A program made the translations under genes and the position numbers. From Ruania halotolerans (GTDB taxonomy: Bacteria > Actinomycetota > Actinomycetes > Actinomycetales > Beutenbergiaceae): a stretch of 64,000 nt of DNA. The notes below the pieces were generated by a model. It was not told where the DNA came from. It saw nothing but the letters and a program-made list of their open reading frames with translations, and made no database searches. The stretch spans positions 1,054,001-1,118,000 of the forward strand of contig NZ_CP088017.1 in NCBI RefSeq assembly GCF_021049285.1. Direction: 5' to 3'. Below, in pieces: positions 1-64,000 of this stretch (position 1 is its first letter; each line of letters opens with the position of its first letter).

Positions 1-76
1 GGTGGCGCACCTGCCGGTGCGCCTGGCGGGGGTTCTGCGTGCCGAGGACATGCTGTTCCTGCGCTACCTGCGGTGA
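1..76 (+). CDS. 3' end of an unidentified gene (partial)
   Basis: An open frame enters from the left edge in the register starting at base 2 and ends at TGA 74-76. The 24 visible codons end in a Leu/Arg-rich tail (AEDMLFLRYLR). Nothing in it identifies a family. The strand and smooth high-GC codon use are compatible with a real C-terminus, but a chance open frame of this length is also possible. It would be convergent with the hypothetical gene at 101-1072. Confidence 0.35.
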   Translation, partial: VAHLPVRLAGVLRAEDMLFLRYLR

Positions 77-100
77 TTTGAGGCAGTCAGCAACGCACTG

Positions 101-1072
101 TCAGGCGAGCGGGAGGCCGCGATGTGCCTGGGATCGATCGTCGTGCAGATCGACGATCTGCCGCTGCGCTGGAGGTGCCTGGGGTCCGGTGCTGGAGATG
201 AACGCACAGGTGGCGTAGCCCTCGCTCGCGGTGGCGTACTTCTGCAACCACGGCGTCACGATGTGCCCGAACCGCTCATACGGATAGGGAACGGGCAGCG
301 CTCGATGCCCCACCCGCCACGGCTTCGGGGTGAGCCGGGCCCGATAGGTCTCATGGGTGGCGCACAGGGTCACGTATAACGGGTCGGAGTCCAAGGCCTG
401 CAGCAGGTGCTCGGCCTCCGGAGTGCCCGGCAACAGGTCAGTGCCGGTCACAATCACCCGCAAACCCGCGGCCGTGCGATACGTGCGGAACCCCCACTGC
501 GGATTGCGGGTGGCGACGTCCTGGATCCGCGCCAGCGCTGCGGCTGCGGCCGGGTCCGGTTCTTGTGCTGGCGGAGCTGGCGTCGAGTCCGTCGGCGCCG
601 AAGGATGCCCTGGTGTCGCGATCAGGTCGTCGGTCGAACGTCGCCCGAACAGGCGCGCGAAGAACCCACCGCGTTGATGGCCGGTGCCCTCGGGGCGTCG
701 CGGTGCTCGCTGCCGCCTTGATGCTCGCGAGGGCTCGGGAAGGTCGACATCGGCGATCAGGACCGCGTCGGTGTTCAGCACCTCAGCGCCATACCGGTTC
801 CGGGTGATCGCCGCCGCGAGTTCACCATCCTGTCCGGGGAACTCGGCCAGGACCTCCTCCCGCAACGGGGTGCGCGGGTAGTAACCGCCGCGCTGCAGCT
901 CGCGGCCGGCCCGTACGGCAGCAGCGGCCTGCTCGAGCCGCCGCCGCGCCACCTCGGCCGCCTCGGCAAGTGAGGACGAAGACCAGCCGTACAGGGTGAG
1001 GGAGAACTCCTTGCCGTGCGGGGAGTGCACGTCTCCCGTGGCATTCGTCCAGTAGCGCGGCAGGGGTTTCAT
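101..1072 (-). CDS. conserved hypothetical protein, 323 aa
   Basis: I do not recognise a named family. The N-terminal third is soluble and Arg/Ala-rich. The middle (about residues 120-180) is a low-complexity Pro/Arg/Thr linker with a [11 protein letters not shown] patch. The C-terminal third is the best ordered: it contains [25 protein letters not shown] and [10 protein letters not shown], which look like a conserved fold core. No signal peptide or membrane helix is seen. I chose ATG 1072 over the GTG at 1102 because a TACAGT -10 box ends 7 nt before it, as in other leaderless genes here, and the GTG would lie upstream of transcription. It is divergent from metG. Confidence 0.6.
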
Positions 1073-1079
1073 GGCTGGC

Positions 1080-1085
1080 ACTGTA
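1080..1085 (-). promoter_or_regulatory. -10 box of a leaderless promoter (hypothetical gene 101-1072)
   Basis: TACAGT on the minus strand, 7 nt before ATG 1072. It matches TANNNT and would place the transcription start at or next to the A of the start codon. No convincing -35 was picked out. Confidence 0.5.
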
Positions 1086-1122
1086 GCCCTGGACGCCCGC
1101 ACGGGGCCGAGTCTTCACGCCC

Positions 1123-1128
1123 TAGGAT
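1123..1128 (+). promoter_or_regulatory. -10 box of the leaderless metG promoter
   Basis: TAGGAT followed by 7 nt and then the metG ATG at 1136. There is no ribosome binding site between them, which is the usual layout of leaderless actinobacterial genes. It is divergent from the box at 1080-1085. Confidence 0.55.
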
Positions 1129-1135
1129 TGCCCGC

Positions 1136-2923
1136 ATGACCCACATCCTCTCGGCCGTGGCGTGGCCCTACGCCAACGGCCCACGGCACATCGGCCACGT
1201 GGCCGGCTTCGGCGTTCCCTCCGACGTCTTCAGCCGGCATATGCGGATGGCGGGTCACGACGTGCTGATGATCTCCGGCACGGATGAGCACGGCACCCCG
1301 ATCCTGGTGCAAGCGGAGCAGGAGGGCGTCTCCCCGCAGGAGCTCGCCGACCGGTACAACCGGGTGATCGTGAACGATCTCGTGAACCTCGGCCTGAGCT
1401 ACGACCTGTTCACCCGCACCACCACACGCAACCACTACGCCGTCGTGCAGGAGATGTTCCGCACGGTGCACAAGAACGGCTACATGGTGGAGAAGACCAC
1501 CATGGGCGCCATCTCCCCGTCCACGGGGCGCACCCTGCCGGACCGATTCATCGAGGGCACCTGCCCGATCTGCGGCTACGACGGCGCCCGCGGTGACCAG
1601 TGCGATAACTGCGGCAACCAGCTCGACCCGATCGACCTCAAGAACCCGCGCAGCCGCATCAACGGCGAGACGCCGAAGTTCGTCGAGTCCAACCACTTCT
1701 TCCTCGACCTGCCCGCCTTCGTAGACGCCCTCGCTGCATGGCTCGAGACCCGCAACGGGTGGCGGCCGAACGTGCTGAACTTCAGCCGCAACCTGCTCGA
1801 GGAGGTGCGCCCGCGCGCCATGACCCGGGACATCGACTGGGGCATCCCGGTGCCGCTGGAAGGCTGGGAGAACAACCCGAGCAAGCGGCTCTACGTCTGG
1901 TTCGACGCCGTGATCGGCTACCTCTCCTCCTCCATCGAGTGGGCCCGGCGTCAGGGAACGCCGGAGGCGTGGCGGGACTGGTGGACCAATCCGGACGCCC
2001 GCTCCTATTACTTCATGGGCAAGGACAACATCACGTTCCATTCCCAGATCTGGCCGGCCGAACTGCTGGCCTACGACGGCGGAGGCTCGCGTGGGGGATC
2101 ACCTGGCACTTTCGGTTCGCTCCAGTTGCCGACCGAGGTGGTCAGTTCGGAGTTCCTGAACGTGGAGGGGCAGAAGTTCTCCTCTTCCCGTGGTGTGGTC
2201 ATCTACGTGCGGGACATGCTCGCCCGATACCAGCCGGATGCCTTCCGCTACTACGTGGCAGCGGCCGGTCCGGAGAACCAGGACGTCGACTTCACCTGGG
2301 AGTCGTTCCTGAGCCGCACCAACGACGAACTGGTGGCCGGCTGGGGCAACCTGGTGAACCGCACCGCGACGATGGTGCACAAGAACTTCGGTGAGATCCC
2401 CGCCCCCGCCGATGTGGCCGATGTCGATCGCGACATCCTGGCCATCACGCAGCAGGCGTTCCGCACGGTCGGCACCGCCATCGAGGCGAACCGTCAGCGG
2501 CAGGCGATCTCGGAGGCCATGCGCACCGTCGCGGAGGTGAACCGGTACGTCTCGGAGACCCAACCGTGGAAGCTGAAGACCGACCCCGACCGGCTCGCCA
2601 CCGTGTTGCACACCACCACCCAGGCCGTCAGCGACTGCAACACGATCCTCGCCCCGTTCCTGCCGCACTCCGCGCAGGAGGTGCACACCACCCTCGGCGG
2701 CACCGGCACGTTTGCCCCGCAGCCGCGGATCGAGGAGGTCACCGATCTGGACGACGACTCCCGCGAGTACCCGGTGATCACCGGCGATTACAGCCAGATG
2801 CCCACCTGGGAGTCCCGCCCGGTGGTCCCGGGCACCCCGATCGGTAAGCCGACGCCCGTGTTCACCAAGCTCGACGACTCGATCGTGGAGGAGGAGCTGG
2901 AGCGGTTGCGGGAGAAGGCCTGA
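1136..2923 (+). CDS. metG: methionyl-tRNA synthetase
   Basis: Class I aminoacyl-tRNA synthetase charging tRNA-Met in the cytoplasm, 595 aa. The HIGH-type signature reads PRHIGH near residue 19. A zinc knuckle with CPICGYDG and CDNCG (two CxxC pairs) lies near residues 143-163. The KMSKS loop is present as KFSSSRG near residue 346, a variant found in a subset of MetRS. An anticodon-binding helical domain follows ([13 protein letters not shown]). The frame extends upstream to 1016, but ATG 1136 is preferred because the protein then begins [16 protein letters not shown], as the family does, and follows a -10 box. It has no C-terminal tRNA-binding extension. Its stop overlaps the tatD start by one base (TGATG), so the two are co-transcribed. 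Confidence 0.96.
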
Positions 2924-3831
2924 TGGCGCGCAAGCGCGAGAAGGGCTTTCCGCCGTCACCGGATCAGTTGCCGGTGGGAGTGGTGGACAACCACACCCAC
3001 CTGGAGTCCATCGCCGATGTGCTTCCCGACGGCGTCGCTGACCCTGGTCTGCTCGCTCACCTTGAGCACGGGCGTGCCGTGGGCGTGGACGCCGTGGTGC
3101 AGATCGGGTGCGACCTCGAGTCCGCCCGCTGGAGCGTGCAGGCTGCTGCGGAGCACCCATCGATCCTCGCGGGCGTGGCGATCCACCCGAACGAGGCCGT
3201 GCTGCATGCAGGAGTGCGCGAGGTCGCACCGGACGGCCTGGAACCCGACCCTGCACCCCGGCACAAGCTGAGCCTGGAGGTAGCGATCGCCGAGATCGCC
3301 GACCTGGCCCGCGCGGACCGGGTGCGCACCGTGGGGGAGACGGGGTTGGACTACTTCCGCGCCGGTGAGGCCGGCCGCGCCGCGCAACGGGAGGCGTTCC
3401 GCGCGCACATCGCACTCGCCAAAGAGCTCGATCTGCCGTTGCAGATCCACGATCGGGACGCCCACGCGGATGTGCTCGCCATCCTGGCGGCGGACGGGCC
3501 TCCGGCGCGCACGGTCTTCCATTGCTTCTCCGGTGATGCGGCGATGGCGCGCGAATGCGTGGCGCGTGGGTACTTCCTCTCCTTCTCCGGAACTGTCACG
3601 TTCAACAAGTCTGAGGAGCTGCGTCGCGCGGCCGCCGAGGCACCCGCCGAACAGCTCCTCGTTGAGACGGACGCTCCGTACCTCACCCCGCACCCGTACC
3701 GCGGGCGACCCAACGCGCCCTACCTGTTGCCCCTCACACTCGCCACCATGGCCTCGGTGCGCACGGAGCCGCTAGAGGTCCTGTGCGCGACGATCCGGAC
3801 GACGTCGGAAGCCTTGTACGGTCCCTGGTGA
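2923..3831 (+). CDS. tatD: TatD-family metal-dependent hydrolase
   Basis: TIM-barrel metallohydrolase of the TatD DNase family, 302 aa. The metal-ligand motifs appear in order: DNHTHLE near residue 22, GETGLDYFR with the bridging Glu near 139, IHDRDAH near 175, HCFSGDA near 201 and TDAPYLTP near 248. It is slightly longer than the typical 260 aa because of a charged N-terminal stretch and an insert around residues 95-115. Family members act as 3'-5' exonucleases or DNA-repair nucleases; the substrate here is not shown by sequence. It is translationally coupled to metG and followed by the rpf cluster, the order seen across actinobacteria. Confidence 0.92.
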   Translation: MARKREKGFPPSPDQLPVGVVDNHTHLESIADVLPDGVADPGLLAHLEHGRAVGVDAVVQIGCDLESARWSVQAAAEHPSILAGVAIHPNEAVLHAGVREVAPDGLEPDPAPRHKLSLEVAIAEIADLARADRVRTVGETGLDYFRAGEAGRAAQREAFRAHIALAKELDLPLQIHDRDAHADVLAILAADGPPARTVFHCFSGDAAMARECVARGYFLSFSGTVTFNKSEELRRAAAEAPAEQLLVETDAPYLTPHPYRGRPNAPYLLPLTLATMASVRTEPLEVLCATIRTTSEALYGPW

Positions 3832-3875
3832 GCGTGCACGGTGGGCGCGAATTCGGTTCTCATCTGGCGTACCAG

Positions 3876-3891
3876 GTCACGAATCGGTTAC
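3876..3891 (+). promoter_or_regulatory. paired GTNAC operator upstream of the G5/SLT gene (MtrA-like)
   Basis: GTCAC (3876-3880), six bases, then GTTAC (3887-3891): half-sites 11 bp apart, one helical turn. The same geometry recurs at 5104-5119 before rpfB. It resembles the loosely conserved repeats reported for the actinobacterial cell-wall regulator MtrA. The assignment to MtrA is inference. Confidence 0.4.
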
Positions 3892-3946
3892 GGTGGCGGG
3901 GCGACCCATCCCTCCTGAGTCGTGCCCCGCAGAACAGGAATCCCCC

Positions 3947-5035
3947 GTGCCCAGTGGAAACACCACGTCGCGCCACCGCGCCGACGCCCCCGTCGCCACC
4001 ACCCTGCCTCGACCGATCCGACGCGCCATCGGCGCGGGCGGACTCGCTGTGGTCCTCGCCGGCTCCCTGGCATTCGCCGCGACACAGCCAGGTTCCTCGG
4101 CTGAGCAGAACGACCTGACAGGCACAGGTGTGGGCTCGGCCGCGAACTCGCTGACCGGCCGCACTGGGGTGTGGGACCAGGCGTCCCGCAGCGGTGAGGT
4201 CACCCGGGACGTCTTGGACGAGGCCGGTGAGCCCGTGACTTTCACCGTCACCGTGGACGGTCGTGACGTGGAGATCACCTCGAATGCCGGCACGCTCGCC
4301 GATGCACTGATCGACAACGGCATCGTGGTGGGTATCGAGGACAACGTCTCAGTGCCGATGAACGGGGTCCCGACCGAGGGAATGGACGTGCAGATCGAGC
4401 GGGTCGGTACCCAGCACGGCACCGAGACCGAAGCGATTCCGTTCGAGACCATCGAGCGAGAGACGTCCTCCTTGGAGCGCGGAGAGACTCGCACCGAAAC
4501 TGAAGGCGTCGATGGCACCCGGGTGATTGCGTACACCGCGGTGTACGAGGGTGGCGACGAGGTCTCCCGCACCACCCAGGCCGAGATTCTCGTCTCCGAA
4601 CCGGTGGACGAGGTGATCCTGATCGGCACCGCGGACCCGGCCTCCGAGCCGGCGCCGGCGACCTCCGGCTCGTCGGGCTCGTCCAACTCCTCGTCCAGCT
4701 CCGATGACTCGGCACCGAGTGGCTCCTACTCCGGTAGCGACCCGCGCGGTATCGCCCGTTCGATGGTCGAAGCCCGCGGCTGGGGCGGTGACCAGTGGAG
4801 CTGCCTCGACTCTCTCTGGCAGCGGGAGAGCAACTGGAACCCGTACGCACAGAACCCGTCCTCGGGTGCGTACGGCATCCCGCAGTCTCTGCCCGGCACG
4901 AAGATGGCCTCGGCCGGCTCGGACTGGCGCACCAACCCCGCTACCCAGATCACCTGGGGCCTGAACTACATCGAAGGCCGCTACGGCACCCCGTGTGGGG
5001 CCTGGTCGCACTCGGAGTCGGTCGGCTGGTACTGA
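3947..5035 (+). CDS. G5-domain / lysozyme-like (SLT-type) cell-wall hydrolase
   Basis: Exported or membrane-anchored peptidoglycan-active protein, 362 aa. One hydrophobic segment (AIGAGGLAVVLAGSLAFAA, about residues 26-44) follows a basic N-terminus. A DUF348-like ubiquitin-fold repeat (VTFTVTVDGRDVEITSNAGT) comes next, then a G5-like segment (about 155-225) and a Ser-rich linker (GSSGSSNSSSSSDDS). The C-terminal lysozyme-fold domain carries WQRESNWNP, whose Glu is the likely catalytic acid, and GAYGIPQSLPG. The start is GTG 3947, with a purine-rich site (AGAACAGGAA) ahead and a family-like N-terminus; an earlier in-frame start at 3893 adds an unlikely extension. It is a tandem architectural cousin of rpfB, but its last domain is SLT-like and not the Rpf fold. 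Confidence 0.85.
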   Translation: MPSGNTTSRHRADAPVATTLPRPIRRAIGAGGLAVVLAGSLAFAATQPGSSAEQNDLTGTGVGSAANSLTGRTGVWDQASRSGEVTRDVLDEAGEPVTFTVTVDGRDVEITSNAGTLADALIDNGIVVGIEDNVSVPMNGVPTEGMDVQIERVGTQHGTETEAIPFETIERETSSLERGETRTETEGVDGTRVIAYTAVYEGGDEVSRTTQAEILVSEPVDEVILIGTADPASEPAPATSGSSGSSNSSSSSDDSAPSGSYSGSDPRGIARSMVEARGWGGDQWSCLDSLWQRESNWNPYAQNPSSGAYGIPQSLPGTKMASAGSDWRTNPATQITWGLNYIEGRYGTPCGAWSHSESVGWY

Positions 5036-5063
5036 GCGGCCTGAGCGGCCAGTGAGCCGCGCT

Positions 5064-5088
5064 GCGGTGGGCAGAGTCACACCACCGC
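5064..5088 (+). terminator. possible terminator after the SLT/G5 gene
   Basis: Perfect 7-bp inverted repeat GCGGTGG / CCACCGC with an 11-nt loop, 29 nt after the stop codon. There is no T-run, which is common in high-GC actinobacteria. A moderate candidate only. Confidence 0.35.
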
Positions 5089-5103
5089 CACCTGGCCCCG
5101 TTG

Positions 5104-5119
5104 GTAACGATCGGGTTAC
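5104..5119 (+). promoter_or_regulatory. paired GTNAC operator upstream of rpfB (MtrA-like)
   Basis: GTAAC (5104-5108), six bases, GTTAC (5115-5119), with the same 11-bp register as the site at 3876-3891. It lies about 110 nt before the rpfB ATG. MtrA control of rpfB has been reported in M. tuberculosis, which makes MtrA the leading candidate; this is inference. Confidence 0.42.
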
Positions 5120-5231
5120 AGTCGATCGGTCAGAATTGACGACGTGACGCACCACGTGTAGCGCGCGCTCAGCTTGCCCCGTCTCGGCGTCCCCCGGCCG
5201 AGGCCTATCAGCAGAGGATCACCTCCCCCTT

Positions 5232-6491
5232 ATGACGTTCTTCCGCCGTTCCCCCGTGTCCGAGCCCGACGAGGCGACTACCGAAGAGGTCTCCGCAGAG
5301 GAGGCCACCGCCGAGCAGCCGGTCCGCCGAGCACGCCGCCGCATGCTTGCCGGTGCCCTCGCCGCCGTCGCGCTCGTCCTGGGTGGTGGCAGTGTTGCCT
5401 TCGCGGCAGCGCACAAGCACGTGGAGATCGACCTCGACGGTCAGACGTACACGCACAACACCTTCGCCGGTTCCGTCTCCGGGTTGCTGGCCGAGGCCGG
5501 TATTGAACTCGGGGAACACGATGAAGTCGTCCCAGGTGTGGGGGAGCCGCTGCGTGATGACAGTGAGATCGTGGTCCGTACAGCCAGCCAGATCACCGTG
5601 ATGCAGGACGGTGAGGAGAGGCAGATCTGGACCACGGCGCTCACCGCTGCGGGCGCACTGTCCGATCTGGCCGCCACTGGGCGAGACGCCACGCTCGTCG
5701 CCTCCCGGTCCGCGGACGGTCGCACCAGCCTGGAGCTGCCGCTCGCAGCGGACGGCACGGTCTCGATCGAGGTGGACGGCGAGACGCGAACTGTCGATGC
5801 CGAGGGGACGGTCTCTCTTGAGCAGGTGCTGATGCGCGCGGAGGTCGAACTCGGGCCCGATGACGATGCCGAGGTGAGCCATGCCGATGGTGACGTCGTG
5901 GTGACCGTGACCCGCCGATCCACCGAGCGGGAGAGCGAGACCGAGGCGATCGAACACCGCAGCACCGAGCGGGAGACCAACGAGCTGTACGAGGACCAGT
6001 CCCGCGTGGTCCAGGAGGGTCAGGACGGTGAGCGCACGATCGTGACCGTGCACCAGCTGGTGAACGGGGAGATCAGCTCGAGCAAGGAGATCTCCTCGGA
6101 GGTCACCACGGAGCCGGTGACCGAGATCGTCGAGGTCGGCACGGCCGAGCGCCCGGCGCCGGAGCCGGCACCGGAGTCGAGCTCCTCCGAGAGCTCCTCG
6201 AGCAGTTCGGAGTCCTCAGAGTCTTCCGGCGGTTCCTCGGACGCGGCCGGAAGCGGCGTCTGGGCCGCGCTCGCGCAGTGTGAGTCCGGGGGCAATCCGC
6301 AGGCTGTCAGCTCCAACGGGCTGTACTACGGGCTCTACCAGTTCGCAGTGAGCACGTGGCAGTCGGTGGGCGGCAGCGGACTGCCCACGGAGGCTTCCGC
6401 CGCCGAGCAGACGCAACGCGCACAGGCCCTGCAGGCGCGCTCCGGGTGGGGGCAGTGGCCGCACTGTGCCTCCCAGCTCGGCCTTCGCTAA
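5232..6491 (+). CDS. rpfB: resuscitation-promoting factor RpfB
   Basis: Secreted or anchored muralytic enzyme that cleaves peptidoglycan and promotes exit from dormancy, 419 aa. The acidic N-terminus is followed by RRARRR and a membrane segment (about residues 39-58). Two to three DUF348 repeats come next (KHVEIDLDGQTYTHNTF; QITVMQDGEERQIWTT; GTVSIEVDGETRTVDAEG), then a G5 domain (about 235-305) and a Ser/Glu linker. The C-terminal Rpf domain (about 342-419) has CESGGNPQAVSSNG, where the Glu is the catalytic residue, GLYYGLYQF, and GWGQWPHC supplying the second conserved Cys. ATG 5232 follows a weak site. No lipobox is seen, unlike mycobacterial RpfB. Confidence 0.95.
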   Translation: MTFFRRSPVSEPDEATTEEVSAEEATAEQPVRRARRRMLAGALAAVALVLGGGSVAFAAAHKHVEIDLDGQTYTHNTFAGSVSGLLAEAGIELGEHDEVVPGVGEPLRDDSEIVVRTASQITVMQDGEERQIWTTALTAAGALSDLAATGRDATLVASRSADGRTSLELPLAADGTVSIEVDGETRTVDAEGTVSLEQVLMRAEVELGPDDDAEVSHADGDVVVTVTRRSTERESETEAIEHRSTERETNELYEDQSRVVQEGQDGERTIVTVHQLVNGEISSSKEISSEVTTEPVTEIVEVGTAERPAPEPAPESSSSESSSSSSESSESSGGSSDAAGSGVWAALAQCESGGNPQAVSSNGLYYGLYQFAVSTWQSVGGSGLPTEASAAEQTQRAQALQARSGWGQWPHCASQLGLR

Positions 6492-6513
6492 CCCCACCCA
6501 CCCCACCTCCAGG

Positions 6514-6588
6514 CGAGTGCGGCCCATCTCGCTCACTCGGTGAGATATACCCGAGATCGGCCGCACTCGAGGTGTGTCGAGTGCGGCC
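6514..6588 (+). repeat. 75-bp structured intergenic element, copy A
   Basis: It aligns without gaps to copy B at 62674-62748 (64 of 75 bases identical). Arm 1 is CGAGTGCGGCC (6514-6524). A conserved core with TCTCG, CTCAC-TCG-GTGAG, ATATAC and CGAGA follows. Arm 2 (6559-6570) and arm 3 (6577-6588) form a perfect 12-bp hairpin with a 6-nt loop. Arm 1 can also pair fully with arm 2, so two mutually exclusive folds are possible. It lies 22 nt after the rpfB stop and may act as its terminator or as a dispersed repeat. Confidence 0.75.
6559..6588 (+). terminator. hairpin of copy A, probable rpfB terminator
   Basis: GGCCGCACTCGA, six-base loop, TCGAGTGCGGCC: a perfect 12-bp GC-rich stem without a T-run. 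The second base pair is changed in a compensatory way in copy B, which supports the hairpin as the conserved structure. Confidence 0.5.
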
Positions 6589-6625
6589 ACGCGTAGCACC
6601 GCGCACCGTGGGCGCCCGCGTCGCC

Positions 6626-6631
6626 TAGTCT
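6626..6631 (+). promoter_or_regulatory. -10 box of the leaderless rsmA promoter
   Basis: TAGTCT, then 6 nt, then the GTG start of rsmA at 6638, with no ribosome binding site. It sits 38 nt after the copy A hairpin, so rsmA-ispE probably forms its own transcript. Confidence 0.5.
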
Positions 6632-6637
6632 CTCCCT

Positions 6638-7534
6638 GTGACCCCTGCTGAATCGACGAACGATGCCGTCCAACTCCTGACGGCGTCCAGCGTCCGAGAG
6701 TTGGCCACGCGGCTGAACGTACGACCCACCAAGACACTGGGTCAGAACTTCGTGATCGACCCCGGCACAGTTCGCCGCATCGTTCGTACGGCCGGCGTGG
6801 GCTCCTCGGACACCGTGCTGGAAGTAGGGCCGGGTCTGGGGTCCCTCACCTTAGGGCTGCTGGAGACCGGGGCGCACGTGACCGCCGTCGAGATCGATCC
6901 GGTGCTCGCCGGGGCGTTGGGTGAGACGGTGACTACCCATGCACCAGTCGCGGTGGATCGGCTCACGGTGATCGCTGCCGACGCGATGGAACTGACCGAG
7001 TTGCCCACGCCCCCCGTGCGGCTGGTGGCCAACCTCCCCTACAACGTGGCGGTGCCGGTTCTGTTGCATCTTCTGGCACACCTGCCCAGCCTGCGGGAGG
7101 TGTTGGTCATGGTGCAGGCCGAGGTAGCGGACCGGATCGCCGCCGGACCTGGTTCGCGTACCTACGGTGTGCCGTCCGCGAAGGCGGCGTGGTACGCGAG
7201 CGCGTCCCGCGCCGGGTCGATCGGCCGGTCAGTGTTCTGGCCGGCACCCAATGTGGATTCGGCCCTGGTGCGCCTGGTGCGACGCGATCCACCACTCACG
7301 ACTGCCACCCGGGCGGAGGTCTTCGCCTGTATCGACGCCGCATTCTCCCAACGGCGCAAGACGCTACGCTCGGCCTTGGCCGGGTGGGCCGGCTCGGCAG
7401 ACCTCGCTGAGCAGGCGCTGCGATCGGCCGGGGTGGATCCGACCCTTCGCGGTGAACGGCTGGACGTCACCCAGTTCGCGGCTGTGGCTGCCGCGCGCAC
7501 AGCCGGCGAGCCGAAGGGGAGGAGCGCCCGATGA
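6638..7534 (+). CDS. rsmA: 16S rRNA dimethyladenosine transferase
   Basis: RsmA/KsgA SAM-dependent methyltransferase that dimethylates two adjacent adenosines in the 3'-terminal helix of 16S rRNA during 30S maturation, 298 aa. LGQNFVID near residue 35 precedes the SAM-binding motif [12 protein letters not shown] near 60. VEIDP ends the second strand, and the catalytic NLPYNV motif is near residue 131. A C-terminal helical domain contains [12 protein letters not shown]. The start is GTG 6638, just after a -10 box. It overlaps ispE by 4 nt (ATGA), so the pair is translationally coupled, the usual actinobacterial arrangement. Confidence 0.95.
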
Positions 7535-8493
7535 CCGAACCCATGACCGAGGTGGCCGCCACACCTGGTTCAGTGCACGTGCGGGCACCCGGGAAACTGA
7601 ATTTGGTGCTACGGGTGGGTCGCGCGGGCGACGATGGCTACCATCCACTTGCGACCGTATTCCAGGCCGTCTCCCTGTATGAGGACCTCGTGGCGACCCC
7701 CGCGAAGGAGATCAGCGTCAGCGTGAGCGGGCGCCATGCCGCACATGTGCCCACCGACGAGAGCAATCTCGCCTTCCGCGCGGCCGCGCTCCTTGCCGAG
7801 GCGACGGGCACCGAGGAGGGCGTGCATCTGGAGATCGCCAAACAGGTGCCGACGGCCGGCGGGATGGGTGGCGGTTCGGCAGACGCCGCTGCCGCGCTAC
7901 TCGCCTGCGATCTGCTGTGGGAGACCGGATTGGCCAGGGAGGAACTCGGCCATCTGGCGGCTGAACTCGGCGCGGACGTGCCCTTCGCGCTGACCGGGCA
8001 GACGGCGTTGGGCCGGGGCCGCGGGGATGTGCTCACCCCGGCGCTCGCACGCGGGCGCTTCTACTGGGTGCTGGCGTTGTTCGACGACGGCCTGGCCACC
8101 CCAGAGGTCTTCGCCGCCTGGGACCGGCAAATGGCTGGGTCGGAGGGCGGCGTCGACGATTCAGTTCTTGAGGTCGGTGACGATGTCATGCAGGCGTTGG
8201 TCTCCGGTGACCCGAACCAGCTCGCCGAGGTGCTGGAGAACGATCTCGGTGCGGCAGCGCGGGAACTGCGCCCCGCCGTCGGCATGGTCCTGGATCAGGC
8301 AGAAGGCGCCGGTGCTCTCGCAGCAGTGGTCTCTGGCTCCGGGCCGACCGTGGCGGCGTTGGCTGCCGACCACGCGAGCGCGCTGGAGGTGGCGGCCGCG
8401 TTGCGCGCCAGGGAATTGGCCGATGAGGTGATCGTCGTGACGAGTCCGGCCCACGGTGCCCGGCTGGTGGAGCCGGTGCGCGACAGTATGTAG
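7531..8493 (+). CDS. ispE: 4-diphosphocytidyl-2-C-methyl-D-erythritol kinase
   Basis: GHMP kinase of the MEP isoprenoid pathway that phosphorylates CDP-ME with ATP, 320 aa. [14 protein letters not shown] near residue 17 holds the substrate Lys, DGYHPL follows near 34, and the glycine-rich ATP loop is [16 protein letters not shown] near residue 110. [12 protein letters not shown] near residue 268 is the third GHMP motif. It is coupled to rsmA by a 4-nt overlap. Its stop lies only 10 nt from the stop of the convergent membrane gene, so no separate terminator space exists. Confidence 0.95.
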
Positions 8494-8503
8494 TGGCCGC
8501 CGA

Positions 8504-9928
8504 TCAGGGTGCTGGTTCACCGGCCCCTCGGCCAGCCGAGAGCGCAGGGCCTCGACGAGCTGGGTGAACGCGCCCCTCGGAGTCTTTACTCTGGCGCGGA
8601 AGGACGGGCCAGCGAGCCATGATCCGGTTCCGGAGCGCCCGTCCCCGTCGGTTCGACGTCGAGTTCCACCAGAAGGCCACAAAGACCATCACCACCGATC
8701 CTCCGGTGATCAGTAGTGCCGGCGTCCTCAGGTTCCCGAACAACGCCGTCGCCCCGGTGAAGCTGTCCACCTCGAACGTCGAGAGGATCGCGGCTGCCGG
8801 ACCCAGCGCAAGACCGATGCCCGCGAGGGCGGAGAGCACCTGTGCGAGGCGTACTGACCGCCGCTCGGCGTATTCGGCGAGGATCGCGGCGGCCGGCCGG
8901 TCCGCTTGAGGATCGTCCAGGGCCGCGTGCAGTGCCCGCCGCTCCGCAGCGTGCCCGGCGCCCTCCACGACGTTCCCGATCGCGGCGGCGATGAGCACAG
9001 CCACGATCAATGCGCCGAACGTCCAGGTCCCGATGTCCACCAATCGTTCCGCTGCCGGATCGAGTTGCACGCGCGGGCCGGCATCGCCACCGGACCAGCG
9101 CTGAGCATGCGGGTGCGTGATGATGATCAGCCCATTGAGCAGGAGATACGCGGCACCTGTCCCGATTCCTGCCACGACGGTAATCACCGAGCCGATTCGC
9201 ACCCGCACGTCCCGCCCCGTGGATGAGTTCTTCCTGCTGTGATGCGGTCCGGCGACGCCATTGGCCCGCGCCCATGCCGCTTCCTCGTCCGCGGTTGTCC
9301 AGTGCGCAGCGATCTCGCGCCGACGTCGCTGGTGGTCTGGCACCACTACACGGGAGATGTGGCGGAGGACGCCGATCACGGTGATGGTGCACAGAGCGCA
9401 CACCAGTGCGACCAACATGCCCTCGCCCCACCCTTCAACGAGGGCGTAGCCGCCGAGGGTCAGCGCGACCAGCCCTGCCACCGCCACTGTCAGGTAGAGG
9501 AACGCCCGGAGCGCACCGACACTGTCGTTCACGACACTCTCGACCTGCATCGGGTTCGGGACCGCGTCGCGAGGTGCCCCGCCGCGGGCGGCGCGGACGA
9601 GGGCACGTGAGGTGGCGAGATCCCGCAGGCTCAACGAGAGACAGATGCAGAACCCGACCAGGTAGCCGAGGACGAGGAGCACTCCCAGGCTCATTCTTGC
9701 CACGAAGCCAACCGCGTCCGCGAGCGCACTGCTTGCCTGCCCACCCATGCCGAGGTCGTAGGCAAGGTCAAAGACGAGCCCTTCCTCTTCGGCTAGGCCC
9801 GCGGCGAGGACCAGGGCGAACGCGGCCAGCAGGCCCAGTGCGAGTGGTGAGAGTGTGCGGTTGACGTCACGTGCAACATCGCCGACCAGGCCGACCTCGT
9901 ACTCGTGCCAGTGGTGTGAACTCGTCAT
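8504..9928 (-). CDS. polytopic membrane protein of unknown function
   Basis: 474 aa with about eight predicted membrane helices, for example LALGLLAAFALVLAAG near residue 28, SLGVLLVLGYLVGFCICLSL near 79 and ALIVAVLIAAAIGNVV. Two cytoplasmic-looking charged loops separate them, one near residues 195-235 with HISRVVVPDHQRRRRE and one near 320-345 rich in Ala/Asp. The C-terminus is basic and Pro-rich. I see no transport, kinase or enzymatic motif. It follows the ABC-F gene on the same strand with a 56-nt gap, so read-through is possible. Translation of the first residues (MTSSHHWHEYEVGLVGDVA) suggests a cytoplasmic N-terminus. Confidence 0.75.
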   Translation of the reverse strand: MTSSHHWHEYEVGLVGDVARDVNRTLSPLALGLLAAFALVLAAGLAEEEGLVFDLAYDLGMGGQASSALADAVGFVARMSLGVLLVLGYLVGFCICLSLSLRDLATSRALVRAARGGAPRDAVPNPMQVESVVNDSVGALRAFLYLTVAVAGLVALTLGGYALVEGWGEGMLVALVCALCTITVIGVLRHISRVVVPDHQRRRREIAAHWTTADEEAAWARANGVAGPHHSRKNSSTGRDVRVRIGSVITVVAGIGTGAAYLLLNGLIIITHPHAQRWSGGDAGPRVQLDPAAERLVDIGTWTFGALIVAVLIAAAIGNVVEGAGHAAERRALHAALDDPQADRPAAAILAEYAERRSVRLAQVLSALAGIGLALGPAAAILSTFEVDSFTGATALFGNLRTPALLITGGSVVMVFVAFWWNSTSNRRGRALRNRIMARWPVLPRQSKDSEGRVHPARRGPALSAGRGAGEPAP

Positions 9929-9984
9929 CCGGCCCAGGCTATCGGGACGGCGCGCGGCTCACCTGGATCCGGATGAGCTCTCGC

Positions 9985-11811
9985 TCAGGCGAGGTTCTCG
10001 CTCAGCTCGAGCCACTCCTCCTCGAGAGAAGCCTGCTCGCTTTCCAGCGCGCGGATGCCCTCCATCTCCTTGGCAAGTCCTACATAGTCCGCCTGGTCGT
10101 GGTCGGCCATGGCCGTGCGCCGTCGGCCGATCTCTTTGTCAACTTTGCCGAGCCTGCGCTCGATCGAGACGAGCTTCTTCTGTGCTGCCCGGAGCTCGGC
10201 GCCGGACAGACTGCTCGCGTCCTGGCCCGACGCACCGGAGTTGTCCGAGCCCTGGCCTCCGCCGCTGGTGATCCGTCCGGGACCGCCGGTGCGGGTCTGC
10301 TCTCGGCGCAGCCGCAGGTACTCGTCCACCCCGCCGGGCAGGTGCCGTAGCCGCCGGTCCAGGATGCCGTACTGCTGGTCGGTCACGCGCTCCAGGAAGT
10401 ACCGGTCGTGGGAGACCACGATCAGGGTGCCTGCCCAGGAGTCGAGCAGATCCTCCATCGCGGCGAGGACATCGGTATCGAGGTCGTTCGTCGGCTCGTC
10501 CAGGATCAGCACGTTCGGTTGGTCGAGCAGGATCAGCAGCAACTGCAGCCGGCGCTGCTGCCCACCGGAGAGGTCCTTGACCGGGGTGGACAGCTGCGCG
10601 TTGGAGAAGCCCATCTGCTCCAGGAGCTGGCCGGGCGTGAGGTCGGTGGCCTTCGAACCGGAGCCGATGGTGTAGCTGCTGCGCAGTCCGGCGATGACGG
10701 TCCGTACCGGGCTATTCATGTGCTCGTCGAGCTCGTCCATCCGCTGGCTGAGCGTGGCCACCTTGACCGTCTTGCCACGCTTGACCCGACCGCTGCTGGG
10801 CGTGATGGTGCCGGAGATGAGCCCGAGCAGCGTGGACTTGCCGGCACCGTTGACGCCGAGGATCCCGGTGCGCTCGCCCGGGGCGATCCGCCACAGCACA
10901 TCGGCGAGGACTTCGTGGTCGCCGTAGCTGACGCCCACGTCGAGGATGTCCACCACGTCCTTGCCCAGGCGAGAGACCGCGAGCGACTGCAGGGTGGTGG
11001 CGTCGCGGATCTCGGGGACGTCTTCGATGAGCGCGTTCGCGGCCTCGATCCGGAATTTTGGCTTCGCGGTGCGTGCGGGGGCGCCGCGGCGCAGCCAGGC
11101 GAGTTCCTTGCGTGCCAGGTTCTGCCGCTTCGCCTCGATCGTGGCAGCCTGCCGGTCCCGCTCGACCCGCTGCAGGATGTAGGCGGCGTACCCACCTTCG
11201 AAGGGTTCGACGATCCGGTCGTGCACCTCCCAGGTGAGGGTGCACACCTCGTCCAGGAACCAACGGTCGTGCGTGACCACCATCAGGCCCCCGGAGGTGG
11301 CGGCCCAGCGGCGCTTCAGATGCTCGGCCAGCCAGGTGATCGCCTCGACGTCGAGGTGGTTGGTGGGCTCATCGAGTGCGAGAACGTCGTGGTCGCCGGC
11401 GAGTAGTCGTGCCAGCGCGACCCGACGGCGCTGCCCACCGGAGAGTGTGCCCAGGCGCCCCTCCCAGGGGACGTCCGAGAGGAGCCCGTGGACGACGTCG
11501 CGCACTTTCGCGTCACGCGCCCACTCATGGTCGGGACCGTCCCCGACGACGGCATGGCTGACAATGTCGTCGTGATCGAGGGTGTCGGCCTGGTCAAGCA
11601 CGCCGATGGTGACGCCGCCACGAACCGTGACCCGCCCGGAGTCGGGTTGGAGACGGCCGGCGAGCATTGCCATGAGGGAGGACTTGCCGTCGCCATTGCG
11701 GCCGACGATGCCGATGCGGTCGCCTTCGTTGATACCGAGGGAGACGGAGTCGAAGACGGTCTTGGTGGGGAAGTCGAGGTGCAGGGCTTCAGCCCCGAGG
11801 AGGTGCGCCAT
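9985..11811 (-). CDS. ABC-F family ATP-binding protein (translation factor type)
   Basis: Soluble protein with two ABC ATPase domains and no membrane segment, about 608 aa; ABC-F proteins act on the ribosome. Domain 1 has GRNGDGKSS (Walker A, near residue 40), LSGGQRRRVALAR and LALDEPTNHLD. A charged linker near 240-260 (RRGAPARTAKPKFR) follows. Domain 2 has GVNGAGKSTLL, LSGGQQRRLQLL and LILDEPTNDLD. The C-terminal extension is a coiled-coil (LRAAQKKLVSIERRLGKVDKEIGRRR). The C-terminal coiled coil is Uup-like. I chose ATG 11811 (MAHLLGAEALHLDFPTKTVFD) because TAGGCT lies 10 nt ahead; GTG 11820 would be too close to that box. Confidence 0.9.
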   Translation of the reverse strand: MAHLLGAEALHLDFPTKTVFDSVSLGINEGDRIGIVGRNGDGKSSLMAMLAGRLQPDSGRVTVRGGVTIGVLDQADTLDHDDIVSHAVVGDGPDHEWARDAKVRDVVHGLLSDVPWEGRLGTLSGGQRRRVALARLLAGDHDVLALDEPTNHLDVEAITWLAEHLKRRWAATSGGLMVVTHDRWFLDEVCTLTWEVHDRIVEPFEGGYAAYILQRVERDRQAATIEAKRQNLARKELAWLRRGAPARTAKPKFRIEAANALIEDVPEIRDATTLQSLAVSRLGKDVVDILDVGVSYGDHEVLADVLWRIAPGERTGILGVNGAGKSTLLGLISGTITPSSGRVKRGKTVKVATLSQRMDELDEHMNSPVRTVIAGLRSSYTIGSGSKATDLTPGQLLEQMGFSNAQLSTPVKDLSGGQQRRLQLLLILLDQPNVLILDEPTNDLDTDVLAAMEDLLDSWAGTLIVVSHDRYFLERVTDQQYGILDRRLRHLPGGVDEYLRLRREQTRTGGPGRITSGGGQGSDNSGASGQDASSLSGAELRAAQKKLVSIERRLGKVDKEIGRRRTAMADHDQADYVGLAKEMEGIRALESEQASLEEEWLELSENLA

Positions 11812-11890
11812 ATCGCTCACCAGCCTACCGGCGTCGGGCGGGTGTCAGAGCGACGGTCTACGGTCATCACAACGAGAGAAGGAGCACACA

Positions 11891-12559
11891 ATGAACATCA
11901 TTCTCCTGCCAGGGCTATGGCTCCCGCGCGCGATCTGGGACGAGACCGCTGCTGAGCTGCGAGTGCTCGGACACGAGCCGATCACCCCGATTCTGCCGGG
12001 GGTGGACGACGGGGTCGCGACGGTCAGCCTGGACGATCAGGTGGCGGCTGTGCTTGACGCTGTGGACGCCGCGCTTGACCCTGTGGTGGTGGGGCACTCG
12101 GCGGCTGCGTCACTGGCGTGGATCGCCGCGGACCGACGCCCCGAGCACGTGGCGCGGGTGGTCCTGATCGGTGGGTTCCCGGCAACGCACGGCTCGGCCT
12201 ACGCGGACTTCTTCCCGCTCGCTGATGGGGTGATGCCGTTTCCAGGGTGGCAGCCGTTCGAAGGGCCCGACGCCGCCGATCTCGACGACGCGGCCAGGGC
12301 ACGCATCGCGCAGATCGCCGTGGCGGTTCCCGGTGCGGTGGCCCAGGGCGAGGTCTCGCTCACGGACGAGCGCCGGTTCGACGTGCCCGTGACCGAGGTC
12401 TGCCCGGAGTTCTCCCCAGAGGAGTTCCGTGGCTGGATCGAGGCGGGGGATATTCCCGAGCTGGCGCGGGTCCGTCACCTGGACGCTGTGGAGATCGCCT
12501 CTGGGCATTGGCCGATGGTGACCAAGCCGACGGAGCTGGCGGCGTTGTTGGCGCGTTGA
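11891..12559 (+). CDS. alpha/beta hydrolase
   Basis: Small serine hydrolase of the alpha/beta fold, 222 aa. ILLPGLWLP near residue 4 forms the oxyanion-side strand, VVGHSAAASL near 66-75 contains the nucleophile Ser in a GHSAA elbow, and SGHWPMVTKP near the end supplies the catalytic His. The acid is probably in the strand before it (RHLDAVEIASGHW). It has no signal peptide and the substrate is unknown; the compact form resembles the RutD-like or esterase types. ATG 11891 has a strong AGAAGGAG site ending 7 nt ahead, so an upstream open extension to 11582 is discarded. It is divergent from the ABC-F gene and convergent with the MarR gene. Confidence 0.85.
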   Translation: MNIILLPGLWLPRAIWDETAAELRVLGHEPITPILPGVDDGVATVSLDDQVAAVLDAVDAALDPVVVGHSAAASLAWIAADRRPEHVARVVLIGGFPATHGSAYADFFPLADGVMPFPGWQPFEGPDAADLDDAARARIAQIAVAVPGAVAQGEVSLTDERRFDVPVTEVCPEFSPEEFRGWIEAGDIPELARVRHLDAVEIASGHWPMVTKPTELAALLAR

Positions 12560-12604
12560 TCCGGCGCGAGGTACTGCCGGAACGTGGAGGTGCGGGGGAA
12601 CGTC

Positions 12605-13099
12605 TCAGATCTCGACTCGCGTGAGCAGTTCACGCAGTGTTCGAGCCAGGTGCTCATCCTCACCAGCATCGAGGGCGTCGAGAAGTTCGGCTTCGCGGCG
12701 GAGCAGATCTTCCATCGCAGCATCCACCACATCGCGCCCACGTTCGGTGAGCCGCACGCGCACAACGCGGCGGTCCACCTCGTCCGCAGTGCGCCGGACG
12801 AGTTCGTGCATCACCAGACGGTCGATCCGGTTCGTCATCGTTCCGGAGGAGACCAGCGTCTGTGCGATCAAGTTTCCGGGAGTCAGTTCGTACGGCGGTC
12901 CGGATCGTCGCAGGGCTGAAAGCACGTCGAATTCCCAGACTTCGAGGCCGTGCCGGCTGAACGCCGCCCGTCGGGCCAGGTCGAGGAGCCGGGAGAGTCG
13001 TGAGATGCGCGAAAAGATGCGCAGCGGAGCCACGTCGAGGTCGGGACGTTCGCGGGCCCAGGCCTCGACGATTCGGTCGACTTCATCCACCGCGGGCAT
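12605..13099 (-). CDS. MarR-family transcriptional regulator
   Basis: 164-aa winged-helix regulator. LDLARRAAFSRHGLEVWEFDVLSAL near residue 40 is helix 1-2. The recognition helix region follows, LTPGNLIAQTLVSSGTMTNRIDRL, and the wing is VRRTADEVDRRVVRVRLTERG near residues 105-125. A Leu/Glu-rich C-terminal helix serves as the dimerisation arm. A perfect CTCGATATCGAG palindrome lies 14 nt upstream of its ATG, suggesting autoregulation. The ligand is unknown; the alpha/beta hydrolase and TetR neighbours do not settle it. Confidence 0.88.
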   Translation of the reverse strand: MPAVDEVDRIVEAWARERPDLDVAPLRIFSRISRLSRLLDLARRAAFSRHGLEVWEFDVLSALRRSGPPYELTPGNLIAQTLVSSGTMTNRIDRLVMHELVRRTADEVDRRVVRVRLTERGRDVVDAAMEDLLRREAELLDALDAGEDEHLARTLRELLTRVEI

Positions 13100-13112
13100 G
13101 GAGCCGAGATTA

Positions 13113-13124
13113 CTCGATATCGAG
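13113..13124 (-). promoter_or_regulatory. probable MarR operator
   Basis: Perfect 12-bp palindrome CTCGATATCGAG, flanked by TTA/AGA, 14 nt before the marR start at 13099. Its position and symmetry fit autoregulation by the adjacent MarR protein. Confidence 0.5.
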
Positions 13125-13143
13125 AGATCTGCCGTCTTGGCCT

Positions 13144-13821
13144 TCAGGAGCCAGGTTGCGCGCGACGTTCCCGAGCGTGGGTGCGCACGGCGGCGCGGGT
13201 GAGCCGTGGGTCATGTTCCAGAGCATGGAGGCCGTTCCAAGCCAGGTTCACCAAGTGGGCGGCCACCTCGTGTTTCTCGGGGGAGCGGGTCTCCAGCCAC
13301 CATTGACCGGTGAGCGCAATCATCCCGACGAGCATCTGGGCGTACATCGGCGCAGTGGCTGGATCGAATCCCTGACGTGCGAACTGCGGGGTGAGGACCT
13401 CCTCGACCTGGGTCGCGACGTCGCCGATGAGTGAGGAGAAGGTGCCGGTCGCCTGAGCCACGGGGGAGTCGCGGACGAGAATGCGGAACCCGTCCGTGTG
13501 AGTCTCGATGTAGTCGAGCAGGGCCAATGCGGTTCGTTCGACGGTGACCCGAGGGTGCCCACCCTCCTTGAGGGAGTCGGTGAGTGCGGCGAGCAGGAAC
13601 GCCACCTCGCGGTCCACGACCACGGCGTAGACACCCTCCTTGCCGCCGAAATGCTCGTACACGACCGGCTTGGACACTTCGGCGCGGATGGCGATCTCTT
13701 CCACGCTGGTGCCATCGAACCCCTTCTCGGCAAACAACGCACGGGAGACCTCGAGCAGCTGTTCACGGCGCTGGTGACCCGTCATCCTTGGACGAGCCGG
13801 GCGTCGGGTGGAGTCGCTCAC
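13144..13821 (-). CDS. TetR-family transcriptional regulator
   Basis: 225-aa regulator with the N-terminal helix-turn-helix near residues 18-60: MTGHQRREQLLEVSRALFAEKGFDGTSVEEIA then AEVSKPVVYEHFGGKEGVY. The C-terminal ligand domain has two Trp (TGQWWLETR), typical of a subfamily found beside glmU/tRNA-Gln in actinobacteria. The frame is open up to 13926, but that would run into the tRNA-Gln gene, so GTG 13821 is preferred; ATG 13785 is the alternative. No obvious operator was found. The target is unknown. Confidence 0.85.
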   Translation of the reverse strand: MSDSTRRPARPRMTGHQRREQLLEVSRALFAEKGFDGTSVEEIAIRAEVSKPVVYEHFGGKEGVYAVVVDREVAFLLAALTDSLKEGGHPRVTVERTALALLDYIETHTDGFRILVRDSPVAQATGTFSSLIGDVATQVEEVLTPQFARQGFDPATAPMYAQMLVGMIALTGQWWLETRSPEKHEVAAHLVNLAWNGLHALEHDPRLTRAAVRTHARERRAQPGS

Positions 13822-13862
13822 CTGTCCATCATGCCGTGTGTGAGGAGATCCCGGGTCGCCGG

Positions 13863-13868
13863 TATGCT
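13863..13868 (+). promoter_or_regulatory. -10 box of the tRNA-Gln promoter
   Basis: TATGCT, 34 nt before the mature tRNA 5' end. The precursor leader contains a perfect CCGCGCAC / GTGCGCGG hairpin (13879-13898) ending 4 nt before the tRNA. Confidence 0.4.
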
Positions 13869-13902
13869 CACATGCAGTCCGCGCACCGGCGTGCGCGGGC
13901 GG

Positions 13903-13974
13903 TCCGCCCTGGTGTAATGGCAGCACGCCGGCCTTTGGTGCCGTGTGGTCCGGGTTCGAATCCTGGGGGCGGAG
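13903..13974 (+). tRNA. tRNA-Gln, anticodon UUG
   Basis: The acceptor arms TCCGCCC / GGGCGGA pair fully. The D arm carries GTGTAATGGCAGCAC, the anticodon loop reads CTTTGGT (anticodon TTG), and the T arm is CCGGG-TTCGAAT-CCTGG with one G-U pair. The discriminator base is G, as expected for glutamine. The 3' CCA is not encoded. The first anticodon-stem pair is a C-T mismatch. Confidence 0.93.
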
Positions 13975-14271
13975 CCCATTTCGAGGGCCGTGGAGTCGGC
14001 CGTCCGCCGCTGCGGCCGTCAGTTGTCCGGTGCCGACAGGGCGGCCAGGTCACGGTGTCGAGAGGCGACCATGATGGCGACGCTGCCGTGGCGGGCGGGG
14101 ACGCCGGAACATCGTCGGTGGCGTGCTGCACGATCAGTCTCCACTGCCCCTGCGCGATTGGGTCGCGGGTGGACTTTCGTGGCGACGGTGTGGCTGAAGG
14201 TCCAGATGGGCCTCGAACGTGCCGAGGGCCCCGTCGACGGGTGGGTGTCGGCGGGGTGCGGGGCGGGGTGG
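13975..14271. other. about 300 bp without a supported gene
   Basis: Several overlapping frames are open in this GC-rich stretch, but none has a ribosome site, family motif or codon bias that sets it apart. An apparent minus-strand protein across the tRNA is the antisense translation of tRNA-Gln. I see only the trailer of the tRNA and the 3' flank of the HNH gene. Confidence 0.5.
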
Positions 14272-16053
14272 TCAGAAGGGTGGTGGGTTGGCGTTTGGTG
14301 CAGGGTTTGCTTCTGGTGGCGGGCTGGCAGCGCTGCTCGGGTCGCCCTGATGGTGTGAGCTTGTGCGGGATCGGGGCGGTGGCGTTGCTGCGGCGGTGCG
14401 TTTCATGGCGGTGACGGCGCGTTCGCGCACTCTGGCCACGTGCGGGTCGAGCACGCCGAATGGGCTGCCCGGGCGCTGGCCGGGCGGTCGATCTGTCTTT
14501 CCCTCAGAGGAGTCCTTCGCGCGGCCTGGTCGGGGGATCAGGTGGGTGCCGGTGGTGGTGACCAAGTACTGAACGTGGTCGGGGTCTGTCCAGAGGTAGG
14601 TGCCGGGGGTGATCATCAGGTAGGACCAGCCCGCATGGGTTTTCGCTCGATGGTGACGGCGGCATAGCGCGGTCAGATTGGCGGTACTGGTGCGCCCACC
14701 CTGGTCGTAGGGGATGGTGTGGTCCTGATCAGCTGCGCGGGCGGTGCGCTGGCAGTACGGGAAGCGGCAGTGACTATCGCGCAGGGTGATCTGTTCGCGT
14801 AGTCGTGGGTTGGCTTCATAGGTGCTGGCGCTGTAGTGGGCGTTCAGATCGATCACTGGTCGCACGATCACCCGCCCGGCCGTTTGGCACCAGGTGCGGA
14901 CCTGCTCGGTGGTGACTGGGGATTTGGTGTTCTCACACCGTCCGATGGTCCCGGTGCTGAACACACTGCCCGCGGCGTAATCTCGCCTCTCAGCATTGCC
15001 GGGGTTGAGGGCGTCGGCGGGCAGGTGGAGGTAGAGCATCACCGTGCGACCAGTGCCCCCGCCCGGCACTGGCGGGGTGGGGCTGGTGTCGGTGCCGGTG
15101 GTTGTCAGGGGGAGGGTGCCTTGTCCGCGGGCGAGGTCACCCACAGCGAGGGAGCGGCGCACATTCTCACTGGTCTCAGGGAAGATCCCGGCGAGGGCCC
15201 GGGCGCGATCTCGGACCGCTGCGTCGAGGTCGAGGGCATCAGCGATGTCCAGGGCCCCATCAACGTGCACGATCGCCCCCGAGCCCGCCACACCCGGAGT
15301 GGCGACCTCGTCGAGGTGGATATCGAACCGGCGCCCCTCCAACGCTGCCAGGCGATCGGCTTCTGCCTGTGCGGGGTCGAAAGACTCCATCGCAGCGGCC
15401 ACGGTGCGTTCAATCTGACTGGTGCTGCAGGTGCCGATGGTCCAGGCCACCTGAGCATCGACCCACCCAGCACCGGGTGCGGGGAGCTTCTTCGTCAACC
15501 GGGCCACTGCCCGGGCGCGGTGGAGACTGATCTGCCCGGCCCGCACCCGGCCCCACAACACCGGCAACCGGTACGCCAACTCCACAACCGAACCCACGTA
15601 GTACAACGCGGCTTCGTTGGATTGCCCGAGCGCGGCCGCTAACCCGGTGAACCCCAGATCAGAAACCAGAGGGGCACCCGGACCGGCCAGCCGCATCGGC
15701 ACCGCCGTGCCAGGCAAACCAGCCTCCGGAAGCCCCGGCTCCTCCTCCGGATCGAACACCCCTGTCGCGCCAGCTCCGCCGTCGTGGCCAGCAGCGCCGT
15801 CGTAGCCTGCAGCGCCGAAACCAGCACGGTTGTCGTCAGCACGGTTGTCGTCAGCACGGTTGTGGTCAGCACGGTTGTGGTCAGCAGAGTTGAGGTCATC
15901 GGCAGCAATGGCGTGCTCACGCACCCACTCCACAACCAACTCAGCACACTCGACATCCACCGCCCGGGCCGCCATCCGGTTCTGCCGCACAGCAGCCAAC
16001 ACCGCACTCCCGGCCGAAGCCGAGAACACCGAACCGCTGGCTGTCGAAGTCAT
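14272..16053 (-). CDS. DUF222 / HNH endonuclease-domain protein (13E12-type)
   Basis: 593 aa. The N-terminal and middle part matches the DUF222 domain of actinobacterial 13E12-repeat proteins ([35 protein letters not shown]). The HNH domain lies near residues 428-480: [30 protein letters not shown] and KTHAGW, so the Cys pair, His, Asn and final His of the ββα-metal fold are all visible. A low-complexity insert near residues 53-77 is built from (H/D)NRAD pentamers encoded by 15-bp DNA repeats. The C-terminal 90 residues are Pro/Ser/Arg-rich. Its role is unproven; these multi-copy genes are often described as mobile or endonuclease-like. No strong ribosome site precedes ATG 16053. Confidence 0.85.
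15822..15896 (-). repeat. five 15-bp tandem repeats inside the HNH gene
   Basis: Units read CAGCACGGTTGTCGT (15822 and 15837), CAGCACGGTTGTGGT (15852 and 15867) and a diverged CAGCAGAGTTGAGGT (15882). They encode the (H/D)NRAD pentamers. Being in frame, unit changes would alter length without breaking the protein. Confidence 0.9.
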
Positions 16054-16165
16054 ACCCAGATCATCCCAGCGCCCACCGACATTGCCCCGTTTACCCAGGT
16101 CAGCAGCCTATAGACGGTCGCGGTCCGATCTCGCAGGTCACTCTGCGTCGCGGTGGGTGAGGGTC

Positions 16166-16240
16166 CCAGATCCACGCCATGTTGGGCGAGGCGCCTCACC
16201 CAGCCACGGCCGGGTGACATGCCAGATCCACGCCACGTTG
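16166..16240. repeat. 19-bp direct repeat pair
   Basis: CCAGATCCACGCCATGTTG (16166-16184) and CCAGATCCACGCCACGTTG (16222-16240) match at 18 of 19 bases, 56 bp apart. Both are preceded by GGGTGA. They look like two copies of a dispersed motif or a duplicated protein-binding site. Confidence 0.6.
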
Positions 16241-16488
16241 CGGTGGCTAGGTTCGGACCGGGGCGAGCACTTCAGCTACGCAACCGCGTGGACGCGTGTG
16301 AAGAACCGGGAATGCAGGCGCCGAGTACGTGGCAGGTCGGACGGCGAGGCACGTCGGATCGTAGGAACTGCGCGCTGGCCCACACAGTGGCCCAGTTATC
16401 GGGCCACGCACCGGCCCACCCACCGGGCCGCGCATTCACTGACTATTCTTGCGGCGCGACCGCGAGCGAAGTGGCCACCTTCAGCCGT

Positions 16489-16494
16489 TACAGT
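16489..16494 (+). promoter_or_regulatory. -10 box of the leaderless glmU promoter
   Basis: TACAGT followed by 7 nt and the GTG start of glmU at 16502, with no ribosome binding site between them. Confidence 0.5.
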
Positions 16495-16501
16495 GGCCTG
16501 T

Positions 16502-18073
16502 GTGAGTCTGACGCCCCCCGCTGCCGTGATCGTTCTCGCCGCAGGCCAGGGCACCCGGATGAAGTCCGCGACGCCCAAGGTCCTCCACCGCATTGCCGGG
16601 CGCTCGCTGCTTGGCCATGTGCTCCACTCGGCCCGAGGCGTCGATCCCGAGCGGATCGCGGTGGTGGTACGCCACGAGCGGGACGCCGTGGCAGCGCACG
16701 CCGTCGAGCTCGAACCGAAGGCGATCATCGCCGACCAAGACGCCGTCCCTGGCACCGGTCGCGCCGTCGAGTGTGGCCTCGCCGCGCTCGATGATGCCGT
16801 CCAGTCCTCCGCCCTGGCTGAACGGGACGAGCGCTCACCTCTGCAGCCGATCGACGCCGGGCTCTCGGGGCCCATCGTGATCCTCGCCGGGGATGTGCCG
16901 CTGCTCGACGCCGGCACCCTGGCTGCGCTCGTGGAGTCCCACAGTGTTGACCAGAACGCCATCACCGTGTTGACCACGATCCTCGAGGACCCCACTGGTT
17001 ACGGCAGGGTAGTGCGTGATGCTGACGGCCAGGTCGCCAAGATCGTCGAGCACCGGGACGCTTCGCCCGATGAGCTCGCGATCAAGGAGATGAACTCCGG
17101 CGTGTACGTGATGGACTCCGAGGCGCTGCGCTCCGCACTTGCGCGCGTAGATCGGGAGAATGACCAGGGCGAGGTGTATCTCACTGATGTGATCGCATTG
17201 GTGCGCGCTGACGGCCAAGCAGTGCGGGCCGTGGTCACGGAAGACCCGATGCTCGTGGAGGGTGTCAATGACCGCGTGCAGCTCGCCACCCTCGGCGCGG
17301 AACTGAACCGGCGGATCGTCACCGAGTGGATGCGTGCCGGAGTGACCGTGGTGGATCCGTCGACCACTTGGATCGACGGCGATGTGCAGCTCTCCCCGGA
17401 CGTCACGATTCTGCCCGGTACTCAGTTGCACGGTGCTACCACCGTGGCCACCGGTGCCACGATCGGCCCGGACACCACCCTCACCGACGTCGAGATCGGC
17501 GAGAACGCCACCGTCATCCGCACCCATGGCTCCGGTTCACGAATCGGCAAGGGCGCCACAGTCGGTCCGTTCACCTACCTGCGGCCGGGCCTCGACCTCG
17601 GCGAACGCGGCAAGCTCGGCGCCTTCGTCGAAGTGAAGAACTCCGAGATCGGCGCCGGGAGCAAAGTCCCGCATCTGTCCTACATCGGCGACGCCACCAT
17701 CGGCGAGGAGACGAACATCGGTGCCGCGAGCGTCACCGTGAACTACGACGGTGTGAACAAGCACCGCACGGTGATCGGCTCGCACGCTCGCACCGGCGCG
17801 GACAACATGTTCGTGGCACCCGTGCGCGTCGGTGACGGTGCCTACACAGGGGCAGGCACCGTCGTCAGGCGGGACGTACCGGCCGGGGCCCTCGGCGTGA
17901 CGACCGGTAACCAGCGCAACATTGAAGGCTGGACCACCAGCCGCCGTCCGGGCACTGCTGCGGCCGAGGCAGCCACACGCGCCACGGAACAGCCCCTCTC
18001 TCCACAGGCTCAGGCAGAGGCCAGGCGTCGCCAGCGCGAGAGCGCCCCGGGTGACGACCCGACTGCTTCCTGA
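16502..18073 (+). CDS. glmU: bifunctional UDP-N-acetylglucosamine pyrophosphorylase / GlcN-1-P acetyltransferase
   Basis: Makes UDP-GlcNAc for peptidoglycan, 523 aa. The N-terminal uridylyltransferase domain starts with [13 protein letters not shown] near residue 8 and contains [17 protein letters not shown] and NSGVYVMD. The C-terminal left-handed β-helix begins near residue 275 (hexapeptides such as [20 protein letters not shown]) and carries [21 protein letters not shown] and [13 protein letters not shown], the acetyl-transfer region. The last 35 residues are a charged tail. GTG 16502 gives the family N-terminus and sits behind a -10 box. It starts the glmU-prs unit, with prs 42 nt downstream. 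Confidence 0.96.
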
Positions 18074-18115
18074 CCCCACCCACCACCAGCAGCGCCGATG
18101 AGGAGCCCCTTGACG

Positions 18116-19096
18116 ATGACCGGCATCACGAGCCATGGCGAGAAGCGACTCGTACTCGTCTCCGGGCGCGCCCACCCCGAGCTTGCCCAAGCGGTCGCGG
18201 ACGAACTCGGCATTGAGGTGGTTCCCACCACCCTCTATGACTTCGCCAACGGTGAGATCTATGTGCGCTTCGCCGAGAGCGTGCGCGGCGCCGATGCCTT
18301 CGTACTGCAGTCGCACACCGCTCCGATCAATGAGTGGATCATGGAACAGCTGCTGATGACCGACGCGCTCAAGCGCGCGTCCGTGCAGCAGGTGACGGCG
18401 GTCATGCCCTTCTACGGATATGCCCGGCAGGACAAGAAGCACCGTGGCCGCGAACCCATCTCCGCACGCCTGATGGCCGATATGTTCGCCACGGCCGGCG
18501 CCGACCGGCTGATGAGCGTGGATCTGCACGCTGCGCAGACGCAGGGGTTCTTCAACGGCCCGGTGGACCACCTGTGGGCGATGCCGATCCTCACCGACTA
18601 TGTGCGCACCCGCGTGGAACTGGGCAACGCCGCCGTCGTCTCCCCGGATGCCGGCCGGATTCGCGTGGCCGAGCAGTGGGCGGCCAAGCTCGGCGGGGTC
18701 CCCCTGGCCTTCGTGCACAAGACGCGCGACATCACCCGCCCCAACCAGGCTGTCGCGAACCGTGTGGTGGGGGATGTGGAGGGCCGCGACTGCGTGCTCG
18801 TGGATGACCTCATCGACACCGGCGGCACGATCGCCGAGGCCACCAAGGTGCTGATGGGAGCGGGCGCCCGGAGTGTGATCGTCGCAGCCACTCACGGAGT
18901 GCTCTCCGACCCGGCCGTACGCCGCCTCACGGAATCCGGCGCCCGTGAAGTGGTCATCACCGATACCCTGCCGATCTCCGCGGACAAGCGGTTCGAGCAG
19001 CTCACTGTGCTTTCCATTGCCCCGCTGCTGGCACGCGCCATCCGCGAGGTCTTCGACGACGGATCGGTCACCAGCCTCTTCGACGGCAACTCCTGA
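18116..19096 (+). CDS. prs: ribose-phosphate pyrophosphokinase (PRPP synthetase)
   Basis: Makes PRPP from ribose 5-phosphate and ATP for nucleotide, His, Trp and NAD synthesis; 326 aa. FANGEIYVRF near residue 43 and YGYARQDKKHRGREPIS near residue 100 form the ATP-binding region. VSPDAGRIRVAEQWA follows, and the PRPP-binding loop is CVLVDDLIDTGGTI near residue 225. An AGGAG at 18101 serves either TTG 18110 or ATG 18116; I list ATG, with the family-like start MTGITSHGEKRLVLVSG. Directly downstream of glmU, as in other actinobacteria. Confidence 0.95.
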   Translation: MTGITSHGEKRLVLVSGRAHPELAQAVADELGIEVVPTTLYDFANGEIYVRFAESVRGADAFVLQSHTAPINEWIMEQLLMTDALKRASVQQVTAVMPFYGYARQDKKHRGREPISARLMADMFATAGADRLMSVDLHAAQTQGFFNGPVDHLWAMPILTDYVRTRVELGNAAVVSPDAGRIRVAEQWAAKLGGVPLAFVHKTRDITRPNQAVANRVVGDVEGRDCVLVDDLIDTGGTIAEATKVLMGAGARSVIVAATHGVLSDPAVRRLTESGAREVVITDTLPISADKRFEQLTVLSIAPLLARAIREVFDDGSVTSLFDGNS

Positions 19097-19144
19097 ACCA
19101 CTGATCCACCCGACGGCGGCCCTCGCCACGGCATGAAGTAGTCA

Positions 19145-19162
19145 CCTGGCCGCCCGGCCAGG
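19145..19162 (+). terminator. hairpin after prs, abutting the rplY promoter
   Basis: CCTGGCC-GCCC-GGCCAGG, a perfect 7-bp stem with a 4-nt loop, 48 nt after the prs stop. It directly abuts TAGGAT (19163-19168), the likely -10 of rplY. Confidence 0.4.
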
Positions 19163-19168
19163 TAGGAT
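19163..19168 (+). promoter_or_regulatory. -10 box of the rplY promoter
   Basis: TAGGAT about 155 nt before the rplY ATG. This predicts a long 5' leader (roughly 19175-19323), in which I see no recognised riboswitch. A long leader ahead of a ribosomal-protein gene could host control by its product. Confidence 0.4.
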
Positions 19169-19323
19169 GCACCGGTTGCCTCGGCGAGGGATGACCTTCG
19201 GCTGTGCCCGATGTCGTCCGTGATCGACGCGGCGGATTCCTAGCGGTATCAGTTCCGCGCGGAGGGTCCTCCCGTGCTCGTCGTGCCGAGCCCGCCCACC
19301 GTCCCCGTCCGGAAGAGAATCCC

Positions 19324-19965
19324 ATGGCTACCAACGAAAACCGCCTCACGGCGACCACCCGCACCGAGTTCGGCAAGGGCGCGGCACGCCGCACCCGCCG
19401 CGACGGATTGGTACCCGCAGTCCTGTACGGGCACGGCACCGACCCGGTCCACCTGGCCTTGCCCACACACGACACGTGGCTCGTGCTCAAGGACAACCCG
19501 AACGCGTTGCTCACCCTCGACATCGACGGCTCCAGTGAACTGGCCCTGGCGCGCGACATCCAGCGCGACCCGGTGAAGTGGACCCTCGAGCACATCGACC
19601 TGATCCTCGTCCGCAAGGGCGAGAAGGTCGTCGTCGACGTGTCCGTGCACGTGCTGGGTGAGTCCGCCCCGCAGACGAGCCACACGCTCGAACTCGCGTC
19701 GGTGAGCCTGGAGGCAGAGGCCACCCACCTGCCCGAGTACATCGAGGTGTCCATCGAGGGCCTCGAGGACGGCGAGATCATCCGCGCCGGTGAGCTCACG
19801 CTGCCCGAGGGCAGCACACTGGAGACGGACCCGGAGACCCCGGTGGTCGTCATCTACACCCCGCGCGCAGAGCCCACTGAGGACGAGGAGTCCGAGGAGA
19901 CTGAGGGTGCGGAGGCCAGCGGTGGCGGCGAGTCCAGCGACTCCGCCTCCTCCGAGGAGTCCTGA
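19324..19965 (+). CDS. rplY: 50S ribosomal protein L25, long (Ctc) form
   Basis: Binds 5S rRNA; 213 aa, the two-domain TL5/Ctc form linked to general stress in other bacteria. The N-terminal L25 domain contains EFGKGAARRTRRDGLVPAVLYG near residues 15-36 and HIDLILVRKGEKV near 90. The C-terminal β-rich domain (about 100-185) includes LPEYIEVSIEGLEDGEIIRAG. The tail is acidic and Ser-rich (EDEESEETEGAEASGGGESS). ATG 19324 follows GGAAGAGAAT. It is 11 nt from pth, a conserved pairing. Confidence 0.95.
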   Translation: MATNENRLTATTRTEFGKGAARRTRRDGLVPAVLYGHGTDPVHLALPTHDTWLVLKDNPNALLTLDIDGSSELALARDIQRDPVKWTLEHIDLILVRKGEKVVVDVSVHVLGESAPQTSHTLELASVSLEAEATHLPEYIEVSIEGLEDGEIIRAGELTLPEGSTLETDPETPVVVIYTPRAEPTEDEESEETEGAEASGGGESSDSASSEES

Positions 19966-19976
19966 GCGACGCCTCA

Positions 19977-20579
19977 ATGAGTGCCGATCTGTGGCTGGTG
20001 GTGGGCCTGGGCAACCCTGGGCCCACCTATGCCGGCAACCGGCACAACGTCGGGCAGATGGTGCTCGACACACTCGCCCGGGATATCCCGGGCAGCTTCG
20101 GCACGCACAAGTCCCGAGCCACCGTCTTGGACGGCAGGCTCGGGACTTCGCCGTCCGGGGCGCCGGGCCCTCGGGTGATTCTCGCGAAGCCGATGAGTTA
20201 CATGAATCTGTCCGGTAAGCCCGTGGCCGCGCTGCTGCAGTTCTATGGGATCGCGCCCGAGCGGTTGATCGTCGTCCACGACGAGCTGGATCTGCCGCTG
20301 TCTACATTGCGGCTCAAACAGGGTGGCGGTGAGGGCGGGCATAACGGCCTGAAGTCCATCTCGCAGGCCATCGGCACTCGCGACTACCTCCGGCTCCGGG
20401 TGGGGGTCGGCCGACCGCCCGGCCGGATGGACGCCGCCGAGTATGTGTTGCGGGACTTCGCCTCCGCTGAGCGGGACGAGGTTGCCCTCACTCTCGTGGA
20501 CGCCGCCGACGCCGTCACCGATCTGATTACTGAGGGCCTGATGAAAGCTCAGACTCGTTGGCACGCCGCGCGCAGTTGA
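19977..20579 (+). CDS. pth: peptidyl-tRNA hydrolase
   Basis: Recycles peptidyl-tRNAs that drop off the ribosome; 200 aa. The N-terminal WLVVGLGNPGPTYAGNRHNVG contains the catalytic His near residue 23 and the conserved Asn. KPMSYMNLSG, VVHDELDLPL with the conserved Asp, and GGGEGGHNGLKSI follow. The C-terminus matches RVGVGRPPGRMDAAEYVL. It has a loop insertion near residues 50-65 (GRLGTSPSGAPGP) of unknown effect. It is co-oriented with rplY 11 nt upstream. A strong hairpin overlaps its stop codon. Confidence 0.95.
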   Translation: MSADLWLVVGLGNPGPTYAGNRHNVGQMVLDTLARDIPGSFGTHKSRATVLDGRLGTSPSGAPGPRVILAKPMSYMNLSGKPVAALLQFYGIAPERLIVVHDELDLPLSTLRLKQGGGEGGHNGLKSISQAIGTRDYLRLRVGVGRPPGRMDAAEYVLRDFASAERDEVALTLVDAADAVTDLITEGLMKAQTRWHAARS

Positions 20580-20597
20580 CGGGGAATCCTCCCCGTC
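20578..20597 (+). terminator. terminator hairpin overlapping the pth stop
   Basis: GACGGGGA-ATCC-TCCCCGTC, a perfect 8-bp stem with a 4-nt loop. It begins inside the TGA stop codon of pth. No T-run follows. Confidence 0.55.
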
Positions 20598-20628
20598 GAA
20601 CACCGTGTACGGACCGCAGCTACGCGGT

Positions 20629-20634
20629 TACGCT
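20629..20634 (+). promoter_or_regulatory. -10 box, leaderless promoter of the membrane gene at 20643
   Basis: TACGCT, then 8 nt, then ATG 20643, without a ribosome binding site. Confidence 0.4.
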
Positions 20635-20642
20635 CTTCGACT

Positions 20643-22220
20643 ATGAGTAACCAGGGGGAGTGGACAACTCAGGGACAATCCGCGCCAGGCTGGCAATACC
20701 CTGCCCAGCCGCCGCGCGGGCCGTCGGCTCCGCCTGCGCGGAGCGGCACCGGCTCCACCTGGGGACTGCTGCTCGCGCTGCCTGCCGGGCTGCTGCTGGT
20801 CACCCAGCAGATCCTTCCCGCGGTGCAGACCATCCTGATCGCCGCGGACACCGCGGATGGGGCCGGCCCGCGCGACGTGCCCCCGGAGTTCATCACCGGC
20901 CTGCTGGCCACGTTGACGCTGGGTGCTGTATTCGCGATCGTCGGCGTGGGTATCGGCCTTGCCATCGGTGCGGCTCTGCGGCGCGGCAGTCGGGCGGTCG
21001 CGCAGCTCGGACTCGGTCTACTCGGTGCCACGCTCGTGGTCTTCGCTCCGCTCGTGCATAGCTTCGCCGTGCTGGAACGGGCGGGCCTCGGTTCGATCTG
21101 GCCGCACCTCGCACTGGTGGTGGTGCCGGCGTTGGTGATCGGCGCCGTCCTGGGCGTGACCTCCCGGTCGGCGCGGGTGACGATCAGCGTCGCCGTGGTA
21201 GTCGTCATCGCCGGTGCCGCATGGTCGGCACAGTCCGATAGCGGTCACATCATGGGTATCGCCTCCCCGGGATCGGACATCTACCGGCTCGGATTCGCGA
21301 TGTTCGATTTCCCGACGGCGGCTCTGCTGAGCGTGCTGCTCACCGTGCCGATCAGCCTGCTCGGGATTGTTGCCATGGTCGTGCTGTTGGCCGGACGCGG
21401 GCGGCTGCGGCTGGCTGCTCAGGACGCCGTGCGACCCGCCAGTGGCACCGCGGGGGTGGTCGGCGTGCTGATTGCTGGGGTGGTGGCGATCGGCGCGCTC
21501 ATTCTCGCCTGGCCCTGGGTGGTTCGTACGCTCTCCTTCGGCGATGCCGGGACGAACGCCGCCGCGATCCTTGGGCGGACCGCGATGCTTGATATCGGTA
21601 ACGCCGCGGTGCTGACCCTGGTCTGCGGCTCAGCTGCGATCGGGATCGGTTACCTGCGCCCCGCCGGCGCGGCCAGCCCGTGGCTGCTGCTGGTGTTCTC
21701 CCCATGGTTCTTCACCGGCATCCTCCCCACGATCATCGCCCGATTCGATGCCGCACAGGTCTCGGGCACCCAGGGAGTCGAACCGTACGGCGGGCTCACC
21801 CCGCCGTTCGTGGTGGTGCCACTGCTTGTGCTGCTCACCTTCCTCGCCGACGGCGCCCGGCGCGCCCGGGATGAGGGGTATCGGATTCCGATGGGTCGGG
21901 TGATTGCGCTCGGCCTGCTGGCGGTGGCGTTCACGCTCTGGGTGCAACGTCAGATGACATTGCACACGATCGTCTTCGCCTATGGCACGGAGGTGCCCGC
22001 GGCACAGTTCACCCTCCTGACCGGCCTCATGCGCAGGGCCGAACCAGCGATCGGGTTGCTGGTGCCGTTGCCCGTGCTGGTTCTCGCCGCCGCACTCTTC
22101 GCGATCGGTGTGGCCTCATTCGCCCGGACCAGCCTGTTGGTGCCAGGCGGTCAGGCCGTGCCAGGCGGTCAGGCCGTGCCAGGCGGTCAGGCCGTGCCAG
22201 GCGGTCAGAACGGGCGCTAA
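20643..22220 (+). CDS. polytopic membrane protein with C-terminal VPGGQA repeats
   Basis: 525 aa. The N-terminal 38 residues are Gln/Pro/Gly-rich and cytoplasmic (NQGEWTTQGQSAPGWQYP). About twelve hydrophobic segments follow from residue 40 to 498, including WGLLLALPAGLLLVTQQILP, a stretch around LVVFAPLVHSFAVL and LVVVPALVIGAVLGV. The C-terminus is four near-identical VPGGQA units encoded by 18-bp DNA repeats, the last ending VPGGQNGR. I recognise no family, catalytic motif or transport signature. It lies between pth and mfd, where gene content varies among actinobacteria. Confidence 0.75.
   Translation: MSNQGEWTTQGQSAPGWQYPAQPPRGPSAPPARSGTGSTWGLLLALPAGLLLVTQQILPAVQTILIAADTADGAGPRDVPPEFITGLLATLTLGAVFAIVGVGIGLAIGAALRRGSRAVAQLGLGLLGATLVVFAPLVHSFAVLERAGLGSIWPHLALVVVPALVIGAVLGVTSRSARVTISVAVVVVIAGAAWSAQSDSGHIMGIASPGSDIYRLGFAMFDFPTAALLSVLLTVPISLLGIVAMVVLLAGRGRLRLAAQDAVRPASGTAGVVGVLIAGVVAIGALILAWPWVVRTLSFGDAGTNAAAILGRTAMLDIGNAAVLTLVCGSAAIGIGYLRPAGAASPWLLLVFSPWFFTGILPTIIARFDAAQVSGTQGVEPYGGLTPPFVVVPLLVLLTFLADGARRARDEGYRIPMGRVIALGLLAVAFTLWVQRQMTLHTIVFAYGTEVPAAQFTLLTGLMRRAEPAIGLLVPLPVLVLAAALFAIGVASFARTSLLVPGGQAVPGGQAVPGGQAVPGGQNGR
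22140..22211 (+). repeat. four 18-bp tandem repeats at the 3' end of the membrane gene
   Basis: Three identical units GTGCCAGGCGGTCAGGCC (22140, 22158, 22176) are followed by a fourth sharing its first 15 bases. They encode VPGGQA. The perfect identity suggests recent slippage or ongoing length change. Confidence 0.93.
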
Positions 22221-22368
22221 GTCACTCGATCGCCCGGTGCCCGCATCACGGCACTGTCGCCGCCCACGAGTACAGTAGTGCGAGCGACCCAGAGCCCCGC
22301 CGGTGGACCCGCCGAGCGAGGAGATGGGCCGCTCGTGCTGCCCTCCTGCCGTCTGGACGAACGGACCC

Positions 22369-25300
22369 ATGACTCTCACCGGCGTGCTTTCCGCGTTTCG
22401 TACCGACCCTGCCGTCGGGTCCCTGGTCGAGGCCGTCCCGGCCCGCGGGCCACTGTCGATCACTGCCTCCGCAGGGGCCCGCGCCCCGTTGGTTGCCGAA
22501 CTCGCGATGCATGCGGACCGGCCGCTCGCGGTGGTGGTGGCCACCGGCCGCGAGGCCGACGAACTCGCCGCCGCGCTCGGCGCGTATCTGGATCCGGCCG
22601 GCATTGCCGTATTCCCCGCGTGGGAAACGCTCCCGCACGAGCGGCTCTCCCCGCGCAGCGATACGGTGGCTCGCCGGATTGCCGTGCTGCGCCGCCTTGC
22701 TCATCCGGATGCCGGTGATATCGCCGCCGCCGGATCAGGAACTCCGATCCGGGTTCTCGTGCTCCCGGTGCGCGCCATGCTTCAGCCAGTGGTGGCGGGC
22801 CTTGGAGATCTCCAGCCCGTGGCACTGCGCGCCGGCGACACGGCGCCCATGGAGGATGTGATCGACCGGCTCGTCGCTGCGGCATACACCCGGGTGGACA
22901 TGGTGGAACGGCGCGGTGAGTTCGCCGTACGGGGCGGTCTGCTGGACGTCTTCGCCCCCACCGAGGCGCATCCGCAACGGATTGAGTTCTGGGGCGACGA
23001 TGTGGAGGAGATCCGCTGGTTCTCCGCGGCTGACCAGCGCTCTCTCGAGGTGAGCGAGGATGGCATGTGGGCGCCGCCCACCCGCGAGATCCTGCTCACC
23101 GATGAGGTTCGCCAGCGTGCTGCCGATCTGATCCCCACGCTGCCCGGTGCGGCGGAGATGCTGGAGAAGCTGAGCCAGGGCATCGCCGTGGACGGGATGG
23201 AGTCCCTCGCGCCCGTGCTGGCCGGCGAGATGGTGCCATTCCTGGACCTGGTGCCTGCGGACACGCTGCTCATGCTGCTCGACCCGGAGCGGATCCGTCG
23301 TCGCTCGCACGATCTGGTGGCCACCACCGAGGAGTTCCTCGCCGCGGCATGGACCTCCGCGGCCGCCGGCGCCGACACCCCGATCGATCTCTCCCGCGCC
23401 AGCTTCGCCACCATCGAGGACACTCGTGCGATCGCGCAACGCCGCGGTCTCGGGTGGTGGCGGGTCTCCGGCTTTGCCACCGATGCCGAGTTGGCCGAGT
23501 TCGCCGAGCCGGATGATCCCATCGAAGATGAGGAGCACGACGGCGGACGTGCCGTCCGTGTGAACACACGGGACGTCGAGGGGTACCGGGGGGAGACGGC
23601 GCGCGCGGTCGCCGACCTGAAAGACCTCACCCGGGCGGGGTGGCGCCTGATCCTGGTGACCGAGGGCGCGGGACCGGCCCGGCGCATGGTCGAACAGCTC
23701 CTCGAAGCCGAGGTTCCCGCGCGGCTCGTCGCCGAGATCGAACCTGCAGGCGCGGAGGCTCGGGCCGGAGAGGATCCGGACCTTCCCCCGGCGGGTGTGG
23801 TGCTCGTGACCACCGCCAGTATCGGGCGCGGGTTCGTCGCCGAGGACCTCCGCCTCGCGGTCTTCACCGAGGCCGATCTCACCGGCCGGGCAGGCTCTTC
23901 CACCCGGGATATGCGCACGTTGCCGTCGAAGCGGCGCAACGTCGTCGATCCGCTGGCCCTACGGCCGGGAGATTACGTGGTGCATGAGCAGCACGGTGTC
24001 GGCCGGTTCGTCGAGTTGATCCAGCGCACGGTCGGCGTCGGGAAGTCGGCGGTCACCCGCGAGTACATGGTGATCGAGTACGCGGCCTCGAAGCGGAACC
24101 AACCGGGTGACCGGCTCTTCGTACCCACCGACTCGCTCGACCAGGTCACCAAGTACACCGGTGGCGAGTCACCGAGCCTGAACAAGATGGGCGGCTCGGA
24201 TTGGGCCAAGACCAAGGGCCGTGCCCGGCGTGCCATCAAGGAGATCGCCGGTGAGTTGATCCGGCTCTACTCGGCACGGATGGCCACCGAGGGGCACGCC
24301 TTCGGCCCGGACACTCCCTGGCAACGTGAGCTGGAGGACGCCTTCGCGTTCGTGGAGACGCCCGATCAGCTCTCCAGCATCGACGAGGTCAAGGCAGATA
24401 TGGAGAAGGCGGTCCCGATGGACCGGCTCATCTCCGGTGATGTGGGCTACGGCAAGACCGAGATCGCCGTCCGGGCTGCCTTCAAAGCCGTCCAGGACGG
24501 CAAGCAGGTGGCTGTGCTGGTGCCCACGACGTTGCTCGTGCAACAGCACCTGGATACCTTCACCGAGCGCTACACCGGCTTCCCCGTCACCGTGAAGGCC
24601 CTCTCCCGGTTCCAGACCGGCGCGGAGGCCGCCGCCGTTCGTGAGGGTGTGCACTCCGGTGCGGTGGATGTGGTGATCGGTACGCACCGGATCCTCACCG
24701 GGGAGGTGCACTTCAAGAACCTCGGACTCGTGGTGATCGACGAGGAACAGCGTTTCGGTGTGGAGCACAAGGAGACGCTCAAACAGTTGCGCACCAATGT
24801 GGACGTGCTGGCCATGTCAGCAACCCCGATCCCACGCACTCTCGAGATGGCCGTGACAGGCATCCGGGAGATGTCCACCCTCGCCACCCCGCCGGAGGAG
24901 CGGCACCCGGTCCTCACCTATGTGGGTGCCTACGCGCAGAAGCAGATCTCCGCTGCGATCCGCCGCGAGCTGCTTCGTGAGGGCCAGGTCTTCTACGTGC
25001 ACAACCGGGTGGAGTCCATCGACCGCACCGCCGCCAAGCTCCGCGAACTCGTTCCGGATGCCCGCATCGCCGTGGCCCACGGGAAGATGAACGAACACGA
25101 GCTCGAACGTGTGATCGTGGATTTCTGGGAGCGGCGCTTCGATGTGCTCGTGTGCACCACGATCGTGGAGACCGGGTTGGACATCTCCAACGCCAACACC
25201 CTCATCGTCGAGCGCGCCGACCTGTTCGGTCTCTCTCAACTGCACCAGCTGCGGGGCCGGGTGGGCCGTGGGCGTGAACGGGCCTACGCCTACTTCCTGT

Positions 25301-26037
25301 ATCCGCCGGAGAAGCCGCTGACCGAGACTGCCCACGAACGCCTGCAGACGATCGCCGCACACACCGACCTTGGGGCGGGCATCCAGGTGGCGATGAAGGA
25401 CCTGGAGATTCGTGGGGCCGGCAACCTGCTCGGGGGTGAACAGTCCGGGCACATCGCCGGAGTGGGTTTCGACCTCTACGTGCGGATGGTCTCCGAGGCT
25501 GTCGCCGCATTCAAGGATGAGGAACCGCAGGAGCTGGCCGACCTCAAGGTGGAGCTGCCGATCGACGCGCACGTGCCACACGACTACATCGCTCACGAAC
25601 GGTTGCGACTCGAGGCGTACACCAAGCTCTCCCAGGCGGGGGACGCCGTCGCTCTGGACGCCGTGCGGGAGGAATTGCTGGACCGGTACGGGCCGGTTCC
25701 CGAACCGGTCGAGCGGCTGTTCGCCGTCGCTGGTTTGCGGGTGAAGGCCCGCGCGGCGGGCCTGGCCGACATCACCACGCAAGGCAAGTACATCCGGTTC
25801 GCCCCGGTGGAGCTGGCTGAATCCGCTCAACTCCGCCTCAAGCGGCTTTACCCCGGCACGGTGCTCAAGCCCGCGGTCCGCACGGTGTTGGTGCCCGGGC
25901 CGACGACGTCCCGCGTGGGTGGCACGCCGCTGCGGGACCAGGCGCTGCTGACCTGGGTCGGTGAACTGATCGATGCGGTGATCGCCCCGGATGCGACCGT
26001 GGCGGCAGCTGCCACGGTCGCATCCCGGTCCACCTGA
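22369..26037 (+). CDS. mfd: transcription-repair coupling factor
   Basis: Displaces RNA polymerase stalled at lesions and recruits UvrA; about 1222 aa. The N-terminal UvrB-homology region carries FPAWETLPHERLSP near residue 80 and RRGEFAVRGGLLDVFAP near 180. The RNA-polymerase-interacting domain begins at GDYVVHEQHGVGRFVEL near residue 535. The RecG-like translocase has GDVGYGKTE (Walker A) near 690, VIDEEQRFG (DEEQ box) near 790 and LRGRVGRGRERAYAY. The C-terminal autoinhibitory domain follows. A -10-like TACAGT lies at 22271-22276. ATG 22369 is chosen for the family-like start MTLTGVLSAF; in-frame starts at 22303 and 22324 cannot be excluded. Confidence 0.96.
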   Translation: MTLTGVLSAFRTDPAVGSLVEAVPARGPLSITASAGARAPLVAELAMHADRPLAVVVATGREADELAAALGAYLDPAGIAVFPAWETLPHERLSPRSDTVARRIAVLRRLAHPDAGDIAAAGSGTPIRVLVLPVRAMLQPVVAGLGDLQPVALRAGDTAPMEDVIDRLVAAAYTRVDMVERRGEFAVRGGLLDVFAPTEAHPQRIEFWGDDVEEIRWFSAADQRSLEVSEDGMWAPPTREILLTDEVRQRAADLIPTLPGAAEMLEKLSQGIAVDGMESLAPVLAGEMVPFLDLVPADTLLMLLDPERIRRRSHDLVATTEEFLAAAWTSAAAGADTPIDLSRASFATIEDTRAIAQRRGLGWWRVSGFATDAELAEFAEPDDPIEDEEHDGGRAVRVNTRDVEGYRGETARAVADLKDLTRAGWRLILVTEGAGPARRMVEQLLEAEVPARLVAEIEPAGAEARAGEDPDLPPAGVVLVTTASIGRGFVAEDLRLAVFTEADLTGRAGSSTRDMRTLPSKRRNVVDPLALRPGDYVVHEQHGVGRFVELIQRTVGVGKSAVTREYMVIEYAASKRNQPGDRLFVPTDSLDQVTKYTGGESPSLNKMGGSDWAKTKGRARRAIKEIAGELIRLYSARMATEGHAFGPDTPWQRELEDAFAFVETPDQLSSIDEVKADMEKAVPMDRLISGDVGYGKTEIAVRAAFKAVQDGKQVAVLVPTTLLVQQHLDTFTERYTGFPVTVKALSRFQTGAEAAAVREGVHSGAVDVVIGTHRILTGEVHFKNLGLVVIDEEQRFGVEHKETLKQLRTNVDVLAMSATPIPRTLEMAVTGIREMSTLATPPEERHPVLTYVGAYAQKQISAAIRRELLREGQVFYVHNRVESIDRTAAKLRELVPDARIAVAHGKMNEHELERVIVDFWERRFDVLVCTTIVETGLDISNANTLIVERADLFGLSQLHQLRGRVGRGRERAYAYFLYPPEKPLTETAHERLQTIAAHTDLGAGIQVAMKDLEIRGAGNLLGGEQSGHIAGVGFDLYVRMVSEAVAAFKDEEPQELADLKVELPIDAHVPHDYIAHERLRLEAYTKLSQAGDAVALDAVREELLDRYGPVPEPVERLFAVAGLRVKARAAGLADITTQGKYIRFAPVELAESAQLRLKRLYPGTVLKPAVRTVLVPGPTTSRVGGTPLRDQALLTWVGELIDAVIAPDATVAAAATVASRST
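25989..26025 (+). terminator. hairpin inside the mfd 3' end (probable terminator)
   Basis: GGATGCGACCGTGGC, 7-nt loop, GCCACGGTCGCATCC: a perfect 15-bp stem ending 9 nt before the stop codon, in the convergent mfd / ABC permease junction. The coding sequence there is the Ala/Val-rich C-terminus of Mfd. Confidence 0.6.
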
Positions 26038-26056
26038 GAGTTTCCGGCCAGCGCCC

Positions 26057-27702
26057 TCAGGTCGTGGTCAGGTCCCGGCGGCGGAACGCCAGCAGTCCGG
26101 CCATGGTCAGTCCAGCGGCGATCACCAGCTGGATCAGGAGCGGTGCCCAGGTGATGCCTTCGGCCGGCACTCCCGGAGTGTGATGCCACGGGGACACCCA
26201 GAGCAGCGCCTCCGGCAGGTCCAGCAGCGTTCCGAAGAACGCCGTCAGACCGGAGAAGGCCACCCAGGCCGAGGCGATCGGCAGCAGGCGCGGGGAGACT
26301 CCGTACAGCAGGGTGGCGACGCCGATCACCATGAGCACCGCGGGCGCCCCCACCAGACCTGCCACGGCCATATCACCCAGCAGGGTCCAGTCCTCGGTGG
26401 CAAGAGCCGCCGTCACCCCGGTCGCTACGCAAGCGAGCACCAGCAGTACGACCGCCGAGAGGGCAATGACCAGCACGTATCCGGCGAGCCAGGTGGACCG
26501 GCTGGTCGCAGTGGCGAGGACCGGCTCGGCGCGACCGTCGGTCTCCTCCGTGCGCACCTTCAGGATCGCGAGCAGTGCGAATATGGCCACGGTCACGATC
26601 AGCATGAGCGTGAGGGTGCGGAGATAACCCAGCAGCGGATCCGCTCCGCCGGCGATGATCTGCGCCATCTCCTCACCCATATCCGCGAACGAGTCCACCA
26701 ATGGGCTCGCCGTGGTGCCATAGACGAGCCCGCCCACGATCAGGGCGATCGCCCAGCCGCGCACACTCCCGGACAGCAGGCGCCAGGAGAGCGCGAATGG
26801 CGTTCGCAACCACGCCGGTGCGCTCGCGGGCCCTGGCCGCGTGGCTCGCAGACCCGCCCCGAGATCGCGGCGCGTGGAGAGCCGGTAGCCGAGCGCGATC
26901 AACCCGGCGGCCACGATCACCGAGATCAGCAGGGGCCACCACCGCTCGTCAGAGAACGCCCGGGTCTGCTGGGACCACGCGAACGGGGTGAGCCAGGAGA
27001 GTGCGTTGCCGTGGTCGCTGCTCAGGTCCCCGGCCGCTCGGAGCACGTAGGCGCCACCGAGTACGGCGCCCGCGATTCCACTGGAAACCCGGGAGTACTC
27101 GCTGATCTGCACGGCAGTGAACGTGACCCCGGCGAACACCAGCCCGAACAGGCCGATCCCGAGCGCCACGAGTAGCGCACTGGACTGCGACGGTGACTCG
27201 AATGCGAGCAGACCGCCGAAGACCACCAGGGTGATCAGGACGTTGCTGATCACCACCATGATGAGAGTGGCGGTGAGCGGGGCGTGTCGTCCCACGACGT
27301 TCGCCCGGACCAGCTCGGCCCGCCCGGTCTGCTCCTCCACGCGAGTGTGCCGGGACACGAGCAGGATGTTCATCAGTGCCGCAGCGAGCATGAAGTACAT
27401 GACGTAGATCGCGGTGAAGAACGTGAAGTAACTCAGATCGTCCCCGAGTCCGTAGCCGGGGCCGCCAAGGAGGGCGACCATCGGCCCTTCGGTGAACGCG
27501 GCGAGCCCGGCGAGCTCGGCCTCGGTGGGGAACAGGGTCTGGAAGGCGGTGAAGAAGTAGGGCACGAAGATGCCGATGCCGAGCACCCAGGCGGGAAGGC
27601 GGATCCGGTCCCGGCGGAGCATGAACCGTAGCAATGTGCCGGTTCCGGTCAGCGTGCCGCTGCTGGGGGCCTCGGCGCGCGCTGGGGCAACGGTGGCGGC
27701 GG

Positions 27703-27706
<4 letters not shown>
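26057..27706 (-). CDS. ABC exporter permease (polyketide/drug exporter type)
   Basis: 549 aa with about twelve membrane helices in two similar halves. The shape and motifs (LRFMLRRDRIRLPAWVLG, LVRANVVGRHAPLTATL, LATATSRSTWLAGYVL) match permeases annotated as exporters of polyketide antibiotics. Each half contains the internal R(A/S)ELVRA- or RAEPVLAT-type segment typical of that family. The substrate is unknown. It overlaps the upstream ATPase gene by 4 nt and is third in the tetR-ATPase-permease unit. A terminator hairpin in the convergent mfd end lies 32 nt beyond its stop. Confidence 0.88.
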
Positions 27707-28671
<965 letters not shown>

Positions 28672-28760
28672 CAGGGCTCCTCTGAAGGGGCGACGGAGGG
28701 TCCGTCGCGCAGTGGATCCGGATCCTGTCCGGGTGGTTCGGGATGCGCTCCGCGTGGTGC

Positions 28761-29462
28761 TCAGCGGCGGGCGTCCTGAGGAGGATCGGTGGCCACGTCG
28801 TGGGGCACCGGTGCAGCGGGTTGCCCCTGCTGGGCGGAGATGGCGTCGAGCACCCGGCTGTCGGTGAACAGACCGTGCGTGTAGACCTCGAGGGTGGGGA
28901 GCATCGAGGAGGCCATGAACTCGCGCATCATCGCGCCCGGATCCACCTGGCGCTCGCGCCCGAGCTGGATCTGCAGCAGCATCGCACCGAGGCCCGAGTA
29001 GGTGAGGTAGCGAGCTCGCGCCTCCGGGTCCCGGCTCGGGCGAATCATGCCGGTGCGCTCCCCTTCGGCGAGGTATTCGACGGCATCGGAGATCATGTGC
29101 TCGACGAGGTCGCGGGCTAGGGGGCCGCCGTCGATGAGGCTGGTGAGGATGTACCCGAGGATGGGTGCGTACTGCTCCATGTGGGCGAACTGCTCGAGCA
29201 GGGTACGGGTGTCCCCGGCGGCCACCGAGGCTGACTTCGCCTCGTGCACCACGGCGCGGACATGTTCGTCGCAGGCGCGGCGCAGACCGTCCTTGGAGCC
29301 GTAGTGCCGGATCACCAGTGCGGCGCTGACGCCGGCGTCGGAGGCGATCTCGCGCAGCCCGACGCCGAAGCCGTCCACGCCGAACCGGCGCACGGCAGCG
29401 GCACGGATCCGCTCCGGTGTGCTGCCCGGCTGCGGAGTCTCGTTCGACGTCTGGTCCACCAT
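28761..29462 (-). CDS. TetR-family regulator of the adjacent ABC exporter
   Basis: 233 aa. The DNA-binding domain is near residues 14-62: TPERIRAAAVRRFGVDGF, LREIASDAGVSAALVIRHYGSK. The C-terminal ligand-binding domain contains MEQYAPILGYILTSLIDGGP and a TetR_C-type EHMISDAVEYLAEG segment. It is the first gene of a minus-strand unit with the ATPase 89 nt downstream. A perfect TGTAAACA-GT-TGTTTACA palindrome sits 8 nt before its ATG, so it probably represses its own unit and responds to an exported compound. Confidence 0.92.
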   Translation of the reverse strand: MVDQTSNETPQPGSTPERIRAAAVRRFGVDGFGVGLREIASDAGVSAALVIRHYGSKDGLRRACDEHVRAVVHEAKSASVAAGDTRTLLEQFAHMEQYAPILGYILTSLIDGGPLARDLVEHMISDAVEYLAEGERTGMIRPSRDPEARARYLTYSGLGAMLLQIQLGRERQVDPGAMMREFMASSMLPTLEVYTHGLFTDSRVLDAISAQQGQPAAPVPHDVATDPPQDARR

Positions 29463-29470
29463 GTGACCAG

Positions 29471-29488
29471 TGTAAACAGTTGTTTACA
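29471..29488 (-). promoter_or_regulatory. TetR operator of the drug-exporter unit
   Basis: TGTAAACA-GT-TGTTTACA, an 18-bp perfect palindrome immediately upstream of the tetR start at 29462. A binding site here would block transcription initiation. It is notably AT-rich for this genome. Confidence 0.7.
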
Positions 29489-29493
29489 GCTAG

Positions 29494-29527
29494 GGCAACT
29501 GAGAGACGTAGGCAACTGAGAGACGTA
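29494..29527. repeat. 17-bp tandem duplication
   Basis: GGCAACTGAGAGACGTA occurs twice without a gap (29494-29510 and 29511-29527), between the TetR operator and the hairpin repeat at 29541-29590. Perfect identity suggests a recent duplication. Confidence 0.9.
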
Positions 29528-29540
29528 TCCGCGCGACGCG

Positions 29541-29590
29541 TTGCCTCGATCTGTCGGCGCGCATGCAGTTCAGGCGACAGATTGGGGCAA
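29541..29590. repeat. 50-bp hairpin repeat, copy at the 3' end of the AbiEi-like gene
   Basis: TTGCCTCGATCTGTCG, 18-nt loop, CGACAGATTGGGGCAA. The arms are inverted repeats with two non-Watson-Crick positions, and CGCG/CGCG extend the stem. It spans the stop codon of the gene ending at 29570. The same 16-18-16 geometry recurs at 30350-30399. Confidence 0.8.
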
Positions 29591-30259
29591 CGCGCGGGCC
29601 GATCTGGTCGGTGGTCGCCAGCCTCGGCCGATCAAGGTCCGTTGGATCTGGTCGATCACCGCGGGGAGGTTTCTGCGGTAGTGGGACCGGTTCACCCGGA
29701 TCACCAGCCACCCGGCTCCGGCCAGACCGTTGAGACGGTCGATGTCGTGGCTGTACTGACGGTCAGCGGTTGCCAGGAATCGTCCCTCATCATCGATGAT
29801 CTCCCACCCGTCACCGAGAATCACGAGCTCACGAAGGGAAAGGGAGTCGGCGAGGTGCAGCCACACGCTCACGGGGGATGCGATGCGTAGCCCACGCACG
29901 TTGCGGACTTGTGTATAGCTGCTGTTGAGTCGATGGCCGCGGATGCGCGTTCCGCGGGGTGCGCGCGCTGGAGCGAGCACTGCCATGTCAAGTCGCTCGT
30001 CGGCACGTATCGGCGTGGGCAACCCGTGCAAGCGAGCCGCGGTGAGATGCGAGACGAAGGTGTCCGGCCGGGGCACCTGGTAGGCCAGGCATCGCTCGCG
30101 GAGGCTGAGCTCGTCCGGCGCAGGGATGCGCAGTCCGTGGAACGGGGCGGCGAGATCGTCGCGGCGTAGTCGCTCGATATGGACTCCCGAATCGAGCGCG
30201 TGACGCACCGTGAACATGGCATGGCGGAGGTCGTCGGGAAGCGGGCGCGGATTCGACAT
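29570..30259 (-). CDS. AbiEi-antitoxin / DUF559-like protein, internally shortened
   Basis: About 229 aa. The N-terminal half resembles actinobacterial proteins annotated as AbiEi-family antitoxin-like or DUF559 proteins: HLTAARLHGLPTPI near residue 75, then SPVSVWLHLADSLSLRELVILGD near 130-152. The C-terminal end reads YSHDIDRLNGLAGAGWLVIRV, which matches the end of the DUF559/Vsr-like nuclease fold. About 100 residues normally between these two blocks appear missing, joined in frame at GDGWEIIDDEGRF, so nuclease activity is unlikely. ATG 30259 (MSNPRPLPDDL) fits the family; GTG 30334 is the alternative. Neither has a clear ribosome site. It is flanked by two matching 50-bp hairpins. Function unknown. 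Confidence 0.65.
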   Translation of the reverse strand: MSNPRPLPDDLRHAMFTVRHALDSGVHIERLRRDDLAAPFHGLRIPAPDELSLRERCLAYQVPRPDTFVSHLTAARLHGLPTPIRADERLDMAVLAPARAPRGTRIRGHRLNSSYTQVRNVRGLRIASPVSVWLHLADSLSLRELVILGDGWEIIDDEGRFLATADRQYSHDIDRLNGLAGAGWLVIRVNRSHYRRNLPAVIDQIQRTLIGRGWRPPTRSARALPQSVA

Positions 30260-30349
30260 TCGCTCAGCATCGCGCTCAGTCCGCAACCGTTGCAGCGGCG
30301 ATGGCGCGAGCTGTGGATGCAGCACCCTGTCCACAAGACACCCGACGGG

Positions 30350-30399
30350 TTGCCCCCATCTGTCGCCACCGCCCTCGGGGAGGCGACAGAACGAGGCAA
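30350..30399. repeat. 50-bp hairpin repeat, copy upstream of the AbiEi-like gene
   Basis: TTGCCCCCATCTGTCG, 18-nt loop, CGACAGAACGAGGCAA. The left arm matches the complement of the right arm of the copy at 29541-29590, and vice versa, so all four arms derive from one motif (TTGCCYCNATCTGTCG). Same loop length and same orientation as the other copy. Confidence 0.8.
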
Positions 30400-30445
30400 T
30401 ACGCGGGCTGGGGTGGTGAGGATATGAGCGCCCTGCTCGGGGCGG

Positions 30446-31582
30446 CTAGGTGACGAGGGTCCCGACCGCGTCGGCCACCAGGTCCGCGGCACCGGTCAAC
30501 TCCACCTCGTCCACATCCGCCCCCGCCGTGAACCGCACGGACGTCTGCGCCACCTCAGGAGCGATCCCGCAGGCGAGCAGCACGTGTGAGGGTTCGTCGG
30601 ATCCGGCCGCACAGGCCGATCCACTCGAGCTGATCACCCCGCGCCGCTCCAACTCCACCAGCACAGCCTCACCGGACACCCCCGGGAAGCAGAAGGAGGC
30701 GTGATTCGGCAGGCGAGACTCCGGCGCCCCGGTGAGCACCGCCGTCGGGACCAGCTCGAGCACGCGCGCGGTGAATGCCGCCATCGCCTCTCCGACCCGC
30801 TCCACCTGCGCCGCCCGTGCGGATTCGGCGAGACTCAGCGCCACACCGAGCGCCACCGCTGCCGGCACGTTCTCCGTACCGGACCGCCGGTTCCGCTCCT
30901 GTCCGCCACCGTGCAGCACTGGCTCCACCGGCAACCGGCCACGGAGAAACACGGCCCCGATGCCCTTCCCCGCGCCCACCTTGTGACCGGAGAGGGAGAG
31001 GGCATCGACCCCGAGCGCCCCGACGTCGAGACTGAGCCAGCCCGCCGCCTGCACCGCATCGGTATGCACCAATGCCCCCGCCGCGTGGGCCACCTCGGCG
31101 AGCGCCGCAATGTCCTGTACCGTGCCGATCTCGTTGTTCGCCAGCGCAATGCTCACCAGCGTGCTGTCCTCCCGCAGCACCGCTCGCAACGCCTCGGGGG
31201 TCACGACTCCTTCGCCGGTCACCGCCGCCATGGACACCTCGAACCCGTGCACCCGGCGCAGATAGTCCACCGACTCCAGGACCGCCTCGTGCTCGGTCGC
31301 CGCCGTCACCAGGTGCCGCCCACGCGGGTTCGCCAGTGCGAGCCCTTTGATGGCCACGTTGTCGCCCTCGGTGCCGCCGGAGGTGAACGTCACCTCGCTC
31401 GCCCGGCACCCCAGCACCGCTGCCACCTGACGGCGCGCGCCCCGCAACCCAGCCGCCGCCCGCTCACCGAGCGTGTGGTGACTGGACGGGTTCCCGAACT
31501 CACCCGTCAGGTAGGGCCACATGGCTTCCAGCGCCTCTCGGCGCATCGCCGTGGTCGCCGCCGCATCGAGGTAGAGCGTCAC
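30446..31582 (-). CDS. cysteine desulfurase (NifS/IscS family)
   Basis: PLP-dependent enzyme that takes sulfur from cysteine for Fe-S clusters; 378 aa. LYLDAAATTAMRREALEAM at the N-terminus, TSGGTEGDNVAIKG near residue 70, and the PLP Lys in SLSGHKVGAGKGIG near 200. The persulfide Cys sits in SSSGSACAAGSDEPSHVL near residue 325. It is the last gene of the nadABC operon, overlapping nadC by 4 nt. Because NadA needs a [4Fe-4S] cluster, dedicated supply to NadA is the likely role; this is inference from context. Confidence 0.93.
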   Translation of the reverse strand: MTLYLDAAATTAMRREALEAMWPYLTGEFGNPSSHHTLGERAAAGLRGARRQVAAVLGCRASEVTFTSGGTEGDNVAIKGLALANPRGRHLVTAATEHEAVLESVDYLRRVHGFEVSMAAVTGEGVVTPEALRAVLREDSTLVSIALANNEIGTVQDIAALAEVAHAAGALVHTDAVQAAGWLSLDVGALGVDALSLSGHKVGAGKGIGAVFLRGRLPVEPVLHGGGQERNRRSGTENVPAAVALGVALSLAESARAAQVERVGEAMAAFTARVLELVPTAVLTGAPESRLPNHASFCFPGVSGEAVLVELERRGVISSSGSACAAGSDEPSHVLLACGIAPEVAQTSVRFTAGADVDEVELTGAADLVADAVGTLVT

Positions 31583-32427
31583 TCGACCACGACGTCCAGT
31601 CCCAGATCGAGCGCCGGTGCCGAATGCGTCAGGGCACCCACGCTGATCACGTCCACTCCAGTCTCGGCCACGGCCCGCACGGTTTCCAGACCGATCGCCC
31701 CACTGGCCTCCACGATCGCGCGCCCTGCGATCAGGGCCACTGCGCTACGCAGGTCCTCGAGTGAGAAATTGTCCAGCATGATCGTGTCCACGCCCGCGGC
31801 GAGCACCGGTTCGATCTGCTCGATGCGATCGACCTCCACCTCCACATGGGTGGTGTGCCCGAGCTGCTGCTTCGCAGCGAGAATCGCCTCCGTCACCCCG
31901 ATGCCGGCAGCGCGGGCCACGGCGAGGTGGTTGTCCTTGACCATCACCGCATCCGAGAGCGAGAACCGGTGATTGTGCCCGCCGCCGGCCCGTACCGCGT
32001 GCTTCTCCAATGCGCGCAGCCCTGGTGTGGTCTTCCGGGTGTCGACGATCCGCACACCGGTTCCGGCCACCGCGTCCACGAACGCCGCAGTGAGCGTGGC
32101 GATCCCGGACATCCGCTGCAGGAAGTTCAGCGCGATCCGTTCGGCTCGCAGCACTCCGCGTGCTGGGCCCTGCACCCGGGCGAGAGCGTCGCCGCGGCTG
32201 AACGTCATCCCGTCAACGCTTTGCCAGCGCACCACGGTGCCGGAATCGACGAGCCGGAAAGCGGCGCTCGCCACGTCCGCCCCGGCCAAGGTGCCGTCGG
32301 TACGGGCGCGCAGCTGCGCTGTTGCATACGCCGACGGCGGCACGAACGCCTCGCAGGTGACGTCCCCCCACGGGGCGTCCTCAGCGAGCGCTGCGGCCAC
32401 CACGGTCTCGATGTGTGCCGGCGTCAT
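31579..32427 (-). CDS. nadC: nicotinate-nucleotide pyrophosphorylase (carboxylating)
   Basis: Converts quinolinate and PRPP to nicotinate mononucleotide; 282 aa. ALAEDAPWGDVT near residue 13, ERIALNFLQRMSGIAT near 97, DTRKTTPGLRALEKHAVRAGGG near 133, and VMVKDNHL near 166 are the family motifs, including the substrate-binding Arg and Lys. VEVEVD and IMLDNFS follow. It overlaps nadB and the cysteine desulfurase gene by 4 nt on each side, which indicates tight translational coupling. Confidence 0.96.
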   Translation of the reverse strand: MTPAHIETVVAAALAEDAPWGDVTCEAFVPPSAYATAQLRARTDGTLAGADVASAAFRLVDSGTVVRWQSVDGMTFSRGDALARVQGPARGVLRAERIALNFLQRMSGIATLTAAFVDAVAGTGVRIVDTRKTTPGLRALEKHAVRAGGGHNHRFSLSDAVMVKDNHLAVARAAGIGVTEAILAAKQQLGHTTHVEVEVDRIEQIEPVLAAGVDTIMLDNFSLEDLRSAVALIAGRAIVEASGAIGLETVRAVAETGVDVISVGALTHSAPALDLGLDVVVE

Positions 32428-33953
32428 GGGGTCCTCTCCAATACTCGCGTGTGATCGATACGGTGATGCGCACCCATCGAGGTGGTCCGCAGCCGAGCGG
32501 CTCGCGCGGTGAGCCGAGCGAGCAGCAGCAGATTGGCATCCTCATGGGCGCCCAGGTCGTCACCGGCCTCGCTCCCCGCCTGGTCACCGTCTGCCCAGCC
32601 GGCGAAGGTCTGCTCGGCGCCGGCCAGCTCGTCCCCGTCCCGGCCCAGCCCGACGGCGTCCCACATGAGGTTCTGCATGCTCGCCCGGGTGCACCTCGGC
32701 CGGGCACCGGCCGGGGAGGAGGCGGTGATCGCCGGGTCGTTCTGATCCGCAGCCAGGTCGAGCTCGGGCGCCCATGCCCCGGAGTCGCTACTGGTCGCCA
32801 GCGCCGCCCGGTGCCCGAATACCGCCCCTTCGAGCAGGGAGTTGGAGGCCAGCCGGTTTGCCCCGTGCACACCGGTGCGGGCCACCTCCCCGACGGCGTA
32901 GAGCCCCGGGATGCTGGTGCGCCCCGCCAGGTCCGTGCTCACCCCGCCCATCCAATAGTGCGCGGCCGGGGTGATCGGCACCGGTTCACTCGCCCAGTCC
33001 AGACCAGCCGCCCGCACGGCGGCATCGATGCTGGGGAACCGTTCGGCGAGCCGGGCCGCCCCGAGTGCGATGGCGTCCAGGCGCACCGGAGCCCCCGTGC
33101 TGCGCATCCGGTCCGCGACGGCGCGTGCCACCACATCCCGAGGGGCGAGTTCGGCATCGGGGTGCACGCCCATCATGAAGCGCACCCCGTGGGCGTCACG
33201 CAGCACGGCGCCCTCTCCGCGCACCGCCTCGGAGACGAGGAAGTTGCCTGGGAGCGCGAGCGTGGTGGGGTGGAACTGGTAGAACTCCAGATCGGCCAAT
33301 GCGGCCCCGGCCCGCGCTGCCAGAGCCACACCGTCACCGGTGGCCACGTCCGGATTGGAGGTGAACGGGTACAGCTGCCCTGCCCCGCCGGTGGCCAGCA
33401 CCACAGCGTCGGCTTCGATCTCTACCTGCCCGCCGCCGGAGGTGAGGGCGCGTACGCCACGCACGCGAGCGCCGTCGGCGATCAACTCGGTGACCAGGGT
33501 GTGCCCCCGCACCTCGATGCCTGCCCGTGCCGCGGTGGCCAGGAGAGCATCGGCGATCCCGGCCCCGGTGGCGTCCCCGCCGGCGTGCAGGATCCGCGCC
33601 ACCGAGTGCGCGGCCTCCAGCCCCCGGGAGAGGCCGCCACCGGCGGTGCGGTCGAATGGCACCCCGGCGGCGATCAGGTCAGCGATCCGGTCCGCACCGT
33701 CCGCGCACAGTGCCTGCACGGCCCGGGGATCGCAGTGCCCGGCCCCGGCCGTGAGCGTGTCCGAGACGTGCGCGGCCACGCTGTCTCCGGGAGCGGGTGG
33801 CTCGGTGACCGCAGCGATCCCGCCTTGGGCGGCGTAGGTGTTGCTGGCCGCGGGCTCGGCCTTGGTGAGCACCATCACCTGCTCGGGGCGGGGGTGGGCC
33901 AGGGCGGTGATCAATCCTGCGATACCGGTGCCTACAACGAGGGTCCGGGTCAT
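32424..33953 (-). CDS. nadB: L-aspartate oxidase
   Basis: FAD enzyme that oxidises aspartate to iminoaspartate, the substrate of NadA; 509 aa. The dinucleotide fold is LVVGTGIAGLITAL near residue 5, and NTYAAQGGIAAV near 38 is the second FAD contact. SRGLEAAHSVARILHAGGDATG near 110-130 and the active-site loop EFYQFHPTTLALPG near 225 match succinate dehydrogenase-like flavoproteins. HYWMGGVSTDLAGRTSIPGLYAVGE follows near 340. It is coupled to nadA and nadC by 4-nt overlaps. Confidence 0.95.
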   Translation of the reverse strand: MTRTLVVGTGIAGLITALAHPRPEQVMVLTKAEPAASNTYAAQGGIAAVTEPPAPGDSVAAHVSDTLTAGAGHCDPRAVQALCADGADRIADLIAAGVPFDRTAGGGLSRGLEAAHSVARILHAGGDATGAGIADALLATAARAGIEVRGHTLVTELIADGARVRGVRALTSGGGQVEIEADAVVLATGGAGQLYPFTSNPDVATGDGVALAARAGAALADLEFYQFHPTTLALPGNFLVSEAVRGEGAVLRDAHGVRFMMGVHPDAELAPRDVVARAVADRMRSTGAPVRLDAIALGAARLAERFPSIDAAVRAAGLDWASEPVPITPAAHYWMGGVSTDLAGRTSIPGLYAVGEVARTGVHGANRLASNSLLEGAVFGHRAALATSSDSGAWAPELDLAADQNDPAITASSPAGARPRCTRASMQNLMWDAVGLGRDGDELAGAEQTFAGWADGDQAGSEAGDDLGAHEDANLLLLARLTARAARLRTTSMGAHHRIDHTRVLERTP

Positions 33954-35260
33954 TGCTGTGCCTTCGACGGCGTCACCGGGGGCTTGGCGGCGAGCATCCG
34001 TTCCAGGGCCAGGCGGGCCGGCTCCGCCACGTCGTCGGGAACCTGGATCTGGTTCACTACCGTGCCCTCAACGAGGGACTCCAGCGCCCAGGCCAGGTAG
34101 CCCGGGTGGATCCGGTACATCGTGGAGCACGGGCACACCACCGGGTCGAGGCAGAAGATGGTGTGCTGCGGGTACTCGGCGGCCAGCCGCTGCACGAGGT
34201 TGATCTCGGTGCCGATCGCGAACGTGGTGGGCTCGGTGGCCGCGGCGATGGCCTTGGTGATGTAGTCGGTGGAGCCCGACTCATCGGCAGCATCCACCAC
34301 GGGCATCGGGCACTCCGGGTGCACGATCACCCGGACGCCGGGGTGCTCGGCGCGGGCGGCCTCGATCTGGGGAACGGTGAACCGGCGGTGCACGGAGCAG
34401 AACCCGTGCCAGAGGATCACCTGGGCATCGGTGAGGGACTGCTCATCGTTCCCGCCAAGCGGCTTGTTCGGGTTCCACATCGGCATCCGGTCCAGGGAGA
34501 TGCCCATCGCCTTGGCGGTGTTGCGGCCCAAGTGCTGATCCGGGAAGAACAGCACCCGCTGGCCGCGCTCGAACGCCCACTCCAGAACGGTGGCGGCGTT
34601 CGAGGAGGTGCACACGATGCCGCCATTGCGGCCGCAGAACCCCTTGAGGGCGGCGGAGGAGTTCATGTAGGTGACGGGGATGACGGGCTGGAGAGTATCG
34701 GGGGTGGTGTCAGTGTTGTCCCGATACACCTCCATGAGCTGCTCCCAGCACTCCTCCACCTGGTCGATATCAGCCATATCGGCCATTGAGCAGCCGGCGG
34801 CGAGGTTCGGCAGGATCACGGCCTGCTCGGGTTCGGAGAGCAGATCGGCGGTCTCGGCCATGAAGTGCACACCGCAGAACACGATCGCCTCGGCGTTCGG
34901 GCGGGTGAGGGAGGCGTTCGCGAGCTGGAAGGAGTCGCCCACGAAGTCGGCGTGCGCGAGGATCTCATCCCGCTGGTAGAAGTGGCCGAGGATGACCACT
35001 CGATCACCGAGCGTGTCCTTCGCGGCGCGGATGCGCGCGTGCAGCTCCTCGTTGGAGGCGCTCTTGTAGGACTCCGGCAACTCACCCTGGCGCGGTGCGG
35101 TGGTAGGGATCTCATCGGCCATCGAGGCACCGGGCCCGTACCCGGGCTGCGGATCGAACGCCCACGGGCCCTGCGCCAGATCGGGACTGCAGGTGCTTCC
35201 CGGTGCCTGCTGGGTGGTGATCAGCTGGATGCGGGTGTCGACGGAGGCGGTCTGGCTCAT
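33950..35260 (-). CDS. nadA: quinolinate synthase
   Basis: [4Fe-4S] enzyme that condenses iminoaspartate with dihydroxyacetone phosphate to quinolinate; 436 aa. LGHFYQRDEILAHADFVGDS near residue 91 opens the core. Candidate cluster Cys are in VFCGVHFMAETA near 125, TSSNAATVLEWAF follows, and CLDPVVCPCSTMYRIHPGYL lies near 380. HGFCSVHRRFT and HPECPMPVVDAADESGSTDYI are also present. The N-terminal 55 residues form a Gln/Pro/Gly-rich extension, so a start further in cannot be excluded. It begins one base inside the nrtR stop. Confidence 0.95.
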   Translation of the reverse strand: MSQTASVDTRIQLITTQQAPGSTCSPDLAQGPWAFDPQPGYGPGASMADEIPTTAPRQGELPESYKSASNEELHARIRAAKDTLGDRVVILGHFYQRDEILAHADFVGDSFQLANASLTRPNAEAIVFCGVHFMAETADLLSEPEQAVILPNLAAGCSMADMADIDQVEECWEQLMEVYRDNTDTTPDTLQPVIPVTYMNSSAALKGFCGRNGGIVCTSSNAATVLEWAFERGQRVLFFPDQHLGRNTAKAMGISLDRMPMWNPNKPLGGNDEQSLTDAQVILWHGFCSVHRRFTVPQIEAARAEHPGVRVIVHPECPMPVVDAADESGSTDYITKAIAAATEPTTFAIGTEINLVQRLAAEYPQHTIFCLDPVVCPCSTMYRIHPGYLAWALESLVEGTVVNQIQVPDDVAEPARLALERMLAAKPPVTPSKAQQ

Positions 35261-36036
35261 CAGGAGCTCCTCGTGGCCGGGGGAGTGGTGCTTGGGTCAG
35301 GGGTCGGTGAGTCGGTGCGGGTGGTGGTGCGCGCCAGCGGTCCGAGGTCCACTGGGGCGATCGCGGTGTTGTAGCGGTAGAGCCTGGCTGGGCGATGTCG
35401 CCCGCCGGTGCGGAAGAACTCCGTGGGTACGACGGCGTCGCTCGCCTCCACCTGCCGGCGGAAGTTGGCGGGGTCGAGGGTGCGCTGCAGGACGAGTTCA
35501 TGCACCTCTCGCAGCTCGCGGAGGGTGAAGACGTCACCGAGGAAGGCATGTGCGATCCGGGAGTACTCCACTTTGGTGCGCAGCCGCCACAGGGCGTAGT
35601 CCACGATCAGGTTGTGGTCGAAAGCGAGATCGGGGAGCTGGTCGGCGGCGAGCCACCGCACGTTCTGCCCCACACGGGCGCGAGCTGCCTCACCCTGGCT
35701 CACCAGCGCCCAGTAGACGATCGAGACAACCCGTTCGCACGGAGTTGTGCCCTGCGTGCCGCCGGAGCGGTCCGGTTCCCCGAACGCATAGAGCTGTTCC
35801 AGGTAGGTCGGTCGCAGCCCGGTGGTCTCTTCCAGGGTGCGCGCGGCGGCGTCGGTGAGCCCCTCATCGCCGTGGAGCGGCCCGCCGGGGAGGGCCCAGT
35901 AGCCGTCATAGGGCTCACGGACCCGGCAGACCAGCGGGAGGGAGAGCACCGGGCGAGCGGCGTCCGCGCCGGTGCGCGCGGAGCGGCGATCCGGCTCGCG
36001 CAGGGCGAAGATCACGGTGGAGACGGCGAGCTGCAC
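35260..36036 (-). CDS. nrtR: NrtR-type NAD-biosynthesis repressor (Nudix plus winged helix)
   Basis: 258 aa. The N-terminal Nudix-like domain carries GYWALPGGPLHGDEGLTD and AARTLEETTGL near residues 45-75, a nearly complete Nudix box. The C-terminal winged helix (about 155-225) includes LREVHELVLQRTLDPANFRRQV. This is the layout of NrtR, which senses ADP-ribose or related NAD metabolites and represses NAD genes. It heads the nrtR-nadA-nadB-nadC-cysteine desulfurase operon. GTG 36036 has GGGAGGA ahead, and a 7-7-7 palindrome sits 40 nt upstream. The tail is Pro/Thr-rich. Confidence 0.9.
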   Translation of the reverse strand: MQLAVSTVIFALREPDRRSARTGADAARPVLSLPLVCRVREPYDGYWALPGGPLHGDEGLTDAAARTLEETTGLRPTYLEQLYAFGEPDRSGGTQGTTPCERVVSIVYWALVSQGEAARARVGQNVRWLAADQLPDLAFDHNLIVDYALWRLRTKVEYSRIAHAFLGDVFTLRELREVHELVLQRTLDPANFRRQVEASDAVVPTEFFRTGGRHRPARLYRYNTAIAPVDLGPLARTTTRTDSPTPDPSTTPPATRSS

Positions 36037-36075
36037 GGGATCCTCCCACCCGGTCGGGGGCCTTGTAGGAGTTAA

Positions 36076-36096
36076 GAGTACACCTGACCTGTACTC
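36076..36096 (-). promoter_or_regulatory. NrtR operator of the nad operon
   Basis: GAGTACA-N7-TGTACTC, a perfect 21-bp palindrome 40 nt before nrtR. TACTCT within it may double as a -10 box, so binding would occlude the promoter. Assignment to NrtR rests on position and the adjacent gene. Confidence 0.65.
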
Positions 36097-36269
36097 GCCA
36101 CCGCACTTAGGGTCGCTGAGTCTGTAACTCGGCGCGAGTCATGGAGCGAGCCCTCTGCTTCCTCGGTTTTCCCGGCGTGATTGCGCCAGCGGTCCTCGTC
36201 AGCGGGGGCACGCGTGGTTTCCCGGAGAGGGCTGGGCAGGAGCAGCCCGCTCGGCCAGAACGACGCAGA

Positions 36270-36965
36270 TCAGGTCGTGTGCTCGAGGAAGCGGAGCGCG
36301 AGTTGCACGCGGTTCGTCACCTGCAGCTTCTCGAACAGGTGAGCCAGGTGGGTCTTGACTGTGGTGGTGCTGACGTACATCGCCTCGGCGATCTCTGAGT
36401 TCGTCAGCCCCTGTGCCACGAACGTGCCTACCTCCCACTCCCGTGGAGTGATCGCCCCCATGGGTGCGGCGTCCGGGCCGTGTGTGGGAGCAGCCTCTGA
36501 CGGTCGACTGGTCTCTGCAGCCAGTGCCACCAAGCGAGTGAGCACAGCAGGGGAGAACTGCGGCTGACCGCTCGCGGCGTCGTGGATCGCTGCGACCACC
36601 GTCTCCGGGTGGGAATCCTTGAGCAGGAATGACACCGCTCCCGCCCGCAGCGCCTCGAGGAGATAGTCCTCGGTGTCGAACGCGGTCAACATGATCACTT
36701 GTGCGCGAATGCCTGCATCCCGGAACTGCCGGGTGGCCTCCAGCCCGCTGCACCCGGGCATGCGGATGTCCATGAGGACCACGTCGGGATCGAATGCCCG
36801 CGCCTGAGCGAGCGCCGTCGAGCCATCGGCGGCTTCGCCGACCACGGTGATGCCGTCGACCCCGTCGATCATCAGCCGTAGACCTGCGCGCATCAGGGAT
36901 TCGTCGTCGGCGATGAGTACGCGCACCGGCGGCGCGGCCGCAGCGTCCAGTGCGTCCTTCCTCAT
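36270..36965 (-). CDS. NarL/LuxR-type response regulator
   Basis: 231 aa. The receiver domain has RVLIADDESLMRAGLRLMI (acidic pocket), VVLMDIRMPGCSG with the phospho-Asp near residue 68, and LKDSHPETVV. A linker follows, then the LuxR-type HTH near residues 165-225: ITPREWEVGTFVAQGLTNSEIAEAMYVSTTTVKTHLAHLFEKL. ATG 36965 overlaps the kinase stop by 4 nt. It pairs with the histidine kinase at 36962-38224; neither target nor stimulus is evident. Confidence 0.93.
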   Translation of the reverse strand: MRKDALDAAAAPPVRVLIADDESLMRAGLRLMIDGVDGITVVGEAADGSTALAQARAFDPDVVLMDIRMPGCSGLEATRQFRDAGIRAQVIMLTAFDTEDYLLEALRAGAVSFLLKDSHPETVVAAIHDAASGQPQFSPAVLTRLVALAAETSRPSEAAPTHGPDAAPMGAITPREWEVGTFVAQGLTNSEIAEAMYVSTTTVKTHLAHLFEKLQVTNRVQLALRFLEHTT

Positions 36966-38224
36966 CCGGTCCACGGGATGCGTACCTCCACCTCGAACAG
37001 TCCCTGCGCCGTACGGCCCGAATAGGCCGTTCCGCCCAGTATGCGGGCGCGTTCTGCCACACCGACCAGCCCCAGGCCGGTGCCGAGCCGGGCCGGATCG
37101 GGCTGAGTCACCGGATTGGTTACCTGCAGGGCCAGGTCCGCACCGGTGTGCTCCACCATGATCTCCACCGGCGCACCGGGGGCGTGCTTGCGCGCGTTCA
37201 TCAGCAACTCTGAGCAAATACGGGCCACGGATACCGAGGTTGCTGGTGAACGGTGCTGCACCTCCTCGGCCGTGACTGCGCGCCATGTCACGCTCACCTG
37301 CTGACCATCGGCCCTCGCCTCATCGGCGAGCGCATCGATCGAGGACGCAGTCGGCAGCGGAGAATCGTGCGGTGCGTGCACCTCTGGTGTGTCGCTCTCG
37401 CGCAGCGCAGCGAGCACCTCGCGCAGCACCGCGTTCGCCTCCCCCGCGCACTCGTGGACGGTGCGCGCCGCAGCCCGCACCTGCTCGGGTGAGAGATCGT
37501 CGCGGTAGGACAACGCCGCGGCGTGCATTGCAATGAGGGAGAGCTGGTGCGAGAGGGAGTCGTGCATGTCCCGGGCGATCGCCCGGCGCTCATCGGCACG
37601 CGCCTGGGCCACCGACGCATCCCGGCTCTGGGCGGTGGCCTGCCGTTCGCGCTCGGCCGCAGCGGCCTGTTCACGCAATGAGGTCATCAGCGCCGCCCGC
37701 GTGCCGCGGGCGCGGCCCCACATCAGGGCTGCGACCGCCACTGCGCCGGCCATCACCAGCGCGGCGATCGTCAGGCCCACCTCCATGGGCTGCCCGGTCG
37801 TACCCGCGTGGGCCCACGTCATCCCCAGCGAACCCGTCGCCATGATCGCCAGGGCGGCACCGTCCCAGGCGTAGGAACGGCGGGTGCCGATCCGCACCAA
37901 GGCAACCAACCCCGCTGGGACTGCCCAGGCGCTCAGGCTTGCCGCGATCACGAGCAGGAGATTGCCGGTACGAGAGTGGCGCAGCGGGCCCACAGCGATC
38001 CCGGCGGCGAGACCGGTGACGACGTCCAGGGCGATGAGCCCGGAAAGCGCACCGGGCAGGACGCCCTCGTTCTCCTCGAGGGTCATGCCGAATGTCACGA
38101 GGAACACCAGCGCTCCGAGCACGCTGCAGGAGGCGGAGAGCACGAAGGCGCGCAAGCCCGTGCGTACACGCGGCGCCTCCGGCGGACGCGAGACCGGAAC
38201 CGGTGGCGCTACGGGCATGGTCAT
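36962..38224 (-). CDS. HisKA_3-type sensor histidine kinase (DesK/NarX class)
   Basis: About 420 aa. Five to six membrane helices fill residues 25-180 with little extracytoplasmic loop, suggesting sensing within the membrane. The dimerisation box is DERRAIARDMHDSLSHQLSLI with the phospho-His near residue 222. The ATPase domain has ICSELLMNARKHAPG (N box) and GTGLGLVGVAERARILGG (G box) near the C-terminus. ATG 38224 follows GGAG with 3 nt spacing; ATG 38218 is an alternative, and an in-frame start at 38266 adds 14 residues. It is coupled to its response regulator. Confidence 0.9.
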   Translation of the reverse strand: MTMPVAPPVPVSRPPEAPRVRTGLRAFVLSASCSVLGALVFLVTFGMTLEENEGVLPGALSGLIALDVVTGLAAGIAVGPLRHSRTGNLLLVIAASLSAWAVPAGLVALVRIGTRRSYAWDGAALAIMATGSLGMTWAHAGTTGQPMEVGLTIAALVMAGAVAVAALMWGRARGTRAALMTSLREQAAAAERERQATAQSRDASVAQARADERRAIARDMHDSLSHQLSLIAMHAAALSYRDDLSPEQVRAAARTVHECAGEANAVLREVLAALRESDTPEVHAPHDSPLPTASSIDALADEARADGQQVSVTWRAVTAEEVQHRSPATSVSVARICSELLMNARKHAPGAPVEIMVEHTGADLALQVTNPVTQPDPARLGTGLGLVGVAERARILGGTAYSGRTAQGLFEVEVRIPWTG

Positions 38225-38343
38225 CGCTCCATCGTAGGAACGCCCCGGGGCGAGCAGATCCGCCAAATGGAGGAGACCACCGTGTGCGGATTCGGACCGA
38301 TCGAAGGATCCGTGTGCGCCACCCGAGAAGTCAGCCTGGACTC

Positions 38344-39372
38344 ATGACCGCTCCTTCGCCTGCTGGGACACCGCCACAGATCACGCCCGTTCCCTATCAC
38401 CGGCTGCCGCGGCTCGACGCCCGGACGGCACGGTGGTGGCGTCCGGTGACGATGCTTCTGCTCTCGGCTGCGCTCTACGCCGGGTTCGTGATTGCCGGTG
38501 GGCTCGCTCTTGTGGTTCTCGATCTGATCGTCCCGGGGCTTCCACACCCGAGTGACGCACTCGACGACCCACGTAACCCGGCGGACATGGTGCTCGGGCT
38601 CGGTATGATCGCGGCCCTCGTGCCCGCCGTCGTGCTGGGCAGCCGGTGGGGTGGCGGCCGCCGCGGCCTCATCCACTCGGTGGTGGGGCGCATGCGATGG
38701 TCCCTCATGCTGCGCGCAGGCGCGGTGGTCGTGCCGGTGTACGTCGCCGTCAACGGAATGTCGTTCCTGCTCGCCCCACCCGCCGATGCGTCAATGCCAC
38801 CCCTGGGGCTCTCGCTCGCGGCCGTGATGCTGACAACCCTGGTGCTGACGCCGCTGCAATGCGCTGGGGAGGAGTATGCCTTCCGTGGTCTTCCCCAGCT
38901 CGCACTGGGTACGTGGCTGCGTTCACCCCTCTGGGGCATTGTTGTTCCGGTCCCCCTCTTTGTGCTGGGCCACGGGTACCACGCGGCGGGTCAGGTACTG
39001 ATCGCTGTGTTCGCGCTGTGTACCGGCTTCCTCGTGTGGAAGAGCGGCGGTCTGGAGCTTGCGATCGTGCTGCACACCGCCAACAACCTCCCACTCGCGC
39101 TGATGGCGCCGCTGAGCCCCTCGTCCCTGCAGCAAGGGGCGGTGGATCCCGGCTCGTTCGCGATCTCCCTCGCTTTGACGCTGGGCACGACGACGGGTCT
39201 GACCTGGTGGGTCTCGCGCATCCATGGCGTGCGTTTCGTCGAACCGGTCCGCGGCGTGGGGCACGAGAGCGCGCTTGCCCGCGACGTACCTTCGGCGGAT
39301 TCTGCGGCGACGGATCACACACCAGGGGGATCCGGGCTCTACGATGGTGCCGGCACCGAATCGATCCGCTGA
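38344..39372 (+). CDS. CPBP-family intramembrane metalloprotease
   Basis: 342 aa with about eight membrane helices. The CPBP (CAAX protease / bacteriocin-processing) motifs are present: CAGEEYAFRGLPQLAL near residue 178 with the EExxxR core, FVLGHGYHAAGQ near 204 and LHTANNLPLALM near 240. These supply the Glu and His residues of the metal site. Family roles include prenyl-protein processing and bacteriocin self-immunity; the substrate is unknown here. ATG 38344 has no clear ribosome site. It is divergent from the histidine kinase and followed 10 nt later by the SurA-like lipoprotein gene. Confidence 0.88.
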   Translation: MTAPSPAGTPPQITPVPYHRLPRLDARTARWWRPVTMLLLSAALYAGFVIAGGLALVVLDLIVPGLPHPSDALDDPRNPADMVLGLGMIAALVPAVVLGSRWGGGRRGLIHSVVGRMRWSLMLRAGAVVVPVYVAVNGMSFLLAPPADASMPPLGLSLAAVMLTTLVLTPLQCAGEEYAFRGLPQLALGTWLRSPLWGIVVPVPLFVLGHGYHAAGQVLIAVFALCTGFLVWKSGGLELAIVLHTANNLPLALMAPLSPSSLQQGAVDPGSFAISLALTLGTTTGLTWWVSRIHGVRFVEPVRGVGHESALARDVPSADSAATDHTPGGSGLYDGAGTESIR

Positions 39373-39382
39373 AAGGTCTCCC

Positions 39383-39942
39383 GTGGCAATGACGTCCCGC
39401 ACTCGCCGCATCCTCGCGCCTGCCACTGCGGTGCTCTCCGCAGCCCTGCTTGCTGCGGGGTGTGCTGGCCAGCCGGGAGCGGCCGCCGTGGTCGATGGCG
39501 AGGCGATCACCGAGGGTGAGCTCTCCGAGACCACGGCAGCGCTCGCTCCCTTCCTCAACGCTGATGTGGGCCCGAACGTGATGCTCGCCACGATGATCCA
39601 GGCTCCGGTGTTCCTCGGCGTCGCCGCCGAGCATGGTGTGGCGGCGTCGGAGGATGAGACCGAGGCCTACCTCGACGAACTCTCTGCCCAGGCCCAGGTT
39701 GAGGTGCCGCAGGACTATCCGGCCGGTGCGATCGAGGTGGCGCGGTTCCTGATCGTCAGTGGCGAGCTCTCCCAGAGCCCGGACGCACAAGCGATCGGCG
39801 AGGCCGTGAACGAGGAAATGGCCGAACTCGAGGTAGAGGTCAGTCCGCGGTACGGCACCTGGGACCCGACGCTCGCCCAAGGAAGCGCTGTCGCCCCCGC
39901 GCAGCCGGAGTGGCTCCTGGCGCCCCCCGCACCCGCGCAGGG

Positions 39943-39946
<4 letters not shown>
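39383..39946 (+). CDS. SurA-N-like lipoprotein
   Basis: 187-aa exported lipoprotein. The signal peptide ends in the lipobox LLAAGC near residue 23-28, preceded by MTSRTRRILAPATAVLSAA. The mature part begins AAVVDGEAITEGELSE, the typical start of the SurA N-terminal chaperone domain. No PPIase domain follows, so a chaperone or holdase role is more likely than isomerase activity. GTG 39383 has GAAAGG ahead. The order SurA-like, mazG, eno is conserved in actinobacteria. The C-terminus overlaps the mazG start by 4 nt. Confidence 0.88.
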
Positions 39947-42034
<2,088 letters not shown>

Positions 42035-42086
42035 ACAAGCACTGAAGTCAACCAGCGCTGAGGTTGCGCAGCACCTGCGCTGATCG

Positions 42087-42129
42087 ACGCCGACGGCGGG
42101 TACCCACCACGGGTGCCCGCCGTCGGCGT
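42087..42129 (+). terminator. eno terminator
   Basis: ACGCCGACGGCGGGTACCC, 5-nt loop, GGGTGCCCGCCGTCGGCGT: a 19-bp stem with one G-U pair, 53 nt after the eno stop. No T-run. It also faces the convergent HNH gene. Confidence 0.7.
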
Positions 42130-42206
42130 GTCGGGGGCGCCATGCGGTGCAGTCGGTGCCTCTGCTCCAGACGTCTTAGCCAGCCTGACTCCATCAGGCG
42201 GCAGCC

Positions 42207-43937
42207 CTAGTCGAGCAGCGGCAGCTGCTCGGGTGGCGGGTGCCAATCGGGGTGTTCGCAGGGTGGGGGGTGGCGGTGGTTGACGGGGTGGCCGCCGGGT
42301 CGGGTGAAGTGCCAGTGATCGTGGTGTCGGCTGATGGTGATGTCGTGTTGGTGGATCCAGGTGTGGTGGTGCCAGCAGAGCAGGATGCCCGCGCGCGTGG
42401 TGGTGTGGCCGCCCCTGGACCACCAGAGGGTGTGGTGGATTTCTCCCCAGCCGGGTGGTGCGGTGCAACCGGGATACTGGCAGTGCTTGTCGCGGGCGAT
42501 GATGGCGGTGGCTTGTGCCCGGGTGTGCAGGCGTGCGGCGCGTCCGACGTCGAGGGGTTGGCTGTCGGCGTCGAAGATGACGCGGGTGAACTCGGAGCCA
42601 CAGGTGAGGCGGGCAAGGAGGCCGGGACTGATCGGGGTGCCGTTCTCCAGAGTGGCGGGCTCGGTACCGGTGAGGGCTGAGTAGTCGATCCGGGTGACCA
42701 TGGTGGTCCCATCGGGAACGCAGGAGCCACTGGTACTGGTGCTTCCGGAATCGCTGACGACTGGGCCCAGTGCTGCAGGCTCACCAGCAGCGCAGGGGCC
42801 GTTGCCCTTGATCTCCTTGGCGTCGTTCGCATCGTTGGCATCGGCAGTTTCGCGACCGGCGCGACCGGCGCGACTGGCGCGACCGGCGCGACTGGTGGCG
42901 GGATGCTCTGGTGTGGCTGCTTCGCCTGTGCTGGCTGGTCGTGTGGTGAGACGGAGGAGGGTGTCGGCGGTGACGGTCACGGTGGTGTGGGGGCGGATGC
43001 GGGCGCTGGGTTGGAGCGTTCCGGCGTCGAGCGTGAGGTGGGTCAGGGTGATGAGGGCGTCGGCCAGTCGTTGTGAGGGGGTGCGGTCGTCATCGATTGC
43101 GGGGACTCCGACGATGGCTTCTAGTGCGGTTTTGAGGGCGTGTCCGTTTTCGGGGGTGAGCCATCCGTTGAGGGCGTACCCGTCGAGGGTTTCGGAGACG
43201 AACACGTGCTGCTTGGTGGTGTCGTTGATCCAGTTCCGGTCGGCGGCCTCGGGGTCGGCGCGGATGGCCCAGGCTTGCAGGGCGCGGCGGAACTGGTCGG
43301 CGTTCAGGAGGGTGGCCTGAGCGATCAGGAATCGCTCGCCGACGCTCGGGTCGGTGAGCTTCTCGATCAGGGTGGGGGTTCTGGTGGTGTGGGTGGCCAT
43401 CAACGCGGCGTGATCGGCGCTGATCTTCCCGGCGGCGAGTGCGGCCGTGGTCAGGGGCAGGTGATCGCGTAGCTCTCTGGCGGTGTGGATGCGTGCGCGG
43501 GTGGGCCCGAGTCTGCGGCCGGTGATTCCTGCCCACCAGGTGGGTAGGGTGCGGTACCCGCTCAGGGCCCAGGTGCCGTCGGCCTCGACGGCGGTGCTGA
43601 GGTGGTCGCGGAAGGCGCACAATCGTCTGTCCACGTCCTCGACCTTCTCGACGAGGCCAGTCAACCGCGACGAGGCGAAGTCGTGCAGGTCCATGCCCAG
43701 GAGCGCGTCCAGTTCGGCGCTGACGTGGTCCAGTCCTGCCTCGACCTGGCTGGCGCCCGCTCCCGAGCCCGTGCCCATGGTGAGGCCGGTGCCTGGGCCA
43801 GGACCGGCCTCGGCACTCCCGCCGGTGCCTGAGGCGGCACCCGCGCCGGTGCTCGTACTGGGGCCTCGGGTGGTTCCCGTGGGAGTACGTGTGCTGATCC
43901 AGGTGGCGGTGCCGCCGTGGGTGTCGGTGGTGGTCAC
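42207..43937 (-). CDS. DUF222 / HNH endonuclease-domain protein (13E12-type), second copy
   Basis: 576 aa. A low-complexity Gly/Thr/Ser N-terminus (about residues 15-60) precedes the DUF222 core, with WWAGITGRRLGPTRARIHTAREL near 130-152 and ADRNWINDTTKQHVFVSETLDG near 240. The HNH domain is near residues 495-545: HCQYPGCTAPPGWGEIHHTLWW, then SRGGHTTTRAGILLCWHHH and IHQHDI. The start is GTG 43937 with GAGGAGG ending 6 nt ahead; the open frame to 44114 lies upstream of the promoter TTGCCT-17-TAGGCT and is rejected. It differs from the 14272-16053 copy in its N-terminal tail and in most sequence outside the domains. Confidence 0.88.
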   Translation of the reverse strand: MTTTDTHGGTATWISTRTPTGTTRGPSTSTGAGAASGTGGSAEAGPGPGTGLTMGTGSGAGASQVEAGLDHVSAELDALLGMDLHDFASSRLTGLVEKVEDVDRRLCAFRDHLSTAVEADGTWALSGYRTLPTWWAGITGRRLGPTRARIHTARELRDHLPLTTAALAAGKISADHAALMATHTTRTPTLIEKLTDPSVGERFLIAQATLLNADQFRRALQAWAIRADPEAADRNWINDTTKQHVFVSETLDGYALNGWLTPENGHALKTALEAIVGVPAIDDDRTPSQRLADALITLTHLTLDAGTLQPSARIRPHTTVTVTADTLLRLTTRPASTGEAATPEHPATSRAGRASRAGRAGRETADANDANDAKEIKGNGPCAAGEPAALGPVVSDSGSTSTSGSCVPDGTTMVTRIDYSALTGTEPATLENGTPISPGLLARLTCGSEFTRVIFDADSQPLDVGRAARLHTRAQATAIIARDKHCQYPGCTAPPGWGEIHHTLWWSRGGHTTTRAGILLCWHHHTWIHQHDITISRHHDHWHFTRPGGHPVNHRHPPPCEHPDWHPPPEQLPLLD

Positions 43938-43984
43938 GGCGCACCTCCTCGGGTGGGTGATCGCTGGCTTGCTGGCGCGTTTCA

Positions 43985-44013
43985 AGCCTAGGACGCGCGT
44001 TCGATCGAGGCAA
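43985..44013 (-). promoter_or_regulatory. sigma70-type promoter of the second HNH gene
   Basis: On the minus strand, TTGCCT (44008-44013), a 17-bp spacer, then TAGGCT (43985-43990). Transcription would start near 43977, about 40 nt before GTG 43937. Confidence 0.6.
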
Positions 44014-44054
44014 CTGTTTTCGTTGATATTTAGCCGGAAAGTCGGAGTTGGGGT

Positions 44055-44140
44055 TGTGTATAAGGGTGCATCGGGCGTGCCGTTGTGGACAACGAAGAAT
44101 GGACGCCGCATCACCTTGCGTTCGAACCCAGTTGTCCACA
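44055..44140. other. cluster of three DnaA-box-like 9-mers
   Basis: TGTGTATAA (44055-44063; reverse TTATACACA), TGTGGACAA (44084-44092; reverse TTGTCCACA) and TTGTCCACA (44132-44140). TTGTCCACA is the high-GC actinobacterial DnaA box; TTATACACA fits TTATNCACA. dnaA and dnaN are not present nearby, so this is not an obvious oriC. It could titrate DnaA or respond to it. Confidence 0.5.
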
Positions 44141-44289
44141 GATTCTGCTGCGATCAGCACTGTCTGCACCGCCTCGCCGGGTCAGCGATGCTCGCCTGTT
44201 GAGACGAGGCGTGTCCACCGGGTGGTCGAAGGGTCTCGGCCGGGCATCAGGGAAGTCGTTCTCGATGCGAACGTGACGATCGAATCGGG

Positions 44290-44325
44290 AACCGACGATC
44301 GCATCGGAACCGACAACCGCATCGG
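44290..44325. repeat. 18-bp tandem repeat, two units
   Basis: AACCGACGATCGCATCGG (44290-44307) and AACCGACAACCGCATCGG (44308-44325) match at 16 of 18 bases. A partial third unit precedes them. Noncoding. Confidence 0.7.
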
Positions 44326-44423
44326 ACAGCGGACGGCTCTGCCCCGCCATGTGGGGAGTGCTACCCAGCGACTCGCGCCGGGCGTTCCGGCCGAATCCGG
44401 CTGACGTGGGCGACTATGGGGTC

Positions 44424-45158
44424 GTGACTGCTCGCCGACCGCCCACTCCGCGCGCACCGGCGCGTACGTCGGCGAGTGCGAGCAAAGCTGGCGCAGCCGC
44501 GAAGACAACCGAGTCGGCCCGGACGATCACATCGGCTACGACGGCGAAGCCGACCAGGTCGGCCACGTCGACCAGGTCGGCCACCTCAGCCGCCACGCCC
44601 CGCACAGGCACACGTTCGCGCACATCGGCACCCCGTGCCGCCTCCTCCCGGCCGACCCCGAAATCCGTCCGGCCACAGAGCAAACCTCAGCCCAAGCCGT
44701 CCGCTGCCCGGCGCAGCGCGACTGCACGTCGCAACCCGGCGAGCCGGGAGAAGGTCGACGAGCCGCGTCAGATCACGGTGCGCGGCCTGGTGCTCTTCGT
44801 GGTGGTGCTGATGGCCTTCATCGTGTTGGCACCTACGCTGCGGGCCTACGTCTCCCAGCAGGAACAGCAGCGCGATCTTGCCGCCCAGATCGCCGGCGCC
44901 CAGGAGCGCAATGCTCAGTTGCAGGCGCAGATCGACCAGTGGAACGATCCGGTGTACGTCCAGGCCCAGGCGCGAGAGCGGCTCGGATTCGTGATGCCGG
45001 GGGAGACCCCGTACCGTGTGGTCGACCCGGAGACCGTGACCGGAGAGGAACCTGCCGCGGCGGCGGACGAGCAGGGCCCGGTCTCGGTGCCGCCGACCGG
45101 CCCGTGGTACCTGACTGTGTGGGACTCGGTCCAGGTGGCCGGTGAGATCGAGGACTGA
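44424..45158 (+). CDS. ftsB: FtsB/DivIC-like septum formation initiator
   Basis: Single-pass division protein, 244 aa. The cytoplasmic N-terminal 115 residues are a basic Ala/Ser/Thr/Arg/Lys-rich tail, partly built from an 18-bp DNA repeat (44553-44588). The membrane helix is GLVLFVVVLMAFIVLAPTL near residue 118, followed by a coiled coil, QQEQQRDLAAQIAGAQERNAQLQAQI. QARERLGFVMPGETPYRVVDPE matches the FtsB/DivIC end. The gene stands between eno and DUF501, its conserved position. GTG 44424 is the likely start; a more upstream start at 44349 adds unsupported sequence. Confidence 0.88.
   Translation: MTARRPPTPRAPARTSASASKAGAAAKTTESARTITSATTAKPTRSATSTRSATSAATPRTGTRSRTSAPRAASSRPTPKSVRPQSKPQPKPSAARRSATARRNPASREKVDEPRQITVRGLVLFVVVLMAFIVLAPTLRAYVSQQEQQRDLAAQIAGAQERNAQLQAQIDQWNDPVYVQAQARERLGFVMPGETPYRVVDPETVTGEEPAAAADEQGPVSVPPTGPWYLTVWDSVQVAGEIED
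44553..44588 (+). repeat. 18-bp tandem repeat inside ftsB
   Basis: ACCAGGTCGGCCACGTCG (44553-44570) then ACCAGGTCGGCCACCTCA (44571-44588), 16 of 18 bases shared. It encodes part of the Thr/Arg/Ser/Ala tail. Confidence 0.8.
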
Positions 45159-45182
45159 CCCGAGACGAGCGTGAGGACCGCA

Positions 45183-45677
45183 GTGACCGACGAGAAACTG
45201 CGACCCGGCGACCTGGACGTGGTGGCCGAGCAACTCGGCCGCACGCCCCGTGGTGTGGTGGCCGTGGCCGCCCGCTGCATATGTGGCAACCCGCTGGTGG
45301 TGCGCACACTTCCGCGGTTGCACGACGGCACACCCTTCCCCACGTCGTTCTATCTCACCTCCCCCGGCGCTGTGGGCGCGGTGAGCACACTGGAGGCGAA
45401 CGGGGTGATGCGGGAGATGACCGACCGCCTCGCCGAGGACGACGAGCTCGCTGCTGCCTATCAGCGAGCGCATGAGGACTATCTGCGCCGCCGCACCGAA
45501 CTCGGCGATGTGCCCGAGATCGCCGGTATCTCTGCCGGTGGAATGCCCACGCGGGTGAAGTGCCTGCACGTGCTCGTTGCCCATGCGCTGGCCGTCGGCC
45601 ACGGCGTGAATCCGCTGGGCGATGAAGCGCTCGAGATGATCAGCCAGACCTGGCGTCCGGATCGCTGCACCTGCTGA
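45183..45677 (+). CDS. DUF501 protein
   Basis: 164 aa, the conserved actinobacterial DUF501 family found between ftsB and ppx. VAARCICGNPLVVRTLPRLHDGTPFPTSFYLT near residue 30, LEANGVMREM near 75 and GGMPTRVKCLHVLVAHALAVG near 125 are family hallmarks. The spaced Cys and His (CICG, VKCLH, DRCTC) could bind metal, but the function is unknown. GTG 45183 has an AGGA site at 5-nt spacing; a GTG at 45171 is an alternative. The gene follows ftsB by 24 nt. Confidence 0.9.
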   Translation: MTDEKLRPGDLDVVAEQLGRTPRGVVAVAARCICGNPLVVRTLPRLHDGTPFPTSFYLTSPGAVGAVSTLEANGVMREMTDRLAEDDELAAAYQRAHEDYLRRRTELGDVPEIAGISAGGMPTRVKCLHVLVAHALAVGHGVNPLGDEALEMISQTWRPDRCTC

Positions 45678-45754
45678 TCGCCGACGGCGTCCCTCGCCCG
45701 GATCGTGACCCACCTGTTCCGTAGTTGCTCCCGTGGCGTGGCAGGCTTGCCCCC

Positions 45755-46705
45755 GTGACACGAGTAGCTGCCATCGACTGTGGGACGAACTCCATCCGCC
45801 TGCTGATCGCGGACCGAGCTGATGGTCAGTTGACCGACGTCACCCGGCTGATGGAGGTGGTCCGGCTCGGCCAGGGCGTGGATCGCACCGGCCAGTTCGA
45901 CCCGGTCGCCCTGGAACGGACCCTGCAGGCCACCAGGCGCTACGCCGAACTGTGCCGCGAGCACGAGGTGGAGGCAGTCCGGTTCGTGGCCACGTCCGCC
46001 ACCCGGGACGCCAGCAACCGGGATGAGTTTCTCGGCGGCGTCCGGTCGGCTCTGGGCGTGGATGCGGAGGTGATCTCCGGCGCCGAGGAAGCCTCCCTCT
46101 CCTTCGCCGGCGCCGTGAGCATCCTCGACGAGGCCGCTCCCGGGGACCGGCTGGTGGTGGACATCGGCGGCGGCTCCACAGAGCTGGTGCTTGGCGCGGG
46201 TGCCACACCCGATGCCTCGATCTCCCTGGACATGGGGTGTGTTCGGATGACCGAACGCCACCTGCACGATGATCCGCCGACCGACGCCCAGATCTCCTCC
46301 GCCGTGGCAGACGTACGTGCCGCCCTGGACCGGGCCGCCGCCGAGGTGCCCATGGACCGGGTCGGCACGATCGTCGGGGTGGCCGGATCGGTGACCACGG
46401 TGACTGCACACGCCCTCGGGCTGGAGAGCTATCAGCGGGAGCGGATCAACGCCACGCGGTTGCCGATCGCGCAGGTGCGCGCCGCGTGCGCTGAGCTGCT
46501 CGCGATGCCGCGCACGCAGCGAGCCGGACTCGGCTTCATGCACCCGGGGCGCGTGGACGTGATCGGCGCAGGCGCGCTCATCTGGTCCGAGGTGCTCGCC
46601 CGTGTCGCGGCAGAAGTCTGCGCCGCTGGTGGTGATCTGAGCGAGGTCCTCACCAGTGAGCACGACATCCTCGACGGGATCGCGCTGTCCGTGCCGGCTC
46701 GGTGA
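45755..46705 (+). CDS. ppx: exopolyphosphatase / Ppx-GppA phosphatase
   Basis: 316-aa single-domain Ppx/GppA phosphatase that removes phosphate from polyphosphate or pppGpp. AIDCGTNSIRLLIAD near residue 5 is phosphate loop 1, FVATSATRDASNRDEFL near 80 and EVISGAEEASLSFAGAV near 105 follow, and VVDIGGGSTELVLG near 133 is loop 2. GVAGSVTTVTAHALGLESY near 212 and RVDVIGAGALIW near 267 complete the core. The shorter actinobacterial form lacks the C-terminal HD extension. GTG 45755 gives the family start; no clear ribosome site precedes it. Confidence 0.93.
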   Translation: MTRVAAIDCGTNSIRLLIADRADGQLTDVTRLMEVVRLGQGVDRTGQFDPVALERTLQATRRYAELCREHEVEAVRFVATSATRDASNRDEFLGGVRSALGVDAEVISGAEEASLSFAGAVSILDEAAPGDRLVVDIGGGSTELVLGAGATPDASISLDMGCVRMTERHLHDDPPTDAQISSAVADVRAALDRAAAEVPMDRVGTIVGVAGSVTTVTAHALGLESYQRERINATRLPIAQVRAACAELLAMPRTQRAGLGFMHPGRVDVIGAGALIWSEVLARVAAEVCAAGGDLSEVLTSEHDILDGIALSVPAR

Positions 46706-46845
46706 ACAACCGAAAGCGACGGGCCATTCCGCGCCCGCAGTTGACGCCTGCCCTGCTCCGGATGAGCTGTCGCTGATCATCGATACCCGATACCGGTACC
46801 TGATCACCTCTTCATGATCTCGGCGCCCTGGTTACGGCTACGGAG

Positions 46846-48318
46846 TCACGATGGTCTCTGCCGTGCCTTGCGGCGCCGCTCGACGACCGGCGAGTCGCTC
46901 ATGTCCTCGAGTTCCCTTCCCTTCGTTTCGGGCACCTTGGTGAGCACGAAGAAGAACGAGAGCAGGGCGAATGTGGCGTAGAAGCCGTAGGCGAATGGCA
47001 GGCCGATCTTGGCGAAGGTGGGGAACGTCGTCGAGATGAAGAAGTTGGCGATCCATTGCGCGGCCGCCGCTACCGACAATGCCCAGGCACGGATCGAGTT
47101 GGGGAACATCTCGCCCAGCAGCACCCACACGAGCGGACCCCAGCTCACGCCGAAGAACACCACGAACCCGTTGGCGCAGATCAGCGCGATCGTTGACCAG
47201 GGAGCATCCAACTCAGCGCTCTGCGTTCCGTCGGAATTCGTGACCAGGGTGGCGAAGGAGAACGCCACGGCCATCATGCCCAAGGTCACGGCCATGCCGA
47301 TCGAGCCGAGCATCAGCATCGGCCGCCGGCCCACCTTGTCCACGAGCAGGATTGCCACGATCGTCACCACGATGTTCGTGACCGACGTGATCACCGTGAT
47401 GGTGAGGGCGTTCGACTCGTCGAAGCCGACAGAGCGCCACAACGTGGTGGAGTAGTAGAAGATCACGTTGATGCCGACGAACTGCTGGAACACCGAGAGC
47501 AAGATCCCGACCCACACGATCGGCTTCAGTCCAAGGCGCTTACCCCGCAGGTCGCTGAGCGCCTGAGCGTGCTCCTCTTGGAGCGTCGCGCGAATCTCCT
47601 GGATGCGCAGGTTGACGTTCACCTCGCCGGTGAAGTCGTAGAGGACTTGCGAGGCCTTGTCGATCTTCCCGCGGGCTACGAGGTACCTCGGTGACTCCGG
47701 CAACCGCAGCGCCATCAGACCGTAGATCGCGGCCGGGACAGCTTCGGCGAGGAACATCCATCGCCAGGCTTCGCGGCCCAGCCACAGTTCGTTGGCCGCA
47801 CTCCCGGCGGTGTCGGCGAGCATCGCATCCGAAAGAAGTGCGACGAAGATGCCCGTCACGATCGCCAACTGCTGCAACGAACCGAGGCGACCCCGTACGC
47901 GCGCCGGGGAGACCTCGGCGATGTAGGCGGGAGCGATCACGGACGCCGCACCCACCCCGAAGCCGCCGATCACACGCCAGGCGATGAAGTCCACCACGCC
48001 GAATGCGAGGCCGGAACCAAGGGCCGAGGCGAAGAACAGCACGGCGGCCACCACCATGGTGGGCACCCGGCCGTAACGGTTCGCGATCGCACCCGCGAAC
48101 CAGGCACCGGCCGCACAGCCGAGCAGCGCCGAGGAGACGGCGAAGCCCTTGAGCGCCGCGCCCAGCTCGAAGCCTGCAGGCGCATCGCCTGCCAGCGCCT
48201 CCACGGCGCCATTGATGACGGCCGTGTCAAACCCGAAGAGAAAGCCGCCCAGGGCGGCGGCGATACAGATCGCGATCACGCGACCGTTGAGGCGGTTGAC
48301 TGCGGGGGAGTCGCTCAT
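46846..48318 (-). CDS. MFS sugar:proton symporter
   Basis: 490 aa with twelve membrane helices and the sugar-porter signatures: GGFLFGFDTAVINGA near residue 20, GRVPTMVV and ARVRGRLGSLQQL in the second helix pair, PESPRYLVARGK near 210 before the central loop, VDKVGRRPMLMLGS near 325, and PETKGRELEDM at the C-terminus. It matches the XylE/GlcP/GLUT-type porter family; the sugar is not shown. It is convergent with ppx and transcribed away from the VOC genes. Confidence 0.93.
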   Translation of the reverse strand: MSDSPAVNRLNGRVIAICIAAALGGFLFGFDTAVINGAVEALAGDAPAGFELGAALKGFAVSSALLGCAAGAWFAGAIANRYGRVPTMVVAAVLFFASALGSGLAFGVVDFIAWRVIGGFGVGAASVIAPAYIAEVSPARVRGRLGSLQQLAIVTGIFVALLSDAMLADTAGSAANELWLGREAWRWMFLAEAVPAAIYGLMALRLPESPRYLVARGKIDKASQVLYDFTGEVNVNLRIQEIRATLQEEHAQALSDLRGKRLGLKPIVWVGILLSVFQQFVGINVIFYYSTTLWRSVGFDESNALTITVITSVTNIVVTIVAILLVDKVGRRPMLMLGSIGMAVTLGMMAVAFSFATLVTNSDGTQSAELDAPWSTIALICANGFVVFFGVSWGPLVWVLLGEMFPNSIRAWALSVAAAAQWIANFFISTTFPTFAKIGLPFAYGFYATFALLSFFFVLTKVPETKGRELEDMSDSPVVERRRKARQRPS

Positions 48319-48412
48319 GTGGTGCTGCCCTTCCGCTGCGCTGAGGTGATGACGTCGTCGCTGACGCTAGTACTCCCGTGCAGCGCTGTCCTGGTGTGTG
48401 GGCAGAGTCAGG

Positions 48413-48778
48413 TCAGCTCGGCTCAGTGATGCCTTCGTAGAGCCCAATCGTGTTGCCGTCGGCGTCGGTGAAGATCGCCCACCAGCTGGTCTCGCTGATC
48501 GCCTGCTTGTCCATCACCACGGTGCCGCCGAGTTCGGTCACTTTCGCGAGGGTCTCCTCGATCGAGTCGACCTCCACGTAGGAGCGAGGCTGGGTGAACC
48601 CTTCGCTACGCGGGGCGAGTCCCCCACCGCTGATGGTGTTCGGGGCCTGCCACATCGGGTACCCCTCGAATCCGGGGATCTCGGCGATCTGCCAGCCGAA
48701 TAGCTGATGGTAGAACGTGACCGCCTGCTCGGTGTTGGTCACCGGGATGTCGATGTGAGTGATGTCGCCGTGCGCCAT
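48413..48778 (-). CDS. VOC (glyoxalase-like) protein
   Basis: 121-aa single VOC domain. ITHIDIPVTNTEQAVTFYHQLFGWQIAE is the first βαβββ unit and EETLAKVTELGGTVVMDKQAI the second; DADGNTIGLYEG holds the final conserved Glu. The likely metal ligands are the early His and the final Glu, so a metal-dependent lyase, dioxygenase or resistance role is possible. The substrate is unknown. A second VOC gene lies 90 nt upstream on the same strand. Confidence 0.88.
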   Translation of the reverse strand: MAHGDITHIDIPVTNTEQAVTFYHQLFGWQIAEIPGFEGYPMWQAPNTISGGGLAPRSEGFTQPRSYVEVDSIEETLAKVTELGGTVVMDKQAISETSWWAIFTDADGNTIGLYEGITEPS

Positions 48779-48868
48779 GGGAACTCCTCAGGAGGTGGGC
48801 GTCCCGTCGTCGGGAGGACCGGCGTCTGTGCCGGTGCGTCCGAGTGTGGCACCGACCGCGGATGCTCG

Positions 48869-49261
48869 CTATCCCTGCGCCACGATCTCCACCTCGAAGC
48901 CGCGCCCGTCCTCCAGGTAGGCGGCGTAGTGCTCGTCCCCGCCGGCCCACGGGTGCCGGTCGGCGAACATCAGTGTCCACCCGTGATGCCCGGCCACCAC
49001 GGTGAGCGCATCCACCTCGGCGCGGGTGCCGCCGTCGAAGGCGAGGTGGTTCATCCCCGGGTGCCGGCGCAGTGTGCGCTCACCCGTCACGTCCGGCCCG
49101 TGCTCCAACACCAGGTAGGTCGGTCCGAGCGACCATGACGACCCCTCCGGCCAGCGGGAGGTGCAGGTGTAGCCGAGTTCGGTCAGCAGCCACGTCCAGC
49201 TGTGCGTCGCTGCGTCGTCCGGCAGCCAGATCTCGAGGTGGTGCAGGGTTCCGCGGGTCAT
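48869..49261 (-). CDS. VOC-fold protein
   Basis: 130 aa. HHLEIWLPDDAATHSWTWLLTELGY and LRRHPGMNHLAFDGGTRAEVDAL are the βαβββ elements, with the His and Glu positions retained (HLEI, HLAF, FEVEIV). ATG 49261 follows AAAAGGGGG; an open extension to 49327 is rejected because it crosses the operator region. A 24-bp palindrome lies 10 nt upstream of its start. Possible lyase or resistance role; substrate unknown. It is divergent from the membrane gene at 49351. Confidence 0.85.
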   Translation of the reverse strand: MTRGTLHHLEIWLPDDAATHSWTWLLTELGYTCTSRWPEGSSWSLGPTYLVLEHGPDVTGERTLRRHPGMNHLAFDGGTRAEVDALTVVAGHHGWTLMFADRHPWAGGDEHYAAYLEDGRGFEVEIVAQG

Positions 49262-49271
49262 CCATCCCCCT

Positions 49272-49295
49272 TTTGTGTCAAAGAGTTGACACAAA
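49272..49295 (-). promoter_or_regulatory. 24-bp palindromic operator upstream of the VOC gene
   Basis: T-TTGTGTCAA-AGAG-TTGACACAA-A, a perfect inverted repeat with 10-bp arms, 10 nt before ATG 49261. It contains a plus-strand TTGACA (49286-49291) that may be the -35 of the divergent membrane gene. The regulator is unknown. Confidence 0.6.
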
Positions 49296-49314
49296 TGTCG
49301 GCCGTTGCCATTGT
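49286..49314 (+). promoter_or_regulatory. promoter of the membrane gene at 49351
   Basis: TTGACA (49286-49291), a 17-bp spacer, then CATTGT (49309-49314). The right palindrome (49314-49335) would cover the start site. Confidence 0.45.
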
Positions 49315-49335
49315 TGTACCAGATCAACGGTACAA
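49314..49335 (+). promoter_or_regulatory. probable GntR (YtrA-type) operator
   Basis: TTGTACC-N8-GGTACAA, a perfect 7-bp inverted repeat 15 nt before the ATG of the membrane gene that is transcribed together with the GntR gene. Autoregulation by that GntR protein is inferred. Confidence 0.5.
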
Positions 49336-49350
49336 GAAAGAGAGATCGTC

Positions 49351-50217
49351 ATGACCGGGTTCGTCTGGTTCTTCCTTGCCTTCGTCCTGATCGCTGCGGT
49401 GGCGCTGTTCGTGGTGATCGCGGTGTTCAGTCGTGGTTCCGCACCGCGATCCGGGCACGACGGCGTCCGCCGGGTCCGCGCGGTCATCGTCCTAGCCCGC
49501 GTGGTCGCCGCAGTACTGGCCGTGCGCGTGGTGATGGATGTGTCCGAGCTGGGCCTGTACGGGCAGGGCCTCTCCCTCGCACCGTTCGTGGTGGCGATCG
49601 TGTGGGTGCTCGGCGGGATCGCCGCCGAGATGGTCACGCGCTCGGCTCTGCGCGATGGTGGTGCCGCCCTGGAGGTGCGGAGCCTCGAGCGATATCTGCC
49701 GCGCCGCTCAGCGTTTCTGCTCGGGTTCAGCATCGTGTTGCTCGTCGCGACAGCGGTCATCACCACGGTCGTTGCAGGTGCCGATGGCCGATCGCTGGCA
49801 TATGCGTGCGGACCTGACTGCATGAGCACGAGAACGCCGTGGCCGGGCGCGTTCTATACGGCACCGCTCGCGGTTGCCTTCATGATTCTGCTCGTGCTCG
49901 TCGCCATCAATGTCCACCTCGCCGTCACCCGGCCGCGCGGGAATCTCGCCGAGGTCGATCTCGCCGCAGATGATGACACCCGCAGCGCCGCCGTGGCTGC
50001 CGCGCTGGCGGTAGTGGCCCTCGCCATCGCCGCGACGGCAGCAGGTCTGGTGATGTTCGGTCTTCTCCCACCCTCGTTCGATCCGGATGCGCCGCCGCTG
50101 ATTCGCCTCGCCCTGGTGGCCGGGATCGCAGCGGTCGTACTGGCGGCAGTGAGCGCGGCGGGGCTACTGGTGACCGCGCTCACCCCGCGGCCGGTGCGCT
50201 CCGCTGCGGAGGTGTGA
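49351..50217 (+). CDS. membrane protein linked to a GntR regulator
   Basis: 288 aa with about six membrane helices, starting with FVWFFLAFVLIAAVALFVVIAVF and including LLGFSIVLLVATAVITTVVAG, FMILLVLVAINVHLAV and AAVAAALAVVALAIAATAAG. A cytoplasmic loop between segments carries LEVRSLERYLPRRS. I do not recognise a named family; the gene order membrane protein then YtrA-type GntR suggests a small envelope-stress or transport unit. ATG 49351 has an AGAGAGA stretch ahead. The GntR gene starts 3 nt after its stop. Confidence 0.75.
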   Translation: MTGFVWFFLAFVLIAAVALFVVIAVFSRGSAPRSGHDGVRRVRAVIVLARVVAAVLAVRVVMDVSELGLYGQGLSLAPFVVAIVWVLGGIAAEMVTRSALRDGGAALEVRSLERYLPRRSAFLLGFSIVLLVATAVITTVVAGADGRSLAYACGPDCMSTRTPWPGAFYTAPLAVAFMILLVLVAINVHLAVTRPRGNLAEVDLAADDDTRSAAVAAALAVVALAIAATAAGLVMFGLLPPSFDPDAPPLIRLALVAGIAAVVLAAVSAAGLLVTALTPRPVRSAAEV

Positions 50218-50220
50218 GCC

Positions 50221-50595
50221 GTGCAGGTGCGTATCGACGACGGCGACCCCACCCCGCCGTACGAGCAGCTCCGCCGTCAGCTGCTCGCCCTGATGCATGC
50301 CGGTGCTCTGGCACCGGAGGCCCGGCTCCCCCCGATCCGGCAGCTTGCCGCGGACCTGGGAGTGGCCGCTGGCACAGTGGCGCGTGCCTATCGGGAGTTG
50401 GAGGACGCGGGCTGGCTCGTCTCTCGCCGCGGTGGCGGCACTCGGGTGGCCACTGGTGCCGCGCCGCAGTCGGCGGCCTCCGGTGTGGATCTGTCCGAGG
50501 TCACCGCAGCCGTGCACCACGCACGAGCCCGCGGCGCCACCGCCACGCAGATCCAGGCAACAGTGGACCTTGCCCTTGCCGCTGGGCCGCAATGA
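50221..50595 (+). CDS. GntR-family regulator (YtrA type)
   Basis: 124 aa. The winged-helix domain is near residues 10-78: PPYEQLRRQLLALMHAGALAPEARLPPIRQLAADLGVAAGT, VARAYRELEDAGWLVSRRGGGTRV. It lacks the long effector domain of FadR- or MocR-type proteins; the short C-terminal helix is typical of the YtrA subfamily. GTG 50221 starts 3 nt after the membrane gene stop, so the two are co-transcribed. The operator candidate is the palindrome at 49314-49335. Confidence 0.92.
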   Translation: MQVRIDDGDPTPPYEQLRRQLLALMHAGALAPEARLPPIRQLAADLGVAAGTVARAYRELEDAGWLVSRRGGGTRVATGAAPQSAASGVDLSEVTAAVHHARARGATATQIQATVDLALAAGPQ

Positions 50596-50703
50596 CCCCG
50601 AATGGCGCACCGGCTACCCCGACCAGGCGGTGGGCTGTTCGTGGTGGTGCGGGCCGCCGTCGGGAGTGGATGCGAAGATGAGGCGACGCGAGACGGGAGC
50701 GCC

Positions 50704-51171
50704 ATGACCGAGACCACCCCAGCCCTACAGGCGCTGGAACAGACCGATTTGCGCTATGCGGTGACCCGGCACGGGCCGGTCTTTTCTCTCGCCGAGGCCG
50801 CTATGGCGCGCGGGCTTGACCCGGACCAACTCATCAAGACGATGGTGGTGCGCCGCGGCAGCGGTGACTACCTGTTCGTACTCGTTCCGGGGAGCCGGTC
50901 GATCTCCTGGCCCAAGCTGCGTGCCCTGCTCGGCGTGAACCGGCTCTCGATGCCCGATGCAGCCAGGGCGAAGGACGTGACCGGGTACGAACGCGGAACC
51001 ATCACCCCGTTCGGCGCCACCACGGCCTGGCCCGTGATCGCCGACTCGCGGATCGCCGGTCAGCAGGTCTCGATCGGCGGAGGCGGTCACGGCATCGGCG
51101 TCACGCTCGCCGGGGACGATCTGGTGACACACCTGGACGCGACCGTGGCTGACGTGACCGAGAGTGGCTGA
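50704..51171 (+). CDS. YbaK/EbsC-family Cys-tRNA or Pro-tRNA deacylase
   Basis: 155-aa editing-domain protein. YAVTRHGPVFSLAEAAMARGLDPDQLIKTMVVR near residue 18, GDYLFVLVPGSRSISWPKLR near 57 and PFGATTAWPVIADSRI near 103 are the YbaK/ProX features, with the catalytic Lys in LIKTM. It hydrolyses mischarged tRNA; which of the family specificities applies is not shown. ATG 50704 follows GGGAG. It overlaps the downstream UDG gene by 8 nt. Confidence 0.88.
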   Translation: MTETTPALQALEQTDLRYAVTRHGPVFSLAEAAMARGLDPDQLIKTMVVRRGSGDYLFVLVPGSRSISWPKLRALLGVNRLSMPDAARAKDVTGYERGTITPFGATTAWPVIADSRIAGQQVSIGGGGHGIGVTLAGDDLVTHLDATVADVTESG

Positions 51172-52024
51172 ACGACCCGAGCGCGCAGACCCGTCCGACC
51201 GGCTGCACCCACGCACCAGAAAGGGCTTCCCCTCCCCGGTCCCGCCCGGAACAGGCTGGCCCGGCGACCCTGCCCGGCCCCGCACCACGCGCGCCGCGGA
51301 CAGTGACGAGGTGGCCAGACTGGCAGCCTCCTCCCGCACCCTGGAGCTGCTGGATGCGCGGTCCAGCGTGTGCCGCGCCTGCCCCCGCTTGGTCTCCTGG
51401 CGTGAGGGGGTGGCGACCACCCGCCGTCGAGCCTTCGACGGTGAACCGTACTGGGGCCGCCCGGCCCCCGGCTTCGGGGACCTGCGTGCGCACCTGCTGA
51501 TCGTCGGCCTCGCCCCGGCCGCACACGGGGCCAACCGGACCGGACGGGTATTCACTGGTGACCGGTCCGGGGACTGGATCTTCGCCGCCCTGCACCGCGC
51601 CGGCTATGCGAACCAACCGGAGAGCATCGATGCCGCCGACGGGCTGGCGCTGGACGGCGCACGGATCGTCGCGGCCGTGCGGTGTGCCCCACCGGACAAC
51701 GCACCCACTCCGCAGGAGAAGCACACCTGCGCGCCATGGCTGGACCGCGAGATCGAGCTGCTCGCCCCGCACCTGACGGCGATCCTCACCCTGGGTGGGA
51801 TCGGCTGGCAGGCCACGTTCGCAGCCCTACGGCGGCTGGGCTGGCAGGTGCCCCGGCCGCAGCCCTCCTTTGGTCACGGCGCGATGGCCACGGTGACCCG
51901 CCCGGTCGGGGGACCGGTCGCCATCATCGGCAGCTACCACGTGTCCCAGCAGAACACCTTCACCGGTCGCCTCACCGAGACCATGCTCGACGACGTCCTC
52001 CAGCGGTGCCGCGCGCGCGGATGA
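51164..52024 (+). CDS. udgB: uracil-DNA glycosylase, family 5 (UdgB type)
   Basis: Removes uracil and related bases from DNA; 286 aa. CRACPRLVSWREGVA near residue 68 is one of the Fe-S Cys groups. LLIVGLAPAAHGANRTGRVFTGDRSGDWIF near 110 is motif A, with the family-5 Ala/His pattern, and GSYHVSQQNTFTGRLTETM near 258 is motif B. RCAPPDNAPTPQEKHTCAPWL supplies further cluster Cys. It starts by GTG 51164, inside the YbaK end, so the two are coupled. The stop is 61 nt before the ndh start. Confidence 0.9.
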   Translation: MAERPERADPSDRLHPRTRKGFPSPVPPGTGWPGDPARPRTTRAADSDEVARLAASSRTLELLDARSSVCRACPRLVSWREGVATTRRRAFDGEPYWGRPAPGFGDLRAHLLIVGLAPAAHGANRTGRVFTGDRSGDWIFAALHRAGYANQPESIDAADGLALDGARIVAAVRCAPPDNAPTPQEKHTCAPWLDREIELLAPHLTAILTLGGIGWQATFAALRRLGWQVPRPQPSFGHGAMATVTRPVGGPVAIIGSYHVSQQNTFTGRLTETMLDDVLQRCRARG

Positions 52025-52073
52025 ACGGCGCCGCCGTGTGCAAACACACAGCGCGGGCGCTTGCCGTGGGTTC

Positions 52074-52079
52074 TAGAGT
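52074..52079 (+). promoter_or_regulatory. -10 box of the leaderless ndh promoter
   Basis: TAGAGT, then 6 nt, then ATG 52086 with no ribosome binding site between them. Confidence 0.5.
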
Positions 52080-52085
52080 GGACGC

Positions 52086-53492
52086 ATGACCGATCAGGCC
52101 ACCACCCCCCTTCCCGCAGAGGTCAAGACCCGCAAGGTCCCGCGCATACTGATTCTCGGCGGTGGCTATGTGGGGCTGTACACCGCGATGCAGATCCGCA
52201 AGCGCATGGGCCGCCGTGAGGTGGCGATCGTGGTGGTGGACCCGCGCTCGTACATGACGTACCAGCCGTTCCTGCCCGAGGCCGCCGCCGGTTCGATCGA
52301 GCCCCGCCACGTGGTGGCTCCGCACCGCCGCCTGCTGCACGGCTGTACGGTCCTCTCCGGGCGCGTCACGGGTCTGGATCACTCCGAGCGCAAGGCAAGC
52401 ATCGATCCCGTCGAGGGCGAGCCGTACCAGGTCTCCTACGATCACGTGGTGGTCGCGCTCGGCGCCGTCGCCCGGGTGCTCCCGATCCCGGGACTGGCTG
52501 AGAACGGCATCGGCTTCAAGCAGATCGAAGAGGCGATCGCCCTGCGCAACCAGGTGCTGAACAAGATGGACGTGGCCGCCTCCACATGGGATCCAGAGCT
52601 TCGCAAGCGGATGCTCACGTTCACCTTCGTGGGGGGCGGTTTCGCCGGTATCGAGGCGATCGCCGAGATTGAGGACATGGCCCGGCACGCCTGCAAGGAC
52701 TTCGACTCGATCCGCCAGCAGGATCTGCGGTTTGTGCTCATCGAGGGCGCGCACCGGATCCTGCCCGAGTTCGGCGACGAACTCGGCGGCTATGCCCTCG
52801 AACAGCTGCGCGCCCGGGGGATCGAGGTCAAGCTCAACACGTTCCTGAACTCGGCCGAGAACGGCGAGATCGTGTGCTCCGACGGTGATGAGTTCGCGTC
52901 CGACACTCTCGTGTGGACCGCCGGGGTGAAGGCCAACCCGGTGCTCGCCGACACCAACCTTCCGCTGGACGAGGCCGGCCGCGTGCGTGCCCTGCCCACG
53001 CTGCAGGTGGCCACCGAGGAGGGCGAGATCCTCGACGGCGCCTGGGTGGCCGGTGACTGTGCCGCCGTACCTGACCTCACCAGTGACGTGGAAGGCAAGC
53101 TGTGTGGCCCCACGGCCCAGCATGCGGTGCGCCAGGCACGTCACCTGGGCGACAACATCGTCCGTTTCCTCTCCGACGAGCCGGTAGTGGACTACGCGCA
53201 CCGGGATCTGGGCACGGTGGCCTCACTCGGTCTCTACAAGGGGGTCGCGCAGATCATGGGCATCAAGTTCCGTGGGCCGATCGCCTGGTTCATGCACCGC
53301 ACGTATCACATGTGGGCAATGCCGAGCTTCAACCGCAAGGCGCGCATCCTGTTGGACTGGACCACCGCTCTGCTGTTCAACCGCGAGATGGTGGCCCTCG
53401 GATCGCTGCAGAGCCCGCGGGAGGCGTTCATCAACGCCGCCACCTCGAAGAAGCCAGGCAAGCAGAAGGCCGGAGCCGGCACCACACAGTGA
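52086..53492 (+). CDS. ndh: type II NADH:quinone oxidoreductase
   Basis: Non-proton-pumping flavoprotein that passes electrons from NADH to the quinone pool at the membrane; 468 aa. ILILGGGYVGLYTAMQIRKRMG near residue 20 is the FAD fold, SYMTYQPFLPEAAAGSIEPRHV near 57 the quinone-site region, and FVGGGFAGIEAIAEIEDM near 180 the NADH fold. WTAGVKANP and GAWVAGDCAAVPD complete FAD binding. The C-terminal amphipathic part (about 385-455, MHRTYHMWAMPSFNRKARIL) attaches the protein to the membrane. Followed by the tRNA at 53538. Confidence 0.94.
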   Translation: MTDQATTPLPAEVKTRKVPRILILGGGYVGLYTAMQIRKRMGRREVAIVVVDPRSYMTYQPFLPEAAAGSIEPRHVVAPHRRLLHGCTVLSGRVTGLDHSERKASIDPVEGEPYQVSYDHVVVALGAVARVLPIPGLAENGIGFKQIEEAIALRNQVLNKMDVAASTWDPELRKRMLTFTFVGGGFAGIEAIAEIEDMARHACKDFDSIRQQDLRFVLIEGAHRILPEFGDELGGYALEQLRARGIEVKLNTFLNSAENGEIVCSDGDEFASDTLVWTAGVKANPVLADTNLPLDEAGRVRALPTLQVATEEGEILDGAWVAGDCAAVPDLTSDVEGKLCGPTAQHAVRQARHLGDNIVRFLSDEPVVDYAHRDLGTVASLGLYKGVAQIMGIKFRGPIAWFMHRTYHMWAMPSFNRKARILLDWTTALLFNREMVALGSLQSPREAFINAATSKKPGKQKAGAGTTQ

Positions 53493-53518
53493 CGCGCAGG
53501 GCGCCGGCGGATGCGACG

Positions 53519-53524
53519 TAGGAT
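53519..53524 (+). promoter_or_regulatory. -10 box of the tRNA at 53538
   Basis: TAGGAT, 13 nt before the tRNA 5' end. It lies 27 nt after the ndh stop. Confidence 0.45.
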
Positions 53525-53537
53525 CGAAAGCCGCCGC

Positions 53538-53611
53538 GCCCCCATAGCCCAACCGGCAGAGGCAGCCGACTTAAAATCGGCACAGTCAGGGTTCGAGTCC
53601 CTGTGGGGGCA
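53538..53611 (+). tRNA. tRNA-Leu, anticodon UAA, with a short variable arm
   Basis: Acceptor GCCCCCA / TGGGGGC pairs fully; the discriminator base is A, as LeuRS requires. Anticodon arm GCCGA-CTTAAAA-TCGGC gives UAA. T arm CAGGG-TTCGAGT-CCCTG. The variable region is only five bases (ACAGT), unlike the long arm of canonical leucine tRNAs. No encoded CCA. Confidence 0.85.
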
Positions 53612-53640
53612 CACAGTCAGCCCGCCGTGTGCTGTTGCGT

Positions 53641-53704
53641 CTGAACCCACTTTTCGTGTCTGAACCCGCGCCGTCAGGGGTTCGAACACGAGAAGTGGGT
53701 TCAG
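53641..53704. terminator. large inverted repeat between the tRNA and the kinase gene (bidirectional terminator)
   Basis: CTGAACCCACTTTTCGTGT (53641-53659) pairs with ACACGAGAAGTGGGTTCAG (53686-53704): 19 bp with one G-U. The interior contains TGAACCC and GGGTTC, which can form a second hairpin. It sits between convergent units. Confidence 0.6.
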
Positions 53705-53714
53705 TTGGCCTGAG

Positions 53715-55463
53715 TCACTCCACCACGGAGACGATCACCAGTGAGGATTCGCTGGAGGAGATTCCGAGTTCAGGAGTGATGTTCACGAAGTACGCCTGCG
53801 GTGCGGCCGCGAGCACGACCAGCCCCGGGGCGATTGGCTCAGCGGGTCCCAGATCGAGCACCTCGCGTAGCCTGGCGACCTCCACGAGGGCGAGATCTCC
53901 GGCGGTCTCACCTTCATGAGGATTGAGCACCACAGTCTCGCCCTCCGCCCAGACCTGCTCATCGGTGGAGATGAGGACTGTTGCCGCGCTCTCGCGCGTA
54001 GCACCCGTGGAGCGTGTGAGCACACGTGATTCCAGATCCGCCGGGGCGTCCAGGCCGTCGGGCATCGTGACGTCGTACGCCTGGGCGATCGTCTCGCTCA
54101 CCGTCAGGTTGTCCACGGCGCGACCGCTGTAATGCGGGGTGGAGAGCCAATCCACGAGCAGGGCGCCACCGGCCACCACCGTGAGCACGATAAATGCCAC
54201 GGCCGCGGCGAGCGCGGCGGTGCTGAGCGTCTTCGTTCGAGGATCTGGTTCTGCCGCCGGGCCGTCCAGCGGCGCCATCGGCACGAACGCCGCCGCGGCC
54301 ACCGGAGTGCCGACCGGGAGTTCCGGCGCCGCCCGCTGCTCATTCTGCTCGCTGTGCTCCTGGTGCGTGCCGGGAGCCGGCAGGGCCGCCGCCGGCGGTG
54401 GCCCGTCTGCTTCGGGAAGCCAGGTCTGCGCCGAGCGGGCAGGGAGCGGGCCCGGCTCCTCGGGGCGCTGCGGAGACGCCGGCGAGGAGCGGGCGAGGCC
54501 GGCCGGTACGACCGTGGGTGCCGGATCGATAGCCGTCGGCAGCGGTCCGGCGCCCATCGGCACCTCCAATCGGGTGACGCCGAGCCCCAGCTCTCGCTGC
54601 ACCTCTTGCAGCGCCAGGGCGATCTCCAGCATGGAATCGAATCGTTCGGCGGGATCGTAGGACATCGCCTGGCGCAGCAACCGCTCCAAGGTGGGCGGCA
54701 CGTCTGTGCGTTGCATGGCGGCCACGAACCCGCTGCGGATCCGGCCGGTCAGGTGGGCCGACCCGTTCGGGCCCTCCGGGACCTCGTGCGGTGAGCGTCC
54801 CTCCAGGAGCGAGTACAACGTGGCAGCAAAGGAGTACCTGTCCGATCGCATGTCCGAGACCGGCGGATCTGCCAGCGCCTCCGGTGCCGCCCACGGCAGG
54901 CTCAGCCCGACGCCGTCCTCGGCCTCCACGTCCAGGCCCGAGTAGATCTCCGCTTTCACCCTGGTGGCCCCCGGAAAGTCCTCGTCAATCGTGGAGATCC
55001 CGAAGTCCCCCAGGACCGCCATCGCGTACTCCGTGAGCAGGATGTTCGACGGTTTCACGTCCCGGTGCACGATCCCGAGGCGGTGCGCCGACTCCAGGGC
55101 ACAGGCGATCCGGACACCCAGATCGAGCACTTCTGCCACGCTCATCGCGTGCGTGCGATACCGCTCACCGAGGCTGCCGCCGGGGCAGTACTCCATGACC
55201 AGGAAAGGCTCGCCCTCGGCGTCCACATCTGCGGCGAGCACGTCCGCGATTCCGGTGTGCCCGGACAAGCGAGCCATCAGGTTGGCTTCGGCCGCGAACC
55301 GGGCCCGGCCCTGCGGCGTCAGCTCCTCGGTGCGCAGCACTTTGATCGCCACGTCCCGGGCGGGCATCTCCTGCCGATACAGGTAGACGTCGCCGGAGCC
55401 ACCGTGCCCGATGGTGCGCAGGAACTGGTAGCCAGGGATCGCCGGGGCGTCCTGCTCGCTCAT
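53715..55463 (-). CDS. receptor-type serine/threonine protein kinase
   Basis: 582 aa. The Hanks-type kinase domain spans about residues 10-285: GHGGSGDVYLY (P-loop), DVAIKVL (Lys), IVHRDVKPSNILL (catalytic Asp), LGDFGIS (DFG) and LPWAAPEALADPP (APE). A Pro/Ala-rich linker (about 310-420) leads to one membrane helix, LAAAVAFIVLTVVAGGALLVDW near residue 440, and an extracytoplasmic domain of about 115 residues with no PASTA or other known repeat. ATG 55463 has a strong AGGAGG site; the extension to 55655 is rejected because it runs into the divergent lipoprotein promoter. The signal sensed is unknown. Confidence 0.92.
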   Translation of the reverse strand: MSEQDAPAIPGYQFLRTIGHGGSGDVYLYRQEMPARDVAIKVLRTEELTPQGRARFAAEANLMARLSGHTGIADVLAADVDAEGEPFLVMEYCPGGSLGERYRTHAMSVAEVLDLGVRIACALESAHRLGIVHRDVKPSNILLTEYAMAVLGDFGISTIDEDFPGATRVKAEIYSGLDVEAEDGVGLSLPWAAPEALADPPVSDMRSDRYSFAATLYSLLEGRSPHEVPEGPNGSAHLTGRIRSGFVAAMQRTDVPPTLERLLRQAMSYDPAERFDSMLEIALALQEVQRELGLGVTRLEVPMGAGPLPTAIDPAPTVVPAGLARSSPASPQRPEEPGPLPARSAQTWLPEADGPPPAAALPAPGTHQEHSEQNEQRAAPELPVGTPVAAAAFVPMAPLDGPAAEPDPRTKTLSTAALAAAVAFIVLTVVAGGALLVDWLSTPHYSGRAVDNLTVSETIAQAYDVTMPDGLDAPADLESRVLTRSTGATRESAATVLISTDEQVWAEGETVVLNPHEGETAGDLALVEVARLREVLDLGPAEPIAPGLVVLAAAPQAYFVNITPELGISSSESSLVIVSVVE

Positions 55464-55555
55464 CGGTACCTCCTGTCTGCACACCTGGCATCCCGCGAAT
55501 GCGGATAGATTGGGAGCCTGCCGCCGCCTGGCACCCGATCCTATGGGGGAACGTG

Positions 55556-56440
55556 ATGAGCGTGACTCGGCCCATGCGCCTCCTGAGCGTAGTTCCGCGC
55601 ACCCTGGCCGCTGCCGCACTGGTGCTGATGCTCGCCGTGAGCACCGGGTGTGCACCGGCGCCCTCCGAGGGTCTGGACGCGGCCCCCGAACCCCCTCCTG
55701 CCACGGACGCGATGATCGAGGACGTGACCGTGCTCCTCACCGATGTGGCCCGGGCGTTCGGAACTGACGGTGCTCCCACCGAGGTGATCGCCGACGGTGC
55801 GGGGATCGCGATCGCCACGACCGAGCTCACCGAGTCGCTCGAACTCGCCGGCCAACCTGCCGCCGTCACCGCAGCCCTTGCGCACGCGTGGACGCTCCTG
55901 CCGGCAGCGCGTCAGATCGATGTGGAGGTGGTCGCGGCGCGGGTGGTCGGAACCCACCGTGGAAATCCCGTAGCCACCCTTGACGTGGAGACGACTGTTT
56001 CCCGGGCCGGGGCGGCCACCCAGGTGAGTGCCGCCGACTACCTCGCCGCGTGGGATGGTGGCCAGCTCACCCTGCTGACGCCGCTGCGGGAGAGCGACGG
56101 GGAACCAGTGCTCGACACCGGTGTGGGGCTCACCTCATCCACGGGCGCGGTGCAGCGCTACCTCGATCTCGTCCACGCCGGCCGGTGGGCCGCCGTCACC
56201 GAGCTCGCTGACGGGATCAACGTTGAGCGGACCGCGCTGGAAGTCCTGGCGACCGTGGTGGCGGATGCCGAGGACGTGGAACTGGTCCAGGTGGTCCCGC
56301 CCGAGGGGCCTGACGGCGAAGGGTCACCCGCCGTCGAGGGCGGCGACGTGGTCTATGCCGTCTCGGGCACGCACCAGGTGCTGGGCCGGTTCGGTGTGTC
56401 CGTCGATGAGCGCCTGGTGGTCTACGAACGTACGGACTGA
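55556..56440 (+). CDS. lipoprotein of unknown function
   Basis: 294 aa. Signal peptide VPRTLAAAALVLMLAVSTGC ends in the lipobox Ser-Thr-Gly-Cys, near residue 31. The mature protein is Ala/Val/Thr-rich and acidic, with several β-strand-like blocks (VEVVAARVVGTHRGNPVATLDVET; DVVYAVSGTHQVLGRF). I recognise no domain. It is divergent from the kinase and may be a partner in sensing, which is a guess from position. ATG 55556 follows GGGGGAA. Its last 19 nt overlap the convergent GNAT gene. Confidence 0.75.
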   Translation: MSVTRPMRLLSVVPRTLAAAALVLMLAVSTGCAPAPSEGLDAAPEPPPATDAMIEDVTVLLTDVARAFGTDGAPTEVIADGAGIAIATTELTESLELAGQPAAVTAALAHAWTLLPAARQIDVEVVAARVVGTHRGNPVATLDVETTVSRAGAATQVSAADYLAAWDGGQLTLLTPLRESDGEPVLDTGVGLTSSTGAVQRYLDLVHAGRWAAVTELADGINVERTALEVLATVVADAEDVELVQVVPPEGPDGEGSPAVEGGDVVYAVSGTHQVLGRFGVSVDERLVVYERTD

Positions 56441-56970
56441 ATGAGGGTGTTCACGTCCGCCACCATCGTGGTGGCACCTTCTTGCTCTGTCACGGCCGTG
56501 AACCCGAGGCGCTCGTACAGTGCGCGTGCCGGGTTGCCGTGTTCCACACTCAGGCTCACCCGGGTGATGCCGGCGCCGGCGAGGCGAGGTGCGAGGGAGC
56601 GGATCAGACCGGAGCCGATCCCACGGCCACGGTGGTGGCTGAGCACAGCCACGGAGAGTTCGGGGACGTCCTCGGCGACGAAACCGAAGCCGGGATTGCG
56701 GGCCGGGAACCTGCGCACCCATGCTGCGCCGACCGGGATCTGCAGGCCGCTGGGCCCGGCGAGGTCCACCGCGATCACGCCGAGGTCGCCCTCACGTTGC
56801 CATCCCGCCACGTACAGAGACGTTGACTTGTCCTTGAGGATCTGTTTGCGGGTGTAACGCTCTTCGCCGGTCCAGTTGAAGGCAGCGAGCAGCATGTCGA
56901 CGAGGAACTCGGCGTCCTCTGGCCCTGCCTCGCGGACGCCTATCGACCCTTGGCGGACCTGCTCACCCAT
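56422..56970 (-). CDS. GNAT-family N-acetyltransferase
   Basis: 182 aa. The acetyl-CoA-binding segment is LSVAVLSHHRGRGIGSGLIRSL near residues 110-130, with the RGxG motif, followed by LAGAGITRVSLSVEHGNPARALYERLGF, where Asn and the final aromatic residue are typical of the fold. The N-terminal part contains AFNWTGEERYTRKQIL. The substrate is unknown. ATG 56970 has AGGAAGG ahead. The C-terminal 19 bases overlap the convergent lipoprotein gene. Confidence 0.88.
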   Translation of the reverse strand: MGEQVRQGSIGVREAGPEDAEFLVDMLLAAFNWTGEERYTRKQILKDKSTSLYVAGWQREGDLGVIAVDLAGPSGLQIPVGAAWVRRFPARNPGFGFVAEDVPELSVAVLSHHRGRGIGSGLIRSLAPRLAGAGITRVSLSVEHGNPARALYERLGFTAVTEQEGATTMVADVNTLIQSVRS

Positions 56971-57014
56971 CAATGCCCTTCCTGGTACTGAGTTGCTCGG
57001 TGGAGTGCACCCGA

Positions 57015-57689
57015 TCATGCGGGGCGGATCAGGCCGGTCTCGTAGGCGTACACAACTGCCTGGACGCGGTCTCGCAACCCCAGTTTCGCAAGCACTTTAC
57101 CCACATGAGTCTTCACTGTCGCCTCGGAGACATACAAACTCGCCGCGATCTCGCTATTGGACAAGCCCTCGGCAATGGCCAGGAGCACTTCGTGCTCGCG
57201 GTCAGTCAGTTCTGACGGTGGCGCAGCGGCGGCGGGTGACCCACCGCCGTCGGGCGTGCCGGTGGGCAGTTCTGTTGCGAACATTTCGAGCATCCGCCGC
57301 GTAATCCTGGGGGAGACGACCGCATCTCCGGAATGGACGGTGCGGATCGCAGCCACCAGCTCGCTGGGTTCAGTGTCCTTGAGGAGGAATCCACTGGCGC
57401 CTGCACGCAGGCCTGCAAAGGCGTATTCGTCCAGATCGAAGGTGGTGAGGATGATCACCCGGGTCTCGGGCCGGTGAGCAACGATCGCGGCAGTCGCTTC
57501 GATGCCGTTGGTGCCGGGCATCCGCACGTCCATGAGCACCACGTCCGGGGAGAGTTCACCGGCCATCCTGATCCCGGTGGCACCGTCGGATGCCTCACCC
57601 ACCACCTCAAGATCGTCCTCGGCCTCGAGCACCATCCGAAAGCCCATCCGGAGCAGAGACTGGTCGTCCACCAGTAACACGGAGATCAT
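57015..57689 (-). CDS. NarL/LuxR-type response regulator
   Basis: 224 aa. The receiver has VLLVDDQSLLRMGFRMVLEAEDD and VVLMDVRMPGTNGIEATAAI with the phospho-Asp near residue 53, then LKDTEPSELVAAIRTV. The HTH domain near residues 158-215 has LTDREHEVLLAIAEGLSNSEIAASLYVSEATVKTHVGKVLAKLGL. The stop is 45 nt from the GNAT start. It is paired with the histidine kinase 15 nt upstream; the adjacent ABC transporter (59093-60903) is the likely target by analogy with known kinase-transporter units. Confidence 0.93.
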   Translation of the reverse strand: MISVLLVDDQSLLRMGFRMVLEAEDDLEVVGEASDGATGIRMAGELSPDVVLMDVRMPGTNGIEATAAIVAHRPETRVIILTTFDLDEYAFAGLRAGASGFLLKDTEPSELVAAIRTVHSGDAVVSPRITRRMLEMFATELPTGTPDGGGSPAAAAPPSELTDREHEVLLAIAEGLSNSEIAASLYVSEATVKTHVGKVLAKLGLRDRVQAVVYAYETGLIRPA

Positions 57690-57704
57690 GACTTGCTCGG
57701 TTCC

Positions 57705-58925
57705 TTACGTCTCGGTCGAGGGGGCGGGCTCCTCGTCGAAGAACAGGGTGGCACGCATCCGCCACCCACCGCTCCCGTCGGGTCCGGCTTCCACAGTGCC
57801 ACCGTAGGTGGCGGCACGTTCGCGCATCCCGATCAACCCCTGCCCGCTCCCCGCCCGAGTCTCGGCCGATCCCGCCGGTCGGTCGTTCTGCACGGTCGCG
57901 GTGAGCGCACCCTCACCGCGGAGTACGGTCACCACGATTCTCCCCGCACCAGGTGCGTGCCGCAGCACGTTCGTGAGGCCTTCCTGCACGATCCTGTACA
58001 GGGTGAGCTGGATACCGGCGTCGGCGGGCACCGGGGGGCCGGTGTGGCGCAACCGAACATCCAGACCGGCTGCGCGGAAGCGATCGAGGAGATCCTCCAG
58101 TGCCGGCACTCCAGGTTGCGGTTCAAGATCGGCGTCCGTTCTTCCCTCCATGCGTAGAACGCCGAGGATGCGCCGCATATCAGCCAGTGCTGCTCGCCCG
58201 GTGCGAGAAAGCTCTCCGAGCGCCTCGTCACTACGCTGCGGGGCCTTCGTCAGGCTCGCCTTGGCTCCGTCGGCGAGGGCCACCATCACCGACAGGCTGT
58301 GGGCGACCACGTCATGCATCTCCCGGGCGATCCGCGCGCGTTCGTCCGCCGTCGCGAGTTGTTCACGTTGCTCGCTCTCGAGCCGGTACTGGTTCGCCTG
58401 ATCGATGAGGCGTTGCAGTTGTTCGCGTCGGTTGCGCACGCTGACGCCGATGGCCATCGCGATCAGCAGAAGGATGAGAACTCCCACCGCGTTCACGGCC
58501 ATCACCCCCACCCGGCTGGCCAGGTCATCCGGCTGCGCCGAGATCTGGCCCGGCTGCGGGAGGCCCCAGAGCATGAAGGCGAGGGAGGTGCTGAGCGTCG
58601 CTGCGGCGAAAGCGAGCCACCCTGGCCGTGGCCCGCGCAGTGTCACCACGGTATAGAGGGCGAACGCCACGCCGAGTTCGATCCCGCCGCTATCGCCGAT
58701 CAGCAGGGTGCTCGTCATCGTGAACACGGTCAACGCGACCAACGCCGGCCACGGGTGACTGCGCCGCCACAGCAACGCCAGCGCGCTGGCAACAATCAAG
58801 CCGAAACCCGCGAACATGGGTGTGACGAAGCCCCGGAAGACCAAGTTGGGGACCGCGAAGATCGCCATGAGTAGCACATCCATGGCACGCGGATGCAGGG
58901 CAAAGTACCGCCGCAGCCGGGACAT
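57705..58925 (-). CDS. DesK-type sensor histidine kinase
   Basis: About 406 aa. Five to six membrane helices fill residues 15-155 without a large external loop. The HisKA_3 region has DERARIAREMHDVVAHSLSVMVALADGA with the phospho-His near residue 215. The ATPase domain has RIVQEGLTNVLRHAPGAGRIVV and GSGQGLIGMRERAATYGGTV. ATG 58925 (MSRLRRYFALHPRAMDV) is preferred because the open frame continues to 59042, next to the permease terminator at 59047-59076; the longer start cannot be excluded. It is co-transcribed with the response regulator. Confidence 0.88.
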   Translation of the reverse strand: MSRLRRYFALHPRAMDVLLMAIFAVPNLVFRGFVTPMFAGFGLIVASALALLWRRSHPWPALVALTVFTMTSTLLIGDSGGIELGVAFALYTVVTLRGPRPGWLAFAAATLSTSLAFMLWGLPQPGQISAQPDDLASRVGVMAVNAVGVLILLLIAMAIGVSVRNRREQLQRLIDQANQYRLESEQREQLATADERARIAREMHDVVAHSLSVMVALADGAKASLTKAPQRSDEALGELSRTGRAALADMRRILGVLRMEGRTDADLEPQPGVPALEDLLDRFRAAGLDVRLRHTGPPVPADAGIQLTLYRIVQEGLTNVLRHAPGAGRIVVTVLRGEGALTATVQNDRPAGSAETRAGSGQGLIGMRERAATYGGTVEAGPDGSGGWRMRATLFFDEEPAPSTET

Positions 58926-59046
58926 TCGGTAGTTCTCGTCGGCGGCGAGAACGGCAGTCGGATTCAGCAGCGCGGTGGGCTCGTTCGACCAGCCCGGCCT
59001 CGCGGCCTGCAGAGCCTGGGTGAGCCATGCGTGCCCAGGCATGCCG

Positions 59047-59076
59047 GACGCCGGCGGGTTCTCACCCGCCGGCGTC
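59047..59076 (-). terminator. terminator of the ABC permease gene
   Basis: GACGCCGGCGGGT-TCTC-ACCCGCCGGCGTC, a perfect 13-bp stem with a 4-nt loop, 17 nt beyond the permease stop. It separates the transporter from the kinase genes. Confidence 0.6.
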
Positions 59077-59092
59077 GGCCCTCCAGCAGTGC

Positions 59093-59950
59093 TCAGGCGT
59101 CCCTCCGACGCAAGAGCACCAAGGCTGCGGCCCAGATCAGGGCGATGTAGATGCCGAGTACACCGAGCCCCTCCCAGGGAGTCAGTACCTCCTGACCGGT
59201 ATCGTCGCCCATGATGCGCTCACCGGCCGTGGACGGGAAGTACGGCGCAATGTCCTGCAGCCAGTCGAGCGTGATGAAGCTCGTGATGATCGGCAGCAGG
59301 AGAATGATCCCGACTACGGCGGAGATCCCGGCCGCTGCGTGCCGCAACAGGGCTCCGACGCCGAGAGCGAGGAGTGCGATCGCGGCCAGATAGAGGGGGG
59401 CGCCGAGCATGATGCGTAGGTGCTCGCTGTTGCCGAGATCGGCAGCGGCGTTGTGCTCCTCCAGCATGGGGGTCGTCACGAGGTAGGAGATGGCGACGCC
59501 GATAGCGCCGGTCACAAAGGCGACGGCCGCCACCAGAATGCCCTTCGTGGCCAAGACGGGCCACCGGTGCGGTACGGCTGCGATCGAGGACTTGATCTGG
59601 CCCGTGGCGTACTCGCCGCTGATGATCAGTACGCCAAGTACCACCACCACGATCTGGCCGAAGGAGTACCCGACGCTTGCGGCAAACGCACCCATGGACG
59701 AGTCGAGCGCACCCATTTCAGGTGGGGCGTCTCCGCTCGCGGCAGCCTCGGCGCCCTGGGTCATGCCCCAGGCCATCCCGAGGCTGATCAGCACCATTAG
59801 CACGATGGTCGTGACGATCGTCCACGGGGTGGAGCGCAGGGTCGTGAGCTTGATCCACTCCGAGCGCAGCACCCGTGCGAAGTTCACGTGGGCGCCGCTC
59901 AGGGCATCACTGCGCCGGGCGGAGCGGCTCTCAGTTGCGACGGCGGTCAT
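59093..59950 (-). CDS. ABC transporter permease (ABC-2 type)
   Basis: 285 aa with six membrane helices, no extended external loop, and the ABC-2 layout of BcrB- or NatB-like permeases: LRSEWIKLTTLRSTPWTIVTTIV near residue 28, IIVVVLGVLIISGEYATGQIKSSIAAVPHRWPVLATKG near 103-140, and GHAAGISAVVGIILLLPIITSFI near 200 (read as RHAAAGISAVVGII). The last helix ends in LVLLRRRDA. Its 3' end is followed by a terminator. It overlaps the ATPase gene by 4 nt. Confidence 0.88.
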   Translation of the reverse strand: MTAVATESRSARRSDALSGAHVNFARVLRSEWIKLTTLRSTPWTIVTTIVLMVLISLGMAWGMTQGAEAAASGDAPPEMGALDSSMGAFAASVGYSFGQIVVVVLGVLIISGEYATGQIKSSIAAVPHRWPVLATKGILVAAVAFVTGAIGVAISYLVTTPMLEEHNAAADLGNSEHLRIMLGAPLYLAAIALLALGVGALLRHAAAGISAVVGIILLLPIITSFITLDWLQDIAPYFPSTAGERIMGDDTGQEVLTPWEGLGVLGIYIALIWAAALVLLRRRDA

Positions 59951-60903
59951 CGGTTCGCTCCTTCGGAAACGGCGGTCTCGTCGACCTGGTGTTCGGGGAC
60001 AGCACCGGAGTGGAACTCCACATCTCCGGCCGTCAGATTCATGAACGCATCCTCGAGGGAGGCGCTCTGCGGGGTGAGTTCGTGCAACACGATGCCGGCA
60101 GCGAGCGCCGCCGCGCCGACCTCGGGTGCGCTCAAGCCGTCCACATCCAGCAACGACGGCTCCACGCTGGTGACGGTCACGCCCTCGGCCTGCAACCGGG
60201 CGGCCAGGTCGGTGGCCTGCGGTGTGCGCACCCGTACGGTCGACTTCGTCACGGAGTCGATCACTTCCTGCACGTCACCGGTGGCCACGATCCTGCCGCG
60301 ACCGATCACGATGAGCTGGTCGGCGGTGATCGCCATCTCGCTCATCAGGTGCGAGGAGAGGAACACAGTGCGGCCTTCGTCGGCGAGGTAGCGGACCATG
60401 GTTCGCACCCAGCGCACACCGTCGGGGTCGAGGCCGTTGACCGGCTCGTCGAGGATGAGTGTGCGTGGGTCGCCGAGCATCGCCGAGGCGATCCCGAGCC
60501 GCTGGCCCATCCCGAGTGAGAAGCCGCCGGCCCGCTTACGTGCGACCGCCGTCAGCCCGGTCATCTCGATGACCTCGTCCACGCGCTTGCGCCCGATGCC
60601 GTGTGTGGCGGCCAAGGCGCGCAGGTGGTTGGTGGCGCTGCGGCCCGTGTGGACGGCCTTCGCCTCGAGCAGGGCACCCACCTCACGCAGCGGTGCCTTG
60701 TGCTGTGCGTAGGGCTTGCCGTTCACCGTCACATGGCCGGCCGTGGGGCGGTCCAGGCCCACGATCATCCGCATCGTGGTGGACTTGCCGGCACCGTTCG
60801 GTCCGAGGAAGCCGGTCACCTGTCCTGGCTCAACGGTGAAGGAGATGTCGTTGACGGCGGTCGTGGCGCCGTACCTCTTGGTCAGGCCTCGTGCCTCGAT
60901 CAT
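59947..60903 (-). CDS. ABC transporter ATP-binding protein (BcrA-like)
   Basis: 318 aa. Walker A FLGPNGAGKSTTMRMIVGL near residue 33; the signature is GGFSLGMGQRLGIASAML (LSGGQ replaced by SLGMGQ, usual in this group); Walker B LILDEPVNGLDPDGVR follows near 153. The C-terminal half (about 215-318) is a regulatory domain. ATG 60903 is the family-like start (MIEARGLTKRYG); the long open frame upstream to 61245 is noncoding. Works with the 59093-59950 permease; export of a peptide or lipid-active compound is likely, not proven. Confidence 0.92.
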   Translation of the reverse strand: MIEARGLTKRYGATTAVNDISFTVEPGQVTGFLGPNGAGKSTTMRMIVGLDRPTAGHVTVNGKPYAQHKAPLREVGALLEAKAVHTGRSATNHLRALAATHGIGRKRVDEVIEMTGLTAVARKRAGGFSLGMGQRLGIASAMLGDPRTLILDEPVNGLDPDGVRWVRTMVRYLADEGRTVFLSSHLMSEMAITADQLIVIGRGRIVATGDVQEVIDSVTKSTVRVRTPQATDLAARLQAEGVTVTSVEPSLLDVDGLSAPEVGAAALAAGIVLHELTPQSASLEDAFMNLTAGDVEFHSGAVPEHQVDETAVSEGANR

Positions 60904-61257
60904 GGGGCTGTGCCTCGCTCTCGTGTGGGGATGATGCCACCGTAGGCCGCCCGATATCCCGGGCGGCACCGGCTCAGGGCTGATCTTCGCCGGCCGCACC
61001 TTCGTCCGGCAGGGGGAGGTCTCATCCTTCTGGTTGAGGCCGCGCAGATCTGGTCTGGGGGAAAGTCCTGACGCCGGCCGGTCAGGGAGCGCGGACCGGG
61101 AACACGGGCCACGGTGCGGGCGTTGGACAGGACGGAGAGTCGTAGGTGATCTCTCGGTGTGATCGCTTCGCCCACGGTCGAGCGCGATCCCCATAGGATG
61201 AGACCAGGCGGGGCCGCATGTGCGGCCCGACGACGAGAGTCGCAATCAGGAGGCACG
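60904..61257. other. 354-bp divergent regulatory region
   Basis: No gene is supported between the ABC ATPase and the BI-1-like gene. It contains the promoter and 5' UTR of the latter (TAGGAT at 61194, hairpin at 61211) and the presumed promoter of the ATPase. Confidence 0.55.
61194..61199 (+). promoter_or_regulatory. -10 box of the BI-1-like gene
   Basis: TAGGAT about 59 nt before ATG 61258. The predicted 5' UTR carries a perfect GGGCCGCA-TG-TGCGGCCC palindrome (61211-61228), which as RNA can only form a strained hairpin; a DNA-binding role is more likely. Confidence 0.45.
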
Positions 61258-62142
61258 ATGAGTAACCCGTATCTGTCGAACAGCTCGCTGTTCGGCAAGA
61301 GCAAGCCCGGGGCGGTGAACCCGTACGGCGGTGTGCCGCAGGGTTCGGCACCGAACGGGTACGCCACCACGGCCACCCCCAGCTATGACCGGCAGTTCGC
61401 CGGTGTGGAAGAGGCCTATTACGGCCCGGCCGCCGGGCCCGCGCAGACCGGCCGGCTCACCTATGACGACGTGATCATGAAGACCGCCGGTGTGGTGGGC
61501 CTCGTGGTACTCAGCGCGGCGGCGGCATGGATGCTCGTGCCGCCGGCACTGGCGATGCCGGTGATGATCGTCGGCCTCATCGGCGGTTTCATCCTCGGAC
61601 TCGTCAACGCCTTCAAGAAGGAGCCGAGCCCCGCACTGATCCTTGCCTATGCGGTGCTCGAAGGCGCCTTCCTTGGTGTGATCTCGGAGATCTTCGAATC
61701 GAGCTTTGGCGGGATCGTCGCTCAGGCGGTATTGGCGACCTTTGTGACCTTCGGTGTGACACTGGCGCTGTACAAGTCCGGCAAGGTGCGGGTGACGCCG
61801 AAGTTCCGCCGGTTCATGATGATCGGTCTGATCAGCTACGCCGCCTTCTGCCTGATCAACCTCGGCGCCATGTTGTTCTTCAGCGACTTCGTGCCGGCAT
61901 GGGGTATCCGCGGGATGGAGGTGCCGATCCTGGGCATTCCGCTCGGGCTGCTGATCGGCCCGATCGCGATCATCCTCGCCGCGATGTGCCTCATCATGGA
62001 CTTCGACACGATCCACAAGGGTGTGCAGAACGGACTGCCGCGCAAGTTCGCGTGGGCGGCCGCATTCGGCATCACGGTCACCCTCATCTGGCTGTACATC
62101 GAGTTCCTCCGCCTGCTCGCGATCCTGCGCGGCGGCGACTGA
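61258..62142 (+). CDS. Bax inhibitor-1 / YccA-type membrane protein
   Basis: 294 aa. The N-terminal 75 residues are Pro/Gly/Ser-rich and cytoplasmic (MSNPYLSNSSLFGKSKPGAVNPYGG). Seven membrane helices follow; GLVVLSAAAAWMLVPPA, VPILGIPLGLLIGPIAIILAAMCLIMDF and AFGITVTLIWLYIEFLRLLAIL are examples. The C-terminal DFDTIHKGVQNGLPRKFAWAAAFG block with its Asp residues matches the BI-1/YccA family, thought to affect membrane ion or protease homeostasis. ATG 61258 has CAGGAGG ending 4 nt ahead. Confidence 0.9.
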   Translation: MSNPYLSNSSLFGKSKPGAVNPYGGVPQGSAPNGYATTATPSYDRQFAGVEEAYYGPAAGPAQTGRLTYDDVIMKTAGVVGLVVLSAAAAWMLVPPALAMPVMIVGLIGGFILGLVNAFKKEPSPALILAYAVLEGAFLGVISEIFESSFGGIVAQAVLATFVTFGVTLALYKSGKVRVTPKFRRFMMIGLISYAAFCLINLGAMLFFSDFVPAWGIRGMEVPILGIPLGLLIGPIAIILAAMCLIMDFDTIHKGVQNGLPRKFAWAAAFGITVTLIWLYIEFLRLLAILRGGD

Positions 62143-62159
62143 GCTGCGCCCCTCCTGCT

Positions 62160-62208
62160 GAACGGCACGTGGCGGGTTCCGCTTCGGAACCCGCGGAACG
62201 TGCCGTTC
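62160..62208 (+). terminator. terminator of the BI-1-like gene
   Basis: GAACGGCACGTGGCGGGTTCCG pairs with CGGAACCCGCGGAACGTGCCGTTC around a 3-nt loop; a 2-nt bulge divides the stem. It starts 18 nt after the stop. Confidence 0.6.
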
Positions 62209-62269
62209 GGCATGTCGGCGACCGAAACCTGTATGTCTGCACACCGAACCACGATTGGACGATTCACCG

Positions 62270-62671
62270 ATGACTGCTCTGCCCACGGCTTCTGGCTCCT
62301 TTGGCGACAAGCCGACTCTGACCTTCCCGGACAGCTCCGCCCCGGCAGAGCTCGCCGTCGAGGTACTCAGCGCCGGTGATGGGCCGCTCGTGGAGGCCGG
62401 CCAGACGATCGACGTGAACTACTACGGCCAGGTCTGGAACGGGTCGATGTTCGACAACTCCTACGACCGGGGGTCCTCGATTCAGTTCCCCATCGGTGTG
62501 GGCACCGTGATCGCCGGCTGGGACAACAGCCTCGTCGGACAGCCGATCGGGTCGCGAGTCCTCGTTTCGATCCCGCCGCACGAAGGCTACGGCCCGAACG
62601 GCGTGCCGCAGGCAGGAATCGGCGGTGACGACACCCTCGTGTTCGTGGTGGATATCCTCGGCGCCTCCTGA
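62270..62671 (+). CDS. FKBP-type peptidyl-prolyl isomerase
   Basis: 133-aa cytosolic FKBP. VDVNYYGQVWNGSMFDNSYDRG near residues 47-68 and GVGTVIAGWDNSLVGQPIGSRVLVSIPPHEGYG near 75-110 are the FKBP core, with the active-site Tyr, Asp, Val, Ile and Trp. No signal peptide or lipobox is seen. ATG 62270 has only a weak site, so the TTG at 62255 remains possible. The copy B element starts 3 nt after its stop. Confidence 0.93.
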   Translation: MTALPTASGSFGDKPTLTFPDSSAPAELAVEVLSAGDGPLVEAGQTIDVNYYGQVWNGSMFDNSYDRGSSIQFPIGVGTVIAGWDNSLVGQPIGSRVLVSIPPHEGYGPNGVPQAGIGGDDTLVFVVDILGAS

Positions 62672-62673
62672 CG

Positions 62674-62748
62674 CGAGTGCGCCCCTTCTCGCTCACTGGG
62701 TGAGATATACGCGAGATCGCCCGCACTCGATGGCGTTCGAGTGCGGGC
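62674..62748 (+). repeat. 75-bp structured intergenic element, copy B
   Basis: Gap-free match to copy A at 6514-6588. Arm 2 (62719-62730) and arm 3 (62737-62748) form a 12-bp hairpin with a 6-nt loop; the second pair is C-G where copy A has G-C. Arm 1 (CGAGTGCGCCC) does not fully pair with arm 2 here. It sits 3 nt after the FKBP stop and 28 nt before the end of the convergent gene. Confidence 0.75.
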
Positions 62749-62776
62749 AGCCGCGGCCTGAGCAGAGAACCTTCGG

Positions 62777-64000
62777 TCAGCGCGCCCAGGGGCGGTGCAC
62801 TCCGCGCGGCTCGTACCCAAGCCCGCCAGCTCCACCGAGCAAGTCGGCCAGGTACCAGCTGATCGCGAGCCACATCTCCGTCCCCTGCAGACCGGGGGCG
62901 GCCTTGTCTACCACGTCCTCGCGCTGGGCGAACCCGAACCCCTGGCCCGGCCGCCAGGCAGCCGCCAGGGATGGCACCTGGGCGGCGGCCCAAGCACGGA
63001 CCTCCGCGCGCCGGTGATCGGTCTGCTGACCGGCCAGCCAGAGCGGGTGGGCGATGTCGAGCACGTCACAGGCGGTTGCTCGTCCGGGGCCGAACCGGCG
63101 CTGGTCCTTGGTATGCGCGAGCGTGGTGTCGATCGCGCGCTCGGGTTCGGGAAGGCCCAGACCGAACTGGGCGAACGTACCGCGGGTGAGCCGGTAGAAG
63201 CCGTTCACCGGCTGGCGCAGCCCGTCCGAGGCGTGCGCCTGACCCCACATGCCGGAAGTGCGGTCCACGTGCAGGTGCAACCAGCCGATCAGGGTGTCCA
63301 GCCCGCCGGGACGATCGAACCAGAGCCGGTTCCACAACAGGCCAGTGCCCACGCAGTCGACCCAGTCGCCGGCACCCCAGGCGCGCTCTCCCCACGGCTG
63401 GGCTTCCAGCGCTGAAACCATCGCGTCCCCACGGAGGGCGTCTACGGCAGTGATGGGATGCGGGAGCCGGGCACCGAGCAGATCGAGGGCGTAACCCACG
63501 CTCAGCAGGTGGTACCGCACGGCCCCGCCGCCGAGGTCGGGTCCGTCCTGGACAACTGAATCCTTGCCGTAGGTGGGGATCAGCCCGGTGTGCGGGTCCT
63601 GCCGGGAGGTCAGCGCGGCAACGATCTCGTCGCCGCAGATGTGCGGCGGGGTGCCCAGGCCGAGGAGGTCGGCGATCTCTACGGCGTCACACAGGGCACG
63701 CACTGTGGGAGCCGCCCCGGGCGTGTCGGTGAACCAGCCTGCTGAATCGTCCCAGCAGCGGTCCAGGACGTCCGCGGCATCCATGCGCGCTCGTTCGGCG
63801 AGCGCCTGCAGCGTCTGCAGAGCGTCCTCGTTCGCTGTCGAGCCGGTTCGCGCGGAGGGAGTGGGCGTCGTTGTCCGCTCGTCTCGGCGGTCTCGCACCC
63901 TGCGGGCCGGGTTGCCGACCATGATTGACCACTCCGGAACGTCTTTGGTGACCACCGCACCGGCGCCGATCACGCTGTGCGCCCCGATCGTGACGCCGTC
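62777..64000 (-). CDS. hexapeptide acyltransferase fused to an alpha-helical domain (5' end outside the window)
   Basis: At least 407 aa; the frame is open to the right edge, so the start lies beyond base 64000. The first residues (TIGAHSVIGAGAVVTKDVPE, then GNPARRVRDR) are the C-terminal end of a left-handed β-helix acetyltransferase, as in sugar O-acetyltransferases. After a Thr/Arg linker (about residues 40-55) comes an all-helical part with regularly spaced Trp/Gly/His motifs: DDSAGWFTDTPGA, WGERAWGAGDWVDCVG, GWLHLHVDRTSGMWG and HPLWLAGQQTDHR. This resembles (α/α)6 toroid enzymes, but I cannot name the family. The stop faces the FKBP gene. Confidence 0.75.
   Translation of the reverse strand, partial: DGVTIGAHSVIGAGAVVTKDVPEWSIMVGNPARRVRDRRDERTTTPTPSARTGSTANEDALQTLQALAERARMDAADVLDRCWDDSAGWFTDTPGAAPTVRALCDAVEIADLLGLGTPPHICGDEIVAALTSRQDPHTGLIPTYGKDSVVQDGPDLGGGAVRYHLLSVGYALDLLGARLPHPITAVDALRGDAMVSALEAQPWGERAWGAGDWVDCVGTGLLWNRLWFDRPGGLDTLIGWLHLHVDRTSGMWGQAHASDGLRQPVNGFYRLTRGTFAQFGLGLPEPERAIDTTLAHTKDQRRFGPGRATACDVLDIAHPLWLAGQQTDHRRAEVRAWAAAQVPSLAAAWRPGQGFGFAQREDVVDKAAPGLQGTEMWLAISWYLADLLGGAGGLGYEPRGVHRPWAR

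Follow-up and report, generated by a model that had tools for sequence, protein, structure and literature searches.

Two hairpins of the same build flank a shortened, AbiEi/DUF559-like gene in Ruania halotolerans, an arrangement that recalls the REP hairpins found around RAYT genes and raises the question of whether this protein and this repeat form one unit, and whether such a unit could be mobile or domesticated. Both ideas had been put forward in a first-pass annotation of the stretch of DNA analysed here, 64,000 nucleotides of contig NZ_CP088017.1 (positions 1,054,001 to 1,118,000), which we refer to as the window. The features of the locus are collected in Table 1.

Table 1. Gene and repeat features around the hairpin-flanked locus, in window coordinates
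Feature	Position	Strand	Remarks
TetR-family gene	28761..29462	-	neighbour on one side; DNA matches beside the same place in other Ruania genomes
Two tandem 17-mers GGCAACTGAGAGACGTA	29494..29527	+	directly outside hairpin A; copies perfect
Hairpin A	29541..29590	no strand	16-18-16; over the stop codon; codes for the gene's C-terminal LPQSVA tail
Shortened AbiEi-N / DUF559 (Vsr-like) gene	29570..30259	-	229 aa when read from the conserved ATG, with the ORF open as far as 30334; nuclease core mostly lost
Hairpin B	30350..30399	no strand	16-18-16; ahead of the conserved start codon
NifS-like cysteine desulfurase (Aminotran_5)	30446..31582	-	neighbour on the other side

The gene and its two hairpins

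The geometry proposed for the hairpins, a 16-nt arm, an 18-nt loop and a second 16-nt arm, was confirmed for 29541-29590 and 30350-30399, and so were their positions relative to the gene: hairpin A spans the stop codon (29570-29572) and hairpin B, placed by the annotation about 90 bp before the start, starts 91 bp upstream of the conserved ATG (30259) and 16 bp ahead of the first possible start (30334). The claim that all four arms follow one consensus was right for three of them, which fit TTGCCYCNATCTGTCG exactly, while the arm at 30384-30399 has one mismatch, and the remark that both hairpins point the same way means little, since the elements are near-palindromes. A gapped pattern of the hairpin matched three times in the window (twice at hairpin A, once per strand, and once at hairpin B) versus none in 100 shuffles. 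When folded as single strands and compared with shuffled sequences, hairpin A gave a z of -6.3, with a stem that can be extended to 20 nt at 90% complementarity (29537-29556 / 29575-29594), and hairpin B, unpaired in mid-stem, a z of -4.0. Between 29300 and 30600 there was no intrinsic terminator (a GC hairpin followed by a T-run), no match in a simple sigma-70 promoter scan and no Rfam match at E≤1. The 15-mer core of GGCAACTGAGAGACGTA was absent from every fetched locus except those covering the 29494-29527 place.

The gene had been described as shortened, and comparison with the homologue of another Ruania genome (G003) bears this out, as residues 153-216 and 231-251 are missing. Both deletions, of 64 and 21 residues, are in frame, and together they remove most of the nuclease core, including E197, R201, E241, G244 and H247; the aspartates at 150, 230 and 257 are retained. 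The window protein scores 14.0 against the DUF559 family (PF04480), below the Pfam cut-off of 20.6; a PDB search by sequence gave no match at E≤1. The gene is under purifying selection in Ruania (dN/dS 0.23-0.40), and the values of the window copy against its relatives (0.23-0.29) are about as low as those of full-length pairs (0.24-0.40), so that the deletions are either recent or the remaining protein is still in use. Because most of the nuclease core has been lost, the window copy is probably a degenerate or domesticated member of its family, at most still able to bind. Among the window neighbours scanned, no gene for an AbiEii (DUF1814) toxin adjoins it, the adjacent genes being those of the TetR and Aminotran_5 proteins.

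Distribution of the hairpin within Ruania

A search of the window genome and its relatives for the hairpin pattern, proposed as a check in the first-pass annotation, found copies dispersed in both. The window genome (4.27 Mb, one contig) holds nine copies of the exact geometry at up to three mismatches, and copies of this type are present in seven of the eight Ruania genomes (9 in G000, 10 in G001, 5 in G002, 11 in G003, 2 in G004, 4 in G006 and 3 in G007, with none in G005). The hairpin was found in none of 31 genomes of other genera, the reversed control pattern likewise giving zero, and the distribution obtained from the pattern is in agreement with that from a covariance model of 22 copies. 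Three records turned up in an exact pattern scan of genome_contigs: two come from Ruania, and the third, whose loop is shorter, looks like a chance match. Homologues of the window protein (E≤0.001) are encoded in seven of the eight Ruania genomes, G005 lacking both homologue and hairpin.

In all four Ruania genomes that have the window-gene subfamily, the gene is bracketed by a pair of hairpins. Its neighbours in G003 and G001 are those of the window, a TetR gene on one side and a NifS-like gene on the other; in G007 the TetR side is on the gene's contig and the NifS-like match on another. At the three other loci (L080, L081 and L082) one hairpin again covers the stop codon, starting 29 bp short of the gene's low end, just as in the window, and coding for a C-terminal tail resembling LPRSVA, and the upstream hairpin lies 97-119 bp ahead of the start. 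Sites that lack the element exist as well, since in G002 and G005 neither a family gene nor a hairpin is present between the TetR and NifS-like genes, the interval being filled by unrelated genes.

More distant Ruania members of the family have repeats of their own. A palindrome around CCGTTGCCCA brackets the paralogue L085, GGTGCC..GTCG palindromes in arrays surround L083/L084, and L087-L090 lie between inverted repeats with GGGCC ends that reach 163 nt and are 85% complementary. One solo site is occupied by the window type of hairpin in G000, G001, G003 and G006 and, at the same place in G004, by that genome's own GGTGCC type, which indicates that repeats can change in step with no obvious new insertion.

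Several of these observations count against a mobile unit. The gene positions are old, being common to several species; window-type hairpins are found in G002, G004 and G006 (5, 2 and 4 copies) without a gene of the window subfamily, and we read them as relics; and the window-type stem shows no conservation of pairing in its middle part. Selection on RNA structure alone was considered for these stems and rejected: covariation exceeded that of shuffled alignments, of which one in 500 reached the same value, but the bases of columns 12 and 14-16 frequently fail to pair (in 6-13 of the 22 copies), from which it follows that the letters of the mid-stem matter more than their pairing. Inspected by eye, the consensus of the 22 copies contains neither GTAG nor a terminal CGTC, the tags that REP repeats of RAYT genes have at one end; the repeats of some other family genes contain GTAG internally.

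Some further loci were noted in passing. At about 3400-3810 of L098 (G004), at least four GGTGCC-type palindromes follow one another in a row and resemble REP clusters. Another family member, with an overlapping called ORF that has a strong bracket repeat, lies at 459-1574 of L121 (G003), some 2 kb from a solo window-type hairpin. L086 (G004) and L099 (G000) hold family-like copies with internal stop codons, probably decaying, near a gene that by eye looks like rpsD. Finally, some solo hairpins (L091, 3549-3598; L123; L133) apparently lie within called genes or in a variable region that separates conserved blocks.

Bracketing of homologous genes in other genera

A profile of ten proteins found homologues in at least 92 of the 119 genomes of the order. 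For the bracketing test we used 90 genes, corresponding to the 30 loci returned by the profile search and 60 places chosen among the matches listed, the latter picked by score and genome variety with their flanks still unseen; L086 and L099 were left out of every count. The region from -450 to +30 of each gene was aligned locally with that from 60 before to 400 after its stop codon, with cut-offs at SW scores of 15 and 18. Repeats bracketed 65 of the 90 genes at the higher cut-off and 74 at the lower one (29 genera). When upstream and downstream regions of different loci were paired (2000 pairings), 3% reached 15 and 0.35% reached 18. Among 231 neighbouring genes in the fetched loci, 17 reached 15 and two reached 18, one of which overlaps another family member, and only one of 43 other window genes reached 18. 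The set includes four Ruania loci that had partly been seen beforehand, three of them bracketed; once these are removed, 62 of 86 genes remain bracketed. At least one bracketed gene was found in 25 of the 29 genera (24 of 28 without Ruania). These figures support the claim that the DUF559-type protein and the hairpin repeat belong to one unit; the 25 genes without a bracket at a score of at least 18 weigh against it.

The repeats are private to each locus: in pairings among the 65 bracketed genes, a score of 18 was reached in none of 3944 across genera and in 4 of 216 within a genus. Their orientation was both direct and inverted (palindromic) in 41 cases, inverted only in nine and direct only in 15. 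In 85 genes (the four Ruania loci and one short locus having been left out), palindromes scoring at least 20 were present upstream of 50, downstream of 44 and on both sides of 35, with none in shuffled controls and two in gene bodies. Chance and GC composition are thus ruled out as the cause of the bracketing by the mismatched-pair, neighbour-gene, shuffle and gene-body controls.

An unrelated transposase acting in trans could also have spread the hairpins in the manner of a MITE, the nuclease gene being a mere passenger between two copies. Solo elements do look like MITEs, but the repeats are private to each of many paralogues and change along with the version of the gene, and bracketing affects 65 of 90 genes of one family versus two of 231 others, all of which makes this explanation very improbable.

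DUF559 and MTES_1575, the latter described as having a Vsr REase fold (PMC3710099), are the leading Pfam matches of nine homologues. DUF559 is above its cut-off in five (L080-L084), the MTES_1575 matches are all below theirs, and two of the nine have no Pfam match. None of the scans of these nine and of the window protein matched a Y1 (HUH tyrosine) transposase. Weak PADLOC matches to AbiEi were obtained in two of six proteins (4e-6 and 1.5e-5) and none in the other four. Residues of the nuclease family are conserved across the 90 proteins (E197 and R201 in all 90, D230 in 87, E241 in 81, G244, H247 and D257 in 89 each), the G003 homologue having E instead of D at 230, and the acidic and His residues among them are presumably catalytic.

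Solo repeats, gene-less sites and the nature of the proposed unit

Dispersal of a private palindrome was also found outside Ruania. The palindrome of the G093 gene occurs at 15 sites in that genome (27 arm matches at up to three mismatches), two of which form the bracket, and at none in 14 congeners. One of the solo sites lies between convergent genes, and in G138, G139 and G144, where both flanks align, no such palindrome is present. At the orthologous place G140 has a different palindrome, built of CGAGATAGAGA boxes. The prediction that these boxes would bracket a family gene was borne out by L328, one of the five genes of G140, and L326, one of those of G144, is bracketed likewise (at most one mismatch in both cases), with the boxes direct upstream and inverted downstream. 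Among 28 further loci of this genus, the new ones among the places listed by a family search, 27 reached 18; L330 and L332 are weak and not palindromic. At L326 and L328, and by eye also at L318, L323-L325 and L334, all of this one genus, an 11-nt box recurs in arrays, direct on the upstream and inverted on the downstream side of the nuclease gene, with a spacing of about 20-22 bp (positions listed for L326 and L328), or about two turns of DNA.

The repeats might instead be regulatory sites, bound by the AbiEi-type domain for autoregulation, with the other copies constituting a regulon or terminators and without any mobility. AbiEi and Rv2827c bind to inverted repeats located in the promoters of their own genes, according to the available part of PMC7319586, and this reading would agree with the AbiEi-like N-terminus suggested by the weak PADLOC matches, with the regular spacing of the box arrays in several elements and with the position of three of the four G093 solo copies inspected, just behind the stop codons of convergent genes. 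However, a second copy is located at the gene's stop codon or beyond it, and the search of 29300-30600 had found no T-tract that would make it a terminator. Operators would moreover favour divergent intergenic regions. From 40 solo window-type copies (covariance-model matches, the weakest left out) 26 are outside and 14 overlap called genes, as defined by a crude gene caller, and of those 26, 12 are between convergent and one between divergent genes, whereas these loci contain 104 intergenic gaps of 60 bp or more, 33 convergent and 23 divergent. The 14 overlaps, for their part, count against the proposed unit. Lineage-restricted dispersal and the existence of empty sites also fit spreading better, and we consider a purely regulatory role unlikely.

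The orthologous place of the G093 gene was compared in 15 genomes. Nine carry the gene, always between two palindromes, and in six of these alleles the two palindromes on either side of the gene are each other's best match; in G147, G031 and G145 the palindrome of another species outscores the own partner. In G144 and G147 the gene is in the reversed orientation. As to the gene-less alleles, one palindrome of the clade's type is present in G140 and one of diverged sequence in G143; that of G139 lies beside an assembly gap, and G138, G137 and G146 show only unrelated short hairpins. No target-site duplication was obvious by eye at a few sites.

Selfish homing could produce such a pattern if the nuclease cut chromosomes with a single palindrome and repair copied palindrome, gene and palindrome into them, later loss by recombination leaving one palindrome. 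The two palindromes in nine of nine gene-bearing alleles, the single one of the clade's type in the only clean gene-less allele (G140) and the opposite orientation of the gene in G144 and G147 are in line with it. Nevertheless, occupied alleles retain two intact target sites, so that a homing nuclease would attack the very locus that encodes it. Such a palindrome is lacking from three of the gene-less alleles, and homing does not by itself account for the 13 solo copies elsewhere in G093. This mechanism therefore seems to us rather improbable.

The interpretation we favour is that the window locus is one member of a widespread unit, made up of a single gene, whose product would combine a DNA-binding domain of AbiEi type with a Vsr-like (DUF559/MTES_1575) nuclease, and of two bracketing palindromes recognised by the protein, and on balance we think it probable. 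Its best reading is a REPtron-like unit in which a Vsr-type nuclease replaces the tyrosine transposase. The N-terminal domain would bind boxes within the palindrome, which the promoter binding of true AbiEi proteins (PMC7319586, in the part available) makes plausible, and the nuclease would nick or cut at that place, perhaps during extrusion of the hairpin on single-stranded DNA. The cut palindrome might then be copied or joined into other, mostly intergenic, places, giving rise to a lineage-specific family of solo palindromes, with the gene kept in few copies and mainly vertically inherited, like RAYT genes. Binding, cutting and mobilisation of the palindromes by the nuclease protein are thus what we infer for the family. 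As for the annotation's suggestion of a mobile or domesticated unit, the second term suits the degenerate window copy, and the first belongs with these inferred activities.

The comparison with REPtrons and RAYTs is based on the accessible portions of PMC3116915 and PMC3733652. There too the flanking palindromes are dispersed, lineage-specific and mostly vertically inherited, and solo copies are often at 3' ends between convergent genes. In contrast, RAYTs are HUH tyrosine transposases, an enzyme unrelated to the AbiEi-N plus Vsr-like DUF559 nuclease, and the unit described here is therefore not a member of that family; its repeats are also longer (about 50-65 bp versus 20-40 bp for REP), fewer in the genomes counted and entirely different between most paralogues. 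TIRtrons (TIRYT genes), in what PMC3733652 offers on them, likewise have a gene between terminal inverted repeats able to form repeat families, with another enzyme; here, full palindromes or 11-nt box arrays often form the ends. The type IV toxin-antitoxin system AbiE shares inverted repeats near the promoter and perhaps an AbiEi-like N-terminal region, as far as the accessible text of PMC7319586 goes, but no AbiEii is beside the window gene, there is an extra nuclease domain, and the repeats are on both sides and dispersed. DUF559/MTES_1575 Vsr-like REase proteins are of the same nuclease family, and no association with repeats is mentioned for them in the available part of PMC3710099.

Searches of openly licensed PMC papers gave no account of palindromes bracketing DUF559 or AbiEi genes or dispersed along with them, which is weak evidence of absence, and the gene-plus-repeat unit looks undescribed so far. 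REP-like palindromes are known for their link with HUH transposases, and according to PMC3733652 the CGTC families of REP have no dedicated enzyme. A broader proposal, which we hold with evenly divided confidence, is that AbiEi-fused Vsr-type (DUF559) nucleases constitute a second, independent class of REP-type mobilising enzymes across Actinomycetes, each of which would recognise, cut and seed its own palindrome, enzyme and repeats changing together. If true, an unrelated nuclease family with palindromes of its own in 25 of the 29 genera examined would mean that gene-plus-palindrome units arose at least twice; orphan AbiEi-like and DUF559 genes would gain a function, and many natural pairs of enzyme and DNA site with jointly changed specificity would be at hand.

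Members of the family are present on plasmids as well. One scan of viral_contigs with the family profile gave 17 pattern matches, none of them confirmed, and phages gave one partial match. Four plasmid records matched, one of them over 35% coverage, and the homologues of the other three, from Arthrobacter and 32-33% identical over 95% of the query, were examined and are all bracketed. The palindrome of one of them (L368) is at three places only in its plasmid, perhaps all at the gene, an observation that again speaks against mobility. At two solo places of plasmid palindromes that were inspected there is no family gene within 1.2 kb. In Arthrobacter sp. StoSoilB13 the palindromes of the other two homologues, found in no other of 72,556 plasmid records, occupy 21+14 and 6+4 BLAST places on its two replicons, where a palindromic place may count once per strand.
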